Below are positions 1-64,000 of a DNA stretch of 64,000 nucleotides, in pieces. Origin of the DNA: Flagellimonas hadalis (GTDB lineage: Bacteria; Bacteroidota; Bacteroidia; Flavobacteriales; Flavobacteriaceae); NCBI RefSeq assembly GCF_007785775.2, contig NZ_VNIK02000011.1, positions 1 to 64,000 of the forward strand, read 5' to 3'. The notes under the pieces were generated by a model that worked only from the letters and a program-made list of their open reading frames with translations, did not search any database and had not been told where the DNA came from. The translations under genes were made by a program, and so were the position numbers. Position 1 is the first letter of the stretch. Each line of letters opens with the position of its first letter.

Positions 1-291
1 GAACTTGGTGCCGTCCTTGTGCGTGTAGGGCTCGCCCTCTATCTCCCAGCCACCGTACGCCGCATCGAAGTCCCCGAAGGGACGTACCGTACCGGCCCCG
101 CGCCTGGGCGACTCGTACGGCCAGCGCAACTGGGTCTTCTGATCGGGGTCCGCCGGGTCGAAAAACGGGCCCGCCTCGACCACGGCCACCTTCAGCCCGG
201 CGTCCGCGAGCACCTTGGTCGCCATGCCGCCGCCAGCGCCCGACCCGACAACGATCGCATCGTACAACGTACTGTTCTCCTTTATCTGCAT
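1..291 (-). CDS. GMC-family FAD oxidoreductase, N-terminal fragment (runs off the left edge)
   Basis: Reading the minus strand from the ATG at 291 gives 97 codons with no stop up to base 1. The protein begins MQIKENSTLYDAIVVGSG, followed by the dinucleotide-binding glycine motif GSGAGGG at about residues 17-23 and an acidic strand end (VVEAG) at about 37-41. This is the FAD-binding Rossmann fold of glucose-methanol-choline oxidoreductases. The later PRRGAGT and YGGWEIEG segments fit the Bacteroidetes members as I remember them. Such enzymes oxidise alcohols or sugars; the substrate is unknown. I counted 193 G+C in the first 290 bases (67%), far above the rest of the window, with almost all third codon positions G or C. 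Only the first fifth or so of the protein is present. Confidence 0.85.
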   Translation of the reverse strand, partial: MQIKENSTLYDAIVVGSGAGGGMATKVLADAGLKVAVVEAGPFFDPADPDQKTQLRWPYESPRRGAGTVRPFGDFDAAYGGWEIEGEPYTHKDGTKF

Positions 292-554
292 TGTTCCTTT
301 TTTTTATGTTATCGAAGTATTTCTATTCTGATTTTTACGTAAGCCTTGCCATCCAAAAAAACTGTCCTTTTTCCGCCCTTATCGAAATCCTATTCGGCAT
401 GGCCTCTTCATTTTGGTGACAAATGGTTAATATTCCCAATTTTCATACTAGAAACCTTACTTTTTAGACCAACAACAGGTACAAAAAGATTAATGGCGCC
501 TGTGGATCAAAAACCGTCAATTTACATTTTTCATATAAAAGCGTTATGACATTC

Positions 555-1097
555 CTATAAAAAACTGTACTCCCTTACCTTGCCCGACACCCCTTTATAA
601 AATTCATATATCTGTCCAAAATCTACCTCCAGGTTATCTGTTGGATAGAACGGCTCTGCAATCTTCACCTCTTTTTTTCCAAAATCGAAGGCTACCATTA
701 CAATCGGCACCTGTGCTCTTTTGGCAATATGGTAAAACCCGGTTTTGAGCTTTTCCACCTTTTTTCGGGTCCCTTCGGGAGCCAGGGCAAGCCTAAAAAT
801 CTTCTTTTCATTAAAAATAGCGACAATGTTCTCTACCATATTGGAGTTTTTGGAACGGTCTACCGGAGCTCCGCCCGTCCATCTGAAAAACCATCCGAAT
901 GGCGGTGCGAACAGACTTTTTTTGGCTATGTAATTGATTTCCTCCCCTACAACTTTTCGCACCACGAGTCCAAGGAAAAAATCCAGCCAATGGGTATGGG
1001 GCACTACAATGACCACACATTTGTCCACTTGGGGGAAGGAGCCGTTCAACTTCCAACCCAAGACCTTAAAATAAATAAACTTGGCCAGTCTACGCAT
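555..1097 (-). CDS. 1-acyl-sn-glycerol-3-phosphate acyltransferase-like protein (PlsC family)
   Basis: This 180-residue protein has the acyltransferase HX4D motif (HTHWLD, residues 34-39) and the glycerol-phosphate-binding EGTR motif (108-111). Both are hallmarks of PlsC/LPLAT enzymes, which transfer an acyl chain to lysophospholipid or related acceptors at the inner membrane. It is short for the family (usually 230-270 residues) and lacks an obvious N-terminal membrane anchor. It lies 30 bases after the kdnB-like stop on the same strand, so it is probably the last gene of the kdsB-HAD-kdnB run. That context allows a role in envelope lipid or lipid A metabolism, but the acceptor cannot be read from sequence. 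Confidence 0.85.
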   Translation of the reverse strand: MRRLAKFIYFKVLGWKLNGSFPQVDKCVVIVVPHTHWLDFFLGLVVRKVVGEEINYIAKKSLFAPPFGWFFRWTGGAPVDRSKNSNMVENIVAIFNEKKIFRLALAPEGTRKKVEKLKTGFYHIAKRAQVPIVMVAFDFGKKEVKIAEPFYPTDNLEVDFGQIYEFYKGVSGKVREYSFL

Positions 1098-1127
1098 GGT
1101 CTATATCGTCCTGCCCTTTTGAACAGG

Positions 1128-2255
1128 TTAAATCTTTTGGTACAAGGCCTGCAATCGTGCAGGGGTCATGATTTTCTTCCAATCTTTTCCCAAGGCATTC
1201 TCCCAAAGGGCCTCCAATCCCAACGACACATTGATCATCACATCAAAATCGTTTTGTGTAAGATCGGCACAGATGCCTTGCGGCAATGCTATACCGTGCT
1301 TTTGTATCATTTGATCAAAAATGGCCACTCCTTCTGGGTAAAATTCCCCAAGATGCTGGAACACCAGACAGTTGCCCAACCCATGCTTGACTCCCAACAA
1401 ATAAGAAAGTCCGTAGCTCATGGCATGTGCCACACCCACTTGGGAATAGGCAATGCTCATCCCCCCGTGCCAAGAGGCCATCATCAATTTTTCGCGGGAG
1501 TCACTCTCCGAAATATCTCCCAAAAATACCTCTTTGCAAAGCTCCATGGCCTTTTCCCCATAACTCTGGCTGAAAGCATTGAGATAGGTCCCTGTGAGCG
1601 ATTCCACACAATGGATGAAACAATCCATCCCGGTATAGAACCATTGTTCCTTTGGAACGGTCTTGGCCAGATCGGGATCTAGCAGTACTTGGTCATAGGT
1701 GGTATAGTCCGAATTTATCCCCAATTTTTTATCAGGACCGAGCAAGACCGTCGTTCGGGACACTTCTGCCCCTGTGCCACTAATAGTGGGCACTCCCACA
1801 TGGTAAATGGAGGGTCTGTGCACCAAATCCCAACCTTGGTAATCCTTGGCGGAGCCTTTATTGTTCAAAAGGATGGCCACGGCTTTGGCCAAATCCAAAA
1901 GGGTTCCACCTCCTATGCCGATGACTCCGGATGGCATCTCATCGTATTTTTCCCTGATCTGGGTGACCAGTGCATCCACTTGTTCCGTTTTGGGTTCTTC
2001 TTCGGCCGATATGAATATGATCTCATCGTTCAGCATCAATGGGACCCTCGCAGCAAAATCCTTGTTTTCAAAAAAATCATCCACCAAAAAAATGAAAGGG
2101 GCCTCCGAGCTTTTCCGCATGGGTAACAATATGTCCCCCAATTGGGAAAAACACCCCGGTCCGAAGACGACCTTGGGCACCATGGGAAAGTTTCTATATG
2201 TGGTCTTGTTCAAAGGGGTTATAATCTGTTTTTTCAAATTGCTTTCTATGTTCAT
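1128..2255 (-). CDS. kdnB: 3-deoxy-alpha-D-manno-octulosonate 8-oxidase-like, iron-containing alcohol dehydrogenase family
   Basis: The 375-residue protein is a group III (iron/zinc-dependent) alcohol dehydrogenase. It has the GGGTLLD nucleotide-binding loop (115-121) and GVPTISGTGAE (154-164). Likely metal ligands are Asp211, His215, His277 and His291. Its sequence strongly resembles Shewanella KdnB as I remember it, for example the DYQGWDL, QWFYTGMD and ESLTGTYLN segments. KdnB oxidises C8 of Kdo to an aldehyde, which the aminotransferase KdnA converts to 8-amino-Kdo. Its start overlaps the upstream HAD stop by one base, indicating translational coupling. kdsB is two genes upstream, which supports the sugar assignment. 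No kdnA is visible in the window. Confidence 0.82.
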   Translation of the reverse strand: MNIESNLKKQIITPLNKTTYRNFPMVPKVVFGPGCFSQLGDILLPMRKSSEAPFIFLVDDFFENKDFAARVPLMLNDEIIFISAEEEPKTEQVDALVTQIREKYDEMPSGVIGIGGGTLLDLAKAVAILLNNKGSAKDYQGWDLVHRPSIYHVGVPTISGTGAEVSRTTVLLGPDKKLGINSDYTTYDQVLLDPDLAKTVPKEQWFYTGMDCFIHCVESLTGTYLNAFSQSYGEKAMELCKEVFLGDISESDSREKLMMASWHGGMSIAYSQVGVAHAMSYGLSYLLGVKHGLGNCLVFQHLGEFYPEGVAIFDQMIQKHGIALPQGICADLTQNDFDVMINVSLGLEALWENALGKDWKKIMTPARLQALYQKI

Positions 2256-2956
2256 CAGTTATCCAAATACTTCAAGATGTCCCTGAGACTGTTCAGTTTC
2301 AAATGTCCGTTTACTTGTTCTTCTGGGACCATTTCGTGGACCCAAGTGGTATGAAATGGTACGTGCACCGCCTTGGCTCCTATGTTCAAGATAGGCAATA
2401 TGTCCGATTTGAGGGAATTGCCGACCATCAAAAATTCTTTCACATCTATGTTCAGATGTTCCAACAGATTACTGTAATTGTTTTCCTTTTTATCGCTCAA
2501 GACCTCCACATGGTGGAAATATTTGGAGAGCCCCGATCTTTCCAGTTTGCGTTCCTGATCCAAAAGGTCACCTTTGGTGAGTACGATCAATCGGTACTTG
2601 TCCCCCAATTTGGAAAGGACTTCTTCCACGCCATCCAACAGTTCCACGGGATGGGCAATCATTTCTTTGCCCAGCTCCAAAATTTTTGAAATGGTTTCCT
2701 GCGGAACCTTATTATTGGACAGGTCCAATGCGGATTCGATCATGGAGAGCATAAAACCCTTGATGCCGTATCCATAGATTTCCAGATTGGCCATCTCCAT
2801 CTTGAAGAGTTCCTGGTCCACCTTGTTCTTGGTCTCATATTCGCCCAAAAGGTCAGCGAACCTTTCCTCGGTTTCCCTAAAATAGGTCTCGTTTACCCAA
2901 AGGGTATCATCGGCATCGAAACCAATGACCTTTATTTCCTTGAAATTCACTTCCAT
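2255..2956 (-). CDS. HAD-superfamily hydrolase (probable phosphatase)
   Basis: The 233-residue protein shows all four HAD motifs: FDADDT with nucleophile Asp14 and acid/base Asp16, motif II Thr127 in LTKGD, a lysine around 156, and Asp185 in VGNSLKSD. A helical cap lies between residues 20 and 110, as in subclass I enzymes. Motif I DADDT is a variant of DxDGT. It lies between kdsB and kdnB, overlapping kdsB by 10 bases and kdnB by one, so it probably serves the same sugar pathway. It does not look like the short KdsC phosphatase, which lacks a large cap. The substrate is unknown. Confidence 0.85.
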
Positions 2957-3675
2957 ACTCTTCTGGCGTTTTCCAGATCTTCAGGGGTATCTATTTCTAT
3001 CCCTGTGATATGGGTCTCCACCATTTTTATCTTTTTACCATATTCCAAAAACCGGATGGCTTCTATCTTTTCCTTGGCCTCCAAGGGCAGCATGGGCAGT
3101 TGCTGGAAATCCAACAAGGCTTTTTTGCGAAAGGCATAGATTCCTTTATGCTTGTAATAGGGTGCCTTGACATCCATGTCCCTGGGATAGGGAATTGGCG
3201 ATCGCGAAAAATAGAGCGCACAACTTTGATTGTCCACGATGACCTTGACCGTGTTGGGGTTCGATATTTCGTCCCAATCGGTTATGGGGGTCATCAATGA
3301 GGCAAGGTCGATTTCTTTATCCGGGTCGTTTTTGAACACCTGGATGACCTTTTCCAAACTTACCTTGTCTATAAAAGGTTCGTCGCCTTGCACATTGATC
3401 ACAATGTCCACATCCATGTCCTCCACGGCCTCTGCGATTCTGTCACTGCCGCTTTCATGTTTTTTCTTGCTCATGATGACACTTCCGCCCACTTCCGATA
3501 TGGCCTCGGAAATCACAGGGCTGTCGGTGACCACATATACTTCATCAAAAAGGCCGGTGCTGATTGCAGCTTCGTAGGTACGCACTATGACGGGTTTTCC
3601 CGATAGATCCTGCATCAGTTTGGCAGGAAATCTTGAGGCCTGGTAACGGGCCGGTATCATGGAGATTACTTTCAC
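2947..3675 (-). CDS. kdsB: CMP-Kdo (or CMP-8-amino-Kdo) synthetase, 3-deoxy-manno-octulosonate cytidylyltransferase
   Basis: The 242-residue length is typical of KdsB. The N-terminus carries the nucleotide-binding [13 protein letters not shown] segment (7-19), and the VQGDEPF motif that places CTP and the metal follows at about residue 93. The enzyme activates Kdo with CTP for transfer to lipid A. With KdnB in the same operon the physiological substrate may be 8-amino-Kdo, as in Shewanella. That step is inference from context, since sequence alone cannot tell the two substrates apart here. It starts 23 bases after the DUF4126 gene and overlaps the HAD gene by 10 bases. Confidence 0.93.
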
Positions 3676-3698
3676 TTCTCTTATTTTTTGCGTGACGG

Positions 3699-4268
3699 TT
3701 ATTTTTTGGGTCGAAGTTTTCTATAGATCCTAAAAATGCCCACCAATATGATGATGACCAAAATGGCTGCAATGGGGGGCACCAAAATGGATGCCGTGGA
3801 AACGGTAACGGCCGCCCCTGTCTCAATGGTGGACACCAAAGGATTTGCCAACCCCCCTGTGGTGGCCGAAGAGGTCAATCTTCCTGCTGCATTTGCACCT
3901 TTGATGGCGGTGGCCGTTCCTCCCCCAGCTATAATGGCCAAGGACCATGTGACCACTGGGTCCAAATTCGCTACGGTGGAAACCATGACCGCTGTGCCCG
4001 CAATCGCGGCCAAGGGAATGGCCAGACTATCGAGTGCATTGTCCACCCATGGAATAAAATAGGCGAATATCTCCACCAAGGTGGCGACCCCAAAGGTGAT
4101 CAATGCTGCCAAGCTTCCTATCCACTGCCAATTTTCATTGAGGTCCCAAGCACCAAGATACGCTGCAAAACTAAGGGCAAACAGGGGCAGGAACACCCGG
4201 AACCCAACGGATGCCGCAAGTCCTATTCCCAAAAATATACTTATAATGGTATCCGGTTCAATGTTCAT
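3699..4268 (-). CDS. DUF4126 family membrane protein
   Basis: This 189-residue protein is very hydrophobic, with roughly five or six membrane segments. Small-residue-rich stretches such as GLAASVGFR (near 15-23) and [13 protein letters not shown] (near 113-126) match the DUF4126 family as I remember it. No catalytic motif is visible and the function is unknown. A short basic tail ([10 protein letters not shown]) ends the protein. It lies 24 bases after the helicase gene and 23 before kdsB, so it is likely co-transcribed with both. Confidence 0.8.
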
Positions 4269-4292
4269 GGCGATGTCTAAAATAGAATATTC

Positions 4293-5717
4293 CTAATCAA
4301 GAAAAAAATCATCTTTGAAACCTATAAGGTACAATTGCCGCTTGGCCCTCGTGACCGCTGTGTAGAGCCATCGCAAATAATCCTTGTCCACCCCGTTCGG
4401 AAGGTAGGGCTGCTCCACAAATACCGTATCCCACTGCCCCCCTTGGGATTTGTGACAGGTGATGGCATAGGAAAATTTCACCTGTAGGGCATTGAAATAC
4501 TTGTTGTTCTTCACCCCCATGAACTGTCTGTACTTGGTTTTCTCATGGGCATAGTCCTTTAGGACCTCTTGGTAGAGCCTGTTTCCGTCCTCATAGGAAA
4601 GTGAGGGGCTCTCTGCATTGATGGTGTCCAGCAAAAGAACGGTCTCAAAAGGTTTTTGATTGGGATAGTCCACCATCTTCACCTTGACCTCGGCAAACAA
4701 AAATCCGTACAGTTCCTTTATGGCAAAAAGTTCCAATACCTCTATGATGTCCCCATTGGCAATGAATCCTGCCTCGGAGTTGGGGCTGAGCCAAAAATAG
4801 TTGTTCTTCACCACCATCATGTAATCCCCCACCGAGAGCTCATTGTCCAAAAAAAGGATACGCTCCCTAATGTTCTGGTTGTAGAGGTTGGCCCTTTTGT
4901 TGGACCGTACAATGATTGCCGTCTCTTCCTTTCCGCTCTGGCTGTAGGACGAGTCTATGGCCTCCTGTATCTCCGACCCGTCAATAAGTCTGATGATGTC
5001 TTTGTACCCACCCAACTCAAACTTGAAATCTTCAAAAAAATGGGACTGTAACTGTTCCCTGAGGTTGGTGGCATTATGGAGGATACCGGAGCCATCTGCC
5101 TGCCTCATCACTTCGTCCAGTTCGAGACATTCGACCTCCTTATCATAATTCAAGGACAAACGGTCTTCATCCAACGCTGGGCTCATGTCCAGTTTTACTG
5201 GTGGCAACTGTGCCGTATCCCCTATCAGGACCAATCTACAATTATGTCCCGAGTGCACATAATATATAAGGTCGTCCAAGAGTGAACCATTTTCAAACAA
5301 TTTGGAGTCGGCAGGCGTGTCAGGAATCATAGAGGCCTCGTCCACAATAAATATAGTGTTCCGATGTTTATTGGGTGCCAGGACAAATTGGATGCCTCCC
5401 CCAGATTGCTTCTTCGGGAAATAGATCTTCTTGTGAATGGTAAAAGCCTGATTTCCAGAATACACGGACATCACCTTTGCTGCTCGACCGGTCGGGGCCA
5501 TCAATATGGAACCCATCTTCACTTTCCAGAGACTGCTGACCAAGGTGGCCACCAAGGTCGTCTTTCCCGTACCTGCGAAACCCTTCAAAAGAAACACCCT
5601 GTCCCTTTTTGCCTCTAGGACAAAGCTGGATAGTTTTTCCAAGGCCAAGGCCTGCTTTGGGGTAGGTTCATGTGGAAATTTTTCAGTTAAAATCCTTAGA
5701 AATTCGAGTGCATTCAT
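4293..5717 (-). CDS. ATP-dependent RecD-like DNA helicase (superfamily 1)
   Basis: The protein has Walker A GFAGTGKTT near its N-terminus, Walker B IFIVDEAS in the middle, and the C-terminal SF1 motifs KSQG and YTAVTRAK, the signature of RecD/Dda-type helicases. I use the ATG at 5717 (474 residues, beginning MNALEFLRIL), which aligns better with family members I recall. Upstream in-frame ATGs at 5726 and 5744 are possible. Such helicases unwind DNA 5' to 3' in repair or fork restart. It is the first gene of the minus-strand run leading into DUF4126 and kdsB. Confidence 0.85.
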   Translation of the reverse strand: MNALEFLRILTEKFPHEPTPKQALALEKLSSFVLEAKRDRVFLLKGFAGTGKTTLVATLVSSLWKVKMGSILMAPTGRAAKVMSVYSGNQAFTIHKKIYFPKKQSGGGIQFVLAPNKHRNTIFIVDEASMIPDTPADSKLFENGSLLDDLIYYVHSGHNCRLVLIGDTAQLPPVKLDMSPALDEDRLSLNYDKEVECLELDEVMRQADGSGILHNATNLREQLQSHFFEDFKFELGGYKDIIRLIDGSEIQEAIDSSYSQSGKEETAIIVRSNKRANLYNQNIRERILFLDNELSVGDYMMVVKNNYFWLSPNSEAGFIANGDIIEVLELFAIKELYGFLFAEVKVKMVDYPNQKPFETVLLLDTINAESPSLSYEDGNRLYQEVLKDYAHEKTKYRQFMGVKNNKYFNALQVKFSYAITCHKSQGGQWDTVFVEQPYLPNGVDKDYLRWLYTAVTRAKRQLYLIGFKDDFFLD

Positions 5718-5785
5718 ATCCTTCATCGCTTTTAAAGATAGCATGGTTTTTTAAAGCAAAAAGTTTCCTGAATAAAAAAAAATTG

Positions 5786-5793
5786 TAGATTTG
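5786..5793 (+). promoter_or_regulatory. Candidate Bacteroidetes -7 promoter element
   Basis: TAGATTTG matches the TAnnTTTG consensus and lies 40 bases before the ATG at 5834. No good -33 TTG is seen 17-23 bases upstream, only TTTC, so the call rests on the -7 box and its position. Confidence 0.45.
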
Positions 5794-5833
5794 TCAGTAA
5801 CCACTAAATTAACTTTGAAAGACAGTATCAGAT

Positions 5834-6568
5834 ATGTTAAACTTAATTCTTATTGTAGTATTAATATGCCTTGTGACCCTAGGGCTTGTATTCTTGATTG
5901 ACAGATTTTTACCCCAAAAAATAAAGCCCGTACTGGTCATCGTATTTGCGCTTTTGAGTATTTTTCTCGGTTACAAAATCTATCAATCCATTAATGCTCC
6001 CATCGAGTTCAACAAAGTAAGAAAAGAAAGATTTTCCAAAATTATTGCCAAACTAAAGGACATCAGGGATTCGCAAGAAGCCTATAAAATGGTCAATGGA
6101 AAATATGCCAACAATTTTGAGAGCCTGATCCAGTTCATCGATACCGGCAATTATACCATCACCTCCCAAAGAGACTCCTCATTCATGAGGTACGACAAGG
6201 CCTATCAGATTGATATGCAACAAGATACCGTCATCATCGACACTTTGGGAACTGTAAAAGTAAAAGATTCCCTTTTTGGTGCCGATGATCGATACAAGAC
6301 CATGATGAACGTTCCTTACGCCCAAAATGGCGAAAAGTTTGAAATGGAAGCAAAAATCATTGACAAGAGTGGGTACAAAGCTCCTGTTTTCGAGGCAAAA
6401 GTCAAGAAAAATGTTGTGCTGTACGATCAACCTGCGGATTTGGTAGCTAGGGAAAATACCCTACAGAGTGTTGAGGAAGTAAACGGCACCGAGATCAAGG
6501 TAGGGTCATTGAACGATGTGAGCACCAATGGTAACTGGCCACCTATCTATGACAGAAAAGACAATTGA
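5834..6568 (+). CDS. Two-pass membrane protein of unknown function
   Basis: The 244-residue protein starts with two hydrophobic segments (about residues 2-22 and 31-50). A helical, basic stretch follows (about 58-85), then a soluble, mostly polar domain. I recognise no catalytic motif, though similar proteins occur in Flavobacteria next to the DUF3822 gene. The YKMVNGKYANNFESL segment resembles the region after the pilin-like helix of secreted pseudopilin-type proteins, but there is no prepilin cleavage site. Its 3' end overlaps the start of the DUF3822 gene by about 20 bases, which suggests translational coupling. Confidence 0.75.
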   Translation: MLNLILIVVLICLVTLGLVFLIDRFLPQKIKPVLVIVFALLSIFLGYKIYQSINAPIEFNKVRKERFSKIIAKLKDIRDSQEAYKMVNGKYANNFESLIQFIDTGNYTITSQRDSSFMRYDKAYQIDMQQDTVIIDTLGTVKVKDSLFGADDRYKTMMNVPYAQNGEKFEMEAKIIDKSGYKAPVFEAKVKKNVVLYDQPADLVARENTLQSVEEVNGTEIKVGSLNDVSTNGNWPPIYDRKDN

Positions 6569-7382
6569 TATAGAACAGTCAAAAGAAAATAACACACATA
6601 GAAAATTGTCCATTCAAGCTGGCTTGAATGGACTTTCTTTTTGTGTAACGGACACCATTACCCACAAAATACTCGCCTTCGAGAAAACAACCTTCAAAGC
6701 GCAGTCCACCCCTTATCTGATGCTCAAGGAACTCAAGGCGAAACTAGGTCAGAGCGGCGATGTGGGGAACAACTTTTCCGAGGTGTTGGTCATCCATAAA
6801 AACAATATGTTCGGGCTGGTCCCAAAACCTTTTTTCAATAAAGAAGAACTTCCGAACTACCTGAAGTTCAATGCCAAAATCATGGCAAACGACCTTATAG
6901 CCTATGACGAAATCCCCAATCAGGACATTGTCAACGTCTATATCCCCTACACCAACATCAACAACTATATTTTTGACCTTTTTGGTGAGTTTGAGTTCAA
7001 GCATAGTGGTACCGTACTTATCTCTGCGCTACTGAATGAAGGCAGGACCGTAGCCGGTCCCGTATGCTATGTACAGGTTTCGGAAAAGGAGATGGAGGTC
7101 ATGGTCGTTTCCGATAAAAAACTTCTCTTTTACAACCAATTTGAATACAAGATACCCAATGATTTTCTGTATTACCTCCTGTTCAGCCTGGAACAATTGC
7201 AGATGGACCTTGGAAAGGTACAGCTAAAAATGTTCGGAGCTGTTGAAGAAGGTGACCCCATTTATGAACTTTGCCATCAATATATTGGGCAGGTGTCCGT
7301 TTTTGTGCCCAATAGCCCTTCCTTTCCTTTGGAAGAACTGGAAAACGAGGTCATCGATTTTTCCATATTAAGTGCCCTTTGA
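6549..7382 (+). CDS. DUF3822 family protein
   Basis: The 277-residue protein begins MTEKTIDI in my preferred frame start at 6549; an in-frame ATG at 6528 would add seven residues. The SIQAGLNGLSF segment near the N-terminus and the overall two-lobed layout match DUF3822, a Bacteroidetes family with an actin/hexokinase-like fold in the way its strands repeat. Nothing catalytic can be named. It overlaps the upstream membrane-protein gene, and its TGA stop overlaps the rsmD ATG (TGATG). The three genes are therefore one transcription unit. Confidence 0.8.
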   Translation: MTEKTIDIEQSKENNTHRKLSIQAGLNGLSFCVTDTITHKILAFEKTTFKAQSTPYLMLKELKAKLGQSGDVGNNFSEVLVIHKNNMFGLVPKPFFNKEELPNYLKFNAKIMANDLIAYDEIPNQDIVNVYIPYTNINNYIFDLFGEFEFKHSGTVLISALLNEGRTVAGPVCYVQVSEKEMEVMVVSDKKLLFYNQFEYKIPNDFLYYLLFSLEQLQMDLGKVQLKMFGAVEEGDPIYELCHQYIGQVSVFVPNSPSFPLEELENEVIDFSILSAL

Positions 7383-7930
7383 TGCGGATCATTTCAGGAA
7401 AACACAAAGGCAAGAGATTGATTGCCCCAAAAAAGCTACCGGTCAGGCCCACCACGGACATGGCCAAAGAAGGCTTGTTCAATATATTGAACAATCGTTA
7501 TTATTTTGAAGGGCTCAAGGTCCTTGATCTATTTTCGGGCACGGGCAATATCAGTTTTGAGTTTGCTTCCAGGGATGTCGGGGAAATCATTGCCGTGGAC
7601 AGCTTTCCCGGTTGCGTGCAATACATCTCCAAGACCGCAAAAGAACTGGACTTTCCCATCGATACCATAAAATCCGATGTGTTCAAGTATTTGGAACGGA
7701 CCCCTGAAAACTTCAACATCATTTTTGCGGACCCTCCCTATAGCTTTGACCAAGCCCAATTTGTAAAGATTGTCGATTTGGTACTGGAAAGGGAACTGTT
7801 GTTGGAAGACGGTTTGCTGATTGTGGAACATTCGGACCAAACAAACCTTTCATCGCACCCTAATTTTTCCGAGCAACGGAAATACGGAGGGAGTATTTTT
7901 AGCTTTTTTGAAGAAAAAAGCAGGCCATAA
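7382..7930 (+). CDS. rsmD: 16S rRNA (guanine(966)-N2)-methyltransferase RsmD family
   Basis: The 182-residue protein starts MRIISGKHKGKRL, typical of RsmD. It carries the SAM-binding LDLFSGTGN motif (about residues 45-53) and the N2-guanine methyltransferase motif DPPY (about 118-121). RsmD methylates G966 of 16S rRNA on the small subunit. The ATG at 7382 overlaps the preceding stop codon; a TTG at 7379 is less likely. Its last codons and stop (7919-7930) are antisense to the 3' end of the RNase P RNA gene, so the two genes converge and overlap by about 12 bases. Confidence 0.92.
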   Translation: MRIISGKHKGKRLIAPKKLPVRPTTDMAKEGLFNILNNRYYFEGLKVLDLFSGTGNISFEFASRDVGEIIAVDSFPGCVQYISKTAKELDFPIDTIKSDVFKYLERTPENFNIIFADPPYSFDQAQFVKIVDLVLERELLLEDGLLIVEHSDQTNLSSHPNFSEQRKYGGSIFSFFEEKSRP

Positions 7931-8214
7931 GCCGGATTCTGTAATCCCTTTCGGGACCCCTTATCATTTATCTAGGTCTTTGGTTGCCCAAAGGCTCCAA
8001 CCGCCTACCCTCCAACTCGGGCGTGCAGCCCTCGAACATTGGTTTACATGGCGTTTCACCGCATAGAGTTTACCTGATTTCACTACAGCCGAACTGTACT
8101 TGCTTTCTGTTGCACTTGTCCTCGCCTCTCGACGGACGGGCGTTACCCGCTATGCTGCACTATGGTGTCCGGACTTTCCTCCCCGATACAATCGGGACGA
8201 TAAGGTGGCCTGCT
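7919..8214 (-). ncRNA. rnpB: RNase P catalytic RNA (bacterial class A)
   Basis: On the minus strand the universally conserved GAGGAAAGUCCGGAC lies at 8181-8167 and the 3' signature ACAGAAUCCGGCUUAU at 7942-7927. The ends form a perfect 8-base P1 helix, AGCAGGCC (8214-8207) with GGCCUGCU (7926-7919). A short uridine-rich run (UUUUUCUUC) follows, consistent with termination. The predicted length is about 296 nt. RNase P RNA cleaves the 5' leader of pre-tRNA together with the RnpA protein. A TAnnTTTG promoter box ends four bases before the predicted 5' end, which supports the boundary. Confidence 0.96.
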
Positions 8215-8218
8215 CCCG

Positions 8219-8226
8219 CAAAGGTA
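8219..8226 (-). promoter_or_regulatory. Promoter -7 element of rnpB
   Basis: The minus strand reads TACCTTTG, a perfect TAnnTTTG box. It ends at 8219 and the RNase P P1 helix begins at 8214, exactly where the transcript should start. No convincing -33 TTG is found at the usual 17-23 base spacing. Confidence 0.7.
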
Positions 8227-8291
8227 ATCCAATTGTTAATAAAAAAAGGGTATCCAACTCACATACCAATGGCTTTGCCCGTTCCTATTTT

Positions 8292-8299
8292 TATATTTG
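8292..8299 (+). promoter_or_regulatory. Promoter -7 element of dnaX
   Basis: TATATTTG is a perfect TAnnTTTG box 21 bases before the dnaX start, back-to-back with the rnpB promoter. A TTTG at 8274-8277 is only 14 bases upstream, shorter than the usual 17-23 spacing, so the -33 element is uncertain. Confidence 0.55.
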
Positions 8300-8320
8300 T
8301 AGTATCTCAATTTTCCCGCT

Positions 8321-10054
8321 TTGGAACCTTTTATAGTATCCGCTAGAAAATACCGTCCCCAGACATTCAAGGATGTGGTAGGCCAAGAGGCCATCACCAA
8401 TACCCTGCTGAACGCCATTGAGAACAACCATCTGGCCCAGGCCCTGTTGTTCTGCGGACCAAGGGGGGTCGGGAAGACCACCTGTGCCCGTATTTTGGCC
8501 AAAAAAATCAACCAAGATGGTACGGAACGGGAGGACGAAGACTTTGCCTTCAATATTTTTGAACTGGATGCCGCTTCCAACAATTCCGTGGATGACATCC
8601 GAAGCCTGATAGACCAAGTCCGCATACCCCCACAAGTGGGCAAATACAAGGTGTATATCATTGACGAGGTGCATATGCTCTCCCAATCGGCCTTCAATGC
8701 CTTTTTGAAGACCTTGGAAGAACCCCCAAAGCATGCCATTTTCATTTTGGCCACCACAGAAAAGCACAAGATCATCCCTACCATCCTTTCCCGATGTCAA
8801 ATCTTTGATTTTAAACGGATCACAGTAAAAGATGCTTCGGAATACCTCAAGTACATTGCAGAGCAACAAGGTGTGGAGGCCGAAGAAAGTGCACTTCACA
8901 TCATCGCCCAAAAGGCGGATGGCGCCATGCGCGATGCCCTTTCCATTTTTGATCGGGTAGTAAGTTTTTCCGGTAAACAATTGACACGGAAAGCGGTCAC
9001 CGAGAACCTGAACGTGCTGGACTATGATATTTATTTTTCAGCTACGGACCTGATCTTGGAAAACAACATTCCAGAACTATTGCTCCTGTTCAACAAGACA
9101 CTGTCCCTTGGATTTGATGGGCACCATTTCATAACGGGCCTTGCCTCGCATTTTAGGGATCTGATGGTCTGCCAGCACCCTGATACCCTCAATCTTTTGG
9201 AAGTTGGGGACGATGTAAAAAAACAGTATCAGGAACAAGCTCGAAAAGCACCAAAGGATTTTCTGCTCAAGGCCATCGAAATGGCAAATGATTGCGACCT
9301 TCAGTACAAGGTGAGCAAAAACCAGCGGTTGTTGGTAGAACTTACCTTAATGAAATTGGCCTCCATCACTTTCGATGGAGAAAAAAAAAACGCTGATTTC
9401 ATAATTCCGGCCTCGCATTTTTCAAATGTTGCCCCTCAAAAAAAAGGAACGCCTATCCCACAGAACAACGGGACAGCCCAGAATACATTAGATGCCACAC
9501 CAAAGCCGGTAAGTGAACCAGTAAAAGAAGAAGCTGTTGCCGAACCCCAGGAGGCCTATGAACCTACAAAAAAAATCCAGATCAAGGGTCCAGAGAAAAG
9601 GGTTTCTGGCCTTTCCCTCTCTAGCATCAAGGTCAAAAAGGCACATGAGGGCAATAAAACCTCGGAAATCTCCGAGGAAGACCTTCCAAAGGATCCCTTT
9701 TCTGAAGAGGACATGCAGCAACATTGGGATGATTTCGTCCACGAGTTGGAAAATCAAGGACGAAAAATATTGGCAAGCAACCTGAATGCCGATGTCCCCA
9801 AGCTTAAAAACGAGAATACCATTTGGATAGAGCTTCCCAACAGCACCATGAAAAAAGAGGTGGAACGGGAACAAAGCTTGATGATGGATTATCTGAAGCA
9901 AAAACTCAACAATTATTCCATCACCCTACACATTACGGTAAACGAGGAGGTCGCCAAAAAGTTTGCCTTCACCCCAGAGGAGAAGTATGAAAAATTAAGG
10001 GAGAAGAATCCCGCCATTGACCTGCTCCGCAAAGAGTTCGACCTGGATTTCTAA
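8321..10054 (+). CDS. dnaX: DNA polymerase III subunit gamma/tau
   Basis: The 577-residue protein begins (M)EPFIVSARKYRPQTF, the classic DnaX N-terminus, which fixes the start at an unusual TTG codon (8321). The clamp-loader AAA+ domain shows Walker A GPRGVGKT (46-53), Walker B IIDEVH (113-118) and the SRC motif (157-159). There is no cysteine between 56 and 158, so the four-cysteine zinc module of E. coli DnaX is absent; I believe this is common in Flavobacteria. After about residue 365 a charged, proline-containing linker leads to a C-terminal tau-like domain. The protein loads the sliding clamp and couples the replisome. Confidence 0.97.
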   Translation: MEPFIVSARKYRPQTFKDVVGQEAITNTLLNAIENNHLAQALLFCGPRGVGKTTCARILAKKINQDGTEREDEDFAFNIFELDAASNNSVDDIRSLIDQVRIPPQVGKYKVYIIDEVHMLSQSAFNAFLKTLEEPPKHAIFILATTEKHKIIPTILSRCQIFDFKRITVKDASEYLKYIAEQQGVEAEESALHIIAQKADGAMRDALSIFDRVVSFSGKQLTRKAVTENLNVLDYDIYFSATDLILENNIPELLLLFNKTLSLGFDGHHFITGLASHFRDLMVCQHPDTLNLLEVGDDVKKQYQEQARKAPKDFLLKAIEMANDCDLQYKVSKNQRLLVELTLMKLASITFDGEKKNADFIIPASHFSNVAPQKKGTPIPQNNGTAQNTLDATPKPVSEPVKEEAVAEPQEAYEPTKKIQIKGPEKRVSGLSLSSIKVKKAHEGNKTSEISEEDLPKDPFSEEDMQQHWDDFVHELENQGRKILASNLNADVPKLKNENTIWIELPNSTMKKEVEREQSLMMDYLKQKLNNYSITLHITVNEEVAKKFAFTPEEKYEKLREKNPAIDLLRKEFDLDF

Positions 10055-10108
10055 GCATACTGCCGCAATACTCGTATCTTTATAGCTCAAAATTTCAAAC
10101 ATATACGC

Positions 10109-10690
10109 ATGCTAGGCCTTAAGCTACCGACTGACCCAAGATGGGTGAACATCGTTGAAAAAAACATTGAAGAAATCCTTACCGACCACGCTTACTGCGA
10201 ACAAAAAGCGGCGAGCACTGCCATTTCACTGATCATCGGTTTTCCGGAAAAATCGGAACTGGTAAAGGAAATGACGGCTTTGGCCAGGGAGGAAATGGGG
10301 CATTTCAACATGGTCCATGACAAAATCCTCAACCGAGGCTGGGTGTTGGGCCGTGAGCGGAAGGATGAATATGTGATCGAGCTGATGAAATTCTTCCCCA
10401 AAGGTGGAAGCCGGGAGACCCATCTGGTTCACAAACTGCTTTACGCGGCCCTTATCGAGGCCAGAAGCTGTGAACGTTTCCGTTTACTTTCCGAAGAGAT
10501 CCAGGACAAAGAGCTTGCTGATTTTTACCGAAACCTAATGGTCAGCGAAGCCAATCATTACACCATGTTCCTGGCCTTTGCCCGAAAATATGGGGACAAA
10601 AAGGAAGTGGACCAAAAATGGCAGGCCCTGTTGGAGCATGAAGCGGAACTCATGAAAAACCTCGGAAAAAAAGAGACCATGCACGGGTAG
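10109..10690 (+). CDS. miaE: tRNA 2-methylthio-N6-isopentenyladenosine hydroxylase (MiaE family)
   Basis: The 193-residue protein is a ferritin-like four-helix diiron protein. Repeated Glu/His motifs (AREEMGHF near 65-72, EARSCERF near 116-123, EANHYTMF near 149-156) supply the carboxylate-bridged iron site of MiaE. The enzyme hydroxylates ms2i6A37 in tRNA using oxygen. It lies 54 bases after dnaX on the same strand and converges with ppx. Family assignment is firm; the exact tRNA substrate is inferred from the family. Confidence 0.9.
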   Translation: MLGLKLPTDPRWVNIVEKNIEEILTDHAYCEQKAASTAISLIIGFPEKSELVKEMTALAREEMGHFNMVHDKILNRGWVLGRERKDEYVIELMKFFPKGGSRETHLVHKLLYAALIEARSCERFRLLSEEIQDKELADFYRNLMVSEANHYTMFLAFARKYGDKKEVDQKWQALLEHEAELMKNLGKKETMHG

Positions 10691-10698
10691 CTCCCGCA

Positions 10699-11586
10699 CT
10701 ATTGGTAGTATAGCGTTTTGATCATCCCATCGGCCAGCCCGATTTTGGGCACATGGATTTTTTTGGCCTTGCTCCACTTTGCGGCATTCAGGAATATTTT
10801 GGTCGCGGGGATGATCACATCCGCCCTATCCTGGTTAAGGCCCAATTCGGAAATACGATCCTCATAGGCCATACTGTTCAGAAAGTGGTATTGCGCGTTC
10901 AGCCAGATGTAGGATAAGGGCTGGCCTATTTTCCGGCCGGACATTTTATGGAGCTTATTGATGTTTCCTCCAGAACCGATGATCTCCACCCTTCCATCAA
11001 TGGGCAGGTTTGTCTTGATCCACGTTTTGATTTCCTCCCAAACGGTGTCATCCACCAGATTGCTCAAAATACGTACGGTACCGATCTTAAAGGAATGGGA
11101 CATCACTGGTTTCCCTTTATCAAAAATGGTGAACTCGGTACTGCCCCCGCCCACATCGACATAGAGGTACATCCTGTCGCTCTTGATAATGTCCTTTAAA
11201 TCGGTGGATGCTATGATGAGAGCTTCCTTTTTCCCGTCGATCACCTCTATTTTCATTCCAGCCTCTTTCCTGACCCGCTCCACGACTTCACGTCCGTTCT
11301 TTGCCTCCCGAAGGGCAGAAGTGGCACAGGCCATGTATTTTTCCACGCCATATACCTGCATCAACAGGTCAAAGGATTTCATGGTACTGATCAATCGGTT
11401 CTGGTTCTTTTCAGAAATCTTTCCCCTAAGAAAGGCATCCTCGCCCAAACGTACAGGCACGCGTACGAGTTCACTTTTTTTGAAGGCAGGGGGCTTGTTC
11501 TCCTGTTCAATGACATTGTTGATCAATAACCTTATGGCGTTGGATCCAATGTCTATTGCGGCAAATTTGCGTATGACCAAATTCAA
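10699..11586 (-). CDS. Exopolyphosphatase / Ppx-GppA phosphatase family
   Basis: The 295-residue protein has the actin-fold phosphate loops AIDIGSNAIRLL (about 9-20) and VDVGGGSTEF (about 143-152), diagnostic of Ppx/GppA. It is the short form without the C-terminal HD-like domain of E. coli Ppx. It should remove terminal phosphates from polyphosphate, or the 5' phosphate of pppGpp. The ppk1 gene ends six bases upstream on the same strand, so synthesis and breakdown of polyphosphate are encoded together. Polyphosphate is therefore the more likely substrate. Confidence 0.92.
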   Translation of the reverse strand: MNLVIRKFAAIDIGSNAIRLLINNVIEQENKPPAFKKSELVRVPVRLGEDAFLRGKISEKNQNRLISTMKSFDLLMQVYGVEKYMACATSALREAKNGREVVERVRKEAGMKIEVIDGKKEALIIASTDLKDIIKSDRMYLYVDVGGGSTEFTIFDKGKPVMSHSFKIGTVRILSNLVDDTVWEEIKTWIKTNLPIDGRVEIIGSGGNINKLHKMSGRKIGQPLSYIWLNAQYHFLNSMAYEDRISELGLNQDRADVIIPATKIFLNAAKWSKAKKIHVPKIGLADGMIKTLYYQ

Positions 11587-11592
11587 ACGGTA

Positions 11593-13668
11593 TTAGGATT
11601 CCAACTTTTTTTGATAGTAATGGTACATCTCTATCTGTGACCGAAATCCAGGTTCTCCCTTCGCTTTTTGGCGGTAGGCATTGTCCTGCTTGGCCGATAG
11701 CACACGGGCCTTCATATTGTCCCTCCAAGAAATATCAAAGGTATCCAACAACTCCTGTTTGATGTCCTCATCATAGATGGGACAGCCCACTTCGACCCTG
11801 AAATCAAGGTTCCGGGTCATCCAGTCCGCAGAGGAGATATAGACCTTGGGATTACCACCATTGGCAAAAATGAACGACCTTGGGTGTTCCAAGAACTTGT
11901 CCACCACGCTGATGGCCTCAATGTTCTCGCTCATGCCCTCTATACCGGGAATAAGACAACAAATGCCCCTGATGATCATCTGGATCTTCACCCCTGCCCT
12001 ACTCGCCTCATAGAGTTTGTCCACCATTTTATAGGAGGTAAGGCTGTTCATCTTTATTTTGATGTAGGCCTCCTTTCCCTGCTTGGCATTGTTGATCTCC
12101 TTATCGATGAGTTTGATGAAGGTGGACTTGGTATAGTGTGGGGAAACGATAAGGTGCTTGTACTTGTTGATCTTGTAATTGGTTTCAAAAAAATCAAAAA
12201 CCTTGCCCATATCCTTCAAAATGCCTTCGTGGGCCGTGAAAAGGGTATAATCCGTATAGATTTTGGCCGTGGACTCATTAAAATTCCCAGTACTGATAAA
12301 TCCATACCGCTTGATGCCATGCCCCTCTTCGCGTTCTATCATACAGATCTTGCTGTGCACCTTCAATCCGGGCACCCCGAAAATTAGGTGTACGCCCTCA
12401 GCTTGAAGGTAGTTGGCATACTCGATGTTGTTCTGTTCATCGAACCTTGCCTGTAGCTCAATCTGGACGGTCACGTGCTTACCGTTCTTTGCCGCATTGA
12501 TCAAGGCCGATGCAATCTGGCTATCGCTGGCCAATCGGTATATGGTGATCTTGATATTGCGGACCTTTGGATCCAAGGCGGCTTCCCGCAAAAACTTGGT
12601 CACGTAGCTGAACGTATGGTACGGGGCATAGATCATGTAGTCCTTGTGGGCAATCATTTCCAAAAGGCTCCCTTTCATGCTCAGTCCTTTGACGGGCAGC
12701 GGCTCGATTTTCTCATACATGAGATCGTGTCTGCCCAAGCTGGGAAAGCCCATATAATCACGCCTGTTGTGGTAGCGTCCCCCTGGGATCACGCTATCCG
12801 TGCCCATGATGTCCATTTTCTCCTTCAGGAACTGGAGGGTATCCTTGTCTATTTTTTTGTCATAAACGAAACGGACGGGGTCGCTAATTTTTCTGTGCTC
12901 CACACTGGAGGAAATCTTCTCGATGAAACTCTTGCTCAGATCGTTGTCGATATCCAGCTCGGCATCCCTGGTGATCTTGATCATGTGGGCAGATATGGAC
13001 TCAAACTCGAACATGGTGAAGACATTGTCCAGACAGAAGCGGATAAGGTCGTCCAAAATGATGATGTAGTTCTTTTCCCCTTCTTTGGGAAGGACCACAA
13101 AACGATCGATTCCCTTCGGGATCTCGATCAGGGCATATCTGTTGTGCCTGCCCTGCCCGGAACCGTTCTTCATGACGATCTTGACCGCCAAATAGGCCGC
13201 CGTGTCCTTGAGCAATGGAAATTCCGTAAGATCATTGAGAATAATCGTCATGAGTTCTTGGTTCACCTTTTTGAAATAATAGTCGCGTATGAACTCTGCT
13301 TGGCTCTCGCTTACCTCTTTTTCGTTGATGATGAAGATATTTTCCGATCGTAGCTCCTTTTCAATGGCATTGAAAATTTCAAGGCTGCGTGCCTGTTGGT
13401 CTATCACTATTTTGGTGATCTCTTCCAAAAGGTCATTGGCCCTTTCCCCTCCCAGTACACTTTTTCCGGTCTTCCCTGCATCCACAATTCGCTTCACGGT
13501 GGCATACCTTACCTTGAAAAACTCATCCAAGTTGTTGCTGAAAATTCCCAGGAACCGCAGCCGGTCAATCAGTGGCACCCTTTTGTCATTGCTCTCCTGG
13601 AGCACCCTGGCATTAAAACGCAACCAACTGATTTCCCTGTTTATATATTCGTTCTTTGTTTTTATCAT
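11593..13668 (-). CDS. ppk1: Polyphosphate kinase 1
   Basis: The 691-residue length matches PPK1. The N-terminus (NREISWLRFNARVL) is characteristic. The phospholipase-D-like catalytic core carries the phosphorylated His438 in KVHSK, followed by the STGNFNE segment at about 467. PPK1 makes polyphosphate from ATP through a phosphohistidine intermediate and can run in reverse. It is the middle gene of sixA-ppk1-ppx, starting four bases after the sixA stop. I see no truncation or missing motif. Confidence 0.97.
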   Translation of the reverse strand: MIKTKNEYINREISWLRFNARVLQESNDKRVPLIDRLRFLGIFSNNLDEFFKVRYATVKRIVDAGKTGKSVLGGERANDLLEEITKIVIDQQARSLEIFNAIEKELRSENIFIINEKEVSESQAEFIRDYYFKKVNQELMTIILNDLTEFPLLKDTAAYLAVKIVMKNGSGQGRHNRYALIEIPKGIDRFVVLPKEGEKNYIIILDDLIRFCLDNVFTMFEFESISAHMIKITRDAELDIDNDLSKSFIEKISSSVEHRKISDPVRFVYDKKIDKDTLQFLKEKMDIMGTDSVIPGGRYHNRRDYMGFPSLGRHDLMYEKIEPLPVKGLSMKGSLLEMIAHKDYMIYAPYHTFSYVTKFLREAALDPKVRNIKITIYRLASDSQIASALINAAKNGKHVTVQIELQARFDEQNNIEYANYLQAEGVHLIFGVPGLKVHSKICMIEREEGHGIKRYGFISTGNFNESTAKIYTDYTLFTAHEGILKDMGKVFDFFETNYKINKYKHLIVSPHYTKSTFIKLIDKEINNAKQGKEAYIKIKMNSLTSYKMVDKLYEASRAGVKIQMIIRGICCLIPGIEGMSENIEAISVVDKFLEHPRSFIFANGGNPKVYISSADWMTRNLDFRVEVGCPIYDEDIKQELLDTFDISWRDNMKARVLSAKQDNAYRQKAKGEPGFRSQIEMYHYYQKKLES

Positions 13669-13671
13669 CTA

Positions 13672-14157
13672 TTATCTCAACTGTTTTGGAAAGACCATTT
13701 GTTTTGTGGTGCCCTTGGAAATTTTGGACCAATCGTCCACACCAAATGTAATGTGTACCAGTCCAGCAGTGGGAACGTTGTCAATATACTGATCTCCCCA
13801 AGCATTTGCAAGTGAAGTGAAGGCATAATTATGGCCAAATAGGGCCACTGTCTCCAAGCCATTGTCCAATTGTTCCACAAAACGCTGCACACTGTCCCCG
13901 GAAAAGTCATACAACGATTTGTCCACCCTGAAATGGGCCAGGTCATAATCAAAGTTGCGAACAAAAATCATACTGGTATGGAGCGCCCTGATGGCCGGGC
14001 TCGAATAGATAAAATCCAGTTTCGGAGCATGGGCCTTGAATGTTTTGGACACCAAATGTGCATCGTTGATGCCCCTTTGCAGCAAAGGTCTGTCCTTATC
14101 GGAGACCTCGTAGTCCCATGAGGATTTTGCATGCCTCATCAATATCAATTGTTTCAT
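13672..14157 (-). CDS. sixA: Histidine phosphatase family protein, SixA-like
   Basis: The 161-residue protein starts MKQLILMRHAKSSW, the RHG-type catalytic motif with nucleophile His9. A second active-site histidine lies in LFGHNYAF near 109. Short single-domain members of this size are SixA-like and act on phosphohistidine or small phosphoesters. It is the first gene of the polyphosphate operon, ending three bases before ppk1, whose product carries a phosphohistidine. A role in that chemistry is inference only; the sixA symbol rests on family resemblance. Confidence 0.85.
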   Translation of the reverse strand: MKQLILMRHAKSSWDYEVSDKDRPLLQRGINDAHLVSKTFKAHAPKLDFIYSSPAIRALHTSMIFVRNFDYDLAHFRVDKSLYDFSGDSVQRFVEQLDNGLETVALFGHNYAFTSLANAWGDQYIDNVPTAGLVHITFGVDDWSKISKGTTKQMVFPKQLR

Positions 14158-14233
14158 TGGTCAAAATCATTAATTAAAAACCATACACTTTGTTGCAAAA
14201 TTCCCAGTTGCCACCAATAGTATCATCACAAAA

Positions 14234-14298
14234 GTTGTTAAGTTATATATTATCGAGTTATTAAAACTATGCTCCAAATAACTAAGTAACTTAACAAC
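14234..14298. repeat. Nested inverted repeat between sixA and pdxH
   Basis: A perfect 12-base inverted repeat (GTTGTTAAGTTA at 14234-14245, its complement at 14287-14298) encloses a second perfect 7-base one (AGTTATT at 14256-14262, AATAACT at 14277-14283). It lies after the pdxH stop and before the sixA start, both minus strand. It could be a pdxH terminator, although a long U-run is lacking, or a regulatory site for the sixA-ppk1-ppx operon. Confidence 0.6.
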
Positions 14299-14385
14299 GG
14301 TTTACAATTTCCCGATCTGCTGGTAGACAGAATTATTTTTAAGCCTATGGATTTTTCAATCCAGAGCGATTTGGCTTAGTAAAAC

Positions 14386-15033
14386 TTAGGGTGCCAAACG
14401 TTCTATTTTCCAGTCATGGTCTTCCTGAAGGGTATATCTGATCCTATCGTGTAGCCTATTGGGCCTTCCCTGCCAAAATTCAATGGAAATGGGCCTTACT
14501 AAATAACCTCCCCAATGTTCGGGTCTTTCAATCTGTTTGCCCTCATACTGCTTTTCCAAAGCTTCAAGTTCCTTTTCCAAGACTTCCCTGGAACCGATCA
14601 CGTCACTTTGGTTGGAGACCACGGCCCCCAACTGACTGCCCAGTGGCCTGGACTCGAAATAACCGTCCGAGAGGTTTTCGGCTATTTTTTCCGCATTTCC
14701 CTTGATGATGACCTGCCGCTCCATGTTGGGCCAGAAAAAGGATAGGCACACCGAAGGATCGGCCGCAATGGCACGCCCCTTTTCGCTGTTGTAGTTGGTA
14801 TAGAAAATGAACCCTTCGTGGGTATATTTTTTCATTAGCACGACCCTGCTCTTGGGAAACCCGTCCATACCTATTGTGGAAACGGTCATGGCATTGGGTT
14901 CGTCCACCCCATCAGAAGCTTCCACTTCATAAAACCATTTTTGGAACTGCTCTAAAGGGTTCTCTTTGATGGAACCTTCGGTCAGCTCGCTTTTTTCGTA
15001 GGATTTCCTGTAATTGCCAAGGTCTTTTTGCAT
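14386..15033 (-). CDS. pdxH: Pyridoxamine/pyridoxine 5'-phosphate oxidase
   Basis: From the ATG at 15033 the protein has 215 residues and begins MQKDLGNYRKSYEKSEL, as PdxH proteins in this group do; an ATG at 15057 would add eight residues. FMN-binding segments such as SRVVLMKKY and RPLGSQLGA are present, and the C-terminus carries the RLHDRIRY motif that binds pyridoxal phosphate. It makes pyridoxal 5'-phosphate in the cytosol. The gene stands alone, with a lipoprotein gene upstream on the same strand. Confidence 0.96.
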   Translation of the reverse strand: MQKDLGNYRKSYEKSELTEGSIKENPLEQFQKWFYEVEASDGVDEPNAMTVSTIGMDGFPKSRVVLMKKYTHEGFIFYTNYNSEKGRAIAADPSVCLSFFWPNMERQVIIKGNAEKIAENLSDGYFESRPLGSQLGAVVSNQSDVIGSREVLEKELEALEKQYEGKQIERPEHWGGYLVRPISIEFWQGRPNRLHDRIRYTLQEDHDWKIERLAP

Positions 15034-15129
15034 GATGTGAATTTCGGCAAAATTCAAATCTCAACAAAAGATAGAACGGTAAAAAAGAATACTTTTATTT
15101 CAATCAATGGAAAGTAGGAATGGCAATGG

Positions 15130-15552
15130 TCAATCCACCCTATCGTACTCCATCTGGGTAAGCACGGGAGCATCGGCTGGGTATGAAATATATTCCAAAT
15201 GGAGCACATCGCCCTTTATCCAAAACTTACTTTTGAAGAATCCTTCGGATTGTGTTGCCCGTAAAATCAAACTGTCCCCTTCAACTTCAAAAACACCTGA
15301 AATTTCTGAAAAACCAGTGAGCTCTGTTAAGGGTTTTCCATTAAACCCAAAGGAATCCGATCTGAATTCATAAGTTGAGTCTTCCATAAATGTATAGGAA
15401 GAAATTCTTTTTCCATCACCTTGATCGAAAGTGTCGCTCCATTGGCCCAACAGATCGGCCACTGAACTTTTTCCATAATCATCATCATTGTCATTACAGG
15501 ATACCATTAAGACAAATAGGGTGCAAATACTTGCAAGGAAGGTTTTTTTCAT
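15130..15552 (-). CDS. Lipoprotein with a lipocalin-like small beta domain
   Basis: From the ATG at 15552 the product has 140 residues and starts with a lipoprotein signal (MKKTFLASICTLFVLMVSC); the lipobox cysteine is at about residue 19. An acidic linker (NDNDDDYG) leads to a domain with WSDTF, YTFMEDSTYEF and SGVFEVEGDSLIL stretches. That pattern is seen in lipocalin-like domains of Bacteroidetes lipoproteins. I recognise no specific function. It probably sits on the periplasmic face of a membrane. Confidence 0.75.
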   Translation of the reverse strand: MKKTFLASICTLFVLMVSCNDNDDDYGKSSVADLLGQWSDTFDQGDGKRISSYTFMEDSTYEFRSDSFGFNGKPLTELTGFSEISGVFEVEGDSLILRATQSEGFFKSKFWIKGDVLHLEYISYPADAPVLTQMEYDRVD

Positions 15553-15615
15553 GAGCAACAGATTTTACCCTAAGATGCAAATATCTGGGAATGGTTGCTT
15601 TACAGGCTGTATGTA

Positions 15616-16521
15616 TCAGAATTCAAAAACCTTTCCATCGTCTGCCAATTCCACCTCTGAAAATACCTCTTGCGCTTCCTCCTTAAAAAGTTCGATGGAT
15701 TTGTACCTTGTGGAATAATGTCCCAAAACCAGACATCCCACTTGGGCCTGCTGGGCAATCTGGGCCGCTTGTTTGGCCGTGGAATGTTTGGTCTTTTCGC
15801 AGAGATGGGCCTCGGTCTCCAAAAAAGTGGACTCGTGATAGAGCACGTCGACGTTAGTTATCAACGGTAGTATACTTTCCTTGTAGGCCGTATCACTACA
15901 ATAGGCATAGCTTTTCGGTTTTGGTGGGTCCAAGGTGAGTTTCACGTTGGGAACTATATTGCCGTTCTTGGAAATCCCATCGGCACCCTCCTTAATTTTG
16001 ATGTATTGGCTCCTATCGACTCCAAAAAGTTTGGCGGCCTCCACATCCAAAGTGCGGGGGGCCTCTTTTTCCCGGAACAGGAACCCATTGGTGTAGATTC
16101 TATGGTCCAGCGGGATGGTATGCACACTCACTTTATCATCCTCAAACAAAAGTGCTGTTTCCTTTGATTCGATCTCATGGAAAATCAAGGGAAAATTGGT
16201 CCATGAATCGCCCAATTTCAAAAAAAGAGTAATGGCTTCCTTGATGCCCTTGGGTCCGTAAACATGCAGTTCTGTTTCCCGTCCCAAAAGCCTGAAGGTA
16301 GATATCATCCCGGGCAAGCCAAAAAAGTGATCGCCATGGAGATGGGATATAAAAATGTGCTTGATCCTGGAAAACTTGACCCGATACTTTCGCAATTGCA
16401 CCTGGGTGCCTTCGCCACAATCGATCAAAAAAAGATGGTTCTGTATTTCGAGCACCTGGGAGGTGGGATTGGTAAACGTTCTTGGTGTCGCTGCATAACA
16501 ACCTAGAATGGTCAACCTCAT
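15616..16521 (-). CDS. rnz: Ribonuclease Z
   Basis: The 301-residue metallo-beta-lactamase fold protein has the zinc motif HLHGDH (60-65), N-terminal LGCYAATPR and late histidines in YHESTF and LGHYSTRY. Together these define tRNase Z. It removes 3' trailers from pre-tRNA. Its ATG overlaps the stop of the STAS-like gene in an ATGA arrangement, so the two are co-translated. Confidence 0.95.
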   Translation of the reverse strand: MRLTILGCYAATPRTFTNPTSQVLEIQNHLFLIDCGEGTQVQLRKYRVKFSRIKHIFISHLHGDHFFGLPGMISTFRLLGRETELHVYGPKGIKEAITLFLKLGDSWTNFPLIFHEIESKETALLFEDDKVSVHTIPLDHRIYTNGFLFREKEAPRTLDVEAAKLFGVDRSQYIKIKEGADGISKNGNIVPNVKLTLDPPKPKSYAYCSDTAYKESILPLITNVDVLYHESTFLETEAHLCEKTKHSTAKQAAQIAQQAQVGCLVLGHYSTRYKSIELFKEEAQEVFSEVELADDGKVFEF

Positions 16522-16850
16522 AGATCCAGATCCCTTTCTATTTCCTCCATTTCAATGAGGTCCTTGGCCTCCTGTAAGGTGGGCACCAAGCTTATCTCAT
16601 CGGGGGTCTCGTCATAGGAAACCTTGTCCGTAACTAAAACAAAGGATTTTCCGGAATTCTTATGCGTATTCGAAATGTCCAAAAACTCCAAGATGTCATT
16701 GGCCGTGAGTTTATTGAAAGAAAACAGGTTGACGACAATATTGTCGTGTTTCAATTTGGGGTAGGCGTTCTTCAGGTTTGCCATAAAGGTGGAAAGCGAG
16801 GTTTTCTCCTGAAAAACAATGGTGGTAGTTCCTTCTTTGTCGAAAATCAT
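16518..16850 (-). CDS. STAS-like small protein coupled to rnz
   Basis: I place the start at the ATG at 16850 (MIFDKEGTTTIVFQEK), two bases past the pyrB stop; an upstream extension into pyrB would be out of character. The 110-residue protein has the alternating strand-helix pattern of STAS/anti-sigma-antagonist domains, with an acidic tail (EMEEIERDLDL). Homologues are often labelled ribonuclease Z only because of their neighbour; this protein has no metal-binding motif. Its partner is unknown. The overlap with rnz suggests a functional link to tRNA maturation. Confidence 0.8.
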   Translation of the reverse strand: MIFDKEGTTTIVFQEKTSLSTFMANLKNAYPKLKHDNIVVNLFSFNKLTANDILEFLDISNTHKNSGKSFVLVTDKVSYDETPDEISLVPTLQEAKDLIEMEEIERDLDL

Positions 16851-16851
16851 C

Positions 16852-17778
16852 TTACTTAATTTTTGATGCCAATAAATAGAGTACTGCCATGCGGACGGCC
16901 ACTCCGTTCTCCACTTGGTGGAGAATGATGGACTGGTCGGAATCCGCAACATCACTTGTGATCTCCACCCCACGGTTGATGGGCCCCGGGTGCATGATCA
17001 CAATCTGTTTGTCCAAGCTGTCCAGCAGCTCCTTGTTCACCCCAAATTGCTGGGTATATTCGCGGGTAGAGGGAAAATAACTGATGTCCATCCGTTCGTT
17101 CTGGACACGGAGCATATTGGCCACATCACACCATTGCAGGGCCTTTCTCAAATCCGTTTCCACAGTGACACCCAAAGATTCAATATGCTTGGGGATAAGG
17201 GTCCTAGGGCCACAGACCTTGACATTGGCCCCTTGCAGTTTCAATGCGAAGATATTGGAAAGGGCCACCCTGGAGTGCAGTATGTCCCCGACAATGACCA
17301 CGTTCTTCCCACCGACATCGCCCAGTTTTTCCCGTATGGAAAAAGAGTCCAAAAGGGCCTGGGTAGGGTGCTCGTGTGCCCCGTCGCCTGCATTCACTAT
17401 GGCTGCCTTGACGTGCTTTGAAAGGAATATGCCCGCTCCGGGATTGGGATGCCGCATCACTACCATGTCCACTTTCATGGAGAGGATATTGTTCACCGTG
17501 TCGATGAGGGTCTCCCCTTTTTTCACTGAGGACTGGGCCGCGGAAAAATTGACCACATCGGCGGACAAACGTTTTTCGGCCAGCTCGAAGGAAAGCCGTG
17601 TCCGCGTGCTGTTCTCAAAAAAGATGTTGGCAATGGTGATGTCCCTAAGGGTGGGCACTTTTTTTATGGATCGGTTGATGACCTCCTTGAAATGGTCCGC
17701 TGTTTCAAAAATGAGCTCTATATCCTTCTTGTTCAGATATTTGATTCCCAGCAAGTGATCTACACTCAATTCGCTCAT
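16852..17778 (-). CDS. pyrB: Aspartate carbamoyltransferase catalytic subunit
   Basis: The 308-residue length is standard. The carbamoyl-phosphate-binding motif FFENSTRTRLSFE lies at about 53-65, and the HPTQ loop (about 135) and the HPGPINRG segment near the C-terminus are present. The enzyme makes N-carbamoylaspartate, the first committed step of pyrimidine synthesis. It starts four bases after pyrR. No pyrI regulatory subunit is nearby. Confidence 0.97.
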   Translation of the reverse strand: MSELSVDHLLGIKYLNKKDIELIFETADHFKEVINRSIKKVPTLRDITIANIFFENSTRTRLSFELAEKRLSADVVNFSAAQSSVKKGETLIDTVNNILSMKVDMVVMRHPNPGAGIFLSKHVKAAIVNAGDGAHEHPTQALLDSFSIREKLGDVGGKNVVIVGDILHSRVALSNIFALKLQGANVKVCGPRTLIPKHIESLGVTVETDLRKALQWCDVANMLRVQNERMDISYFPSTREYTQQFGVNKELLDSLDKQIVIMHPGPINRGVEITSDVADSDQSIILHQVENGVAVRMAVLYLLASKIK

Positions 17779-17782
17779 TGTT

Positions 17783-18319
17783 CTATTTGCTTACTAAATA
17801 TACAATATCTTCCCCGTCATTTTCTTCCCACATCACCTTCACTTTTTCTTCGTTGATGGCGTCCACCTGCCTGCCCCTGTAATTGGGCTGTATGGGCAAA
17901 TGTCTGCTGAAACGTCTATCGATCAAGGTGAGCAGTTCGATGCTCTTCGGTCTTCCAAAGGATTGTATTGCCGTGAGGGCAGACCTTATGCTCCTTCCCG
18001 TGTACAGCACATCATCAATGAAAACCACTTTTTTGTCCTCGACCAGAAAGTCCATTTTAGTGGTATTGGCCTTTAGGATCTCCCCGCGTCCAAAATCGTC
18101 CCTAAAAAAGGTAATGTCCAAAAAACCTAGGGAAATGTCCTTCACCTCGTACTCCTGTTTCAGGATCTTGGCCAACCTTTCGGCCAAAAATACGCCCCTT
18201 GGCTGAATGCCTATGAGTGCCGTATCCGTGAAGTCCAAATGGTTTTCCAATAGCTGACAGGCCAGCCGGTGCAGTATGATGTTGATTTCCTTTGAAGTGA
18301 GAAGTACTTTTTGGCTCAT
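17783..18319 (-). CDS. pyrR: Bifunctional pyrimidine regulator / uracil phosphoribosyltransferase
   Basis: I choose the ATG at 18319 (178 residues, MSQKVLLTSKEIN). An ATG at 18349 lies inside the predicted promoter and is unlikely. The PRPP-binding motif VVFIDDVLYTGRS and the GIQPRGVFLA loop identify PyrR. In Bacillus it controls pyr operons by mRNA attenuation and has weak UPRT activity. The leader here is only about 20 bases and pyrR-pyrB are four bases apart. There is no room for an attenuator, so control of this operon by that mechanism is doubtful. Confidence 0.94.
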   Translation of the reverse strand: MSQKVLLTSKEINIILHRLACQLLENHLDFTDTALIGIQPRGVFLAERLAKILKQEYEVKDISLGFLDITFFRDDFGRGEILKANTTKMDFLVEDKKVVFIDDVLYTGRSIRSALTAIQSFGRPKSIELLTLIDRRFSRHLPIQPNYRGRQVDAINEEKVKVMWEENDGEDIVYLVSK

Positions 18320-18346
18320 AGGTTGTGCGACCGACTCTGTTGTATG

Positions 18347-18375
18347 CAAAAGTAAACAATTCTTTAGAATGGCAA
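18347..18375 (-). promoter_or_regulatory. Promoter of the pyrR-pyrB operon
   Basis: The minus strand has TTG (18375-18373), an 18-base spacer and TACTTTTG (18354-18347), a complete Bacteroidetes promoter. Transcription should start near 18341, giving a leader of about 20 bases to the ATG at 18319. Confidence 0.75.
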
Positions 18376-18387
18376 CGACACAAAAAA

Positions 18388-18411
18388 AGCCCCACTGTTT
18401 CCAGTGGGGCT
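18388..18411 (-). terminator. Intrinsic terminator of rpsA
   Basis: A perfect 10-base stem (AGCCCCACTG / CAGTGGGGCT) with a TTTC loop lies 22 bases after the rpsA stop. It is followed on the minus strand by a run of seven T. Confidence 0.92.
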
Positions 18412-18432
18412 TTTGTTTTAAGGAAAACCGGA

Positions 18433-20265
18433 TTACTTTTTCTTGGAATCGGCCTCCATTTTATCCTTCAATGCTTGCAACTGGGAGTTGGCATCACCAA
18501 GGGTGGGTGCCGCCTCATCGGAAGAGGAAGACCTCTTCTTGGCCGCTTTTACATTGTTCTCTTCTTGCTCTCTAAAGATAGCGGTGTGGCTGGCCACAAC
18601 TCGTTTGAAATCTTTGTTGAACTCGATGATCTTGAACTCTACTTCTTCACCTTTCACCAATTTCTTGCCATCTTCTTTTTCCATGTGGCGTTGTGGAACA
18701 AATCCAACAATATCCTCATTGAAGTTGATGGTAGCTCCCTTGTCCACTACTTCTGCAATGGCAGCTTTGTGGATGGTTCCTTCAGCAAACTCCTCGGAGT
18801 ACTTGTCCCAAGGGTTCTCTGTGGTCTGCTTGTGGCCTAAGCTCAACTTGCGTCCTTCCACATCCAACTCAAGAACTTCCACTTCCAAGGTGTCACCAAC
18901 GGTAACGAACTCGGATGGATGCTTGATCTTTTTGGTCCAAGAAAGGTCGGAGATATAGATCAACCCGTCAATTCCTTCTTCCAACTCTACGAATACGCCA
19001 AAGTTGGTGAAGTTACGAACGATCCCTTTGTGCTTGGATCCCACTGGATATTTGGAAGTGATATCGGTCCATGGGTCTGGGGTCAATTGCTTGATACCCA
19101 AAGACATTTTACGATCTTCCCTGTCCAAGGTAAGGACAACGGCCTCTACCTCGTCACCAACGTTCACGAAGTCTTGGGCAGAACGCAAGTGCGTTGACCA
19201 GGACATTTCGGAAACGTGGATCAGACCTTCAACACCTTCAGCAACTTCGATAAAGGCACCGTAGTCGGCAATCACCACTACTTTACCTTTTACTTTGTCA
19301 CCTACTTTGATCTCATCCCCAAGGGCATCCCATGGGTGTTTCTCCAACTGCTTAAGACCCAATTGGATTCTTGACTTGTTGTCATCGAAGTCAAGGATAA
19401 CCACGTTCAGTTTCTGATCCAACTCAACAACTTCGTTGGGGTGGTTGATCCTACTCCAGGAAAGGTCGGTAATGTGGATCAAACCGTCCACGCCACCTAG
19501 GTCGATGAACACACCATACGAAGTGATGTTCTTCACGACACCTTCCAATACTTGACCTTTCTCCAATTGGCCGATGATCTCTTTCTTCTGTTCTTCGATG
19601 TCCGCTTCGATCAGGGCTTTGTGGGAAACCACTACGTTCTTGAACTCGTGGTTGATCTTCACTACCTTGAACTCCATGGTCTTCCCTACGTATTGATCGT
19701 AGTCACGGATAGGCTTCACATCGATTTGGGAACCTGGCAAGAACGCCTCGATTCCGAAAACGTCAACGATCATACCACCTTTGGTCCTACATTTTACGAA
19801 ACCTTGTACGATTTCTTCCTTGTCATGGGCGGCATTGACGCGATCCCAAGCCATGATGGTCCTTGCCTTTCGGTGGGAAAGCACCAATTGACCGGTCTTG
19901 TCCTCACGGATATCTATGAGTACCTCAACCTTGTCACCAACCTTTAGGTTGGGGTTGTAACGGAACTCGTTCAAGGAGATCACCCCTTCGGATTTTGCAT
20001 TGATGTCGATGATGGCCTCACGGTCGGTCATGTGCACCACTTTTCCTTCGACTACTTCCTCATCGGCAGTGTCCACAAAATTTTCCTCCACAAGGGTCTC
20101 GAATTCCTTGAGCTTCTTGTCATCTACGCGCTCAATTCCTTCTTCATACTTGTCCCAATCAAAATTGGCCAGGAATTCCTGTGGATCTTGTTTGGGCTGT
20201 GTTTCTTTTACTTCTGGTGCTGCGGCAGTTTCTGTTGCCTCAACGGTTGTTTTTTCTTCAGCCAT
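18433..20265 (-). CDS. rpsA: 30S ribosomal protein S1
   Basis: From the ATG at 20265 (MAEEKTTVEATE) the protein has 610 residues. An acidic, alanine-rich N-terminal extension of about 55 residues precedes six S1 (OB-fold) repeats, recognisable from phrases such as GVFIDLGGVDGLIHITDLSW, GAFIEVAEGVEGLIHVSEM and GVFVELEEGIDGLIYISDL. Repeats 3-5 are the most canonical, and the first and last are divergent. A lysine/serine-rich tail ends the protein. S1 recruits mRNA to the 30S subunit, which matters for the weakly Shine-Dalgarno-dependent Bacteroidetes. A perfect promoter and a strong terminator flank it, so it is monocistronic. Confidence 0.97.
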   Translation of the reverse strand: MAEEKTTVEATETAAAPEVKETQPKQDPQEFLANFDWDKYEEGIERVDDKKLKEFETLVEENFVDTADEEVVEGKVVHMTDREAIIDINAKSEGVISLNEFRYNPNLKVGDKVEVLIDIREDKTGQLVLSHRKARTIMAWDRVNAAHDKEEIVQGFVKCRTKGGMIVDVFGIEAFLPGSQIDVKPIRDYDQYVGKTMEFKVVKINHEFKNVVVSHKALIEADIEEQKKEIIGQLEKGQVLEGVVKNITSYGVFIDLGGVDGLIHITDLSWSRINHPNEVVELDQKLNVVILDFDDNKSRIQLGLKQLEKHPWDALGDEIKVGDKVKGKVVVIADYGAFIEVAEGVEGLIHVSEMSWSTHLRSAQDFVNVGDEVEAVVLTLDREDRKMSLGIKQLTPDPWTDITSKYPVGSKHKGIVRNFTNFGVFVELEEGIDGLIYISDLSWTKKIKHPSEFVTVGDTLEVEVLELDVEGRKLSLGHKQTTENPWDKYSEEFAEGTIHKAAIAEVVDKGATINFNEDIVGFVPQRHMEKEDGKKLVKGEEVEFKIIEFNKDFKRVVASHTAIFREQEENNVKAAKKRSSSSDEAAPTLGDANSQLQALKDKMEADSKKK

Positions 20266-20380
20266 GTGCTGATTCAAATTTGTATTCCGCGCTTTACAAG
20301 AGTTGGACAATCACCGCGAAAGTGGTTTTTAAAAATGTTCCTGTTCCCTTTTCCTCTTGCTTCCTTGCCAAAAAGGTGTG

Positions 20381-20411
20381 CAAAAATACAATTAATTTAT
20401 TGATTCACAAA
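20381..20411 (-). promoter_or_regulatory. Promoter of rpsA
   Basis: The minus strand reads TTTG (20411-20408), a 19-base spacer, then TATTTTTG (20388-20381). This is a textbook Bacteroidetes promoter. It predicts a 5' leader of about 110 bases before the ATG at 20265, long enough for autoregulation. Confidence 0.88.
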
Positions 20412-20524
20412 GCCTATGGCACCGAAGGTTGACGTAAAGAAAGTATTACCATAATTTAATGGTAAAATAAGGGCATTATGGTTATATTGAGGGTTCTAAT
20501 TGTTAACTATAAAATAAGAAAAAC

Positions 20525-20905
20525 ATGAGCGCAAAAGCAAAGTATCAGCCTGTTCTGGACCTCGGTCTCAAACTGAACATAAAGGATGGTGATGTCACCG
20601 AGGACGGTGGTGTCCTAAAAATCAAGGGAGTGGCCGCCACACCTTATGAAAAGAACATCCTGTGGGACAAGATAAAGGAGATTGGGGGCGAGAAACCTTT
20701 GGACATCAAGGCCAACATCACTGTGGCGGACGACTCGGTCTACCACAGGCATACCGTGAAAAGTGGGGAATCGTTGAGCAAGATCGCGAAGCACTATTAT
20801 GGGGATGCCATGAAGTACAACAAAATCTTTGAAGCGAACACAAACATCCTGAAAAACCCGGATGTGATCCATCCCGATCAGGTGTTGGTGATCCCTAACT
20901 TATAG
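20525..20905 (+). CDS. LysM domain protein (YgaU/Kbp-like)
   Basis: The 126-residue protein has no signal peptide. The first 70 residues resemble a small BON-like domain and residues 76-124 form a LysM domain (HTVKSGESLSKIAKHYYGD, ending VLVIPNL). This BON-plus-LysM layout matches E. coli Kbp/YgaU, a potassium-binding protein, although its function in Bacteroidetes is not settled. It diverges from rpsA. It is probably monocistronic, with a terminator at 20977-20994. Confidence 0.85.
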   Translation: MSAKAKYQPVLDLGLKLNIKDGDVTEDGGVLKIKGVAATPYEKNILWDKIKEIGGEKPLDIKANITVADDSVYHRHTVKSGESLSKIAKHYYGDAMKYNKIFEANTNILKNPDVIHPDQVLVIPNL

Positions 20906-20910
20906 AGTAT

Positions 20911-20967
20911 TGTCACATCGAGCGCAGTCGAGATGTCTTTTGGTTCTCGACTGCGCTCGAACTGACA
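20911..20967. repeat. REP-like inverted repeat
   Basis: A perfect 15-base inverted repeat (CGAGCGCAGTCGAGA at 20919-20933, its complement at 20945-20959) extends to 23 bases with two mismatches. It directly follows the LysM gene. The CGAGCGCAGTCGAG core is a dispersed intergenic repeat I recall from several Flavobacteriia genomes. No second copy is seen in this window. Confidence 0.7.
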
Positions 20968-20976
20968 TTTAAAGAA

Positions 20977-20998
20977 AGGCGCCCAAAGGCGTCTTTTT
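20977..20998 (+). terminator. Intrinsic terminator after the LysM gene
   Basis: A 7-base stem AGGCGCC / GGCGTCT (one G-T pair) with a CAAA loop is followed by TTTT. It lies about 70 bases past the stop, just beyond the REP-like repeat. Confidence 0.75.
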
Positions 20999-21151
20999 AC
21001 TTTTTGGAAGATTCTCCATCAATTTCAGCTTGTGTTCCATCAGATCAAAAGGCGCATCCATCAATTCCCTATTATTTTTCCCCATAACTATCCTTACTTT
21101 CAATATTTCATAAACAATGCACCACGGACCAATCGGGCATTGAATGGAAAA

Positions 21152-21925
21152 ATGAAACACATCCATATACTTGTTGTACTGCTATTTGTTTTGACCTCAT
21201 GTTTAAGTGAAAAGAACAAGTCGGAGAAAAAGAACGAGACAATCCAATCTGCACCCATTGAAAAGGGACAGGAAATTTCCAAGGAAATCGTTCCAACCGA
21301 TACAATGCCGCCCCAAATATCATTGGACGGACATTTGGACACTTTGGATGTCAAAATATCCAATATGAACGCTTCTGAATTTGAAATCCCAGTTGCTTCA
21401 TCCGATGGAAAATATGTATTGGTCAAGTTCTATATTTATTCCTGCTGTATTGATTATGGCGATTTCTTTCGTTTATACCATCAAAATGAAGAAGTGTGGA
21501 CCATCCAGACCTATCCGGCCGAAGACACCCGCTGGTCGGATGCCAATTTTGACTCTGTCAATATCCAACTCCATCGACTTTTGAACACCAGAAGTTTCGC
21601 AGAAATGCAGCCAATCCACACATACACTATCGATACTTTGGAAAACACTTCAAGACTTTCATTGTCCATCAAGTTCAACCTGAACAATATCAACTATAAA
21701 AGTGACACCTTTCACATTGAAGCCATCGACTATGAAAATAGCCGGTGTTGTCAAGGTGGATATATTGAGGAAAACTATGTTTGCAAGATACTTCCTGAAA
21801 TCAGGGCTATTTGGGCAGATGCCCGTTTCAGAATAATCCTGCTTGAATATGGAATTATCCATAATCTTAATGGCTGTGATCGTGGACCCTTTTTCAAAAC
21901 TGTACATATAAATGAAGAAAATTAA
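21152..21925 (+). CDS. Hypothetical lipoprotein
   Basis: The ATG at 21152 opens a lipoprotein signal peptide (MKHIHILVVLLFVLTSC, cysteine at 17). The 257-residue product has a charged, threonine/proline-rich linker and then a beta-rich domain (from about residue 70) with a CC pair in IYSCCIDYG and another in NSRCCQGG. I recognise no family. The region is somewhat richer in A+T than its housekeeping neighbours, and the 291 bases that follow hold no gene or signal I can support. Confidence 0.7.
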   Translation: MKHIHILVVLLFVLTSCLSEKNKSEKKNETIQSAPIEKGQEISKEIVPTDTMPPQISLDGHLDTLDVKISNMNASEFEIPVASSDGKYVLVKFYIYSCCIDYGDFFRLYHQNEEVWTIQTYPAEDTRWSDANFDSVNIQLHRLLNTRSFAEMQPIHTYTIDTLENTSRLSLSIKFNLNNINYKSDTFHIEAIDYENSRCCQGGYIEENYVCKILPEIRAIWADARFRIILLEYGIIHNLNGCDRGPFFKTVHINEEN

Positions 21926-22216
21926 ATTTTCAACATTGCCTTGCTCCTCTTCACCATTGTCCCTTGAACAAAGTCGTGATTGACTTCTGGTTTCCCCCAT
22001 AGGCTTGGAGTGATTTTCTTTCCGTCCAAAATCTGATCCGTCAACCCAAAACAACCATTTATCAATCCAAATAGGGTCTCCATAAATTCACGAGGACACA
22101 TAGGGCAGAAAAAGCTAATTTCAATTCTTGGGATGCCTGTTTTGATAACCTTTGCCCAAAAAAGAGCGAAGCAAATTCAAACCATGCGTACCAACATATC
22201 AAAAAAACAAACGAAC

Positions 22217-22984
22217 ATGAAACTGATTTTCATACTTGGATTGATACTGATACCGCAAATGGGGATTTCACAAATCAGCGAGATTGGGCCGTCTACCATA
22301 AAACTTCTGGACTTGACTTTTCAAGGGGAAGAAGAGTTTAACAAAAATCGGGCGGCGGCGCAGCAAGTGCTGGCCAAGATGAGAAGACTAGGGGTGGAAT
22401 TTGGTGAATTATCGCAAGAAGATCAGCAGATATACATGAAAGATCCAGAGACAATGGGGAGTTATTGGGACATTCTTGGCGGAGGATGTAGCTGGTATTG
22501 CGGTGGCGGCCCAAAGGACATCACAGCCTCAAGTTATTTAAAGCAGCAAGGCGGCATGGACTACACACCTCTGAATATACATGATTCAGACTATAAGCAT
22601 GTGTGGGCCGAAGGAGTGGACGGTGACGGCATTGGGGAATATATATTGTATACTTTTAGTGGAGCCTCACCACGGATCAATGAAATCATCGTGGTAAATG
22701 GATATGTCAAAAGCAAAACTGCCTGGGAAAACAACTCGAGAGTAAAAAAATTAAAAGTGTATGTCAATGACAAACCGTACGTCATTTTACACCTTCAAGA
22801 TAGCCGAAGTTCACAGCATTTTAGAGTAGATCCCATTGGAAATGGCGACCGGGAAGACACTGATGCCCTTCTGGCAAAACCCGACTGGACCTTAAAATTT
22901 GAAATACTTGATGTATATAAAGGATTAAAATATGATGATACCGTAATTTCGGAAATCTATTTTGATGGTCTAGATGTCCATTAA
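22217..22984 (+). CDS. Exported protein with a discoidin-like, NADase-type glycan-binding domain
   Basis: The ATG at 22217 gives a 255-residue protein with a cleavable signal (MKLIFILGLILIPQMGISQ). After a helical segment (about 25-70) and a GGGCSWYCGGGP loop, residues 95-250 show the pattern of a jelly-roll domain: ITASSYL, HVWAEGVDGDGIGE, NEIIVVNGY, KLKVYVNDKP and TVISEIYFDG. As I recall, this matches the NADase-type glycan-binding (F5/8-like) domain of Bacteroidetes exported proteins. No catalytic domain is attached. Ligand and role are unknown. Confidence 0.75.
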   Translation: MKLIFILGLILIPQMGISQISEIGPSTIKLLDLTFQGEEEFNKNRAAAQQVLAKMRRLGVEFGELSQEDQQIYMKDPETMGSYWDILGGGCSWYCGGGPKDITASSYLKQQGGMDYTPLNIHDSDYKHVWAEGVDGDGIGEYILYTFSGASPRINEIIVVNGYVKSKTAWENNSRVKKLKVYVNDKPYVILHLQDSRSSQHFRVDPIGNGDREDTDALLAKPDWTLKFEILDVYKGLKYDDTVISEIYFDGLDVH

Positions 22985-23049
22985 GTTGTGAGAACATCTT
23001 TGCTTCTTTAAGAAAGGGGAAACTTTAAAAACGCCACGGTGTCGACCCC

Positions 23050-23748
23050 TCACTTTTGCTTCGCAATCACCCGTTGCGAAAAATCGTAAATGCGTTCAAA
23101 CTGTTCTTCCAACCCCATATCGCCATTATCGAACTCAATGGCATCCTTGGCCTTTTTTAAGGGGGAAACAGTGCGGGTGGAGTCAATCCGGTCCCGTTCC
23201 TGCACATTTTTGAGCACTTCTTCATAGGTGACCTCCTCCCCTTTGTCCAACAATTCCTTATAGCGTCTTGCTGCCCTCGTCTCTGGGGATGCCGTCATGA
23301 ACAATTTGAGCTCCGCATCGGGGAAAACCACAGTGCCGATGTCCCTTCCGTCCATCACAATGCCCTTGTCCTTGCCCATCTCCTGTTGGATCCCGACGAG
23401 CATTTCACGCACTTCCTTGATGGCGGCCACTTTGCTTACATATCCGGAAACTTTCATGGACCGGATCTCCCTTTCCACATTTTCGCCGTTCAGGTGCATT
23501 TCCGAAATCCCCAAATCCGTATTCGGGACAAACTTGAGCTTTATCTCTGGTAATTTTTGGACCAATGCAGCTACCTCTATCTCCCCTTCGGCATCAATAA
23601 GTCCATGGTTGAGCGCATAGAGGGACACGGCCCTGTACATGGCTCCCGTGTCCACATAAATATAGCCAAGGGTCTTGGCCAAACGTTTGGCAATGGTGCT
23701 CTTCCCTGTGGACGAATGTCCGTCTATCGCAATCGTAATTTTTCCCAT
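23050..23748 (-). CDS. cmk: Cytidylate kinase
   Basis: The 232-residue protein has the P-loop DGHSSTGKSTIAKRL (about 8-22), the GAMYRAV substrate motif (36-42) and MDGRDIGTVVFPDA (about 135), all typical of Cmk. It phosphorylates CMP and dCMP. It lies 53 bases after lon on the same strand. A TAnnTTTG box nearly touches its ATG, so it may be transcribed separately as a leaderless mRNA. Confidence 0.96.
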   Translation of the reverse strand: MGKITIAIDGHSSTGKSTIAKRLAKTLGYIYVDTGAMYRAVSLYALNHGLIDAEGEIEVAALVQKLPEIKLKFVPNTDLGISEMHLNGENVEREIRSMKVSGYVSKVAAIKEVREMLVGIQQEMGKDKGIVMDGRDIGTVVFPDAELKLFMTASPETRAARRYKELLDKGEEVTYEEVLKNVQERDRIDSTRTVSPLKKAKDAIEFDNGDMGLEEQFERIYDFSQRVIAKQK

Positions 23749-23752
23749 GCGC

Positions 23753-23760
23753 CAAAAATA
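23753..23760 (-). promoter_or_regulatory. Candidate cmk promoter -7 element
   Basis: The minus strand reads TATTTTTG, ending five bases before the cmk ATG at 23748. Transcription would start at or beside the start codon. No good -33 element is seen, so the call is tentative. Confidence 0.4.
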
Positions 23761-23801
23761 GGCAGAAACGCCCTTATGATCATATGACGACCGTCATTGA
23801 A

Positions 23802-26252
23802 TTATAGGGTCTTCGCATTTTTCACCTTCTGTCCCGTAATGGCAATGTCGATGACCTCGCTCATATCCGTGACATAATGGAAGGTGAGCCCTTTCAGATA
23901 TTCTTCCTTGATTTCCTCAATGTCCTTTCTATTGTCCTTGCACAGGATGATCTCATTGATCCTGGCCCTTTTTGCGGCCAAAATCTTTTCCTTGATCCCC
24001 CCAACGGGCAATACTTTGCCGCGAAGGGTGATCTCGCCGGTCATGGCAAGGCTCTTTTTTACCTTGCGTTGGGTAAAGAGCGACACCAAGGAGGTCAACA
24101 TCGTGATCCCTGCACTGGGTCCGTCCTTGGGTGTGGCACCCTCGGGCACGTGGATGTGCACATTATATCTATCGAACACATCGGGGTCGATACCAAAGGT
24201 ATCTGCGTTGGACTTGATGTATTCCATGGCTATGGTCGCGGATTCCTTCATCACTTTGCCCAAGTTCCCAGTGATGTTCAGCATCCCCTTTCCTTTGGAA
24301 AGAATGGATTCGATAAAAAGGATGTCGCCGCCCACACTGGTCCAGGCCAAGCCTGTGACCACACCGGCCACTTCATTGTTCTCGTACTTGTCGCGCTCCA
24401 ATCGGGCAGGCCCCAACACCTTTTCCACATCGGCATCGGATACTTTCACGCTGTACTCCTCCTCTATGGCGATGGATTTTGCGGCATAGCGCACCATTTT
24501 GGCCAATTGTTTCTCCAGGTTACGTACCCCGGACTCGCGGGTGTAGCCCTCCACTATCTTCTCCAATTGGCGTTTGCCGATTTTCAGGTCCTTGGCAGAA
24601 AGCCCATGTTCCTTCAATTGTTTGGGCAACAGGTGCCGCTTGGCAATCTCCACCTTCTCCTCTATGGTATATCCCGTCACATTGATGATTTCCATACGGT
24701 CCAGCAAAGCGGGTTGTATGCTGGACAGGTTATTCGCCGTGGCGATGAACATCACTTTGGAAAGGTCGTAGCCCATTTCCAGGAAATTGTCATGGAACTC
24801 CGCATTCTGTTCTGGGTCCAACACCTCCAACATGGCAGAGGAGGGATCGCCTTGATGGCTGTTCGACAATTTATCGATCTCGTCCAAGATGAAGACCGGG
24901 TTGGAAGTTCCAGCCTTCTTCAAACTTTGGATGATACGTCCCGGCATGGCCCCGATATAGGTTTTTCGATGACCACGTATCTCGGCCTCATCACGCAAGC
25001 CGCCCAATGACATGCGCACGTATTCCCTACCCAAGGCTTCTGCCACGGATTTGCCCAAAGAGGTCTTGCCCACACCCGGAGGTCCGTACAGACAAAGAAT
25101 GGGCGATTTCATATCGTTGCGGAGTTTCAACACGGCGAGGTATTCTATGATACGTCGCTTCACATCTTCCAGACCATAATGATCCCTGTCCAAGATCTGC
25201 TGTGCCCGTTTCAGGTCAAACTTGTCCTTGGAATATTCGTTCCAGGGCAGGTCGAGGATCAGATCTAGGTAATTCCGCTGAATGGAATACTCCGCCACTT
25301 GGGGGTTCATACGCTGCATTTTGGCCAGTTCCTTTTCAAAATGCTCCTGGACGTTCTTGTTCCATTTTTTCTTTTTGGCCTTTATGCGCATTTCCTCCAC
25401 CTCTTCTTCATAAGATAGGCCACCAAGTTCCTCTTGGATGGTCTTCATCTGTTGGTGCAGGAAGTACTCTCGTTGCTGCTGGTCCATATCGCTGCGCACC
25501 TTGCTCTGGATATCGTTGCGCAGTTCCAGTTTCTGAAGTTCCATGTTCATGTACTTCAAGGTGGCCAAGGCCCTTTCCTGAAGGTTCGGGATTTCCAGCA
25601 ACTGCTGCTTCTCCGCAACGCTCAGGTTCAGGTTGGAGGACACAAAGTTGATCAGGAACGAATTGCTCTGGATGTTCTTGATGGCAAAAGTGGCCTCACT
25701 GGGAATGTTGGGGTTGTCCTTGATGATCCTAAAGGCCAGTTCCTTGATGGAATCGATGATGGCCTCAAATTCCTTGCTTTTCTCATCGGGCCGTATCTCT
25801 TCGGCCTCCTTTACCTTGGCGGTCAAATAGGGTTTTTCGGTGACAATGCTCTCTATCTGGAACCTCTTTTTTCCTTGGATGATGACGGTGGTGTTGCCAT
25901 CCGGCATTTGGAGCACCCTTAGGATGCGGGCCACAGTACCCAAGGTATTGATATCGTTAACCCCTGGGTTTTCGGTCTGCTCGTCCTTTTGGGACACCAC
26001 ACCTATCGTTTTGGAGCCATTGTTGGCATCCTTGATCAGGTTGATGGACTTGTCCCTTCCCGCAGTAATCGGAATCACCACCCCTGGGAACAAAACGGTA
26101 TTTCGTAGGGGAAGCACGGGCAAGGTATCCGGCAGTTCCTCCTTGTTCATCTGTTCTTCATCCTCAGGGGTGAGCAGCGGAATCAATTCCGCATCCTCAT
26201 CCAATCCCTGAAGGTCAATATTGTCAAATCTTGATATTTTCATCTCTCCCAT
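23802..26252 (-). CDS. lon: ATP-dependent protease La (Lon)
   Basis: The 816-residue protein has the Lon N-terminal substrate domain (about 42-245) and a coiled-coil linker. The AAA+ module carries Walker A GPPGVGKT (390-397) and Walker B VFILDEID (453-460). The protease domain has catalytic Ser713 in DGPSAG and a lysine in GGIKEK (751-756), forming the Ser-Lys dyad. Lon degrades misfolded and regulatory proteins in the cytosol. The start may be the ATG at 26252 or the one at 26243, which a GGGAGAG precedes. No heat-shock operator was recognised. Confidence 0.97.
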
Positions 26253-26468
26253 CTCTTCTTTTCGGTCATTTTGTCATAATCGACAAAAATCCAACTTTTT
26301 TATTCAGTAACAAAGCTTCTGGAACACCTTATAAATCAATGGTTATGGTGAAATCGAAGCTTATGGCCACTCCTAAAAGGCAATTCCTGTGCCATTGGAA
26401 AATAAATTTTAAGAAAAAAGTGTAACAATTGGTAAATTCCCTAATCTATAAGACAAACCATTCATTTT

Positions 26469-27026
26469 TTGAGCCACCAAAATGAACATATTGATGCACT
26501 GCTCCAATTGTGCATGCAGGGAAAACAAAGTGCACAAATGGAGATCTACAATCGCTACTATAAGGCCATGTACAACACTGCCTATAGGATTGTAAAAGAT
26601 CCCGCCGAGGCGGAGGATGTGATGCAGGAATCGTTCCTGAGCGCATTCACCAAGATGCATACATTCAAAGGAGACGTCACCTTTGGGGCATGGCTGAAGC
26701 GGATCGTGATCAACAACAGCATCTATCAGTACAAAAAGCAGCAAAAAAACAGGACTGCGGATTTGGATGATATCATGTACAAGGTCGAAGATAATGATGG
26801 AGTTGCTTCAGACCAGAATGGTTATACTGAACTGAAGGCTCAAAAAGTGATGGAAACCATGAAAAGTTTGAAAGACAATTACAGAGTTTCTTTGACCTTA
26901 CATTTGATTGAAGGATACGATTACGAAGAAATCAGTGAAATAATGAACATTAGCTATGCTAATTGTAGGACCACGATCTCAAGGGCCAAAGAAAGTTTGA
27001 GAAAGAAGTTGACCGTAAATATGTAG
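26469..27026 (+). CDS. ECF-family RNA polymerase sigma factor
   Basis: The 185-residue protein has region 2 (MEIYNRYYKAMYNTAYR, then DVMQESFLSAF) and region 4 (YEEISEIMNISYANCR, then RAKESLRK). The reading frame and family alignment put the start at TTG (26469; SHQNEHIDALLQLC). No ATG fits upstream of region 2. It directs transcription of a small regulon. The next gene, three bases on, is a likely anti-sigma membrane protein, and two beta-helical exported proteins follow. Confidence 0.92.
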   Translation: MSHQNEHIDALLQLCMQGKQSAQMEIYNRYYKAMYNTAYRIVKDPAEAEDVMQESFLSAFTKMHTFKGDVTFGAWLKRIVINNSIYQYKKQQKNRTADLDDIMYKVEDNDGVASDQNGYTELKAQKVMETMKSLKDNYRVSLTLHLIEGYDYEEISEIMNISYANCRTTISRAKESLRKKLTVNM

Positions 27027-27029
27027 AAG

Positions 27030-27590
27030 ATGAGCAAGGATAGTTTAGACAATTTGTTTGGGAGGCTCCAAGGAGAGTTTGATGTAGAGGAGCCACAAAG
27101 TGGGCATCAAGAACGGTTTTTGGACAAACTGAACCGTGCCAAGGGTACGGTTTCCATCCACAGGAAGAAAAACTCATGGTGGAAGCCCCTCTCCATCGCT
27201 GCCTCCGTGACAGTGGTGGCCATACTGGGATATCAGGCCTTCGGGCCAACGCCCAGCATCAAACAACAGGTGGTGGAGATCGCTCCCGAAGCAGGCCGTA
27301 CAGAGTTTTACTTTGCCAACCTCATTGAACAGCAAGTGCAGCAGTTGAAGGACGAGAAATCACCCGAAACGGCACAGTTGGTCGATGATACCTTGTCCCA
27401 GTTGCAACGGTTGCAAAAAGATTACCGATCGCTGGAACAGGACTTGGTCAACGGTGGGGACAGCAAGATCATCATGAACGCCATGATCATCAATTTCCAG
27501 ACCCGCATTGACCTTTTAAGAGAAGTTTTGAGCCAAATAGAAAATATCAAGAATTTAAAATCACAAAATGATGAAAGCTTTACCATTTAA
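27030..27590 (+). CDS. Single-pass membrane protein, probable anti-sigma factor
   Basis: The 186-residue protein has a cytosolic-type N-terminus (about 1-48), one transmembrane segment (about 52-68) and a periplasmic helical, glutamine-rich part (about 85-175) likely to form a coiled coil. Size, topology and position just after an ECF sigma gene fit an anti-sigma factor. No zinc-binding HxxxCxxC motif is present, so the mechanism would differ from ZAS anti-sigmas. It overlaps the next gene by 23 bases. Confidence 0.7.
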   Translation: MSKDSLDNLFGRLQGEFDVEEPQSGHQERFLDKLNRAKGTVSIHRKKNSWWKPLSIAASVTVVAILGYQAFGPTPSIKQQVVEIAPEAGRTEFYFANLIEQQVQQLKDEKSPETAQLVDDTLSQLQRLQKDYRSLEQDLVNGGDSKIIMNAMIINFQTRIDLLREVLSQIENIKNLKSQNDESFTI

Positions 27591-28668
27591 AAAGATTCTT
27601 TTCACCTTGGCTTTGATTCCCATGGCCATAAGCGCACATGTGGACAATGACAACTTGAACGGCAGGTACACCAAGGAAAAGACCATTAAAAAGGAGTTCA
27701 ATGTCAATGCCGATGCACTTTTCAAAGTGGACAACAGCTATGGCAACCTCAACATTACCTCTTGGAACGAAAACCGGGTGGTGATAGAGGTCCAGATCAA
27801 GACCAACGGCAACAACGAGGAACGGGTACAGGAACGATTGGACGAGATCAACGTGGATTTTGAGAACAGTTCCAGCTTGGTTTCTGCCAGGACCCTTTTT
27901 GGCAACAGGAACAACAACTGGGGGTGGAGCTGGGGCAAGCGCAACAGTGTCAGCGTACAGGTGAACTACACCATCAAACTGCCCGTGAAGAACAACGTGA
28001 GCCTGAGCAACGATTATGGCAGCATTTTCTTGGACCGTATCGACGGACACGCCAAGATCAAGTGCGACTATGGCAAAATAGAAGTGGGCGAACTGCGCGG
28101 GAGAAACAATGAACTCCGATTCGATTACACCTCACGGTCCACTTTCGACTATATCAACAGTGCCGAGATCGTGGCCGATTATTCCGGGTTCACCATCGGA
28201 AAAGCGGGCAACCTGATCATCAAGGCCGATTATACCAATGCCGTGATCGAAGAAATGGAAAACCTCGAATATTCCTGCGATTACGGATCGTTAGAAGCAA
28301 AAAACGTGAAGAATGTTAGTGGTAATGGCGACTACATCGGGATAAAACTGGGTACCGTACATGGCAATGTGGGCATCTCCGGGGACTACGGTTCCTTGAA
28401 AATCGACCAAATGACCCCAGATGCGGGCAACATCCAAATACGGACAGATTATACCGGCATCAAAATAGGGTACCATCCGGAGTATTACTTTGACTTTGAG
28501 ATCACCACTGAATATGCCGACGTGAGCGGAAAGGATGATTTTGAGATCAACATCAGCAAGGAAAAATCAAGCGAGAAGTATTACAAAGGATACTACGGAC
28601 GGGAAAACTCCGGGAGGACAGTGAGCATCACCAGCGATTATGGAGGCATTACATTTTATCAAAACTAA
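27568..28668 (+). CDS. Exported DUF4097-like beta-helical adhesin-type protein
   Basis: The 366-residue protein starts with a signal peptide (about 1-23, ending ISA). It then has repeated short beta strands spaced about 18-22 residues, with recurring DYG and DYT turns such as LSNDYGSIFLD, CDYGKIEVG, CDYGSLEAK, SGDYGSLKI and TSDYGGITF. This is the pattern of DUF4097-type right-handed beta-helices. It likely sits in the periplasm or on the cell surface. Function is unknown. It belongs to the sigma/anti-sigma cassette and precedes a DUF2807 protein. Confidence 0.75.
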   Translation: MMKALPFKKILFTLALIPMAISAHVDNDNLNGRYTKEKTIKKEFNVNADALFKVDNSYGNLNITSWNENRVVIEVQIKTNGNNEERVQERLDEINVDFENSSSLVSARTLFGNRNNNWGWSWGKRNSVSVQVNYTIKLPVKNNVSLSNDYGSIFLDRIDGHAKIKCDYGKIEVGELRGRNNELRFDYTSRSTFDYINSAEIVADYSGFTIGKAGNLIIKADYTNAVIEEMENLEYSCDYGSLEAKNVKNVSGNGDYIGIKLGTVHGNVGISGDYGSLKIDQMTPDAGNIQIRTDYTGIKIGYHPEYYFDFEITTEYADVSGKDDFEINISKEKSSEKYYKGYYGRENSGRTVSITSDYGGITFYQN

Positions 28669-28704
28669 AACATCATATCAAAAAACCATTTTAAACACAA
28701 GATC

Positions 28705-29430
28705 ATGAAAAAAATCATCACACTCGCACTGGCATTGACCACCGTGGCCATCACCAACGCCCAATGGGGAAGAAAAGTAAAGGGGGACGGCAATGTGGTC
28801 ACCATCGAACGCTCCGTAGGGGACTATGACGGTGTATCACTCGCTGGTTGGTTCGATGTGGACCTTGTGGCGGGCAACGAAGGGGAGATCACCCTGAAAG
28901 GGGAATCCAATCTTTTGGAGCACATCATAACCGAGATCAAGAACGGGGTTTTGGTCATCAAGACCGAAAAAGGCGTGGAACTGAAACCTTCCAATTGGAA
29001 TTCAGGGATCCTGATCACCGTTCCTGTGGAGTCCATCAGTTCCGTGAGTCTATCAGGTTCTGGCGACATCGTGGGCAAGACCACCATCGAAGCTGAAAGT
29101 TTCAGTACTCGGATTGCCGGGTCTGGCGACATCAGCGTAACAGTCCAGGCAAAAGAGGTCGAGGCTTCGCTCTTTGGTTCGGGTGACATCAACCTATCCG
29201 GAAGGACCACGGATTTTGATGTAATGGTATCCGGTTCCGGTGACATCAAGGCGTATGAACTGGAAGCAGAATTTGTGAAAGCCACCGTTTCCGGTTCGGC
29301 CGATATCAAGGTTACTGCAAATCAGTCCATCGATGCCAAGGTTTCTGGATCGGGGGACATCCATTACCGCGGAAACCCTAAAAAAATCAATTCAAAATCA
29401 TCAGGCTCCGGGGATATCTCCAGAGGATAA
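28705..29430 (+). CDS. Exported head-GIN / DUF2807 domain protein
   Basis: The 241-residue protein has a signal peptide (MKKIITLALALTTVAITNAQ). Its DUF2807 beta-helix has the motif GSGDI recurring seven times (one GSADI) at roughly 20-residue intervals from about residue 114 to the end. Such GIN-domain proteins are common, uncharacterised, exported proteins of Bacteroidetes. It is probably the last gene of the ECF sigma cassette, since a strong terminator follows at 29456-29492. Confidence 0.88.
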   Translation: MKKIITLALALTTVAITNAQWGRKVKGDGNVVTIERSVGDYDGVSLAGWFDVDLVAGNEGEITLKGESNLLEHIITEIKNGVLVIKTEKGVELKPSNWNSGILITVPVESISSVSLSGSGDIVGKTTIEAESFSTRIAGSGDISVTVQAKEVEASLFGSGDINLSGRTTDFDVMVSGSGDIKAYELEAEFVKATVSGSADIKVTANQSIDAKVSGSGDIHYRGNPKKINSKSSGSGDISRG

Positions 29431-29455
29431 CAGGAGTTTACCACCAATCAAAAAA

Positions 29456-29492
29456 GCAAAAAGGTCTTGACGAACAGTCAGGACCTTTTTGC
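29456..29492. terminator. Bidirectional intrinsic terminator
   Basis: A 16-base stem (GCAAAAAGGTCTTGAC / GTCAGGACCTTTTTGC, one G-T pair) with a five-base loop separates the DUF2807 gene (+) from the MFS gene (-). It has T-rich sides in both directions. Confidence 0.9.
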
Positions 29493-29493
29493 T

Positions 29494-30825
29494 TCAGGTT
29501 GTTTTCCTTTCCTTGTTGACCCGCATCAACAAAAGGATGCCCACCACAAAGAAAAGCCCCAAAAAGATGGTACTGTTACGCATGCTACCGGTAAGTTGTG
29601 CAACGATGCCATATAGGAAAGTACCGATGATGATACCTATTTTTTCGGCCACGTCATAAAAGCTAAAAAACGATGTGGTGTCCGTGGTCTCTGGCAAAAA
29701 TTTGGAATAGGTGGAGCGGGAAAGTGCCTGGATGCCCCCCATAACGATCCCGACCAGACCGGCAGCGATGTAAAAGTCCATGGGTGTCTGCAAGAAATAG
29801 GCATACACGCACAGTAAGGCCCAAACAATATTGATGAACACCAAAGTCCTGATGTTTCCATAGGCCTTTGAGGCCCATGCAGTGGCCGTGGCCCCGAGAA
29901 TGGCCACAAGCTGTATCACCAAAATACTGGTAATGAGACCCGTAGTTCGTTCATTATCAGTTCCCCAAGCAATTTCTTCCTCCCCAAAATAGGTGGCGAT
30001 GAGCATGATGGTCTGTACTCCCATGCTATACACAAAAAAGGCGCCTAAATAGCGTTTCAGACGTGTATTCTCCCCCAATTGGTGCCAAACGCCCTTCAAT
30101 TCCCGAAACCCATTGAGAATGATGTGCTGCCGCTCCCCTTCCCTTTTATAGCCTTTGGGCAAATGTGCAAATGTATATTGGCTAAAGACGATCCACCAAA
30201 TCCCTACGGAAATGAAGGAATATTTCATGGCCTTTATCTCGGCAATCTCTCCACCGCCGTCCGTTATCCCAAAAAGACCTGGTTTCATCACCATGATCAG
30301 ATTGAAGACCAGCAATATCACACTCCCGATGTATCCCAAAGAGAAGCCCTTCGCACTGATGCGATCCTGCTGTTCCGGGTAGGCAATGTCCGGCAAATAC
30401 GAGTTGTTGATGGCAAAACTGACCCAAAACCCTACCAGACCGAAAAAATAGCACACCAATCCAAAAAAGATGTTCTCCAAGGAAAACCAGTAGAGTCCAA
30501 TACAGGAGAGCGCACCCAAATAGCAAAAAAACTTAAGGAACATTCTCTTGTTCCCCATATAGTCCGCAATGCCCGAAATCAATGGGGTGACGATGGCGAT
30601 GAACACAAAGGCCAATGAGGTGACATAACTGATCAAGGGCGCCCGGGCAATCTCTCCCCCGAAGATGGTGACTTTCTCTATCCCGGCAGTACGGAACAGC
30701 AACCCATAGAAAAGTGGGAAAACAGCGGAGGATATCACCAAGCTGTACACCGAGTTGGCCCAATCGTAAAACGCCCAGGCATTCAACAGTTTTTTGCTTC
30801 CCTTCAATGCCAGTACCTGTTCCAT
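29494..30825 (-). CDS. MFS transporter, UMF1 (Atg22-like) family
   Basis: The 443-residue protein has about 12 hydrophobic segments and opens with the UMF1 signature (NAWAFYDWANSVYSLVI). The usual MFS loop between segments 2 and 3 (DYMGNKRMFLK) is present, as is GGIQALSRSTYSKFLPE, typical of UMF1 members. These sit in the inner membrane. Eukaryotic Atg22 relatives export amino acids from the vacuole, but the bacterial substrate is unknown. It is transcribed alone from a promoter at about 30854-30881. Confidence 0.9.
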   Translation of the reverse strand: MEQVLALKGSKKLLNAWAFYDWANSVYSLVISSAVFPLFYGLLFRTAGIEKVTIFGGEIARAPLISYVTSLAFVFIAIVTPLISGIADYMGNKRMFLKFFCYLGALSCIGLYWFSLENIFFGLVCYFFGLVGFWVSFAINNSYLPDIAYPEQQDRISAKGFSLGYIGSVILLVFNLIMVMKPGLFGITDGGGEIAEIKAMKYSFISVGIWWIVFSQYTFAHLPKGYKREGERQHIILNGFRELKGVWHQLGENTRLKRYLGAFFVYSMGVQTIMLIATYFGEEEIAWGTDNERTTGLITSILVIQLVAILGATATAWASKAYGNIRTLVFINIVWALLCVYAYFLQTPMDFYIAAGLVGIVMGGIQALSRSTYSKFLPETTDTTSFFSFYDVAEKIGIIIGTFLYGIVAQLTGSMRNSTIFLGLFFVVGILLLMRVNKERKTT

Positions 30826-30853
30826 AGACTTTCGTAAAAAATAAATGTCATTT

Positions 30854-30881
30854 CAAACTTAGTGAACATTGGTTATCCAAA
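30854..30881 (-). promoter_or_regulatory. Promoter of the UMF1 transporter gene
   Basis: The minus strand reads TTTG (30881-30878), a 16-base spacer and TAAGTTTG (30861-30854). The spacer is one base short of the usual range. The leader to the ATG at 30825 is about 23 bases. Confidence 0.6.
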
Positions 30882-30936
30882 GGATAAGATGTCCATTAGG
30901 TCGAAATGACATGGCTTGTTGTTGTTCGATCTCAAT

Positions 30937-31746
30937 TTATTTGAATGAGGTCACCCCAAACTTTCGTGCTTCCTGCTTTGCAGCAGGTGCCCATGCGGTC
31001 AGGTTACTGATCCTGGTATCGTTGGATGGGTGTGTGCTCAAGAATTCTGGTGGTGCCTGCCCTCCAGAGTTGGCCTTCATGCGTTGCCAAAGTTTGGCCG
31101 CTTCGTCCGGGTTGTAGCCTGCAATGGCCATGATCTGCAATCCGATGCGGTCCGCCTCGGTCTCGTGTCCACGGCTAAAGGGCAACATGACCCCCACTTG
31201 GGAACCAATTCCGTAGGCCTGGTTGAACATATTTCTTTTTTGTGGATCCTGAATGGCGATGTTGCCTGCCACGGCTCCGATCTGCTGCACCATGCCCGCA
31301 CTCATTCGCTGCGCCCCATGATCGGCGAGGGCATGGGCCACCTCGTGCCCCATGACCACGGCAACTCCGGTCTCGTTTTGGGTAATCGGCAGAATACCTG
31401 TGTAGAACACGATTTTTCCGCCAGGCATACACCAAGCATTCACGGTCTCGTCCTGTACGAGGTTATATTCCCACTGGTAATCCTTGAGATAGCCTGGATA
31501 TCCATTGGCATCCAGCCAGCGTTCGGCCGCAGAGGCGATGCGCTGTCCTACCTTGGTGATCATCTGGGCGTCCGTAGTGCCCTTGACCACCTTGTTCTCG
31601 CCCAAGAATTCATCATACTGGTCAAAAGCCATCGGGAACATTTGGCTATTGGGATAAAAGTTCAACGTGCTCTTCCCAGTAAACGGATTGGTCTTACAAG
31701 AAGCAACCATCAGAAAAACAGTGGCTGTCAAAATCAATTTTTTCAT
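30937..31746 (-). CDS. M48-family metallopeptidase lipoprotein
   Basis: The 269-residue protein has a lipoprotein signal (MKKLILTATVFLMVASC, Cys17). The zinc peptidase motif HEVAH lies at about 133-137, and the third ligand is in the ETEAD segment further on. This matches the LoiP/BepA-like periplasmic M48 peptidases, which act in outer-membrane protein quality control. It ends with a basic tail. It lies downstream of GH31 on the same strand with a 39-base gap. Confidence 0.9.
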   Translation of the reverse strand: MKKLILTATVFLMVASCKTNPFTGKSTLNFYPNSQMFPMAFDQYDEFLGENKVVKGTTDAQMITKVGQRIASAAERWLDANGYPGYLKDYQWEYNLVQDETVNAWCMPGGKIVFYTGILPITQNETGVAVVMGHEVAHALADHGAQRMSAGMVQQIGAVAGNIAIQDPQKRNMFNQAYGIGSQVGVMLPFSRGHETEADRIGLQIMAIAGYNPDEAAKLWQRMKANSGGQAPPEFLSTHPSNDTRISNLTAWAPAAKQEARKFGVTSFK

Positions 31747-31785
31747 AACAGTATCAGTGTTAAGTCTTAGGTAAATTACAAAAAA

Positions 31786-34185
31786 TTACTTTCCGATAAT
31801 GTGAAGTTCCGTGAAATCCTTGCTCACTTCTATGGAATTGTTCCCATTCAACTTGATGTCGTTGAGGTCCACTTCCTCATTGTCCACTTCCACTGTCCCG
31901 ATGGTAAATGGAAGTCCGTGAAGTGTCAGTTTGAACTTCTCATAGGACGTAACATAGTTCCCGTCCTTGAACTGCTGGATGATGAGCTCGTTCTCCTTGC
32001 CCCTCAACCTGAACCTACGCAGGCTAAAACGTCCTTTTTTATAGTCGTAGCCATCCTGTTGGTCCTCATACACGATTGAATTCTCCGTACCCTCCTTGTA
32101 ATAGACATCCAGGAACAGCTCGGTGATCTCTTTCTCTCCCACATATTGCTGTACGGGATATTTGGGGATGATGGCCCCTTCCTTCACATAGAGGGGAATC
32201 CTGTGGATCTCCGCGGGCACCCATCTTTCAATACCTCCTGCAACCACCTCATCGGTCCAGTAGTTGTACCAATTGCCCCGTGGGAAATACATTCTCCTGC
32301 CTTGGGCATTCGGCTCCTGGACTGGGCAGACCAGCATCTGCTCCCCAAAAAGGAACTCATCGGTCCTGAAGTGGGTCTGCGAATCCTCTTGATCATAGAA
32401 CACCAAGGATTGCAGCATGGGCATCCCATCTTTGATGTATTTGTAGAACATGGTATAGAGATAGGGCAACAACTGGTAGCGCATCTCTATAAATTGCCTG
32501 ACAATATCGGTGATCTCTTCCCCGAACGACCAAGGCTCTTGATCGCCGTGGTCCCCGCTGGAATGCACCCTGCAAAAGGGATGGAAAATGGCCAGTTGTA
32601 TCCATCGGGCAAAGAGTTCGCCATTGGGTTGCTCTGCAAACCCGCCAATATCGGACCCCACAAAGGAGTATCCGCTCATGCACATGCGCTGCATCTGCAC
32701 ATTGGCGATCCAAAGGTGTTCCCAAGTGGCCACATTGTCCCCTGTCCATGTGGCACAATACCGTTGTGTACCTGAATACGCGGCACGGGTAAGGACAAAA
32801 GGTCTTCTTGGGAAGGTGAATTTTTTCACCCCTTCGTATGTGGCCCTCACCATTTGCATTCCGTAGACATTGTGTGCCTTTCTGTGGCTGCATGGATGAC
32901 CATCATAATCATGGCGCACGTCCAAGTTGGCCGTTTTTGAGGGCACTTCCATGACGGCCGGTTCGTTCATATCGTTCCAGACACCCCTTACGCCCATTTC
33001 AGCGATCATTTCCTTGTAGAGACCTGCCCACCATTCGCGGACATCAGGATCTGTAAAATCGGGGAACTTGCACTCCCCGGGCCATACTTTGCCTTTAAAA
33101 TGGGGACCATCGGCCCTTCGGCAAAAAAATCCATTGTCCATGGCCTGTTGGTACACCCAATAATCCCTATCTATCTTGATTCCCGGGTCAATCATGGTGA
33201 TGACCTTGAAACCATCGGCCTCCATTTCCTCGATCATTTTCTTTGGATTGGGAAAATAGCGGTTGTTCCAAGTGAAGCATCTGAACCCTTCCATGTAATC
33301 GATGTCCAGATAAATGGCATCGCAGGGAATGTTCAGTTTTCTGAAGGTGGAGGCAATTTTCTTCACCTTGCGTTCCGGGTAGTAGCTCCATTTGGATTGA
33401 TGGAAGCCCAAGGCCCATAAAGGTGGCAGTTCGGGAACCCCAGTAAGGTCAGTATAGGCTTCTACCACTTGGCCCATTTTGGGACCGTAGAAAAAGTAGT
33501 AGTTCATTTCCCCGCCATCGGCCCAAAAACTGGTGACATTCCTTTTTTCGTTGGCAAAATCAAAATAGGTACTGAACGAATTGTCGAAAAACACGCCATA
33601 GGCCACACTTTCCTTAAGTCCCACATAAAAAGGGATGGACTTGTAAAGGGGTTCCTGGTCCTTGCCATAGGCATAGGAATCCGTTACCCAATTGTTGATC
33701 CTTTTCCCTTTGAGGTTGGTGTGCGAAGCTTTGTCCCCCATTCCGTAGTAACTCTCCCCGGAATGACATATTTTGCTCATCTTCACGATGTTGCCCCCGT
33801 AATCAAAGTTTTCTTCCCAGTGGAATCCAAGCTCATCCTCGCAAAGGATCACTTCTTCCAAATCCACGATCTGGACCTTTAGGTCCGCTTTGTTGACATA
33901 GATCTTGATCTTGGAAGTGGTGATGACATACTCCGGGATCTCTTCCTTCACGCTGAGCTCATTGTACCCCAAGTTTACCCCATCGTTGATGGCATAGGAG
34001 AAGTCGGGCTCGAAAACATATTCCGTGGCATACCTGAACCGAACGACGCTGTCACGCAAAATGGTGACCTGCAGAATGACGCCGTTTTGGGTGGTAAAAT
34101 AGATCTTGTCGCCTTCCTGTTTAAAGTCGACTATATGGTCGGGGTATTGATTGCCCCGCTTTTCAATTTCTGTATTGGTTATCAT
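31786..34185 (-). CDS. Glycoside hydrolase family 31 alpha-glucosidase
   Basis: The 799-residue protein has a GH31 N-terminal beta domain and a catalytic barrel with nucleophile Asp405 in WNDMNEP and the acid/base Asp483 in TGDN. C-terminal beta domains follow (about 620-799). The substrate-cleft phrase YLDIDYMEG (292-300) suggests an exo-acting alpha-glucosidase. No signal peptide is seen, so it is cytoplasmic. Its stop is 39 bases before the M48 gene, and glgB lies upstream, so alpha-glucan turnover is the likely role. Confidence 0.93.
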   Translation of the reverse strand: MITNTEIEKRGNQYPDHIVDFKQEGDKIYFTTQNGVILQVTILRDSVVRFRYATEYVFEPDFSYAINDGVNLGYNELSVKEEIPEYVITTSKIKIYVNKADLKVQIVDLEEVILCEDELGFHWEENFDYGGNIVKMSKICHSGESYYGMGDKASHTNLKGKRINNWVTDSYAYGKDQEPLYKSIPFYVGLKESVAYGVFFDNSFSTYFDFANEKRNVTSFWADGGEMNYYFFYGPKMGQVVEAYTDLTGVPELPPLWALGFHQSKWSYYPERKVKKIASTFRKLNIPCDAIYLDIDYMEGFRCFTWNNRYFPNPKKMIEEMEADGFKVITMIDPGIKIDRDYWVYQQAMDNGFFCRRADGPHFKGKVWPGECKFPDFTDPDVREWWAGLYKEMIAEMGVRGVWNDMNEPAVMEVPSKTANLDVRHDYDGHPCSHRKAHNVYGMQMVRATYEGVKKFTFPRRPFVLTRAAYSGTQRYCATWTGDNVATWEHLWIANVQMQRMCMSGYSFVGSDIGGFAEQPNGELFARWIQLAIFHPFCRVHSSGDHGDQEPWSFGEEITDIVRQFIEMRYQLLPYLYTMFYKYIKDGMPMLQSLVFYDQEDSQTHFRTDEFLFGEQMLVCPVQEPNAQGRRMYFPRGNWYNYWTDEVVAGGIERWVPAEIHRIPLYVKEGAIIPKYPVQQYVGEKEITELFLDVYYKEGTENSIVYEDQQDGYDYKKGRFSLRRFRLRGKENELIIQQFKDGNYVTSYEKFKLTLHGLPFTIGTVEVDNEEVDLNDIKLNGNNSIEVSKDFTELHIIGK

Positions 34186-34281
34186 CTTTGGTCAATTGAC
34201 ATCCACAAAAGAAATACATTGGACCGAATAATTAAAACGATGTTTTGAACATAAATCCACTATATCGTTATAGTTCGGCCG

Positions 34282-36177
34282 TTATTTATAGACCACAACA
34301 GACAATGGGGGCAATGTCATCAAAACTGATTGCTCATGGCCGTTCCATGTTGTTTTTGATGGCTTCAGGGTCTTTTTGCCCATGCCACTGCCCGAATACT
34401 TGGCATCATCACTGTTGAACACCAACTTGAGCTGTGTATGCTTTGGCACCCCTACCCTATAGTCTTCACGGGGCACAGGGGTAAAGTTACAGGCCACGAT
34501 CAGGTTGTCCTTTGGATCATTTCCTTTTCTGATATAGGTGACGACCGAGTTTTCCCTGTCGTTGTACTCGATCCATTGGAAACCATCGGGACTGAACTGT
34601 TTTTCGTATAGGGCCGGACTGGTCCTGTACAGCTTGTTCAGATCCTTGATAACTTCTTGGATACCTGAGTGAAAATCATATTGTGTGAGGTGCCACTCCA
34701 GGCTTTCCTGGAAATTCCACTCGGATGATTGCCCAAATTCCCCTCCCATGAACAGCAAATTGCCCCCTGGGTGTGTAAACATGTAACCGAACATGAGCCT
34801 CAAATTGGCAAAACGCTGCCATTCGTCCCCTGGCATTCGATACAAGAGGGATTTTTTTCCATAGACCACCTCATCATGGGAGAACGGTAGCATGAAGTTT
34901 TCCGTAAAGGCATAGGTCATACTGAAGGTAATCGCATTGAGGTCATATGATCGGTGGATAGGTTCTTTTTTAAAGAATTCCAAGGTATCGTGCATCCAGC
35001 CCATCATCCATTTCATACCAAAACCCAGTCCACCATAGTGCACGGGCTTGGTCACGCCCGAAAAGGCCGTGGATTCCTCGGCAATGGTCTGGACCCCTTT
35101 AAAACTTGCATAGACCTCTTGGTTCATCTCCCGAAGGAAGGACATGGCTTCCAGATTTTCATTGTTGCCGTACATATTGGGTTCCCATTCGCCATCTTCC
35201 CGTGAATAGTCCAGGTATAGCATGGATGCCACGGCATCTACCCGAAGTCCGTCCACATGGTATTGGTCCAGCCAAAACACGGCATTACTGATCAAAAAGG
35301 CCCTTACCTCATTTCTTCCATAATTGAAGATGAGGCTCTTCCAATCGGGGTGATAGCCCCTTCGCCTATCCGGGTGCTCATAGAGGTGGGATCCATCAAA
35401 AAAACCAAGTCCGTGGGCATCTTCGGGAAAATGGGACGGCACCCAATCCAAGATCACCCCGATGCCCCGTTGGTGGAACTTATCCACCAGCACCTTAAAG
35501 TCCTCAGGTTTGCCAAAACGGGAGGTCGGCGCAAAATAACCGGTCAGTTGATACCCCCAAGAAGGATCGTAAGGATACTCCATAACAGGCATGAACTCCA
35601 CGTGGGTAAAACCCATTTCATCCACATAGTCCACCAATTCGTCCGCCATTTCAAGATAGGAAAGGGATTCCCAACCATTTTTTTTCTTCCAGGAGGCCAA
35701 ATGTACCTCATAGACGGAATAGGGCCTGTCCAGCCCATTTTTTTCCTCACGGGTATCCATCCATTTGCTGTCCTGCCATTTGTGTGGCGCATCCCAGACC
35801 AAGGAAGCGGTATTCGGGGGCTGCTCACAATACCTCGCGAACGGGTCCGCCTTCTCTGTCCAAATATCGTTGTTGTGGGAATGGATCTTGTATTTGTACT
35901 TGGTCCCCTTGTCCACACCCGGAATAAACCCTTCCCAGATACCACTACCATCCCATCGCACATACAGTTCATGCTCCCCAGTGGTCCAGTAGTTGAAATC
36001 ACCAATGACACAGACGGATTTGGCCGATGGCGCCCAAACGGCAAAATAAGTTCCCTTCACCCCATCCACTTCCGTCAGGTGGGAACCCAATTTGTCATAC
36101 AGGCGGAAATGTTTCCCTGCCTTGAAAAGATCAATATCGAACTCTGTGAAAAAACTATGTGGGATTACCTTGGACAT
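34282..36177 (-). CDS. glgB: 1,4-alpha-glucan branching enzyme
   Basis: From the ATG at 36177 (MSKVIPHSFFTEFDIDLFKAG) the protein has 631 residues. Residues 42-130 form the starch-binding N-terminal beta domain. The GH13 barrel has DWVPSHF (244-250), nucleophile Asp314 in GLRVDAVASM, the acid in AEEST (about 367) and SHDEVVYGKKS later. It introduces alpha-1,6 branches into glycogen. Longer upstream ATGs (to 36327) lack homology and are rejected. It is followed 96 bases on by the GH31 gene; no glgA or glgC is in the window. Confidence 0.95.
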   Translation of the reverse strand: MSKVIPHSFFTEFDIDLFKAGKHFRLYDKLGSHLTEVDGVKGTYFAVWAPSAKSVCVIGDFNYWTTGEHELYVRWDGSGIWEGFIPGVDKGTKYKYKIHSHNNDIWTEKADPFARYCEQPPNTASLVWDAPHKWQDSKWMDTREEKNGLDRPYSVYEVHLASWKKKNGWESLSYLEMADELVDYVDEMGFTHVEFMPVMEYPYDPSWGYQLTGYFAPTSRFGKPEDFKVLVDKFHQRGIGVILDWVPSHFPEDAHGLGFFDGSHLYEHPDRRRGYHPDWKSLIFNYGRNEVRAFLISNAVFWLDQYHVDGLRVDAVASMLYLDYSREDGEWEPNMYGNNENLEAMSFLREMNQEVYASFKGVQTIAEESTAFSGVTKPVHYGGLGFGMKWMMGWMHDTLEFFKKEPIHRSYDLNAITFSMTYAFTENFMLPFSHDEVVYGKKSLLYRMPGDEWQRFANLRLMFGYMFTHPGGNLLFMGGEFGQSSEWNFQESLEWHLTQYDFHSGIQEVIKDLNKLYRTSPALYEKQFSPDGFQWIEYNDRENSVVTYIRKGNDPKDNLIVACNFTPVPREDYRVGVPKHTQLKLVFNSDDAKYSGSGMGKKTLKPSKTTWNGHEQSVLMTLPPLSVVVYK

Positions 36178-36339
36178 ACTTGAGGATTTGACATTTACAA
36201 TATTAAGCATCTTTGTCCAAGAATACGACTTTGACCACTTATATCGGAAAGAAAACAACATTTTTAAAAAATTGGAACGCTTTTTGATTTTCTTGTCATG
36301 ACAAACAAAGAATGAAGAGAAATCCAAAATCCAAAAATC

Positions 36340-36918
36340 ATGAATAGACTCAACACTTTTTTAGGGGCATTTTTAGTACTTTTTATCATATCTTGTGAAG
36401 GACCCGAAGGCCCTCCAGGACCTCCCGGTTTCGACGGTGCACCCGGCCAAGATGGACTTGATGGCATACAAGGTCAGGTAGTGGAAGTGGAAAACGTCAA
36501 TTTTGGTTACGATGCGGAAGGCAATATTTTCAGCACCCTGATCAACTTTAGCGATGTGACCGACTTTGAAGTTTTTGAAGCAGATGCCGTTTTGGTTTAC
36601 AGGTATGCCGGTTCCATCTCTTTGGACGATGGCAGTATGGCCGACTTATGGAGCCAAATCCCACAGAACTATTTTCTGCCCGAAGGGACCATCCAATATG
36701 TTTTTGAACACACTTTTGTGGACCTGGAACTGTTCATCGATGGTAACTTTGATCTTTCTACATTGAGCACCGACTTTACGGACGACCAAATTTTCAGGAT
36801 CGTATTTGTGCCCAGCGTATATGCCGAAGCATCCAAAATGGATACCTCAAACATCGAAAATGTGATGTCCGCATTGGGCATACAAGAAAATCAGGTAAAG
36901 AAATTGGACTTGAACTGA
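36340..36918 (+). CDS. Lipoprotein with a short collagen-like Gly-X-Y segment
   Basis: The 192-residue protein has a lipoprotein signal (MNRLNTFLGAFLVLFIISC, Cys19). It continues directly into about nine Gly-X-Y triplets (EGPEGPPGPPGFDGAPGQDG, then LDGIQGQ). Residues 48-190 form a soluble domain with no recognised motif. The triplet stretch could trimerise the exposed head. Similar small proteins with an N-terminal collagen-like stalk are seen in Flavobacteria, but the function is unknown. It diverges from glgB. Confidence 0.8.
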   Translation: MNRLNTFLGAFLVLFIISCEGPEGPPGPPGFDGAPGQDGLDGIQGQVVEVENVNFGYDAEGNIFSTLINFSDVTDFEVFEADAVLVYRYAGSISLDDGSMADLWSQIPQNYFLPEGTIQYVFEHTFVDLELFIDGNFDLSTLSTDFTDDQIFRIVFVPSVYAEASKMDTSNIENVMSALGIQENQVKKLDLN

Positions 36919-36944
36919 TTTTGACATAAATGTTTACCTTGAAG

Positions 36945-36974
36945 TCCCATTGGAGTTTCCAGTGGGATTTTTTT
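36945..36974 (+). terminator. Intrinsic terminator of the collagen-like lipoprotein gene
   Basis: A 9-base stem (TCCCATTGG / CCAGTGGGA, one G-T pair) with an AGTTT loop is followed by seven T, 27 bases after the stop codon. Confidence 0.88.
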
Positions 36975-37043
36975 ATTTTTCTCCTCAATAAAACTGAAAG
37001 GAAAAAAGTCCTGCTACGTCTAATAACTTAAAAAGTCGCATAC

Positions 37044-37541
37044 ATGGGAAAAAGATTGCTATTGATCGTACTGGTCGTCCTTTCGGGATGCAAGGGCCAT
37101 ACGCAGGAGAAAGAAAATAAAAAGAAAACCGAAAAAGAGACCACCTTCAAGGTGAACAAGACCGATGCCGAATGGCGTGCCGAATTGACGGACATGGAAT
37201 ATCAAGTTTTGAGAAAGGCAGCCACTGAACGGGCCTTTTCGAGCGACCTGTTGGACAACAAACAAAAAGGTACCTATGTATGTGCCGGTTGCGGCACGCC
37301 CCTTTTCAAGAGTGAGCACAAATTTGATTCCGGAACGGGATGGCCCAGTTTTGACAGGGAAATCAAGGGCAATGTAGCCTATGACGTGGATTACAATATC
37401 GGGGTGGCCCGTTCGGAAGAACATTGCGCAACATGCGGCGGACACTTGGGACATGTTTTTGACGACGGACCCAGGAATACCACCGGGAAAAGGCACTGTA
37501 TCAACGGGGCGGCACTCGATTTTATTCCCGAAGGAAATTGA
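37044..37541 (+). CDS. msrB: Peptide-methionine (R)-S-oxide reductase, lipoprotein form
   Basis: The 165-residue protein has a lipoprotein signal (cysteine 16 in VLSGC), a lysine/glutamate-rich linker (about 20-38) and an MsrB domain. Zinc ligands are Cys80/Cys83 and Cys128/Cys131, and the catalytic Cys152 is in GKRHCIN. The position of the usual resolving cysteine is Thr98 (SGTGWP), so its recycling partner may differ. It should repair oxidised methionine in periplasmic or lipid-anchored proteins. A second MsrB gene follows 14 bases on. Confidence 0.92.
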   Translation: MGKRLLLIVLVVLSGCKGHTQEKENKKKTEKETTFKVNKTDAEWRAELTDMEYQVLRKAATERAFSSDLLDNKQKGTYVCAGCGTPLFKSEHKFDSGTGWPSFDREIKGNVAYDVDYNIGVARSEEHCATCGGHLGHVFDDGPRNTTGKRHCINGAALDFIPEGN

Positions 37542-37555
37542 TCTAAACCAAAACC

Positions 37556-37960
37556 ATGGAAAAAAAATACGGAGTACAGAAAACCGAGCAAGAGTGGGAA
37601 GAGCAACTTTCCGCTGAAGAATATTACGTTTTGCGCCAAAAAGGCACAGAACGCCCCCATACGGGCCAGTACAATCTCCATTTTGAAAACGGTGACTATC
37701 ATTGCAAGGCCTGCAATGCACTACTTTTCAAGAGCGACCACAAATTTGAGAGTGGTTGTGGATGGCCCTCTTTCGACCAAGCTGTGGAAGGGGCCATCGA
37801 ATACATCCGGGACACTTCCCACGGCATGATCCGCACTGAGACCCTTTGCGCCAATTGTGGCAGCCATTTGGGCCATGTTTTCAACGATGGACCACGGGAG
37901 ACCACGGGACAACGATACTGCATCAATTCCGTGAGCATCGATTTTGACTCTGCTGAATAG
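37556..37960 (+). CDS. msrB: Peptide-methionine (R)-S-oxide reductase, cytosolic form
   Basis: The 134-residue protein has no signal peptide. Zinc ligands are Cys50/Cys53 and Cys98/Cys101, the catalytic cysteine is Cys122 in GQRYCIN, and Cys68 (SGCGWP) sits where two-cysteine MsrBs have the resolving residue. It reduces methionine-R-sulfoxide in the cytosol. It is the second of a tandem pair with different compartment and different resolving residue. Confidence 0.93.
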   Translation: MEKKYGVQKTEQEWEEQLSAEEYYVLRQKGTERPHTGQYNLHFENGDYHCKACNALLFKSDHKFESGCGWPSFDQAVEGAIEYIRDTSHGMIRTETLCANCGSHLGHVFNDGPRETTGQRYCINSVSIDFDSAE

Positions 37961-38045
37961 AGGCCCTTTACATTCTTGGACTAAGTAGGTTCGGCATTCC
38001 AAAAAGCTGATTTCACAAACAAAGCCATTTTTGCCTTTTTTCAAC

Positions 38046-38077
38046 TTGGGATTTGGGGATGGTTTTCCGTACTTTTG
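38046..38077 (+). promoter_or_regulatory. Promoter of lpdA
   Basis: TTG (38046-38048), a 21-base spacer and TACTTTTG (38070-38077) form a complete Bacteroidetes promoter. The predicted leader to the ATG at 38131 is about 50 bases. Confidence 0.75.
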
Positions 38078-38130
38078 CACCTGCCGCTTTTAGGCCGGCT
38101 TCAAATCTAACAACTAAAAATCACGATCTA

Positions 38131-39519
38131 ATGAGCAAGTTTGATATAATTGTTTTGGGCAGTGGTCCCGGTGGATATGTTACGGCTATCAGGGCCTCTC
38201 AATTGGGTTTCAAAACAGCCATTGTTGAAAAGGAAAATTTGGGCGGTGTCTGTCTCAATTGGGGATGTATCCCTACCAAGGCCCTACTAAAATCCGCTCA
38301 GGTCTTTGAATATTTGAAGCATGCCGGTGATTACGGATTGAACGCCGAAAACGTGGGACACGATTTTGGTGCCGTGGTCAAGCGAAGCCGCGGGGTAGCC
38401 GATGGGATGAGCAAAGGCGTCCAATTCCTGATGAAAAAGAACAAAATCGAAGTCATCAATGGTTTTGGAACACTAAAAAAAGGAAAAAAAATCGAGGTAA
38501 AATCCGATAGTGGAACCACTGAATATTCCGCAGACCATATCATCATTGCCACAGGGGCGCGAAGCCGTGAATTGCCCAGTCTTCCGCAGGATGGTAAAAA
38601 AGTGATCGGATACAGGGAGGCCATGTCCCTTGACAAACAGCCCAATAAGATGATCGTTGTGGGAAGTGGTGCCATAGGTATCGAGTTTGCCTACTTCTAC
38701 AATTCCATGGGTACCGAGGTGACCGTGGTGGAATTTATGCCCAACATTGTCCCTGTAGAGGACGAGGACGTGTCCAAGCAATTGGAACGTAGCTTCAAAA
38801 AAGCAGGGGTCAAGATCATGACATCGGCCGAGGTCACCAAAGTGGACACTTCGGGAGATGGTGTAAAGGCCACTGTAAAGACCTCCAAAGGTGAAGAAGT
38901 GCTTGAGGCCGACATTGTATTGTCCGCTGTCGGGATCAAGACCAATATTGAAAACATCGGTTTGGAAGATGTGGGCATCGCCGTAGATCGCGATAAGATC
39001 TTGGTGAACGATTACTATCAGACCAATATCCCGGGATATTATGCCATTGGCGATGTGACCCCAGGCCAGGCCCTGGCACACGTTGCCTCTGCCGAAGGTA
39101 TCCTCTGTGTGGAAAAAATAGCGGGTATGCATGTGGAAGCCCTTGATTACGGAAACATCCCCGGATGTACCTATTGCATTCCCGAAGTCGCCTCTGTGGG
39201 ATTGACCGAAAAACAGGCCAAGGAAAAAGGTTACGACATCAAAGTAGGTAAGTTTCCCTTCTCCGCCAGTGGAAAAGCAAAGGCATCCGGAAATCCTGAT
39301 GGTTTTGTCAAGGTCATTTTCGATGCCAAATATGGAGAATGGTTGGGCTGCCACATGATCGGGGTAGGCGTTACCGATATGATCGCCGAGGCCGTTGTGG
39401 CGCGTAAGCTGGAAACCACAGGACACGAAGTATTGAAAGCCGTACACCCCCACCCTACCATGAGCGAGGCGGTGATGGAAGCAGTCGCAGATGCCTATGA
39501 TGAAGTGATCCACCTATAA
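38131..39519 (+). CDS. lpdA: Dihydrolipoyl dehydrogenase
   Basis: From the ATG at 38131 (MSKFDIIVLGSGPGGYV) the protein has 462 residues. It shows the FAD-binding GSGPGG loop, the redox-active disulfide GGVCLNWGCIPTK, the NAD-binding GSGAIGIEFA and the C-terminal HPHPTMSE with the active-site His-Glu pair. It reoxidises lipoamide in pyruvate, 2-oxoglutarate and branched-chain dehydrogenase complexes. An ATG at 38053 lies within the promoter and is rejected. Confidence 0.97.
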   Translation: MSKFDIIVLGSGPGGYVTAIRASQLGFKTAIVEKENLGGVCLNWGCIPTKALLKSAQVFEYLKHAGDYGLNAENVGHDFGAVVKRSRGVADGMSKGVQFLMKKNKIEVINGFGTLKKGKKIEVKSDSGTTEYSADHIIIATGARSRELPSLPQDGKKVIGYREAMSLDKQPNKMIVVGSGAIGIEFAYFYNSMGTEVTVVEFMPNIVPVEDEDVSKQLERSFKKAGVKIMTSAEVTKVDTSGDGVKATVKTSKGEEVLEADIVLSAVGIKTNIENIGLEDVGIAVDRDKILVNDYYQTNIPGYYAIGDVTPGQALAHVASAEGILCVEKIAGMHVEALDYGNIPGCTYCIPEVASVGLTEKQAKEKGYDIKVGKFPFSASGKAKASGNPDGFVKVIFDAKYGEWLGCHMIGVGVTDMIAEAVVARKLETTGHEVLKAVHPHPTMSEAVMEAVADAYDEVIHL

Positions 39520-39528
39520 GAAGGCAAT

Positions 39529-39810
39529 ATGTTGAAGCTATTTAGGGCCACCGCCATTTTAGAGGGAATTTCCTATTTGTTGCTTTTTGGTATGACCATG
39601 CCCTTGAAACATTGGGCGGACATTCCCGAACCCAACAAATTTGTGGGCTATGCCCATGGGATTCTATTTATCCTCTATGTGGTCGTGGCCTTGATTTTTT
39701 GTTGGGAGCGCAAGTGGGGCATCAAACGGTACATTATCCTATTTGTGGCATCCCTGCTTCCCTTCGGGACCTTCTATGCAGATAAAAAATATTTGAAGGA
39801 GCTAGCCTAA
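39529..39810 (+). CDS. DUF3817 family membrane protein
   Basis: The 93-residue protein has three or so hydrophobic segments and the DUF3817 phrases ATAILEGISYLLL, MPLKHW, PNKFVGYAHG and LPFGTFYADKKYL. Its function is unknown. It starts nine bases after lpdA and its 3' end overlaps aroQ (convergent) by nine bases. Confidence 0.88.
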   Translation: MLKLFRATAILEGISYLLLFGMTMPLKHWADIPEPNKFVGYAHGILFILYVVVALIFCWERKWGIKRYIILFVASLLPFGTFYADKKYLKELA

Positions 39811-40218
39811 AAAACTCTGGATGGCCAGATCATAACTCTGTAGGCCAAATCCCAAGATCACTCCTTTCGCCCCAGGCGATATGTACGAGACATGCCTGTA
39901 TTCCTCCCGCTTATGGGTGTTGGAGATATGGACCTCAACAACAGGCGTCGTCACGGCCTTTACCGCATCCCCAATACCCACCGAAGTATGGGTATAGGCA
40001 GCGGCGTTCAAGATGATGCCGTCATAATCAAAACCCACTTTCTGGATTTTACTGATAATTTCCCCTTCAATATTGGATTGGAAGTACTCCAGTTCCACTT
40101 GTGGAAATTGCTGCTGTAACTGTTTAAAATAGTCTTCAAAAGTGGTACTCCCGTACACTTCAGGTTCCCGTTTGCCCAAGAGGTTCAGATTGGGGCCGTT
40201 GATGATGATCAGTTTCAT
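39802..40218 (-). CDS. aroQ: Type II 3-dehydroquinate dehydratase
   Basis: The 138-residue protein begins MKLIIINGPNLNLLGKREPE with the catalytic Tyr just after (VYG), then NAAAYTHTS and HISNTHKREEYR, the type II signature. It dehydrates 3-dehydroquinate in the shikimate pathway. The 3' end converges with DUF3817. No other shikimate gene is in the window. Confidence 0.96.
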   Translation of the reverse strand: MKLIIINGPNLNLLGKREPEVYGSTTFEDYFKQLQQQFPQVELEYFQSNIEGEIISKIQKVGFDYDGIILNAAAYTHTSVGIGDAVKAVTTPVVEVHISNTHKREEYRHVSYISPGAKGVILGFGLQSYDLAIQSFLG

Positions 40219-40250
40219 ACTGGTAAAAGTAGGATATTTTTAAAGCACAA

Positions 40251-40280
40251 AAAAAGCGGAAGTGATCACTTCCGCTTTTT
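40251..40280 (-). terminator. Intrinsic terminator of the outer-membrane beta-barrel gene
   Basis: A perfect palindrome (15 bases per side, core GCGGAAGTGATCACTTCCGC) with A-runs on one side and T-runs on the other lies 22 bases past the stop at 40302. It can act in both directions. Confidence 0.85.
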
Positions 40281-40301
40281 ATTTCATGTAATGGTACGGG
40301 T

Positions 40302-40814
40302 TTAATTGAACCTATACCCAGCACCAACGGTAAGGGTATTGATATCCACAAAATCTCCAAAATCTCCGCCTCTGGATACTTGGAAGCCATATCTTGCCTC
40401 CACAAACCAGTTGGAATCGATTTGGTAACCACCACCAATGGCGAGGTCAAGACCAAACTCACCATCAGGAAGATCTTCCAACAAGTAGTTGATCTGTGGT
40501 CCTCCTTGGATGTTGAACTTATCGGCAACCTTATATTTGAACATCACAGGAATGTACAACGAGGTTAGATCGTCCACAAAGCTGAAGAGCAAAGAGGGCT
40601 CAATGTCAAAATCCTCCGAAAGCTCAAAATTATAGCCCCCTCCTAGATAAAACCCTAGTTCACTGTCACTTGCATCCCCAAAAAAGTCATCGCCAGTGTC
40701 AACGCTGACAGATACATTGTTGAAACCGGCCTTGGCAGCAAAACCTTCTTGGCCATATGTGCTGATGGTCAAAACAAACACAAAAAATACCGATAGAACA
40801 AATTGTTTTTTCAC
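40302..40814 (-). CDS. Small outer-membrane beta-barrel protein
   Basis: The 170-residue protein has a signal peptide (MKKQFVLSVFFVFVLTISTYG) followed by GFAAKAGFNNVSVSV, alternating short beta strands, and a C-terminal aromatic strand (NTLTVGAGYRFN). This is the outer-membrane beta-barrel (porin-like, OmpX/opacity type) pattern. Its specific role is unknown. Two similar genes follow upstream on the same strand. Confidence 0.82.
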   Translation of the reverse strand: MKKQFVLSVFFVFVLTISTYGQEGFAAKAGFNNVSVSVDTGDDFFGDASDSELGFYLGGGYNFELSEDFDIEPSLLFSFVDDLTSLYIPVMFKYKVADKFNIQGGPQINYLLEDLPDGEFGLDLAIGGGYQIDSNWFVEARYGFQVSRGGDFGDFVDINTLTVGAGYRFN

Positions 40815-40838
40815 GATAATATAGTTTTAGTTAATGTA

Positions 40839-40846
40839 CAAATATA
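40839..40846 (-). promoter_or_regulatory. Candidate promoter -7 element of the 40302-40814 gene
   Basis: The minus strand reads TATATTTG, 25 bases before the ATG at 40814. No -33 TTG at the expected distance. Confidence 0.45.
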
Positions 40847-40920
40847 ACAATGTCCTTCTTTAATCTTTTGTGGGAAAATTAAAATGTTTTGTTATGGGTC
40901 AATTTTCCCAGACATAAAAA

Positions 40921-40940
40921 AAGCAGGTTTTCACCTGCTT
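40921..40940 (-). terminator. Intrinsic terminator of the 40965-41426 gene
   Basis: Stem AAGCAGGT / ACCTGCTT with a TTTC loop, followed by a run of T on the minus strand, 25 bases past the stop. Confidence 0.88.
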
Positions 40941-40964
40941 GATATTGTTTTGGAATGCCGTTCA

Positions 40965-41426
40965 TCAATTTATGGCAAACTGTAGCCCAAAACCAAAGGC
41001 ACCCACTTCATTTTCGCCCACTTCACTGAGCACCACGGAGGGTCTCCAATCAAAATTGATCACAAAGGGAATACCATCCACTTTAAAATCCATGCCCACA
41101 TGTGGACGGAGGGCAAAAATATTGTCTGTGTATTTTAAAAAGATGATGCTGGGCCCCACACCGGCATACCAGCGCAGTCCCTTCGCCCCCACAAACTCCT
41201 TGTGGAAGGAATACAGAAAAGTGGCAATGGTGGCATTGTCCTCAAAACCCAGATCGGCCTGGCCCACATGGTTGTCTGAGAAGAAATACTTCCCTGTTGC
41301 CCCAAAAAAAGTGGCTTCATCATAAAGATCGATACCCAGACCCAAGGCCGCCTTGTAGTTGGTCTGTGCCTTAAGGGCTGTTGAACCCAGGGCCGCAATA
41401 GCAATAGCAAAAAGTAATTTTTTCAT
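40965..41426 (-). CDS. Small exported outer-membrane-type protein, unknown function
   Basis: The 153-residue protein has a signal peptide (MKKLLFAIAIAALGSTALKAQ) and amphipathic beta strands (YKAALGLGIDLYDEA, GLRWYAGVGPSII). The last residues are FGFGLQFAIN. The strand pattern and size fit an eight-strand outer-membrane barrel. No ligand can be assigned. A dedicated terminator lies at 40921-40940. Confidence 0.75.
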   Translation of the reverse strand: MKKLLFAIAIAALGSTALKAQTNYKAALGLGIDLYDEATFFGATGKYFFSDNHVGQADLGFEDNATIATFLYSFHKEFVGAKGLRWYAGVGPSIIFLKYTDNIFALRPHVGMDFKVDGIPFVINFDWRPSVVLSEVGENEVGAFGFGLQFAIN

Positions 41427-41504
41427 TTTTTTTTCGTGTTAAATTGGTTAATATTCATGGTTATCAACTGCTTTTTGGGGCTATGAACAGTTGTTTTTCA
41501 ATAT

Positions 41505-42029
41505 TTAGAACAAGAACAGAACTCCCAATGCCACCATGGAAAAATTCCCATCGTTGCTGACATTGATGTACGATACATTGAGTTCCGTGTTACCGGTTAT
41601 ATTATATCCCATCATAGGACGTAAATAAAGTCCTCCATCATTACCTTCATTGATACCCACGGCATAACCAACATCTGCACCCAATTTAAAATCATAGCTA
41701 GGGTATAGTCGCAAAGCCCCGGCAACGGGTATGAACTGTATGTCACCGAAATCGCCGGACACTGTAATTGGTCCTTCGGTATATTCAACTTCGCTGCCAA
41801 ACGCATTGATGAAACCCGTTACAATACCGGCATCTATCAGTTCGGAAACGCCCCAGTGGTACCCAAGGTCCACTCCAAGGCTAAAACTTGAAAAATCCGA
41901 TGCATCACCTACGGGAAGGCCTGCATGAACACCTCCTTTAAAACTAGTCCTGTCGACCTTTTGGGCCGTGGATGTGAAACTTATGGCAACCAAGGCAATG
42001 ATCACCAATACAAATGTCTTTTTCCTCAT
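41505..42029 (-). CDS. Small outer-membrane beta-barrel protein
   Basis: The 174-residue protein has a signal peptide (about 1-22, ending TAQ) and a beta-barrel pattern (FKGGVHAGLPVGD, LGVDLGYHWG, LGADVGYAVGI), ending with an aromatic MVALGVLFLF strand. It resembles the previous two exported proteins only in architecture. Function unknown. Confidence 0.78.
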   Translation of the reverse strand: MRKKTFVLVIIALVAISFTSTAQKVDRTSFKGGVHAGLPVGDASDFSSFSLGVDLGYHWGVSELIDAGIVTGFINAFGSEVEYTEGPITVSGDFGDIQFIPVAGALRLYPSYDFKLGADVGYAVGINEGNDGGLYLRPMMGYNITGNTELNVSYINVSNDGNFSMVALGVLFLF

Positions 42030-42190
42030 ATGTTAAAATTTTGTCAAGAACAAAACGTATTCTTCATGGATATAGTGCACATTTGTACTAAAAATCTTAA
42101 TAAAGACATTCAGGATTTATCGAACACTGAAAGCCCGTTCAAAAAATCTTTCCGAAAATATTGAAACAACTTGTACTGATGCCATCCCAT

Positions 42191-42227
42191 TTGACCAATG
42201 TGCCTTTTCAATTGACCGATGTGCCTT
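42191..42227 (+). repeat. Tandem direct repeat upstream of xerD
   Basis: TTGACCAATGTGCCTT (42191-42206) and TTGACCGATGTGCCTT (42212-42227) are direct repeats differing at one base, with 21-base periodicity (two helical turns). The second copy carries a TTG at 42212-42214, 20 bases before CATATTTG (42235-42242), a near -7 box. It may be an operator or a duplicated -33 element. Confidence 0.6.
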
Positions 42228-42268
42228 GTGAAGCCATATTTGATCATTTTTGTATCTATATTTAGTCC

Positions 42269-43165
42269 ATGAACTGGAATCAGGCAATAGCGGATTATCA
42301 AAATTATTTGAAGATCGAACGGGGGCTTTCCAAGAATTCGATCGCCAACTATGTCCTGGACCTTCAAAAACTGATCGGCTACTTGGATGGGCATGAAATC
42401 AATGAAAGTCCAACCAAGATTTCAAGGGAAATTGTCCAACAATTTGTGTATGATGTGGCAAAAAACCTCAATCCCCGATCGCAGGCGCGCATCATTTCCG
42501 GACTGAAGGGGTTCTTCAACTATCTGATTTTTGAGGATTATAGGGTGGACAATCCGATGGACTTGATAGAGACCCCAAAAATTGGCCGGAAACTGCCCGA
42601 TACCCTTTCCGTGGATGAAATCAATGATCTTATTTCTGCCATTGACCTCTCCAAACCCGAAGGCGAACGCAACAGGGCCATTTTGGAAACGCTTTATGGA
42701 TGCGGGCTAAGGGTTTCCGAGCTGGTGAACCTGAAACTGTCCGATCTATATTTTGACGAAGGGTTCATAAAGGTCACGGGAAAGGGAAACAAGCAGCGTT
42801 TTGTGCCCATAAGCGACATCAATATCAAATACATACAACTTTACCATGATGGAATTCGGGTGCATCTCCCCATCCAAAAAGAACATGAGGATGTGGTTTT
42901 TCTCAACAGAAGGGGAAAACAATTGACCAGGGCCATGATTTTTACGGTGATCAAACAATTGGCTGCAAAAATCGGACTGAAAAAGAGCATCAGCCCGCAT
43001 ACATTTCGGCATTCCTTTGCCACCCATCTATTGGAAAACGGGGCCGATCTCAGGGCCATACAGCAAATGTTGGGACACGAGAGCATCACCACCACGGAAG
43101 TCTATATGCATGTGAACCGAAAACATCTCGCCAAGGTCCTGCACGAGTTCCATCCGCGGAAATAA
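42269..43165 (+). CDS. xerD: Site-specific tyrosine recombinase XerD
   Basis: The 298-residue protein has the N-terminal SAM-like domain (about 1-100) and the catalytic domain with Arg148 (GCGLRVSEL), Lys172, His244 and Arg247 (HTFRHSF), His270 (LGHES) and nucleophile Tyr279 (VYMHV). Length and motifs fit XerD, which resolves chromosome dimers at dif with FtsK. No neighbouring integration signs are present, and it stands alone on the plus strand. XerC is the alternative, less likely by sequence. Confidence 0.92.
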   Translation: MNWNQAIADYQNYLKIERGLSKNSIANYVLDLQKLIGYLDGHEINESPTKISREIVQQFVYDVAKNLNPRSQARIISGLKGFFNYLIFEDYRVDNPMDLIETPKIGRKLPDTLSVDEINDLISAIDLSKPEGERNRAILETLYGCGLRVSELVNLKLSDLYFDEGFIKVTGKGNKQRFVPISDINIKYIQLYHDGIRVHLPIQKEHEDVVFLNRRGKQLTRAMIFTVIKQLAAKIGLKKSISPHTFRHSFATHLLENGADLRAIQQMLGHESITTTEVYMHVNRKHLAKVLHEFHPRK

Positions 43166-43177
43166 AAATTGAGGGAG

Positions 43178-44485
43178 TTAATCCTGCATCAACTTACTAC
43201 GGTCCGCTTGGTTCTGTTTCTTGAAGGGGCGAATGATCAATCGTGCCTCCCTATCAAAACGGATGTAATTGTAGACCCAATTGATGAAGACCACGACCCT
43301 GTTCCTGAATCCTATCAAAAAATAGAGGTGGACGAACATCCACACAAACCAAGCGAACACGCCTTGGAACTTGAACTTGGGCAGGTCCACCACGGCCTTG
43401 TTCCTTCCCACGGTGGCCATGCTGCCCTTGTCCCTATACACGAAAGGTTTCATGGGCTTTCCATCGATCAACCTCACCATGTTTTCCCCGAGACTGCGTC
43501 CTTGCTGAATGGCAGGCTGCGCCATCATGGGGTGTCCTTCGGGAAAGTCATCGGACTGCATTTGGGCCACATCGCCAATGGCAAAAATCTCCTCAAATCC
43601 TTCGACTTGGTGAAAATGGTTCACCTTCAACCGATTGCCCCTAGCGAGAATTTCCTTTGCATCCAGACCTTTTATGCCCACGGCCTGTACTCCTGCCGCC
43701 CATACCAATGTAGCCGTTTCAAAAACGGTATCGGTGTTTGTGGTGACGCATTTTCCATCATAATCGGCCACCCTGATATTTTTCCACACATTCACCCCAA
43801 GACCTTCCAGAAAGCGCTCGGCTTTTCGGGAGGCCACCTCGCTCATGGCAGGAAGCAACCTGTCCCCGCTCTGCACCAGATTAATTTGTGCCCTTCGGGT
43901 ATCCAGATCGGGGTAATCTTTGGGAAGGATCCCTTTTTTGATCTCCGCCAGTGCACCTGCAAGCTCCACCCCTGTCGGTCCTCCTCCCACGATCACAAAG
44001 TTCATCAGTGCATCTCGTTCGTGAAGGTCGTCCGTTAAAAGGGCCTGTTCGAAATTTTCGAGGATCAAGCTTCTCAAGTTCAAGGATTGGGGAATGGTCT
44101 TCATGGCCATGCCCTTGTTCTGGATGCCCATGTTCCCAAAATAATTGGTCTCGGAACCTGTGGCGACCACCAGATAATCGTAGCGGATATCCCCTATATT
44201 GGTCAACACCCGTTTTCCTTGGGTATCTATTTCCAGCACATTGGCCAGCCTAAAATAGAAATTGGGATACCCCTGCAACACTTTTCGGATGGGATAGGCT
44301 ATGGAATCGGGCTCAAGTCCACCTGTGGACACCTGATAGAGCAAAGGTTGGAAGTTGTGGTAGTTGTGCTTGTCCAACAAGACCACCTGGGCCTCCTTTT
44401 TGCTCAATTTTTTAGCCAACGCTATGCCTCCAAACCCACCACCGATGATGATGATCCTTGGAAAACTGGATTGTGGGATATTCAT
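43178..44485 (-). CDS. Type II NADH dehydrogenase-like FAD oxidoreductase
   Basis: From the ATG at 44485 (MNIPQSSFPRIIIIGGGFGG) the protein has 435 residues; an ATG at 44494 adds three. It has FAD-binding GGGFGG, NAD-binding GGGPTGVELAGAL, and the conserved ATGSETNYFG and AIGDVAQM. A hydrophobic tail with FVWMFVHLYFLIGF may tether it to the inner membrane, as in NDH-2. It passes electrons from NADH to quinone without pumping protons. It is divergent from the ECF sigma gene. Confidence 0.92.
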   Translation of the reverse strand: MNIPQSSFPRIIIIGGGFGGIALAKKLSKKEAQVVLLDKHNYHNFQPLLYQVSTGGLEPDSIAYPIRKVLQGYPNFYFRLANVLEIDTQGKRVLTNIGDIRYDYLVVATGSETNYFGNMGIQNKGMAMKTIPQSLNLRSLILENFEQALLTDDLHERDALMNFVIVGGGPTGVELAGALAEIKKGILPKDYPDLDTRRAQINLVQSGDRLLPAMSEVASRKAERFLEGLGVNVWKNIRVADYDGKCVTTNTDTVFETATLVWAAGVQAVGIKGLDAKEILARGNRLKVNHFHQVEGFEEIFAIGDVAQMQSDDFPEGHPMMAQPAIQQGRSLGENMVRLIDGKPMKPFVYRDKGSMATVGRNKAVVDLPKFKFQGVFAWFVWMFVHLYFLIGFRNRVVVFINWVYNYIRFDREARLIIRPFKKQNQADRSKLMQD

Positions 44486-44515
44486 GCTTGACATGGCAGC
44501 AAATGTAAGTATTCC

Positions 44516-44548
44516 AAAAACAGGGCATATCATTTTGGTCCTGTTTTT
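44516..44548. repeat. Inverted repeat in the NDH-2/ECF sigma divergent region
   Basis: A 9-base perfect inverted repeat (AAAAACAGG at 44516-44524, CCTGTTTTT at 44540-44548) with a 15-base spacer lies between the two divergent genes. No gene ends here, so a terminator is unlikely. A binding site or leader hairpin is possible. Confidence 0.45.
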
Positions 44549-44700
44549 TGATATCTTTAGTGCCTGATCTAAAAACTCCAAAACTAAGGATAACTGGACA
44601 ATGGATACCCTGTTCTGGAATACCTGAAATGGTTTTTTTGGGGACAGATCGTAACAAAAACTACTTTTCATATACCAATAGGGCAAACTTACCAACCTTA

Positions 44701-45195
44701 GTGAACAAAGAACTGGAACATCGTTTTGTGACGGAGCTTGAGAACAATCAGAACATTGTTCATAAGGTGTGCAGCCTATATACCAACGACAAGGACTCAC
44801 ACAACGATCTCTTTCAGGAGATCACGATCCAACTGTGGAAGGCCTATCCAAAGTTTCGCGGAGACGCCAAGTTCAGCACATGGATGTACCGGGTCGCCTT
44901 GAACACTGCCATTACATTGTACAGGAAATCCAAGAAAAGGGTGCAGACCCAAGACTATGATTCTGTCGTACATAAGATAAAGGCCAGCGACTATGATGAC
45001 ACAGAGGAAAAGCAATTGAAACTGATGTACGATGCGGTGCGGCAGTTGGGCGATATTGACAAGGCATTGGTATTTCTTTATCTGGAGGACAAGGATTATT
45101 CGGAAATAGCCGAAACATTGGGTATCACTGAGGTAAATGCAAGGGTAAAAATGAACAGGGTGAAAAATAAATTAAGGACCATATTAAATCCGTAG
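44701..45195 (+). CDS. ECF-family RNA polymerase sigma factor
   Basis: Region 2 (SLYTNDKDSHNDLFQEITIQ) and region 4 (YSEIAETLGITEVNARVKMN) define the ECF group. I set the start at GTG 44701 (VNKELEHRFVTELE, 164 residues); upstream in-frame ATGs at 44548 and 44629 give no homologous sequence. It is followed three bases on by a multi-pass membrane protein gene rather than a recognisable anti-sigma factor, and the pair is probably co-transcribed. Confidence 0.88.
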   Translation: MNKELEHRFVTELENNQNIVHKVCSLYTNDKDSHNDLFQEITIQLWKAYPKFRGDAKFSTWMYRVALNTAITLYRKSKKRVQTQDYDSVVHKIKASDYDDTEEKQLKLMYDAVRQLGDIDKALVFLYLEDKDYSEIAETLGITEVNARVKMNRVKNKLRTILNP

Positions 45196-45198
45196 ATC

Positions 45199-45843
45199 AT
45201 GGTGGATGAACTGGAGCTCTTGAAAAAAGACTGGCAAAAAAGGGAAGCCGACCTTCCCAAATTGTCGTATGACCAAATCTATGGAATGACCTGGAAAAAA
45301 TCGTCCTCCATAGTCAAATGGATATTTTATATCAGTCTCATTGAACTGGTATTTTGGGCGGCGATCAACATCATCTTCAGTGATTCCGAAACCATGGAAG
45401 AACTGAAGGCCCTCCACATTCACAAAGTGATCATGGTGCTCAACATCGTCAACTATGGCATCATCCTGTACTTCATCTATAAATTCTATATCAATTACAG
45501 AAAAATATCCTTTACCGATTCTTCCAGAAAATTGATGAAGGCCATCCTCAAAGTGAAAAGAACGGTGACCCAATACGTCTGGTTCAACCTGATCATCTTC
45601 ACCACCTACCTCATCATCAACATGTATGGGGTATTGCTGTATGCCCCTGAGGGCCAAAAAATTGTGCAGGCCGCTTCGGAAGATGGCAACAGTTTTTCAT
45701 TTTGGGCGATGGTGATCACCATTTCAGTGATCTTTACCGCCCTTGTGCTGTTACTGATATGGCTGTTCTACAAATTACTCTATGGAATTCTGCTGAAAAG
45801 ACTTCGGGAAAACTACAATGAATTGAAGAAGCTGGAGGTTTAA
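45199..45843 (+). CDS. Four-pass membrane protein linked to the ECF sigma gene
   Basis: The 214-residue protein starts with a charged helix (MVDELELLKKDWQKRE) and has about four hydrophobic segments (near 40-58, 78-95, 127-147, 170-195). It ends with a charged helix. I recognise no family motif. Position three bases after the sigma gene suggests a regulator or target, for example an unusual anti-sigma; this is inference. The 3' end overlaps the convergent acyltransferase by four bases. Confidence 0.75.
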   Translation: MVDELELLKKDWQKREADLPKLSYDQIYGMTWKKSSSIVKWIFYISLIELVFWAAINIIFSDSETMEELKALHIHKVIMVLNIVNYGIILYFIYKFYINYRKISFTDSSRKLMKAILKVKRTVTQYVWFNLIIFTTYLIINMYGVLLYAPEGQKIVQAASEDGNSFSFWAMVITISVIFTALVLLLIWLFYKLLYGILLKRLRENYNELKKLEV

Positions 45844-46661
45844 CCACCTATTTTGCCTTTATAACTGTATCGCCTTTTCTCGTTTTCGGCCTCGTAGGCC
45901 AATAACTCTTCTTTGGGAATCACCTTAAGGAAAGAAGGATGCTGCTCGATGGCATACTCCAATTTTTCCAATATCGCATCAATGGATTCATTGTCATAGT
46001 CAATATCCAAAGGCTGTTTGATCTGCATGGATTGAAGGATGCCCTTCTTTTTCACGCGGAGTCCCTTTTTATCAAAAGAACGCCTAAAACCATCGATCAC
46101 CACGGGAACCACCACCGGTTTGTAACGCTTGATGATGTGTGCCGTCCCCTTGCGCAGGGGCTTCCATGGTGTGGTGGTCCCTTGTGGAAAGGTGATCACC
46201 CAACCATCGTCAAGGGCCTTGGCAATATTGCTGATGTCGCTGAACTTTACCTGTCTGTTCACATCCTGTCCATCGGCCCTCCACGTTCTTTCAATGCTTA
46301 TGGAACCGGCATAGGCCAATATTTTGGTGAGCAAGCTCTTCTTCATGGTTTCCTTGGCCGCTACATAGTAGATATTCAGTTTGGGGTTCCAAAGGTATCC
46401 CAAGTTCTTGATGTTGTCGTCCCTTCCCTTCAAACTTGCGTTGAACACATGGAACATGGCCACCACATCGGCAAAATAGGTCTGGTGGTTGCTGACAAAA
46501 AGGACATTGGTCTCCGGTAGGTCCCGGATAATCTGTGATCCCTCGATTTCCAGGGTATTGAAACGCTTGTATCGCGCATGCGTCATCATTCCTGCGATAC
46601 GGATCAACCACCGTTTTAAAAATAAAATATGGCCAAAAGGATTTCTCTTGAACAGACCCAT
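45840..46661 (-). CDS. plsC: 1-acyl-sn-glycerol-3-phosphate acyltransferase (PlsC)
   Basis: The 273-residue protein has the HX4D motif in SNHQTYFADV and the FPQGTTTPW motif, which replaces the usual EGTR. LPLAT-family substrate segments follow. Enzymes of this type acylate lysophosphatidate to phosphatidate in the inner membrane. The QGTT variant in place of EGTR makes the exact acceptor less certain than for a canonical PlsC. It is a separate gene from the PlsC-like protein at 555-1097. Confidence 0.88.
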   Translation of the reverse strand: MGLFKRNPFGHILFLKRWLIRIAGMMTHARYKRFNTLEIEGSQIIRDLPETNVLFVSNHQTYFADVVAMFHVFNASLKGRDDNIKNLGYLWNPKLNIYYVAAKETMKKSLLTKILAYAGSISIERTWRADGQDVNRQVKFSDISNIAKALDDGWVITFPQGTTTPWKPLRKGTAHIIKRYKPVVVPVVIDGFRRSFDKKGLRVKKKGILQSMQIKQPLDIDYDNESIDAILEKLEYAIEQHPSFLKVIPKEELLAYEAENEKRRYSYKGKIGG

Positions 46662-46698
46662 GAATCAATAAATTGGACACAAATTTACAAAATAGCCG

Positions 46699-47340
46699 TC
46701 AAAACGCTTCCAGCAAAAGTTCCTTGATCTCGCTCAGCATCATGGCCGTTGCACCCCAAACTGTGTAACCGTTTAATTTATAAGCTGGTACGTTAATATT
46801 TTTTGCGTAGGAAGTGCTCAATATTTCTTCGATATGGTTGGAATCATCCAAAAAATCCTTCAGAAAGACCTCTACAATGCGTTCCACTTCGCTCTCTTCC
46901 TTCACAAACGGCCGTGGGTCCGGGTACATCCCCATATATGGTCGCACCAAAAAATTGCTTGGGGGAATATAGACTTCGCTAAGTTCCCTGATCACTTCCA
47001 CGGCGTGGGGAGGAACGCCCACTTCCTCATGGGTTTCCCGCAGGGCCGTATGTAAGAGATCCTTGTCCCCTTGTTCCACTTTACCACCTGGAAATCCGAT
47101 CTGGTTAGAGTGTATGCCCTCATACACCTTTCGCAGAATGAGCAACAACCGGGTCTCGTTCCCATCATCTGGGTAGAACAAGGCCATCACCCCTGCCCGC
47201 TTTGGTTGGAAATCCTCAATTTTATGCGCCTTCAACCACTGAATCCGTAATTCGGGCGACATTTTATAATGCGATGCCTCCCCGGGAAGTGGGAGATTTT
47301 TTATTTTTAAGGCTAGTTGACTAAATTCATCAAATTTCAT
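46699..47340 (-). CDS. NUDIX hydrolase, CoA pyrophosphatase type
   Basis: From the ATG at 47340 (MKFDEFSQLALKIKNLPLPGE) the protein has 213 residues. It has the Nudix box (GGKVEQGD, then RETHEEVG at about residues 98-121) preceded by NQIGFPGG, as in CoA-pyrophosphatases of the NudL/YeaB type. These split CoA or its derivatives into phosphopantetheine and 3',5'-ADP. Its start codon overlaps, on the opposite strand, that of the next gene. Confidence 0.92.
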   Translation of the reverse strand: MKFDEFSQLALKIKNLPLPGEASHYKMSPELRIQWLKAHKIEDFQPKRAGVMALFYPDDGNETRLLLILRKVYEGIHSNQIGFPGGKVEQGDKDLLHTALRETHEEVGVPPHAVEVIRELSEVYIPPSNFLVRPYMGMYPDPRPFVKEESEVERIVEVFLKDFLDDSNHIEEILSTSYAKNINVPAYKLNGYTVWGATAMMLSEIKELLLEAF

Positions 47341-48058
47341 GCTGTTGAGACCATCGGATTTTACGACATTATTGCTCATTGTATGCATCTCCTGCGGAGA
47401 ATCCCCAAAAAAGAACACGGACAAAGTTGAGGAAAAAATCGTAAAGACGGATACCCTCCCCAAAACCGAAAACGACCCCTCACCGGAAGAACTTGAAGAA
47501 GAACAGGCTTTTGTACTGACAGAGGAGAATGCCATTGACTTCTTTTTCAATTATCAGAAAGAACTCAAAAAGAACAAGGTAAGGCTCACTACGAACATGG
47601 GCAGTTTCACCCTTGAATTGTACGACGATGTGCCCTACCACAAGGCCAATTTCATCTATCTGGCCCGAAAGAACTATTTTGACAGCACCCAGTTCCATAG
47701 AGTCGTAAAGGATTTCATCATCCAAGGGGGCAATTCCGATGACCGAAGGACCGCAAAAAAACGGGCCGATATAGGGAGGTACCTGCTTCCGCCCGATACG
47801 AAAAAAGGCCACAAACACCACAGAGGTACCATTTCCATGCCCAGTAGCGAAACGGACAATCCGCACAAACTGGCCTCCCCCTATGAATTCTTCATTGTGG
47901 TGACCAATCCCGGCTCCTATCACCTGGATGGTTCCTACACCCCTTTTGGCCGTGTCATAGAGGGTATGGACGTCGTGGATGCCATCAACAAGGTTCCCGT
48001 GGGTGATGGCGACTGGCCCTGGAAAAGTGTTTACATCCTGAAGGCGGAAGTGTTGTAA
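47339..48058 (+). CDS. Cyclophilin-type peptidyl-prolyl isomerase lipoprotein
   Basis: The 239-residue protein has a short lipoprotein signal (MLLRPSDFTTLLLIVCISC), an acidic linker (about 22-75) and a cyclophilin domain with FHRVVKDFIIQGG and YTPFGRVIEGMDVVD. A few residues of the usual cyclophilin core (PHKLASPYEFFIV) are unusual, and a lysine/histidine-rich loop is inserted near 140-160 (DTKKGHKHHRG). It should act in the periplasm. Its ATG (47339) overlaps the opposite-strand NUDIX start by two bases, so promoters lie inside coding sequence. A TTG at 47345 is an alternative start. Confidence 0.85.
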   Translation: MLLRPSDFTTLLLIVCISCGESPKKNTDKVEEKIVKTDTLPKTENDPSPEELEEEQAFVLTEENAIDFFFNYQKELKKNKVRLTTNMGSFTLELYDDVPYHKANFIYLARKNYFDSTQFHRVVKDFIIQGGNSDDRRTAKKRADIGRYLLPPDTKKGHKHHRGTISMPSSETDNPHKLASPYEFFIVVTNPGSYHLDGSYTPFGRVIEGMDVVDAINKVPVGDGDWPWKSVYILKAEVL

Positions 48059-48110
48059 ACCAATCAAAAAATACCCTAATTTAGGTTGAACAAGGAACAA
48101 CTAACTCATT

Positions 48111-48833
48111 ATGATCAAAACAGACAAATTTACGTACTCCGGCAATGGACAGACCTTTGAGGGGGTCATTGCCCATGACACCGATTTAAAGGGCAAACGC
48201 CCCGTGGTGATGGTTTCCCACACCTGGATGGGACAGTCCAAATTCGAAGAGGACAAGGCTACCGAACTGGCCAAGATGGGCTATCTGGCCTTTGCCATAG
48301 ATGTTTTTGGTAAGGGAAAACGGGCAAAAGATGCCGGTCAGGCCGAAGAATTGATGAACGAGGCCTTGGCAGACCGCCAAGAATTGTTGGATCGATTACT
48401 ATTGGCCCTGGAAAAAGTAAAGGAGCATGAGTTGGCAGACTCGAAAAAAGTAGGAATCATCGGTTTTTGCTTCGGCGGAAAATGTGCTCTGGACCTGGCA
48501 CGTTCCGGGGTGGACATCCAAGCTTCGGTTTGTTTCCATGGCATATTCGATCCACCAGGATTGGAGCAAGAAGAGGACATCAAGGCCAAGGTATTGGTGC
48601 TCCATGGCTGGGAGGATCCCTTTGCCTTCCCTAAAGATATTGTTGCCTTGGGCTACGAGCTCACCGAACGGAATGCGGTCTGGGAAATGGACATCTTTGG
48701 CCATACCGGGCATGCCTTTACCAATCCCAATGCCAAATCCCCCGACCAGGGCATGGAATACAATGCGCTGGCCAGTGACCGATCTTGGCAACGCATGACA
48801 CACTTTTTTGAAGAGGTGTTCGGAACCAAATAA
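48111..48833 (+). CDS. Dienelactone hydrolase family protein
   Basis: The 240-residue alpha/beta hydrolase has the nucleophile Cys120 in GFCFGGK, the acid Asp169 in HGWEDP and a histidine in FGHTGHAF (about 198-201). The cysteine nucleophile is the dienelactone-hydrolase type. Substrate cannot be named: no aromatic-degradation gene is nearby, and many Bacteroidetes members are of unknown specificity. It is 52 bases after the cyclophilin gene. Confidence 0.9.
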   Translation: MIKTDKFTYSGNGQTFEGVIAHDTDLKGKRPVVMVSHTWMGQSKFEEDKATELAKMGYLAFAIDVFGKGKRAKDAGQAEELMNEALADRQELLDRLLLALEKVKEHELADSKKVGIIGFCFGGKCALDLARSGVDIQASVCFHGIFDPPGLEQEEDIKAKVLVLHGWEDPFAFPKDIVALGYELTERNAVWEMDIFGHTGHAFTNPNAKSPDQGMEYNALASDRSWQRMTHFFEEVFGTK

Positions 48834-48842
48834 CGGTCGACC

Positions 48843-51497
48843 TTACATTTTCAGGTTGACCCCAAATATGATCTGGCGGAAACCTCCGGCAAAGACCCCG
48901 GAGGTGGCCCGGTTCAGGCGGGATGCCCTGTACACTTCGTCGGTGATGTTCTTGCCGTTGACAAATACCGTGGCCTCGACCGAGTTTCCAATGGTAAAAT
49001 CATAGTTCACAAAAGCATCGATGGTGGTGAAGGAGGGCAATTGCCCAATGGCCCCATCAGCCGATTCGCTCACAAAATTGTGGAACTCCGTGAACTGTTT
49101 TCCCACATGGTGTACATTGAACCCACTTGAAAGTCCCTTCCAATCGTAGTTCAGCCCCAAGCTCAAGTTCACTTTTGGGGTATAGGGTGCTTCGGCATCT
49201 GAAAGCCCATCATCCCCAAATTTGATCACACTTTTGGTGATGTTTGGAAAATCAGCAGCGTCGATGGTGGTATCGGTGAGCAAAGTTTCCCCGCTTCCAG
49301 TATCCATATACACCTCATAGGCATTGCGATTGGCATTCACCTTTTCTATGTATTCGTTTTGCGTATCCACGCCATGGATCACTTGGGAAAACAGGTCCTT
49401 ATCCTCCAATTTTCCTTCCATCACTTTGGAATGCATATAGGTGGCATTGGCCAAGAAATGGAGCTGATGGCCATTCCCGTTGAACAATTCGGCGTCGAGG
49501 GCCATCTCTACTCCCTGTACATTGATCTTGCCCAATTCGTTAAAGACCTCATTGCGTCCCCCTGCATAAAAGTTTCTGCTGGCATTGTGGAAATACGTCA
49601 ATTGTCCTTGGACACGATTGGCCAGTAAACTTCCCCGCCAGCCCAACTCCTTGTTCCAACTCAACTCCGGTTCCATATTGATGCTCTGCCCGGCCAAGGG
49701 ATTGGTCACCACGCCATCCTGCTCCACCAAAAACCCGAATACTTTGGAAGGCGCTATCATTCCCTGATAAACGCTACCGTACAATTCACCCGACCCTAAA
49801 GGATAATCCAAGGTGATTCCTGGCAAAAACTGATTGTACACACTGGGCTCCCTTCCTTCGGAAGTGCCCTGAAGGTCTGGGTCCTGTGCCAATACCAACA
49901 AATTCTGACGGTACATGTCCACATGCTCAAAGCGCAGGATGGGTACAAGACCCAAACCGCCCAAATGGAATTCGTTGCGAACATAGCCGTTCGCGGACCA
50001 AAGTCGGTACCATAGATCTGTGGTGGTCCTTCCACTCCTCGCCCATCGGGAACTATCGGCCTCCAAAAACACATCCTTGAAGGTTTCCCTGTGCAGGTTG
50101 ATGCCCGCTTCAAATTCGCTGGGAGCATTGAAAGCCTCCCATTTGGCCTTTATGGTTTCCTTGATGCCCGAAACCCTATAGATCCACCTGCTGTCCGTAG
50201 TGCTTTCGCGTCCGTTCAAAATCCTGCCCACGATCACATAATCCTCGTCATCAAACGACCGGCCTTGCAGATACCGGTATCGGTCCGCAAAGATTTCGTC
50301 CCCCACATAATCCTGGACTTCGGATGCCCTCACCTTTGCGGTCACCTGCCGCCACCAATCCCTTTCAAAATCGGAGGCATACACCTTTGTGGTAAAGCTC
50401 AAATCTTCATTCGGCAGCCATTTATGGATGATATCGACCCCATACCGTCTCATGGTGAACTGATCGGCATCCAAAGGATTTTGGGTGGGGTCTCCTTCAA
50501 AAGTGAAGGGTGTCTGGGAACTCAATGAGGCCTGATTGTCCTCGAACTGCCCACTTACTTTGAAATATAGGGACTGGTCTTCGGACAACTGGGCAAAGAT
50601 CTTCGCATTCAGGTTCAAGATCTCAACGGATGAATTGTCGATAAAGCCATCAAACTTCTTGTACACCCCTTCCACCAGACCACCAATATTTTTCCAAGTC
50701 CCCCCGTAGGAAAAGAGTCCCGAGGTATAATTGCGCTGACCGCCTGTCAATTTCAGTCGCAGTGTGGGTTTTTGCGGAGGCAGTGCTGTGATGTAGTTGA
50801 CCGCGCCATACATATTATTGGGACCATATTTTAATAGATCGGCCCCTTTGTACACCTCAACGGAAGTGATTCGGTCGCTCACCGGGTTGTAGTATGCGCC
50901 AGGAGCGATGTAGGGTGCCGGTGCCGAAGGTGTGCCGTCTTCCATGAGCAGCACTTTTTTGGACCTTCTTCCCCAAGAACCCCGTATACTGATGTTTGGA
51001 CGGTTGGACAGACCCATGTCTCCCACAATGTTCACACCGGGGACGGTGCGCAGCACTTCTTCGGTATTCAATGGGTTCATGTTTTTTAAAGCCACGGGAT
51101 TGATCCTATAATTGCTCCCCACAAATTCACTTTTGAAATTTTTGGCCGATGCACTCACAATGACTTCATCCAAAGTGGTATTGGAGCGGGTGAGTCCTAT
51201 GACCCCCATATCCACATCCGGAGTAGAAAGCGAAACCTGTTTATCCTCATACCCCAAATATTTTATGATGAGGGCATGGTCCCCCCCATTCTTCAGGATG
51301 GAGAACCTCCCAAAGTCATCCGTCACCGTTCCCTTGTCGCTGGGAACCAACAGGACTTGGGCACCCAACAAGGGCTGACCGTTGTCCGCGTCCACAATTT
51401 TTCCGCTAATTCTGTCCTGTGCTTGGGCCAATGCCCCTGTCAAAAAAAAGAGCATAAAGCCCCAAAGGACCAACGGCCCTTTACCGTTCCTGTACAT
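48843..51497 (-). CDS. TonB-dependent outer-membrane receptor, FecA-like
   Basis: The 884-residue protein has a signal peptide, a CarbopepD_reg-like domain (about 28-110, IVDADNGQPLLGAQVLL), a TonB-box-like stretch (TLDEVIVSASA, near 103) and the plug domain with NTEEVLRTVPGVNIVGD (about 144-160). A 22-strand barrel fills the rest. Plug phrases (RPNISIRGSWGRRSKKVLL, PAPYIAPGAYY) resemble ferric dicitrate receptors. It imports a siderophore or other ligand using proton-motive force. No fec regulator or transporter is in the window, so the ligand is unproven. Confidence 0.9.
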   Translation of the reverse strand: MYRNGKGPLVLWGFMLFFLTGALAQAQDRISGKIVDADNGQPLLGAQVLLVPSDKGTVTDDFGRFSILKNGGDHALIIKYLGYEDKQVSLSTPDVDMGVIGLTRSNTTLDEVIVSASAKNFKSEFVGSNYRINPVALKNMNPLNTEEVLRTVPGVNIVGDMGLSNRPNISIRGSWGRRSKKVLLMEDGTPSAPAPYIAPGAYYNPVSDRITSVEVYKGADLLKYGPNNMYGAVNYITALPPQKPTLRLKLTGGQRNYTSGLFSYGGTWKNIGGLVEGVYKKFDGFIDNSSVEILNLNAKIFAQLSEDQSLYFKVSGQFEDNQASLSSQTPFTFEGDPTQNPLDADQFTMRRYGVDIIHKWLPNEDLSFTTKVYASDFERDWWRQVTAKVRASEVQDYVGDEIFADRYRYLQGRSFDDEDYVIVGRILNGRESTTDSRWIYRVSGIKETIKAKWEAFNAPSEFEAGINLHRETFKDVFLEADSSRWARSGRTTTDLWYRLWSANGYVRNEFHLGGLGLVPILRFEHVDMYRQNLLVLAQDPDLQGTSEGREPSVYNQFLPGITLDYPLGSGELYGSVYQGMIAPSKVFGFLVEQDGVVTNPLAGQSINMEPELSWNKELGWRGSLLANRVQGQLTYFHNASRNFYAGGRNEVFNELGKINVQGVEMALDAELFNGNGHQLHFLANATYMHSKVMEGKLEDKDLFSQVIHGVDTQNEYIEKVNANRNAYEVYMDTGSGETLLTDTTIDAADFPNITKSVIKFGDDGLSDAEAPYTPKVNLSLGLNYDWKGLSSGFNVHHVGKQFTEFHNFVSESADGAIGQLPSFTTIDAFVNYDFTIGNSVEATVFVNGKNITDEVYRASRLNRATSGVFAGGFRQIIFGVNLKM

Positions 51498-51575
51498 TTA
51501 TTTTTAAAATTTTATTACTGTTTTGCGACTGTTCCCAAAGGCAACCTAAAATATCCTACACCGTGTCCAAGAAAA

Positions 51576-52721
51576 TCAGCTCTTGAATTCACCCATCAAT
51601 TCTGGGGCTACTTTCACCTTTTTGTTTGAAAAACGATAGGAAACCCCTACGTTGATCAAATAATCGGCGAAGGCGGCATCCCCTGCCCTAGGTTCTCCGG
51701 TAAGTTCCTGGGTCTCTAGGTCGGTGACACTTTGGGGACGGTCCCTTCTTACGGCAAAAGGAACATTGAGGTTCAGGGAAAAATTGTTCTTCACAAAGGC
51801 GATGCCCGGGTCTATGGAAAGTACATTGCCAGGTCTTCTAAAACCTTCGTTCCCCCCAATAAGGTCTTTCACGGGAACGCCTTCATATCGGGCACCCAAT
51901 GAAGTGGAAATGGTATTGCTAATGGCATAACTGGCCCCAGCTCGTACCGAAAACTGATCGGGAACGGCCATGATGGCCTCATTTTCCAGAAGAGGGCTCA
52001 AGGTTTCCCGAAACGTCCGTGTTCCGTTGGTCTCCCTTGGGTTGATCAAATAGAATCCGCCACCATAGGCAAACAGTTTGTCGGCGATTTTTTGATAAAA
52101 TTGGAAATCCACGGTAACCCCAAAGCCACCATCACCCGGTTGGATACTTTGGTCAACAGGTCTGGTCTCCGGACCTCCTTCGGGGCCAACATTATAAAAA
52201 ATATCAGAAGCATTGAAATTTCCGGTGGGCAATTTGATGCCCAATCCCAATGCAAGGTTTCCATTTTGGTGCTTTTCAAGGTCGAACAGCCAGTAACCCA
52301 CACCTACCCTGATATCGGCAAGTCCCCTTGAATAGGTGGTATTTCGTTCTTCCCGACCATGTTCATATAAAGAAGAGCGCGTGTTGATCACGGTTGGGAT
52401 GGTTATGCTCGTGTATAGCCTGTCAGTGATCCCATAAGTGAGGAAAAAATCCCAGGAATGGGAATGGTTGATCACTTCCGTCTCGTTGGAAACCCTATCC
52501 GGCTCTTCATGCGTCCCCCTGAAATGGCGAAAAGACTTGAAATAGCGATAGTTGCTCCCTATCTGGATATCTCCCTCCCCCAACAGATTACTCTCCAAGG
52601 TATTCCCCACACAGGATGAAAAATGTCGGATAGCGACACATCCTTGGGCATTGATGCTATCCATGCCAAGAAAGGAAGCCGAGAGAAAAAAGGTCAGTAA
52701 AACGATTTTTGGTGTTTTCAT
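51576..52721 (-). CDS. Exported outer-membrane beta-barrel protein, unknown function
   Basis: From the ATG at 52721 the protein has 381 residues with a signal peptide (MKTPKIVLLTFFLSASFLG, then INAQ). It starts the mature part with a Cys-pair motif (GCVAIRHFSSCVG). The rest is beta-rich, with long strand pairs typical of large outer-membrane barrels (such as the transporter/phenol-pathway OMP type), ending LINVGVSYRFS. It lies 78 bases upstream of the TonB receptor on the same strand, so the two are probably co-expressed and may handle the same ligand. Confidence 0.8.
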   Translation of the reverse strand: MKTPKIVLLTFFLSASFLGMDSINAQGCVAIRHFSSCVGNTLESNLLGEGDIQIGSNYRYFKSFRHFRGTHEEPDRVSNETEVINHSHSWDFFLTYGITDRLYTSITIPTVINTRSSLYEHGREERNTTYSRGLADIRVGVGYWLFDLEKHQNGNLALGLGIKLPTGNFNASDIFYNVGPEGGPETRPVDQSIQPGDGGFGVTVDFQFYQKIADKLFAYGGGFYLINPRETNGTRTFRETLSPLLENEAIMAVPDQFSVRAGASYAISNTISTSLGARYEGVPVKDLIGGNEGFRRPGNVLSIDPGIAFVKNNFSLNLNVPFAVRRDRPQSVTDLETQELTGEPRAGDAAFADYLINVGVSYRFSNKKVKVAPELMGEFKS

Positions 52722-52790
52722 AAAATGGTCCCGTTTGGTTGATAAAAAGGCCGACACTACTGGGACGGCCCTTATTTTTAATGAAGATTA

Positions 52791-52798
52791 CAAAACTA
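52791..52798 (-). promoter_or_regulatory. Candidate promoter -7 element for the OMP/TonB receptor unit
   Basis: The minus strand reads TAGTTTTG, 70 bases before the ATG at 52721. The predicted leader holds a GGCCG/CGGCC hairpin (52749-52770). The -33 element is not evident. Confidence 0.45.
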
Positions 52799-52909
52799 CA
52801 GACCAAAGTAGTGCTATCCTTGGCACGGGAAAGCTAACAAAAGAGTAAAAAAGATTAAGCAAGGATTAATCATGCTAAGCAACAATTAACGGAAAAGCCG
52901 TTGACCGAC

Positions 52910-53527
52910 CTATTCCCCCTCTTTTTCATAGACACTGGGCAAACGGATATCGTATTTTACAGCCAATAACCTTAAGGTGATCACCACAACTATGGCCGCG
53001 ATGTAGGCATAACCCTCCTTGATGGGAAGTTCAACAAAAAGAAAGTAGCTAGCACCACCTACAATACAAGTGGTGGCATAGATTTCCTTTCTTCTGAAAA
53101 TGATGGGGATCTCATTGCACAACATATCCCGGATAACACCTCCAAAACAGGCCGTCATGGTGCCCAGAAAAATGCACATGATGGGCAAAAGCTCTGCTTC
53201 CAAACCTTTTTCCACTCCGATCATGGTGTAAAGGCCAATCCCGATGGTATCGAACAGGAAAAGGGATTTTCTCAAATACTTCAACTGCTTCACAAAAATA
53301 ATGGCAAAGACCACGGCTATGAAAATGGTGAGCACATAGGTAAGGTCCCGCATCCAGACCACTGGCGTGTTCCCTATGAGCAAATCCCTCAAGGTACCGC
53401 CCCCAATGGCCGTGACAAAGGCGATGATGAGTACGCCGAAAAGGTCCAACCGCTTTTCCATGGCCACCAATACCCCGGAAATGGCGAAGGCAATGGTCCC
53501 CAATATGTCAATGGTCTGGTAGAGCAT
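52910..53527 (-). CDS. TRIC-family (UPF0126, YadS-like) cation channel protein
   Basis: The 205-residue protein has two repeats of three helices each. The first has AFAISGVLVAMEK and GVLIIAFVTAIGGGTLRDLL, the second GTMTACFGGVIRDMLCNE. The GGGxxRD and GGxxRD motifs are the UPF0126/TRIC signature. Such proteins form trimeric inner-membrane potassium-type channels. It shares an operon with the RDD protein, which ends three bases upstream. Confidence 0.93.
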   Translation of the reverse strand: MLYQTIDILGTIAFAISGVLVAMEKRLDLFGVLIIAFVTAIGGGTLRDLLIGNTPVVWMRDLTYVLTIFIAVVFAIIFVKQLKYLRKSLFLFDTIGIGLYTMIGVEKGLEAELLPIMCIFLGTMTACFGGVIRDMLCNEIPIIFRRKEIYATTCIVGGASYFLFVELPIKEGYAYIAAIVVVITLRLLAVKYDIRLPSVYEKEGE

Positions 53528-53529
53528 GC

Positions 53530-54255
53530 TTACATTTTTTGGGTGTAGTAGTTGTAATCTTTCAACACGGTATCGATGTACTGCACATCATACAGATTGG
53601 AATTGGTCTTTAAAATGCTGTCCACTTTGATGCGGAGTGCAGTCAGGGTCTTGAAATCCCCACTCTTTTTGGCAATGAGGTAGGTCTCCTTGATCAATCG
53701 GACATCTTTGTCCGTGAGCAGGGTCACATTGGTGAACTGTGGCTCGTAGGCCTCCTCCACTTCTTCCAAAATGGTATGGGACACTTTGGTCTTTCGTTTG
53801 GTGCTGATCACCACGGTTCCGGCCGCCGCATCCCCCACCCGTTGCCGTTTATCCGAAAAAAGGATGCTCAAGATGCCTATGGAGCCCAAAAATATCCAGA
53901 TGTCCACCAAGCGCAACATCCATCGGACCAAAAGATTGCTCCAATGTACCGGGGCGCCATCCAAACGCACCACGCGCATCTTCATCAACATCTTGCCCAC
54001 CGTCTGCCCGTTAAAAAGGCTGTGCATCAAAAGGGAATAGAACATGGCCGGCAGAAAAATAAGAGCTGCCAGCCCACGCTGTGTCCAAGTATCTTCATAA
54101 ATGAAACCGATGGCATTGCTGATAAGGCTTACCAAATAGGCATACATGTACAAAATGAGGCCATCGATGAGAAAGGCGACAATCCGTTCCCCAAGGCCCA
54201 CGATCTTATAATCTAAGTTGACATTTTGCGTTGTATTGATTTGGAGGTTGCCCAT
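53530..54255 (-). CDS. RDD family membrane protein
   Basis: The 241-residue protein has an N-terminal RDD domain. The Arg in GLGERIVAFLIDG and the Asp-type positions in ALLIDGLILYMY are recognisable, followed by about three membrane segments to residue 135. After residue 150 a cytosolic tail (about 90 residues) ends the protein. RDD proteins are uncharacterised, with proposed roles in ion transport. It is divergent from the SpoIIM gene, 39 bases away. Confidence 0.9.
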   Translation of the reverse strand: MGNLQINTTQNVNLDYKIVGLGERIVAFLIDGLILYMYAYLVSLISNAIGFIYEDTWTQRGLAALIFLPAMFYSLLMHSLFNGQTVGKMLMKMRVVRLDGAPVHWSNLLVRWMLRLVDIWIFLGSIGILSILFSDKRQRVGDAAAGTVVISTKRKTKVSHTILEEVEEAYEPQFTNVTLLTDKDVRLIKETYLIAKKSGDFKTLTALRIKVDSILKTNSNLYDVQYIDTVLKDYNYYTQKM

Positions 54256-54294
54256 ATAAACGTATTTTTAAACTTGGAAAAATAAATTCCACCT

Positions 54295-55272
54295 ATGCGC
54301 GAAGCTGCTTTTGTGAAGCAAAATAAGGAAAAATGGATCGCTTTTGAAAAAGCGGTCGCATCAGGTTCACATACTGACCCGGATGCGCTTGTGGACGGCT
54401 ACATCCAGCTTACCAATGACCTCGCTTACGCACAGACCTATTACGCAGAAAGCAAGACTTTATTGTACCTGAATTCCCTCGCCTCCCAGGCACATCAAAA
54501 AATCTATCGGAACAAAAAGGAGTCGGGCAACCGGATCATTGAGTTCTGGGCGCATGAGTTCCCGCTTTTTTTCAGGCAATACCACAAAACGTTGTGGATC
54601 ACGTTCCTGATCTTTATCACGGCCACGGCCATCGGTGCCATTTCCGCACTGAACGACACCTCCTTTGTAAGGTTGATCCTGGGCGATGCCTATGTGAACG
54701 AGACCCTGAACAATATTGCCAATGGGGAACCCACGGCCATTTATAAAAGCGGAAGTGAGATAGGTACCTTTCTGGGGATCACCATCAACAATATCCGTGT
54801 GGGCTTTTTGGCCTTCGCCTTTGGGGTGATTACCAGCATCGGGACGGCCTATATCCTCTTTAGCAATGGGGTGATGCTGGGGGCTTTCATTACTTTTTTC
54901 TATACCAAAGGGGTGTTTTTTGAAGCGAACCGGCAGATCTGGCTGCACGGCACCATAGAGATTTCCGTGATCATCGTGGCGGGCTGCGCCGGATTGATCA
55001 TGGGCAACAGCATCCTTTTTCCCAAGACTTTTTCCAGACGGGTCTCCTTCATGAAAGGGGCCAAGGACGGATTGAAAGTGGTGGTGAGCACCATTCCTTT
55101 TTTCATCATTGCGGGCTTTATCGAAGGGTTCATCACCCGGTACGCCAATATGCCCGATTGGTTGGCCTTCTCCATCATTGGAGGCTCATTGTTGCTGATC
55201 GTTTTTTATTACATCATATACCCCATCTTACTAAACCGAAGACTACATGAAGGACAAATACATCGAGCTTAG
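54295..55272 (+). CDS. SpoIIM-family (stage II sporulation protein M-like) membrane protein
   Basis: The 325-residue protein has a cytosolic N-terminal part (about 1-85) with YAQTYYAESKTLLYLNSLA. Multiple membrane segments follow (first about 100-120, later LGITINNIRVGFLAFAFGVITS-type segments near 158-200 and others to the C-terminus). This is the SpoIIM/DUF95 domain. In non-sporulating Bacteroidetes this gene sits with RDD, DUF4129, DUF4350, MoxR and DUF58 genes. Its job is not known; a role in envelope or membrane remodelling is inferred. It overlaps the next gene by 26 bases. Confidence 0.9.
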   Translation: MREAAFVKQNKEKWIAFEKAVASGSHTDPDALVDGYIQLTNDLAYAQTYYAESKTLLYLNSLASQAHQKIYRNKKESGNRIIEFWAHEFPLFFRQYHKTLWITFLIFITATAIGAISALNDTSFVRLILGDAYVNETLNNIANGEPTAIYKSGSEIGTFLGITINNIRVGFLAFAFGVITSIGTAYILFSNGVMLGAFITFFYTKGVFFEANRQIWLHGTIEISVIIVAGCAGLIMGNSILFPKTFSRRVSFMKGAKDGLKVVVSTIPFFIIAGFIEGFITRYANMPDWLAFSIIGGSLLLIVFYYIIYPILLNRRLHEGQIHRA

Positions 55273-56188
55273 GATCAACCGCGATTTTGGCGATATCCTC
55301 TCCGTTTATTTTGAATTTTTACGCCAGAACATCAAAAAGTTCACCAATGTGTTCCTGAGCTATAATGGCATTTTTTTGGTAGGTCTTTTAATCACCAGCT
55401 ACTTGATGGTATCCGGGTTCGTGGGCATGATCTCGGAGGGAACCAATGTGTACGGAATGGGTTCGGGAGAAAGCAACGAAGGCACCTATTGGACCTATAT
55501 AATCGTGGGCAGCATCATTTTTTTCATCATATTCATTTTGGTGGCAGGTTTCAACTTTAGCCTGAGCTCTTCCTATTTGGTCAAATATGATGAACACAAG
55601 GGCCAAGGATTTGACAAAAAGGAGGTCTGGGAACACACGAAGGGCAATTTCGGCAATACCTTCTTGTTCATTATTTTGCTTATCCCCATTTATATCCTGT
55701 TTTTCATCGTGGCACTCGTTTTTGCGTTCATCCCGTTGCTGGGCATGTTCGCACAATATATTGTGCAATTCGCCATGACTGCTTGGATTGGGGTTTCCTT
55801 TTTTAGCATGATGAGCCAATCCAAGGGCGTGATCGATAGTTTCGGGGAAGGCTGGAACTTGGTCATCAACAATTTTTGGAGATCGGTAGGAGTCAATTTT
55901 ATCCTTGGACTGCTCAATGGCTTGTTGTTCTTCATCATCCTTATTGTCCCTTCCATAATCATTGGGATCTATACCTTCCATGTGGTGGAAAACAATGTGG
56001 ATGTGGGCGGCTCTGTCATTTCCACCGTCATTTACACCCTAGGTCTGTGCCTATTGCTCATCTTGATGGTATATGCCCAATGCCTGTCCCAGTTCGTGAA
56101 CGGCATCCTCTTTTATGCCCTGCACGAGAAAACATACAACATCAACACCAGAAGTAAAATAGATCAAATAGGACAGACCGATCAGTGA
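55247..56188 (+). CDS. Multi-pass membrane protein (DUF4013/DUF975-like) of the SpoIIM-MoxR operon
   Basis: The 313-residue protein has an amphipathic N-terminus (RDFGDILSVYFEFLRQNIKKF) and about six membrane segments: near 42-62, 82-105, 137-160, 165-190, 218-245 and 256-285. Domain layout resembles DUF4013/DUF975 proteins, but I do not recognise a signature beyond that. Overlaps with the genes on both sides (26 bases with SpoIIM, 4 with DUF4129, GTGA arrangement) show strong translational coupling. Confidence 0.8.
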   Translation: MKDKYIELRINRDFGDILSVYFEFLRQNIKKFTNVFLSYNGIFLVGLLITSYLMVSGFVGMISEGTNVYGMGSGESNEGTYWTYIIVGSIIFFIIFILVAGFNFSLSSSYLVKYDEHKGQGFDKKEVWEHTKGNFGNTFLFIILLIPIYILFFIVALVFAFIPLLGMFAQYIVQFAMTAWIGVSFFSMMSQSKGVIDSFGEGWNLVINNFWRSVGVNFILGLLNGLLFFIILIVPSIIIGIYTFHVVENNVDVGGSVISTVIYTLGLCLLLILMVYAQCLSQFVNGILFYALHEKTYNINTRSKIDQIGQTDQ

Positions 56189-56904
56189 TCAAACAGAGCT
56201 ACATCCTTATCCTTTTGTTGTGGGCAAACCTGGGTCTTGCACAGAAGGATTCCATTGCCCTGCCCATAGACAGCAGTTCGGTACTCACGGAACGCCAAAT
56301 CACGGAAGACCTTGGCAAAAAATACACCGGGGAGGATTTTGACTATGATGTAAAAACGGGGGAATCCGCCAACTTGCTCAGCCGCTTTGTCCGATGGTTC
56401 CTGAATGCCATCAGTAGCACCTTTGGGTTTGACATTTCTCCCAAAACCCTCTTGATCCTGGAATACATTATTTATGCCCTCATGGGCGTCCTGGTCATTT
56501 ATCTGTTGGTGCGGATGTTCGTAAACGAAAGGTTCAGTGCCATTTTCACCAAAAAAGCCCGTTCCATCATCGACCTGGACCTTTCCGAGCAGCACATTGA
56601 GAGCATCGACTTGGATTCGTTGATGGAAGAGGCCCTCAAGAACGGGGATTATCGGCTTGCCGTCCGTTATCAGTTCCTAAAGATCTTGAAACTGCTTTCC
56701 CAAAAGAACATCATCGATTGGCATTTTGAAAAGACCAATGTGGACTATGAACGGGAAATTGCCCAAACCCAATTGCAACTGGAGTTCAAAAAGGCTTCTT
56801 ACCTGTACGAGAACATCTGGTATGGGGAGCAGCCCATCGATGCATCTGGCTATGCCAAAACGGACTTGCGCTTCAAGGCCGTAGAAAATTCAATCCCGAG
56901 ATAG
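56185..56904 (+). CDS. DUF4129 domain membrane protein
   Basis: The start is GTG at 56185, overlapping the previous stop as GTGA. The 239-residue protein has a signal peptide (about 1-19), one membrane segment (about 92-113) and a cytosolic C-terminal DUF4129 domain (LMEEALKNGDYRLAVRYQFLK, about 145-230). DUF4129 is often fused to transglutaminase domains elsewhere, but here it stands alone. It ends one base before the DUF4350 gene. Confidence 0.88.
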   Translation: MIKQSYILILLLWANLGLAQKDSIALPIDSSSVLTERQITEDLGKKYTGEDFDYDVKTGESANLLSRFVRWFLNAISSTFGFDISPKTLLILEYIIYALMGVLVIYLLVRMFVNERFSAIFTKKARSIIDLDLSEQHIESIDLDSLMEEALKNGDYRLAVRYQFLKILKLLSQKNIIDWHFEKTNVDYEREIAQTQLQLEFKKASYLYENIWYGEQPIDASGYAKTDLRFKAVENSIPR

Positions 56905-56905
56905 C

Positions 56906-58117
56906 ATGGACCGAAAATCGAAAATAGTCATTGCGGTATTTGCCCTGGTCGTTGTCGGGATCGTCATTACGGAAATTGTGCGGCCAAGGCCCATAAACTG
57001 GCGGCCATCGTACACTTCGGTGGACAAGATCCCGTTCGGGTGTTTTGTGCTGTACAACGAACTCCCTTCCATTTTCCCCAATAGTGAGATTGAAACGGTG
57101 GATAAAAGTGTCTATGATGTGTTGATCGATCGGGATTCGTCCCTAACGTCCAACTATATGTTCATCAACGAATATATTGACCTGGACCAGCAGGAAACCA
57201 ATCAGATCTTGGACTATGTGGACCGAGGAAACACCGTTTTCATTGCCGCTACTGGTTTTGGTTGGGAACTGATGGATACCCTGAACATCGATTTTGGGGC
57301 CGACTATTCCTTGAAAGAGGGCACGACCATTTTGGACCTTACCCATGAAAAATTCGAAAAGGAGGAGTTTAAACTGTCCCGAGGGGTGTTCAACTCCTAT
57401 TTTACCAGTGTGGATTCCATCAGGACCACCATTTTGGGGCATATCTCCTATACCATTGAAAACTATCTGGACGGAGAGCCGGACGAAGAGGTAACCAAAC
57501 CCAATCTCATCAAGACCCGCTTTGGAAAGGGCCATTTCATCATTTCCACAACCCCACAGGCCTATTCCAATTATTATATGCTCAAGGGCAATTCGGACTA
57601 TGTGGCCCATACCTTTTCCTATCTCCAGGATGCCGATGTGCTGTACTGGGACAATTACAAAAAATCCGGCCGGGTGTTCATTGATTCTCCCATGCGTTTT
57701 GTGCTCAACCAAGTTTCCTTGAAATGGGCCTACTATTTGTCCATTTTGGGCATCCTGCTCTTTGTCATCTTCAAGGGTAAGCGGGAACAGCGCATCATTC
57801 CCATCATTGAACCCCTAAAAAATTCCTCGGTGGAGTTTGCACAGGCCGTTGGGTCGCTGTACCATCAAAATAAAGACTACACGGACCTGATCAACAAAAA
57901 AATAAATTACTTTTTGGCCCACATACGCAGTCAGTACCATATCGAAACGGCACAGATCAACGAAAAGACCATACAGCTACTGGCGGCCAAAGCCGGTAAG
58001 GACATTCAAGAAACCAAGGTTTTGATCGAATATATCTTGAAACTAAAAAATAAAAATGCCCACACGGAGCAGGAAAGCATAGAACTCAACAAAAAAATAA
58101 CCGCATTTAAGCAGTAA
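56906..58117 (+). CDS. DUF4350 domain membrane protein
   Basis: The 403-residue protein has a membrane segment near the N-terminus (about 7-24) and the DUF4350 extracytoplasmic domain (about 40-250, FGCFVLYNELPSIFPNSEI). A second membrane segment (about 272-290) precedes a cytosolic C-terminal helical part. DUF4350 folds like a glutamine-amidotransferase-type domain in some models, but no catalytic cysteine is visible here. It starts one base after DUF4129 and ends three bases before MoxR. Confidence 0.88.
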   Translation: MDRKSKIVIAVFALVVVGIVITEIVRPRPINWRPSYTSVDKIPFGCFVLYNELPSIFPNSEIETVDKSVYDVLIDRDSSLTSNYMFINEYIDLDQQETNQILDYVDRGNTVFIAATGFGWELMDTLNIDFGADYSLKEGTTILDLTHEKFEKEEFKLSRGVFNSYFTSVDSIRTTILGHISYTIENYLDGEPDEEVTKPNLIKTRFGKGHFIISTTPQAYSNYYMLKGNSDYVAHTFSYLQDADVLYWDNYKKSGRVFIDSPMRFVLNQVSLKWAYYLSILGILLFVIFKGKREQRIIPIIEPLKNSSVEFAQAVGSLYHQNKDYTDLINKKINYFLAHIRSQYHIETAQINEKTIQLLAAKAGKDIQETKVLIEYILKLKNKNAHTEQESIELNKKITAFKQ

Positions 58118-58120
58118 TAT

Positions 58121-59119
58121 ATGGAAGAACAAGAACCACAAGACGACGCACTACAGTTCAATTCCCGCGTGGATTTGACCCGACTACAGCAAGCTGTCTC
58201 CAACATAAAGTCCGAACTGGGCAAAGTGATCATTGGGCAGCAGGATATGATAGAACTGCTCATTATTTCCATTTTGGCCAACGGGCATTCCCTCATCGAA
58301 GGGGTTCCCGGGGTGGCCAAGACCGTCACGGCCAAGTTGCTGGCCAAGACCATGAGCGTGGATTTCAGCCGTATCCAGTTTACCCCGGACCTGATGCCGA
58401 GCGATATTTTGGGGACCTCCATATTCAACATCAAAACTTCTGAATTTGAGTTCAAGAAGGGGCCATTGTTCTCCAACATCATCCTCATCGATGAGATCAA
58501 CCGGGCCCCTGCCAAGACGCAGGCCGCCCTTTTTGAGGCCATGGCCGAAAGACAGATCACGATGGATGGTGTGGAATATGCTATGGAACCCCCATTTTTG
58601 GTGTTTGCCACCCAAAACCCCATTGAACAAGAAGGCACCTATCGATTGCCCGAGGCCCAATTGGACCGTTTCCTTTTCAAGATCAATGTGAGCTACCCCT
58701 CATTGGAAGAGGAAATCCAGATCTTGGAGAGCAAGCACGAACAGAAAGCCAAAGTGGAGGAAGACCTCGTCAATGCCCTACTCTCTGCAAAGCAGATTGC
58801 GGAGTACCAGGATACCATCAAGGAAATTGTTGTGGAGAAAAACCTGCTCAAATACATTGCCTCCATTGTGGACAACACACGGAGCAATGCCAATCTGTAC
58901 TTGGGGGCATCGCCCAGGGCCTCAATTGCCATCATGGATGCTTCAAAAGCACTTGCCGCGATCAACGGCAGGGATTTCATCACGCCCGATGACATCAAAA
59001 AAGTGGCCATTCCCGTTTTGGGACACCGCATTTTGCTTACCCCGGAAAGGGAAATGGAAGGATTGACCGCCCAGCAGGTGGTGAAACAAATCGTGGACGG
59101 CATCGAAATCCCAAGATAA
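58121..59119 (+). CDS. MoxR-family AAA+ ATPase
   Basis: The 332-residue protein has Walker A in GVPGVAKTVTAK (about 61-72), Walker B and the MoxR signature IILIDEINRAPAKTQAALFE (about 119-138). It also has the sensor and lid motifs (ATQNPIEQEGTYRLPEAQLDR). MoxR ATPases act as chaperones with DUF58 or VWA-domain partners. The next gene, three bases on, encodes such a DUF58 protein, so they are likely to work together. The role in this operon is unknown. Confidence 0.94.
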   Translation: MEEQEPQDDALQFNSRVDLTRLQQAVSNIKSELGKVIIGQQDMIELLIISILANGHSLIEGVPGVAKTVTAKLLAKTMSVDFSRIQFTPDLMPSDILGTSIFNIKTSEFEFKKGPLFSNIILIDEINRAPAKTQAALFEAMAERQITMDGVEYAMEPPFLVFATQNPIEQEGTYRLPEAQLDRFLFKINVSYPSLEEEIQILESKHEQKAKVEEDLVNALLSAKQIAEYQDTIKEIVVEKNLLKYIASIVDNTRSNANLYLGASPRASIAIMDASKALAAINGRDFITPDDIKKVAIPVLGHRILLTPEREMEGLTAQQVVKQIVDGIEIPR

Positions 59120-59122
59120 AAA

Positions 59123-60457
59123 GTGAAAAGGCTCTTCAGACCCATATACCTGCAGAAACGATTTTTCATGATCCTCACGGCACTCATCGTGGGATTTGTG
59201 ATCTCGTATATGGTCCCCAACCTCTTTGGCGCACTGAAGGTGCTTTTCTTCGTTTTGGTCTTATTGCTGATTGTTGACATCATCCTGCTATTTGCTTCCA
59301 AAGGAAAGGTCCAAGGACATCGAATCTTGACCGATAAACTCTCCAATGGGGACGAAAACCCGATCCAACTCCAATTGATGAACGGATATTTGTTCCCTGT
59401 AAAAGTAAAGGTCATCGATGAGATTCCTTTCCAGTTCCAGAAAAGGGATTTTCTGTTGGAGACCAAGCTGCCCAGTGGTGGGGAAAAAATGTTCCACTAT
59501 CAACTACGGCCCACCGAACGTGGGGTGTATTCCTTTGGAAGTCTGAACATATTTGCGGTCTCGCCCATAGGTTTTTTGGCCAGAAAGCACACTTTTGGAC
59601 AGTCACAGGAAGTTCCCGTTTACCCCTCGTTCCTCCAGCTCCAAAAGTACGATCTGCTGGCCTTCACCAACCGTTTGCACGAATATGGCCTGAAGAAGAT
59701 CAGGCGTATTGGACACACCATGGAATTTGAACAGATCAAGGACTACGTGCTTGGCGACGATATCCGGAACATCAATTGGAAAGCCACGGCCAAACGGGGG
59801 CAATTGATGGTGAACCAATATCAGGATGAAAAATCACAACCCGTATATTCCGTGATCGATAAGGGACGGGTGATGAAAATGCCCTTCAATGGCCTCAGCC
59901 TCTTGGATTATGCCATCAACGCCACCTTGGTGATCAGTAACATTGCCCTAAAAAAACAGGACAAGGCCGGCATGTTCTCCTTTAGTGACAAAATCGAGAA
60001 CAGGGTGGTAGCGGAGCGGCGAAGCTCCCAGATGAACCTTATCCTTGAAACGCTCTACAACCTGGAGACAAATTTCATCGAAAGTGATTTCAGTCGCTTG
60101 TATGTGGACGTAAAACGAAGCTTGAACCAACGGAGTCTTTTGCTGCTCTATACCAATTTTGAGACCATGGATGCCCTGCACAGGCAGCTTCCCTACTTGG
60201 TGGCCATGGCCAAACAGCATCTGTTGGTGGTGATCTTCTTTGAAAACACAGAGCTGAACGAATTTGCCCATAAAAAGGCGGAAACGGTGCATCAGATCTT
60301 TGAGCAGACCATTGCCGAAAAGTTCATTTATGAGAAAAAGCTCATTGTGAATGAACTCCGTAAACACGGCATCCAGACCATCCTGACCAAACCGGAGGAC
60401 TTGACGGTCAACACCATCAACAAATATTTGGAAATCAAGGCAAGGGGGCTTATCTAA
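59123..60457 (+). CDS. DUF58 domain protein (VWA-like partner of MoxR)
   Basis: Start GTG 59123. The 444-residue protein has two membrane segments near the N-terminus (about 13-29 and 34-55) and a beta domain (to about 195). The DUF58 core follows with the signature YVLGDDIRNINWKATAKRG (about 210-228). The VWA-like fold follows with VIDKGRVMK, where the usual MIDAS DxSxS is degenerate. DUF58 proteins pair with MoxR ATPases. No terminator was recognised; the convergent 60459-60923 gene begins two bases later. Confidence 0.93.
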   Translation: MKRLFRPIYLQKRFFMILTALIVGFVISYMVPNLFGALKVLFFVLVLLLIVDIILLFASKGKVQGHRILTDKLSNGDENPIQLQLMNGYLFPVKVKVIDEIPFQFQKRDFLLETKLPSGGEKMFHYQLRPTERGVYSFGSLNIFAVSPIGFLARKHTFGQSQEVPVYPSFLQLQKYDLLAFTNRLHEYGLKKIRRIGHTMEFEQIKDYVLGDDIRNINWKATAKRGQLMVNQYQDEKSQPVYSVIDKGRVMKMPFNGLSLLDYAINATLVISNIALKKQDKAGMFSFSDKIENRVVAERRSSQMNLILETLYNLETNFIESDFSRLYVDVKRSLNQRSLLLLYTNFETMDALHRQLPYLVAMAKQHLLVVIFFENTELNEFAHKKAETVHQIFEQTIAEKFIYEKKLIVNELRKHGIQTILTKPEDLTVNTINKYLEIKARGLI

Positions 60458-60458
60458 T

Positions 60459-60923
60459 CTAAAGTGATAGGTAAGAAAGTCCCAAAGTGTTCAAACTGGG
60501 AAGGTTGCCATCCAATACCACAAATTCAGATTTTGGATAGGGAAAGGTTTTTTTCTTTTTCAGATCCAGTTGGGAATAGCGGCCACGCAGTCTTTTTTTA
60601 TCGTCCTTTTTGGAAAATAGATCAATGGTGACCCCTACAGTGACACCTCCCAAGACCGTTGCGGCCAAATCGTCGTTGTCCCAACCGTTCTCGCGCTGTC
60701 CTGCATCGACCGCTTCCTTGGCCAAGCCTATAAGCGTACTTCCGGCGACCGAACCCACAAAGGTCCAGATACGGTTGCCCTCAGAGGCCTGTTTAGCGAT
60801 TCCTGCTCCGGCCAGACCAAATAGGTTGCCGCCCAAAAAATGGAGTGCCTTGTCCCGCTCCACTTGCCCATGGCAATAGGAAGCGAGCACCAAAAAAACT
60901 AGTGTGGGGATAAGTGTTCTCAT
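60459..60923 (-). CDS. Exported YfiM/DUF2279-like protein
   Basis: The 154-residue protein has a signal peptide (about 1-19, ending CHGQ) followed by a hydrophobic glycine-rich region (DKALHFLGGNLFGLAGAG, GSVAGSTLIGLAKEAVD). The DKALHF and later DLAATVLGG segments match the YfiM/DUF2279 type of small periplasmic or membrane-associated proteins. It lacks a lipobox cysteine at the cleavage site; Cys17 is just before it. Function is not known. It converges with the DUF58 gene with a one-base gap. Confidence 0.8.
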   Translation of the reverse strand: MRTLIPTLVFLVLASYCHGQVERDKALHFLGGNLFGLAGAGIAKQASEGNRIWTFVGSVAGSTLIGLAKEAVDAGQRENGWDNDDLAATVLGGVTVGVTIDLFSKKDDKKRLRGRYSQLDLKKKKTFPYPKSEFVVLDGNLPSLNTLGLSYLSL

Positions 60924-60974
60924 TGCTCTGGGGTAAATGTATGAAAAAGTGTGGAAAGCTTCTGCCCGAACGGT

Positions 60975-61916
60975 TTAATAACCATTCACTTCCAACTTTG
61001 CCTTCTGGAATTCGGCCATCAGTTCGGCCACAATTTCGGCGGCAGGCTTCACAGCATGGATCAGACCGGCAACTTGGCCAATTTCAAGTTCCCCTTCTTC
61101 CATATCACCTTCGAACATACCACGTTTGGCCCTGGCCCTTCCCAACAATGTTCTCAGGTCATCCACTGATGCGCCTTTGGCATAGGCCTCCTGCACATCT
61201 TGGTAGAATTTGTTCTTGAGCAGTCGCACGGGAGCGAGCTCCTTCAAGGTCAGTTGGGTATCCCCTTCCTGTGCCTCGACCACTCTTTTTTTGAACGATT
61301 CATGTGAAGACGCTTCGGGGGTGGCCACAAAGCGGCTCCCCACCTGCACCCCATCCGCTCCGAGTACCATAGCGGCCAGCATGGCCCTTCCTGTCGCAAT
61401 GCCTCCCGCAGCAATGAGTGGAACAGTGATTTTTTCCTTTACAGAAGGAATCAGCACCATGGTCGTGGTCTCGTCCCTACCGTTATGGCCGCCCGCTTCA
61501 AAACCTTCGGCCACAACCGCGTCCACCCCTGCCTCTTGGGCTTTCAGGGCAAACTTGACACTGCTCACCACATGCACCACGGTAATTCCTTTCTCTTTGA
61601 GAAAACCTGTCCAGGTCTTCGGATTCCCCGCGGAAGTGAACACGATTTTCACCCCATGGGAGACAATGATCTCCATCAACTTTTCAATATCCGGGTACAG
61701 CATGGGAACGTTCACCCCAAAGGGTTTGTCGGTCGCTTTTTTGCACTTGATGATATGTTCCTCCAATACTTCCGGGTACATACTTCCCGCGCCCAACAAT
61801 CCCAATCCGCCGGCATTGGAGACGGCCGAGGCCAACCGCCATCCGCTGGCCCAGATCATTCCTGCTTGGATGATGGGATATTCTATTCCGAAAAGTTGGA
61901 TGATTCCGTTTTGCAT
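60975..61916 (-). CDS. NAD(P)H-dependent flavin oxidoreductase, nitronate monooxygenase family
   Basis: From the ATG at 61916 (MQNGIIQLFGIEYPIIQAGMIW) the protein has 313 residues in a TIM barrel. It has the FMN-binding GGHNGRDET and GGIATGRAM loops and GADGVQVGSRF. This is the NMO/FabK family: 2-nitropropane dioxygenase, nitronate monooxygenase or enoyl-ACP reductase II. FabK-type reductase is possible, but the sequence does not settle it. An ATG at 61982 would add 22 residues and is rejected. Confidence 0.9.
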   Translation of the reverse strand: MQNGIIQLFGIEYPIIQAGMIWASGWRLASAVSNAGGLGLLGAGSMYPEVLEEHIIKCKKATDKPFGVNVPMLYPDIEKLMEIIVSHGVKIVFTSAGNPKTWTGFLKEKGITVVHVVSSVKFALKAQEAGVDAVVAEGFEAGGHNGRDETTTMVLIPSVKEKITVPLIAAGGIATGRAMLAAMVLGADGVQVGSRFVATPEASSHESFKKRVVEAQEGDTQLTLKELAPVRLLKNKFYQDVQEAYAKGASVDDLRTLLGRARAKRGMFEGDMEEGELEIGQVAGLIHAVKPAAEIVAELMAEFQKAKLEVNGY

Positions 61917-61978
61917 TCTAAATAGATGTATTGAATTAAGACCATCGCTTTTTTGAGTTTCAAAAATTATGACCTTTA

Positions 61979-62416
61979 TCAAAAATTGACTATTTCGGTC
62001 CCCCCGTCATTAGGCAGCCCATTATTATCAAAGTTTTCATAATCAATTATAATTTCACACTTATCTATGTTAAAGTTAGACTCAACCCATTTTGTTGTGG
62101 AAACACAATCAATCAAAATTGAATCCGAAATATTCTCTTGGATTATTATAATCCATAAAGAGTGTTCAGAATTTTTCAGGTTAAATATTGTTTTGTATTC
62201 AATTGAATTGGCTCTAATTGACTCAAGTTCTATAATTGTGTCTTTGTAAATAGATTTATATTTTTCAACTGTACTCCTGTAATTAATTGTTTTCGAAAAC
62301 TTTGGCAAAACACATTCCTTCTCTCTATTTTGTTCAATAGGGTGCTCCACAACTTGTTTCTGTGTATTACAACTGAAAAATATAAAAACGATAAGAATAA
62401 CTGAACAAATTTTCAT
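61979..62416 (-). CDS. Hypothetical AT-rich lipoprotein
   Basis: From the ATG at 62416 the 145-residue protein has a lipoprotein signal (MKICSVILIVFIFFSC, Cys16), with few glycines or alanines and many Ile, Asn, Glu and Lys. No family was recognised. The gene is about 28% G+C in the lines I counted, well below its neighbours, suggesting recent acquisition. It lies alone between the flavin oxidoreductase gene and mnmA, both minus strand. Confidence 0.7.
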   Translation of the reverse strand: MKICSVILIVFIFFSCNTQKQVVEHPIEQNREKECVLPKFSKTINYRSTVEKYKSIYKDTIIELESIRANSIEYKTIFNLKNSEHSLWIIIIQENISDSILIDCVSTTKWVESNFNIDKCEIIIDYENFDNNGLPNDGGTEIVNF

Positions 62417-62561
62417 AATTATGGATTTCTGTGTCAAATTGTTTTAAGAATTGTTGAATTGAACTTGCCTGCTGGATGGGCAGGTTTCAGTTTCACATCA
62501 ATTTAAAATTATAATCATGAGATTCTAAACTTAGTTCAGAATGTAGGAAGATAGCAATAAG

Positions 62562-63752
62562 CTACGAAATCACTCCAGACCCCACCAATTCATCTTCCAC
62601 ATACCAGGCCACAAACTGCCCTTCGGTGATGGCCGATTGTTTTTCTTGGAAATCCACATACAGTCCGTTCCCTACTTTGTAGAGGGTGGCTTTCTGTAAC
62701 GGTTGACGGTACCGGATACGTGCCATCACTTCCATGGTTTGGTCTTCTTTTAAGGCCAGATCGGGACGCACCCAATGCAATTCATCCTCTTTGACAAAAA
62801 GTGTGTTCCGGTACAGTCCGGGGTGCATTTTCCCTTGCCCGGTGTAAATGATGTTCTTGTCCACATCGGTTTCAATGACAAACAAAGGTTCCTTGGTGCC
62901 ACCAACATTCAGACCCTTGCGTTGCCCAATCGTAAAATAATGGGCCCCTTGGTGCTCTCCCACCACTTTACCATCTTCCAAGGAAAAAATGGGTTTTTCC
63001 GCCTGAAAGGCCAATTTCTCCTTTTCATTATGAAATTCGGGAACAGCTATGGCAAATTGGGAAGCAGTACTGGGCACTTCCACAATGATCCCTTTTTTGG
63101 GCTTCAATTTTTGCTGCAAAAAGTCGGGCAGGTGCACCTTGCCCACAAAGCAGAGTCCTTGGGAGTCCTTTTTATCGGCGGTGATGAGATTGTTCTCAGC
63201 GGCGATATTTCGGACTTCAGGCTTTAACAGTTCCCCGATCGGGAACAAAGTCTTGGACAGTTGCTCCTGGGACAATTGGCATAAAAAATAGGATTGGTCC
63301 TTGTTGGGATCCTTTCCCGCCAACAACTGGTAGGTTTCGGTACCATCTTCATGCTGGATGGTGCCTTTTCTACAATAGTGCCCTGTGGCCACGTAGTCGG
63401 CCCCCAATTGCATTGCAATTTTTAGAAAGACATCAAACTTGATCTCGCGGTTGCAGAGCACATCCGGATTGGGTGTACGTCCCCTCTCATATTCATTGAA
63501 CATATAATCCACGATACGCTCCTTGTATTCCGCGCTCAAATCGACAGTTTGGAACGGAATACCCAATTTTTCGGCCACAATGAGGGCATCATTGCTATCC
63601 TCCAGCCATGGACATTCCTCTGAAATGGTCACAGAATCGTCATGCCAATTCTTCATAAAAAGGCCGATAACCTCATACCCCTGCTCTTTAAGGAGATATG
63701 CCGCAACGCTGGAATCCACTCCTCCCGAAAGTCCTACAACAACCTTTTTCAT
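62562..63752 (-). CDS. mnmA: tRNA 2-thiouridine(34) synthase
   Basis: The 396-residue protein has the PP-loop SGGVDSS (9-15). Two active-site cysteines are visible, in [12 protein letters not shown] (near 103) and GLCFVGKV (near 206), and a C-terminal beta-barrel domain follows (about 290-390). It installs the 2-thio group on wobble U34 of Lys, Glu and Gln tRNAs using sulfur relayed to its cysteine. The upstream -7 box at 63771-63778 fits a promoter 19 bases before the ATG. Confidence 0.97.
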
Positions 63753-63770
63753 TTCACATCATTAAGGCTA

Positions 63771-63778
63771 CAAAAATA
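63771..63778 (-). promoter_or_regulatory. Candidate promoter -7 element of mnmA
   Basis: The minus strand reads TATTTTTG, 19 bases before the ATG at 63752. No -33 element at the expected distance is seen. Confidence 0.5.
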
Positions 63779-63953
63779 AAAAATAACACGCATTAAAACG
63801 ATATCCGATATCAGTCGGATTTCTGTGGCAAACTTTTCAAAATGAAGAAAAATTAAAAATGTTAAACTTTTTACAATTTTTATTAAACAAAATGGATTTT
63901 AATTTGTTTAACTTTATCTTTAAAACATTAAACATAAATACAACAACAAGATT

Positions 63954-64000
63954 ATGAAAGCATTAAAAAGCCTATCCCGTTTTGCATTAGTATCGTTGTT
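63954..64000 (+). CDS. N-terminal fragment of an exported protein (runs off the right edge)
   Basis: The ATG at 63954 opens MKALKSLSRFALVSL, which has the basic-then-hydrophobic start of a signal peptide. Fifteen whole codons lie in the window, so no family can be named. The 201 bases between mnmA and this start are AT-rich and hold the mnmA promoter box. No other signal is supported. Confidence 0.55.
   Translation, partial: MKALKSLSRFALVSL

Follow-up and report, generated by a model that had tools for sequence, protein, structure and literature searches.

What controls the extracytoplasmic function (ECF) sigma factor encoded at this locus of Flagellimonas hadalis, and which genes does it serve? 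The window, a 64,000-nt stretch of contig NZ_VNIK02000011.1, carries a sigma gene followed by genes for a membrane protein and two exported repeat proteins, a set that the original prediction described as a self-contained envelope-sensing module. In our reading, to which we assign a probability of roughly 80%, the locus is an autoregulated envelope-stress operon that pairs an ECF sigma factor with an anti-sigma factor, its outputs include two proteins of the Toastrack fold, and the regulon reaches beyond the operon. The relevant features are as follows:

26421–26450, + strand: predicted autoregulatory ECF promoter; two boxes conserved upstream of sigma orthologues
26469–27026, + strand: ECF sigma factor; TTG start, 185 aa, Pfam Sigma70_r2 and Sigma70_r4_2
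27030–27590, + strand: membrane partner, probable anti-sigma factor; 3′ neighbor of the sigma gene in 79/79 loci
27568–28668, + strand: exported DYG-ladder beta-helix (Toastrack-fold) protein, 366 aa; from model and Protein Data Bank (PDB) matches
28705–29430, + strand: exported DUF2807 (head GIN) protein with a GSGDI ladder, 241 aa; PF10988
29454–29494, no strand assigned: terminator-like hairpin with an 18-pair stem

Composition and conservation of the cassette

The four open reading frames and their coordinates agreed with the original prediction, as did the TTG start of the sigma gene: the aligned position is TTG in 77 of 79 relatives and GTG in the other 2. The sigma protein matches Sigma70_r2 (E = 1.3e-15) and Sigma70_r4_2 (E = 5.4e-13) and contains regions sigma2 and sigma4 only, which places it among the ECF sigma factors.

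Conservation of gene order, which the original prediction had proposed as a check, was assessed in 79 loci of the family taken from the best DYG-protein matches, a choice that favors conservation. The sigma, partner, and DYG genes are consecutive and co-directional in all 79 loci, and the DUF2807 gene comes next in 77, with a DYG-DUF2807 gap of more than 700 bp in 4 of these. The partner and DYG genes, which overlap by 23 bp in the source DNA, also overlap in 69 of the 79 loci. Among 80 named loci, the sigma factor was found in 79, the partner and the DYG protein in 80 each, and the DUF2807 protein in 78, the misses being on partly short contigs. Outside the family, chiefly but not always within its class, the sigma-partner-DYG triad was present at 15 of 20 loci. 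Synteny extends to lon upstream and a transporter gene downstream; since these neighbors are syntenic too, linkage alone is no proof of function.

The hairpin at 29454–29494 is situated between the convergent four-gene operon and transporter gene and has the longest stem among the terminator-like sites listed for the region. As a class, terminator-like sites are not enriched in the region (6 found versus 8.9 expected from shuffles). Since A- and T-runs are present on its arms, the hairpin may function in both directions.

Promoter motif and candidate targets

A near-invariant ECF-type motif, TGTAACA-N16-ATCTWTA, is located immediately 5′ of the sigma start codon. In the source DNA, the −35 box TGTAACA (26421–26427) and the −10 box ATCTATA (26444–26450) are separated by a 16-bp spacer. 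The −35 box is present in 80/80 upstream regions, both boxes are found in 79/80 with a loose pattern, and the spacer is 16 bp in 77/80; the motif likewise occurs at Flavobacterium-type and other loci. With its conserved −35 and −10 boxes, the predicted promoter would make the sigma gene self-regulated, as is typical of ECF sigma factors. Inspection by eye for a primary-sigma promoter (TAnnTTTG) revealed no conserved TA at the right place, and this assignment was discarded.

To count sites genome-wide, a strict pattern was adopted because a broad one, TGTAACAN{15,18}TCHWT, did worse than its control (12 matches in the own genome versus 21). The strict pattern gave 3 matches, while its reversed version gave 0. 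An unlinked gene for an exported DUF2807 protein, located by tblastn across 30 genera, has the same motif at most 150 bp upstream in 27 of them, compared to 25 of 20,000 control windows. The proposed self-contained character of the module is therefore not supported: the motif also precedes unlinked genes, above all this second DUF2807 gene. Across 40 genomes of the genus, 41 strict sites lie outside the cassette; 10 of them precede one orthologous DUF2807 gene, and about a dozen fall within genes. For a secreted hydrolase gene, the motif is present upstream in 11 of 20 cases and absent in 9.

The promoter is predicted from conservation, and the genome encodes other ECF sigma factors, several of them with TGCAAC-type motifs. 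Both points would be compatible with the motif being the site of another regulator, either a different sigma factor or a DNA binding protein, with the sigma gene merely its target. Such a scenario appears quite improbable to us, since the two-box layout with its fixed 16-bp spacer is promoter-like, and since the −35 box and the sigma protein differ in parallel. At 13 of 17 tested loci of other families, the orthologous sigma gene is preceded by a TGCAAC-type motif instead, and recognition-helix residues 164 to 166 vary along with the −35 type (TGTAACA group versus TGCAAC-type group). This parallel change is what one would expect of a sigma factor reading its own promoter, although shared descent could also cause it.

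The membrane partner

Class I anti-sigma factors (ASDI; the RseA, RskA, and ChrR type) consist of an N-terminal cytosolic sigma-binding part, a transmembrane helix, and a periplasmic sensor. The partner appears to share this layout: a predicted cytosolic N terminus (residues ~1 to 50) that includes conserved F/P/H/RF positions, one hydrophobic segment, read by eye as the transmembrane segment, and a predicted periplasmic helical part (~77 to 184). It differs in lacking the zinc motif and in matching none of the known anti-sigma domains. The predicted absence of the zinc motif was upheld, with HxxxCxxC or CxxC in 0/79 relatives; the partner in the source DNA has no cysteines at all, as do 52 of the 79 relatives, the other 27 having one or more. 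According to the portions of PMC7406223 consulted, the zinc motif is found in only about half of ASDIs.

Pfam searches with the partner yielded no family, barrel families included. In its AlphaFold model, the protein is helical from residue 77 on (pLDDT mostly 75 to 93), while the N terminus, where the four-helix anti-sigma domain of ASDIs would be sought, is modeled at pLDDT below 50. Foldseek returned 0 matches to this model at E ≤ 0.001. A structural aligner produced generic helical bundles only, the best being FAK FAT domains (Z ~10); because such matches are common for helical bundles, we give the partner no fold name. The CnrY/CnrX nickel-sensing pair, in which a very short zinc-free anti-sigma tail is combined with a periplasmic helical sensor, divides between two proteins what the partner would hold in one, and neither Foldseek nor the structural aligner matched the partner model to CnrX.

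Among the closest known counterparts are the Das/Dma pairs (Dma1 and Dma2 of Bacteroides, and similarly built pairs of B. fragilis and Phocaeicola), in which, as described in the consulted portions of PMC13088901 and PMC9308784, an ECF sigma gene is followed by a gene for a membrane anti-sigma factor that binds sigma through a short N-terminal part and crosses the membrane once, as a helix. Gene order and the predicted build of the partner are alike in the cassette. The likeness is drawn from Dma-architecture proteins reached by a model of the partner’s N terminus. Dma proceeds to a disordered tether and a C-terminal outer-membrane beta-barrel, whereas the partner ends in its predicted helical part. 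The neighbors given for the dma2 operon are DUF4858/DUF4943 proteins, and the consulted portions of PMC13088901 describe no Toastrack genes there.

The N-terminal part of the partner recurs on proteins with other outer parts, and an ECF sigma gene is directly upstream at 19 of 20 such loci, which were themselves picked with the partner’s profile. Some of these proteins show the architecture of proven Dma anti-sigma factors. A model restricted to the N terminus (first ~45 residues) matched three Dma-architecture proteins, L334 (E = 2e-5), L332 (0.0099), and L330 (0.017); each is encoded after an ECF sigma gene, at loci chosen with the partner’s profile, and Pfam identifies outer-membrane barrels in L332 and L330. 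Some of the matches are largely driven by juxtamembrane sequence, since FecR and a HEAT-repeat protein from L340 are also among them. A profile of the N-terminal part reached no solved anti-sigma factor in the PDB, and Pfam gave its members scattered weak matches only (DUF3379 in 2 of 33). The partner might conceivably be an envelope structural protein or a signal chaperone co-expressed with the sigma factor, as its cytosolic part is short, modeled without confidence, and unlike known anti-sigma domains. We regard this as very improbable, given that the same N-terminal part is joined to quite different outer parts beside ECF sigma genes and that the Dma-like architecture appears among its matches.

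The exported proteins and a model of the circuit

The DYG protein contains nine DY[GST] repeats, and none of the Pfam and NCBIfam families passes the cut-off with it, so its description as DUF4097-like is justified by fold and not by sequence. Its model (mean pLDDT 89.4) matches the PDB entries 4qrk (E = 2.5e-8), 3lyc (Z = 18.5, rmsd 2.6, 221 aligned residues), 3ljy, 4opw, and 3pet, the best of which are solved DUF4097/DUF2807-type “putative adhesins”. As modeled, the DYG protein is a single-stranded beta-helix with the Toastrack fold of DUF2807 proteins. The last protein of the operon has seven GS[GA]DI repeats and matches PF10988 (E = 2.4e-54); its solved relatives are 3jx8, 3lyc, 3pet, 3ljy, and 4opw. 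The anticipated pair of beta-helices of one type is thus supported in silico, both exported proteins belonging to the fold family of the Toastrack proteins (DUF4097, DUF2154, and DUF2807) of PSP/Lia systems. No Pfam match to PspA, PspC, LiaI, or LiaF was found among the four operon proteins. It has been proposed that Toastrack operons, including some linked to a sigma factor, relay signals of envelope stress, and the Toastrack there is predicted to be intracellular (PMC11237479, consulted in part), whereas both proteins here begin with ordinary Sec-signal-peptide-like sequences.

Are these proteins surface adhesins, and would the circuit accordingly govern attachment and not stress? Pfam labels PF10988 a “putative auto-transporter adhesin”, and a DUF2807 mutant of Porphyromonas gingivalis loses biofilm formation and cell attachment (PMC10949514, consulted in part). 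We find this rather unlikely. Pfam and NCBIfam detect neither the beta-barrel translocator of autotransporter adhesins nor a type IX sorting domain in either protein, and both lack a lipobox cysteine (the DUF2807 protein does have a lipobox-like start in 16 of 77 relatives); a surface location is at most putative. The family is also near-universal in free-living relatives, with DYG-protein matches in 247 of 299 genomes, weak paralogous matches included.

The envelope-stress operon we favor could work as follows. In quiet cells, the N terminus of the partner would hold the sigma factor at the inner membrane, and the TTG start and short leader would keep the sigma factor scarce relative to this brake. 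Freed by an envelope disturbance that acts on the periplasmic helical part, the sigma factor would use TGTAACA-N16-ATCTWTA promoters, as predicted from their conservation. It would thereby transcribe the operon to which it belongs and the unlinked gene for an exported DUF2807 protein, as well as, in some members of the genus, the gene for a secreted hydrolase. The beta-helix proteins are exported and probably end up in the periplasm, where they may protect or sort damaged parts of the envelope or return the partner to its resting state.

The surveyed portions of the literature on DUF4097/DUF2807 or the head GIN domain contain no description of this four-gene operon. New here are the promoter motif before the sigma start codon and before the unlinked DUF2807 gene, the recurrence of the partner’s N-terminal part behind other ECF sigma genes, the Toastrack fold of the DYG protein, and the presence in the genome of two additional cassettes bearing a TGCAAC-type motif. 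Bacteroidota have many ECF sigma factors and few recognized anti-sigma neighbors (an ASDI neighbor for only 6% of Bacteroidetes ECFs; PMC7406223, consulted in part), and Toastrack/DUF2807 proteins have no agreed role. For a widespread flavobacterial sigma factor, the cassette supplies a probable brake, a well-defined promoter motif, and a small set of candidate targets, which makes both questions directly testable in common laboratory strains.

More tentatively, the partner’s N terminus could represent a zinc-free anti-sigma module found throughout the Bacteroidota, to which different outer sensors, such as a helical hairpin or an outer-membrane barrel, are attached interchangeably; Dma would form one of its branches. 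In the branch considered here, the Toastrack proteins would be more than outputs: as ligands of the helical sensor in the periplasm, they would determine the threshold of the circuit. Paralogous cassettes in one cell would be kept apart by parallel changes in the −35 box (TGTAACA versus TGCAACC/G) and in recognition-helix residues 164 to 166 of sigma. Parallel cassettes with different promoter boxes in one genome offer a natural case of separated signaling circuits. A TGCAACS pattern matched 10 sites in the genome versus 4 in its control; 4 of the 10 lie at the two other cassettes, and the remainder were taken as chance.

Organization and linkage of the cassette

Checks of ORFs and hairpins placed the four genes where the original prediction had put them, with one hairpin at the 3′ end:

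26469–27026 (+), ECF sigma gene, TTG start
27030–27590 (+), membrane protein (the partner)
27568–28668 (+), DYG-repeat protein
28705–29430 (+), DUF2807 protein
29454–29494, 18-pair hairpin ending the cassette

The cassette is flanked by a divergent lon gene upstream and a convergent transporter gene downstream. The DYG protein was matched in 36/36 genus genomes, 40/59 "relatives," and 247/299 family genomes, and the partner in 259/299 family genomes; both family counts include weak matches, some of them to paralogues. The nearest named loci are from Allomuricauda/Flagellimonas (DYG protein identity of 95 to 97%).

In 79 family loci picked among the best DYG-protein matches, the predicted gene linkage was conserved: sigma, partner, and DYG genes followed one another in the same direction in all 79, with a DUF2807 gene downstream in 77. 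The partner and DYG genes overlapped in 69 loci, most commonly by 23 bp. The sigma gene starts with TTG in 77 of these loci, as in the window, and with GTG in 2; according to first-start ORF calls, ATG starts the partner in 59/79, the DYG protein in 74/79, and the DUF2807 protein in 69/77. A set of 80 named loci, which shares species with the family loci (at least eight loci with identical DYG proteins), contained sigma in 79, partner in 80, DYG in 80, DUF2807 in 78, lon in 72, and transporter in 71, part of the contigs stopping early. Since synteny reaches lon and the transporter too, linkage alone is no proof of a functional unit.

Predicted ECF promoter inside and outside the cassette

The sequence upstream of the sigma gene is largely variable, except for TGTAACA, which was kept in 80/80 regions, counting the window along with the 79 family loci. 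The two-box pattern TGTAACA-N16-ATCTWTA was found in 79/80 regions in a loose form and in 60/80 in a strict form, and the spacer between TGTAACA and [AC]TC..T was 16 bp in 77/80. The boxes before the window sigma gene are as follows:

26421–26427, TGTAACA box
26444–26450, ATCTATA box

The leader ahead of the TTG would be about a dozen bases. A sigma-54–type site (TGGCAC-N5-TTGC, 26380–26394, − strand) faces lon (23802–26252), and a relaxed form of it occurs in 58/80 upstream regions; PMC9723704 assigns a sigma-54 promoter to F. psychrophilum lon. Two predicted alternative-sigma promoters therefore stand back to back between lon and the sigma gene.

The strict pattern gave 78 sites in 40 genus genomes, compared to 4 for a reversed-pattern control. 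By position, 37 were taken as cassette promoters (34 assigned by coordinates in the 36 genomes with DYG-match coordinates and 3 by sequence likeness). All 41 others, including a site on contig C8 of the F. hadalis genome, were inspected: 10 precede one orthologous, unlinked DUF2807 gene of ~224 amino acids (aa) (contig C23, 46644–47315, in F. hadalis), 4 a hydrolase-TPR protein, 2 a cupin/AraC-like protein (identified by eye), and 2 a 169-aa membrane protein, which we take to be DoxX-like. About a dozen fall within other genes.

The upstream test of the unlinked DUF2807 gene provides stronger sequence evidence for its putative regulation than the genome-wide site list. Of its 30 best loci, from 30 genera, 27 had the motif in the 150 bp ahead of the gene (21 in a stricter form), compared to 25 of 20,000 random 150-bp windows from the same loci. 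One locus (L289) has a one-base variant; no motif was found in the 150 bp searched at two others (L297 and L299). Because the motif precedes unlinked genes, the module is not self-contained, contrary to what had been proposed. The secreted hydrolase-TPR gene has the motif at a near-constant distance in 11/20 genus loci (L362 to L381) and therefore looks lineage-limited as a regulon member; its motif may have been gained and lost inside the genus.

The membrane partner as a probable anti-sigma factor

No Pfam family covers the partner. As predicted, it lacks the zinc anti-sigma motif: the window protein contains no cysteine, and neither HxxxCxxC nor CxxC was found in 79 relatives. Ahead of the membrane segment, the N-terminus of relatives carries a conserved F.....FD.E.P..GH..RF..KL. 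A partner profile matched in 50 of 296 phylum genomes. At 19 of 20 places with a mainly N-terminal match (all but L341), the gene immediately upstream is a co-directional ECF sigma gene; the proteins encoded after it range from 144 to 534 aa and differ in their outer parts. Three of the N-terminal-match proteins (L332, L336, and L330) bear outer-membrane barrels, the same architecture as in Dma anti-sigma factors, and one (L322) is a classical FecR anti-sigma regulator. Dma is reported to control its sigma factor in Bacteroides (PMC13088901), and a similar pair is described in Phocaeicola (PMC9308784).

Since the partner profile includes the membrane segment, a second model was built from the first ~45 residues only. 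When 897 ORFs of 145 loci were searched, all matches to E 0.5 directly follow an ECF sigma gene, the window protein and the L144 copy set aside (L334, L323 with its copy L400, L337, L332, L330, L325, L326, L329, and L328). These matching loci had been picked by partner similarity and not by sigma adjacency. This N-terminal module, common to ECF-linked proteins partly of Dma architecture, is the best evidence for the partner as a putative anti-sigma factor. In the AlphaFold model, only the helices of the periplasmic part (residues ~77 to 184) are confident, with pLDDT below 50 over most of the N-terminus; structure searches with this model named no fold.

Exported proteins and related cassettes

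The two exported proteins had been described as beta-helices of related type, and both fall in the class named Toastrack in PMC11237479. The DYG-protein model (mean pLDDT of 89.4) matches DUF4097-type 4qrk (E 2.5e-8) and the same "putative adhesin" structures (3lyc: Z 18.5, rmsd 2.6, 221 aligned) as the DUF2807 protein, whose solved relatives are 3jx8, 3lyc, 3pet, 3ljy, and 4opw. Neither window protein has a lipobox; among relatives, lipobox-like starts occur in 0/79 DYG and 16/77 DUF2807 proteins. The periplasm is the simplest guess for their residence.

Comparison shows the gene order, the promoter conservation, the motif before the unlinked DUF2807 gene, the shared N-terminal module, and the Toastrack fold. 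In the mechanism we infer, sigma would read the TGTAACA-type promoter, the partner N-terminus would hold sigma, its periplasmic helices would respond to disturbance of the envelope, and the two beta-helix proteins would serve as periplasmic shields or feedback ligands. The cassette is of a known kind but is itself widespread and readily testable; no description of the operon was found in the literature searched.

Among 20 deeper loci, most of them in other families within the class, sigma, partner, and DYG genes are consecutive in 15 (exceptions: L353, L356, L357, L360, and L361); of the 17 tested for the motif, 13 have a TGCAAC-type form before sigma. The F. hadalis genome has two further cassettes:

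L060, contig C1, 419000–428500, sigma, partner, DYG-like protein, ORF, DUF2807 protein
L323, contig C56, 54000–60500, sigma, partner, 479-aa DYG-like protein

Three TGCAACC-N16-TGTCTWT sites (0 expected) at L060 precede sigma, the extra ORF (by eye, a putative outer-membrane protein), and a divergent gene (TonB-receptor-like by eye). The L323 genes come after one TGCAACG site.

In the sigma tree, the window sigma lies within a flavobacterial group (100/100) and, with weaker support, near the class-level cassette sigmas. Ten positions separate 92 TGTAACA-type from 15 TGCAAC-type sigmas; positions 164 to 166, presumably in the recognition helix, are ANC in the former and mostly N/S-T-S in the latter. 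This parallel could also be explained by shared descent.

In another family of the order, locus L338 (~588–2586, − strand) encodes in succession an ECF sigma, a 221-aa partner-like protein, and a 423-aa protein matching the DUF2807 profile. At 44548–45843, the window has a second, unrelated ECF sigma gene; the gene after it encodes a 214-aa protein containing several hydrophobic stretches, and the two are perhaps another sigma/anti-sigma pair.
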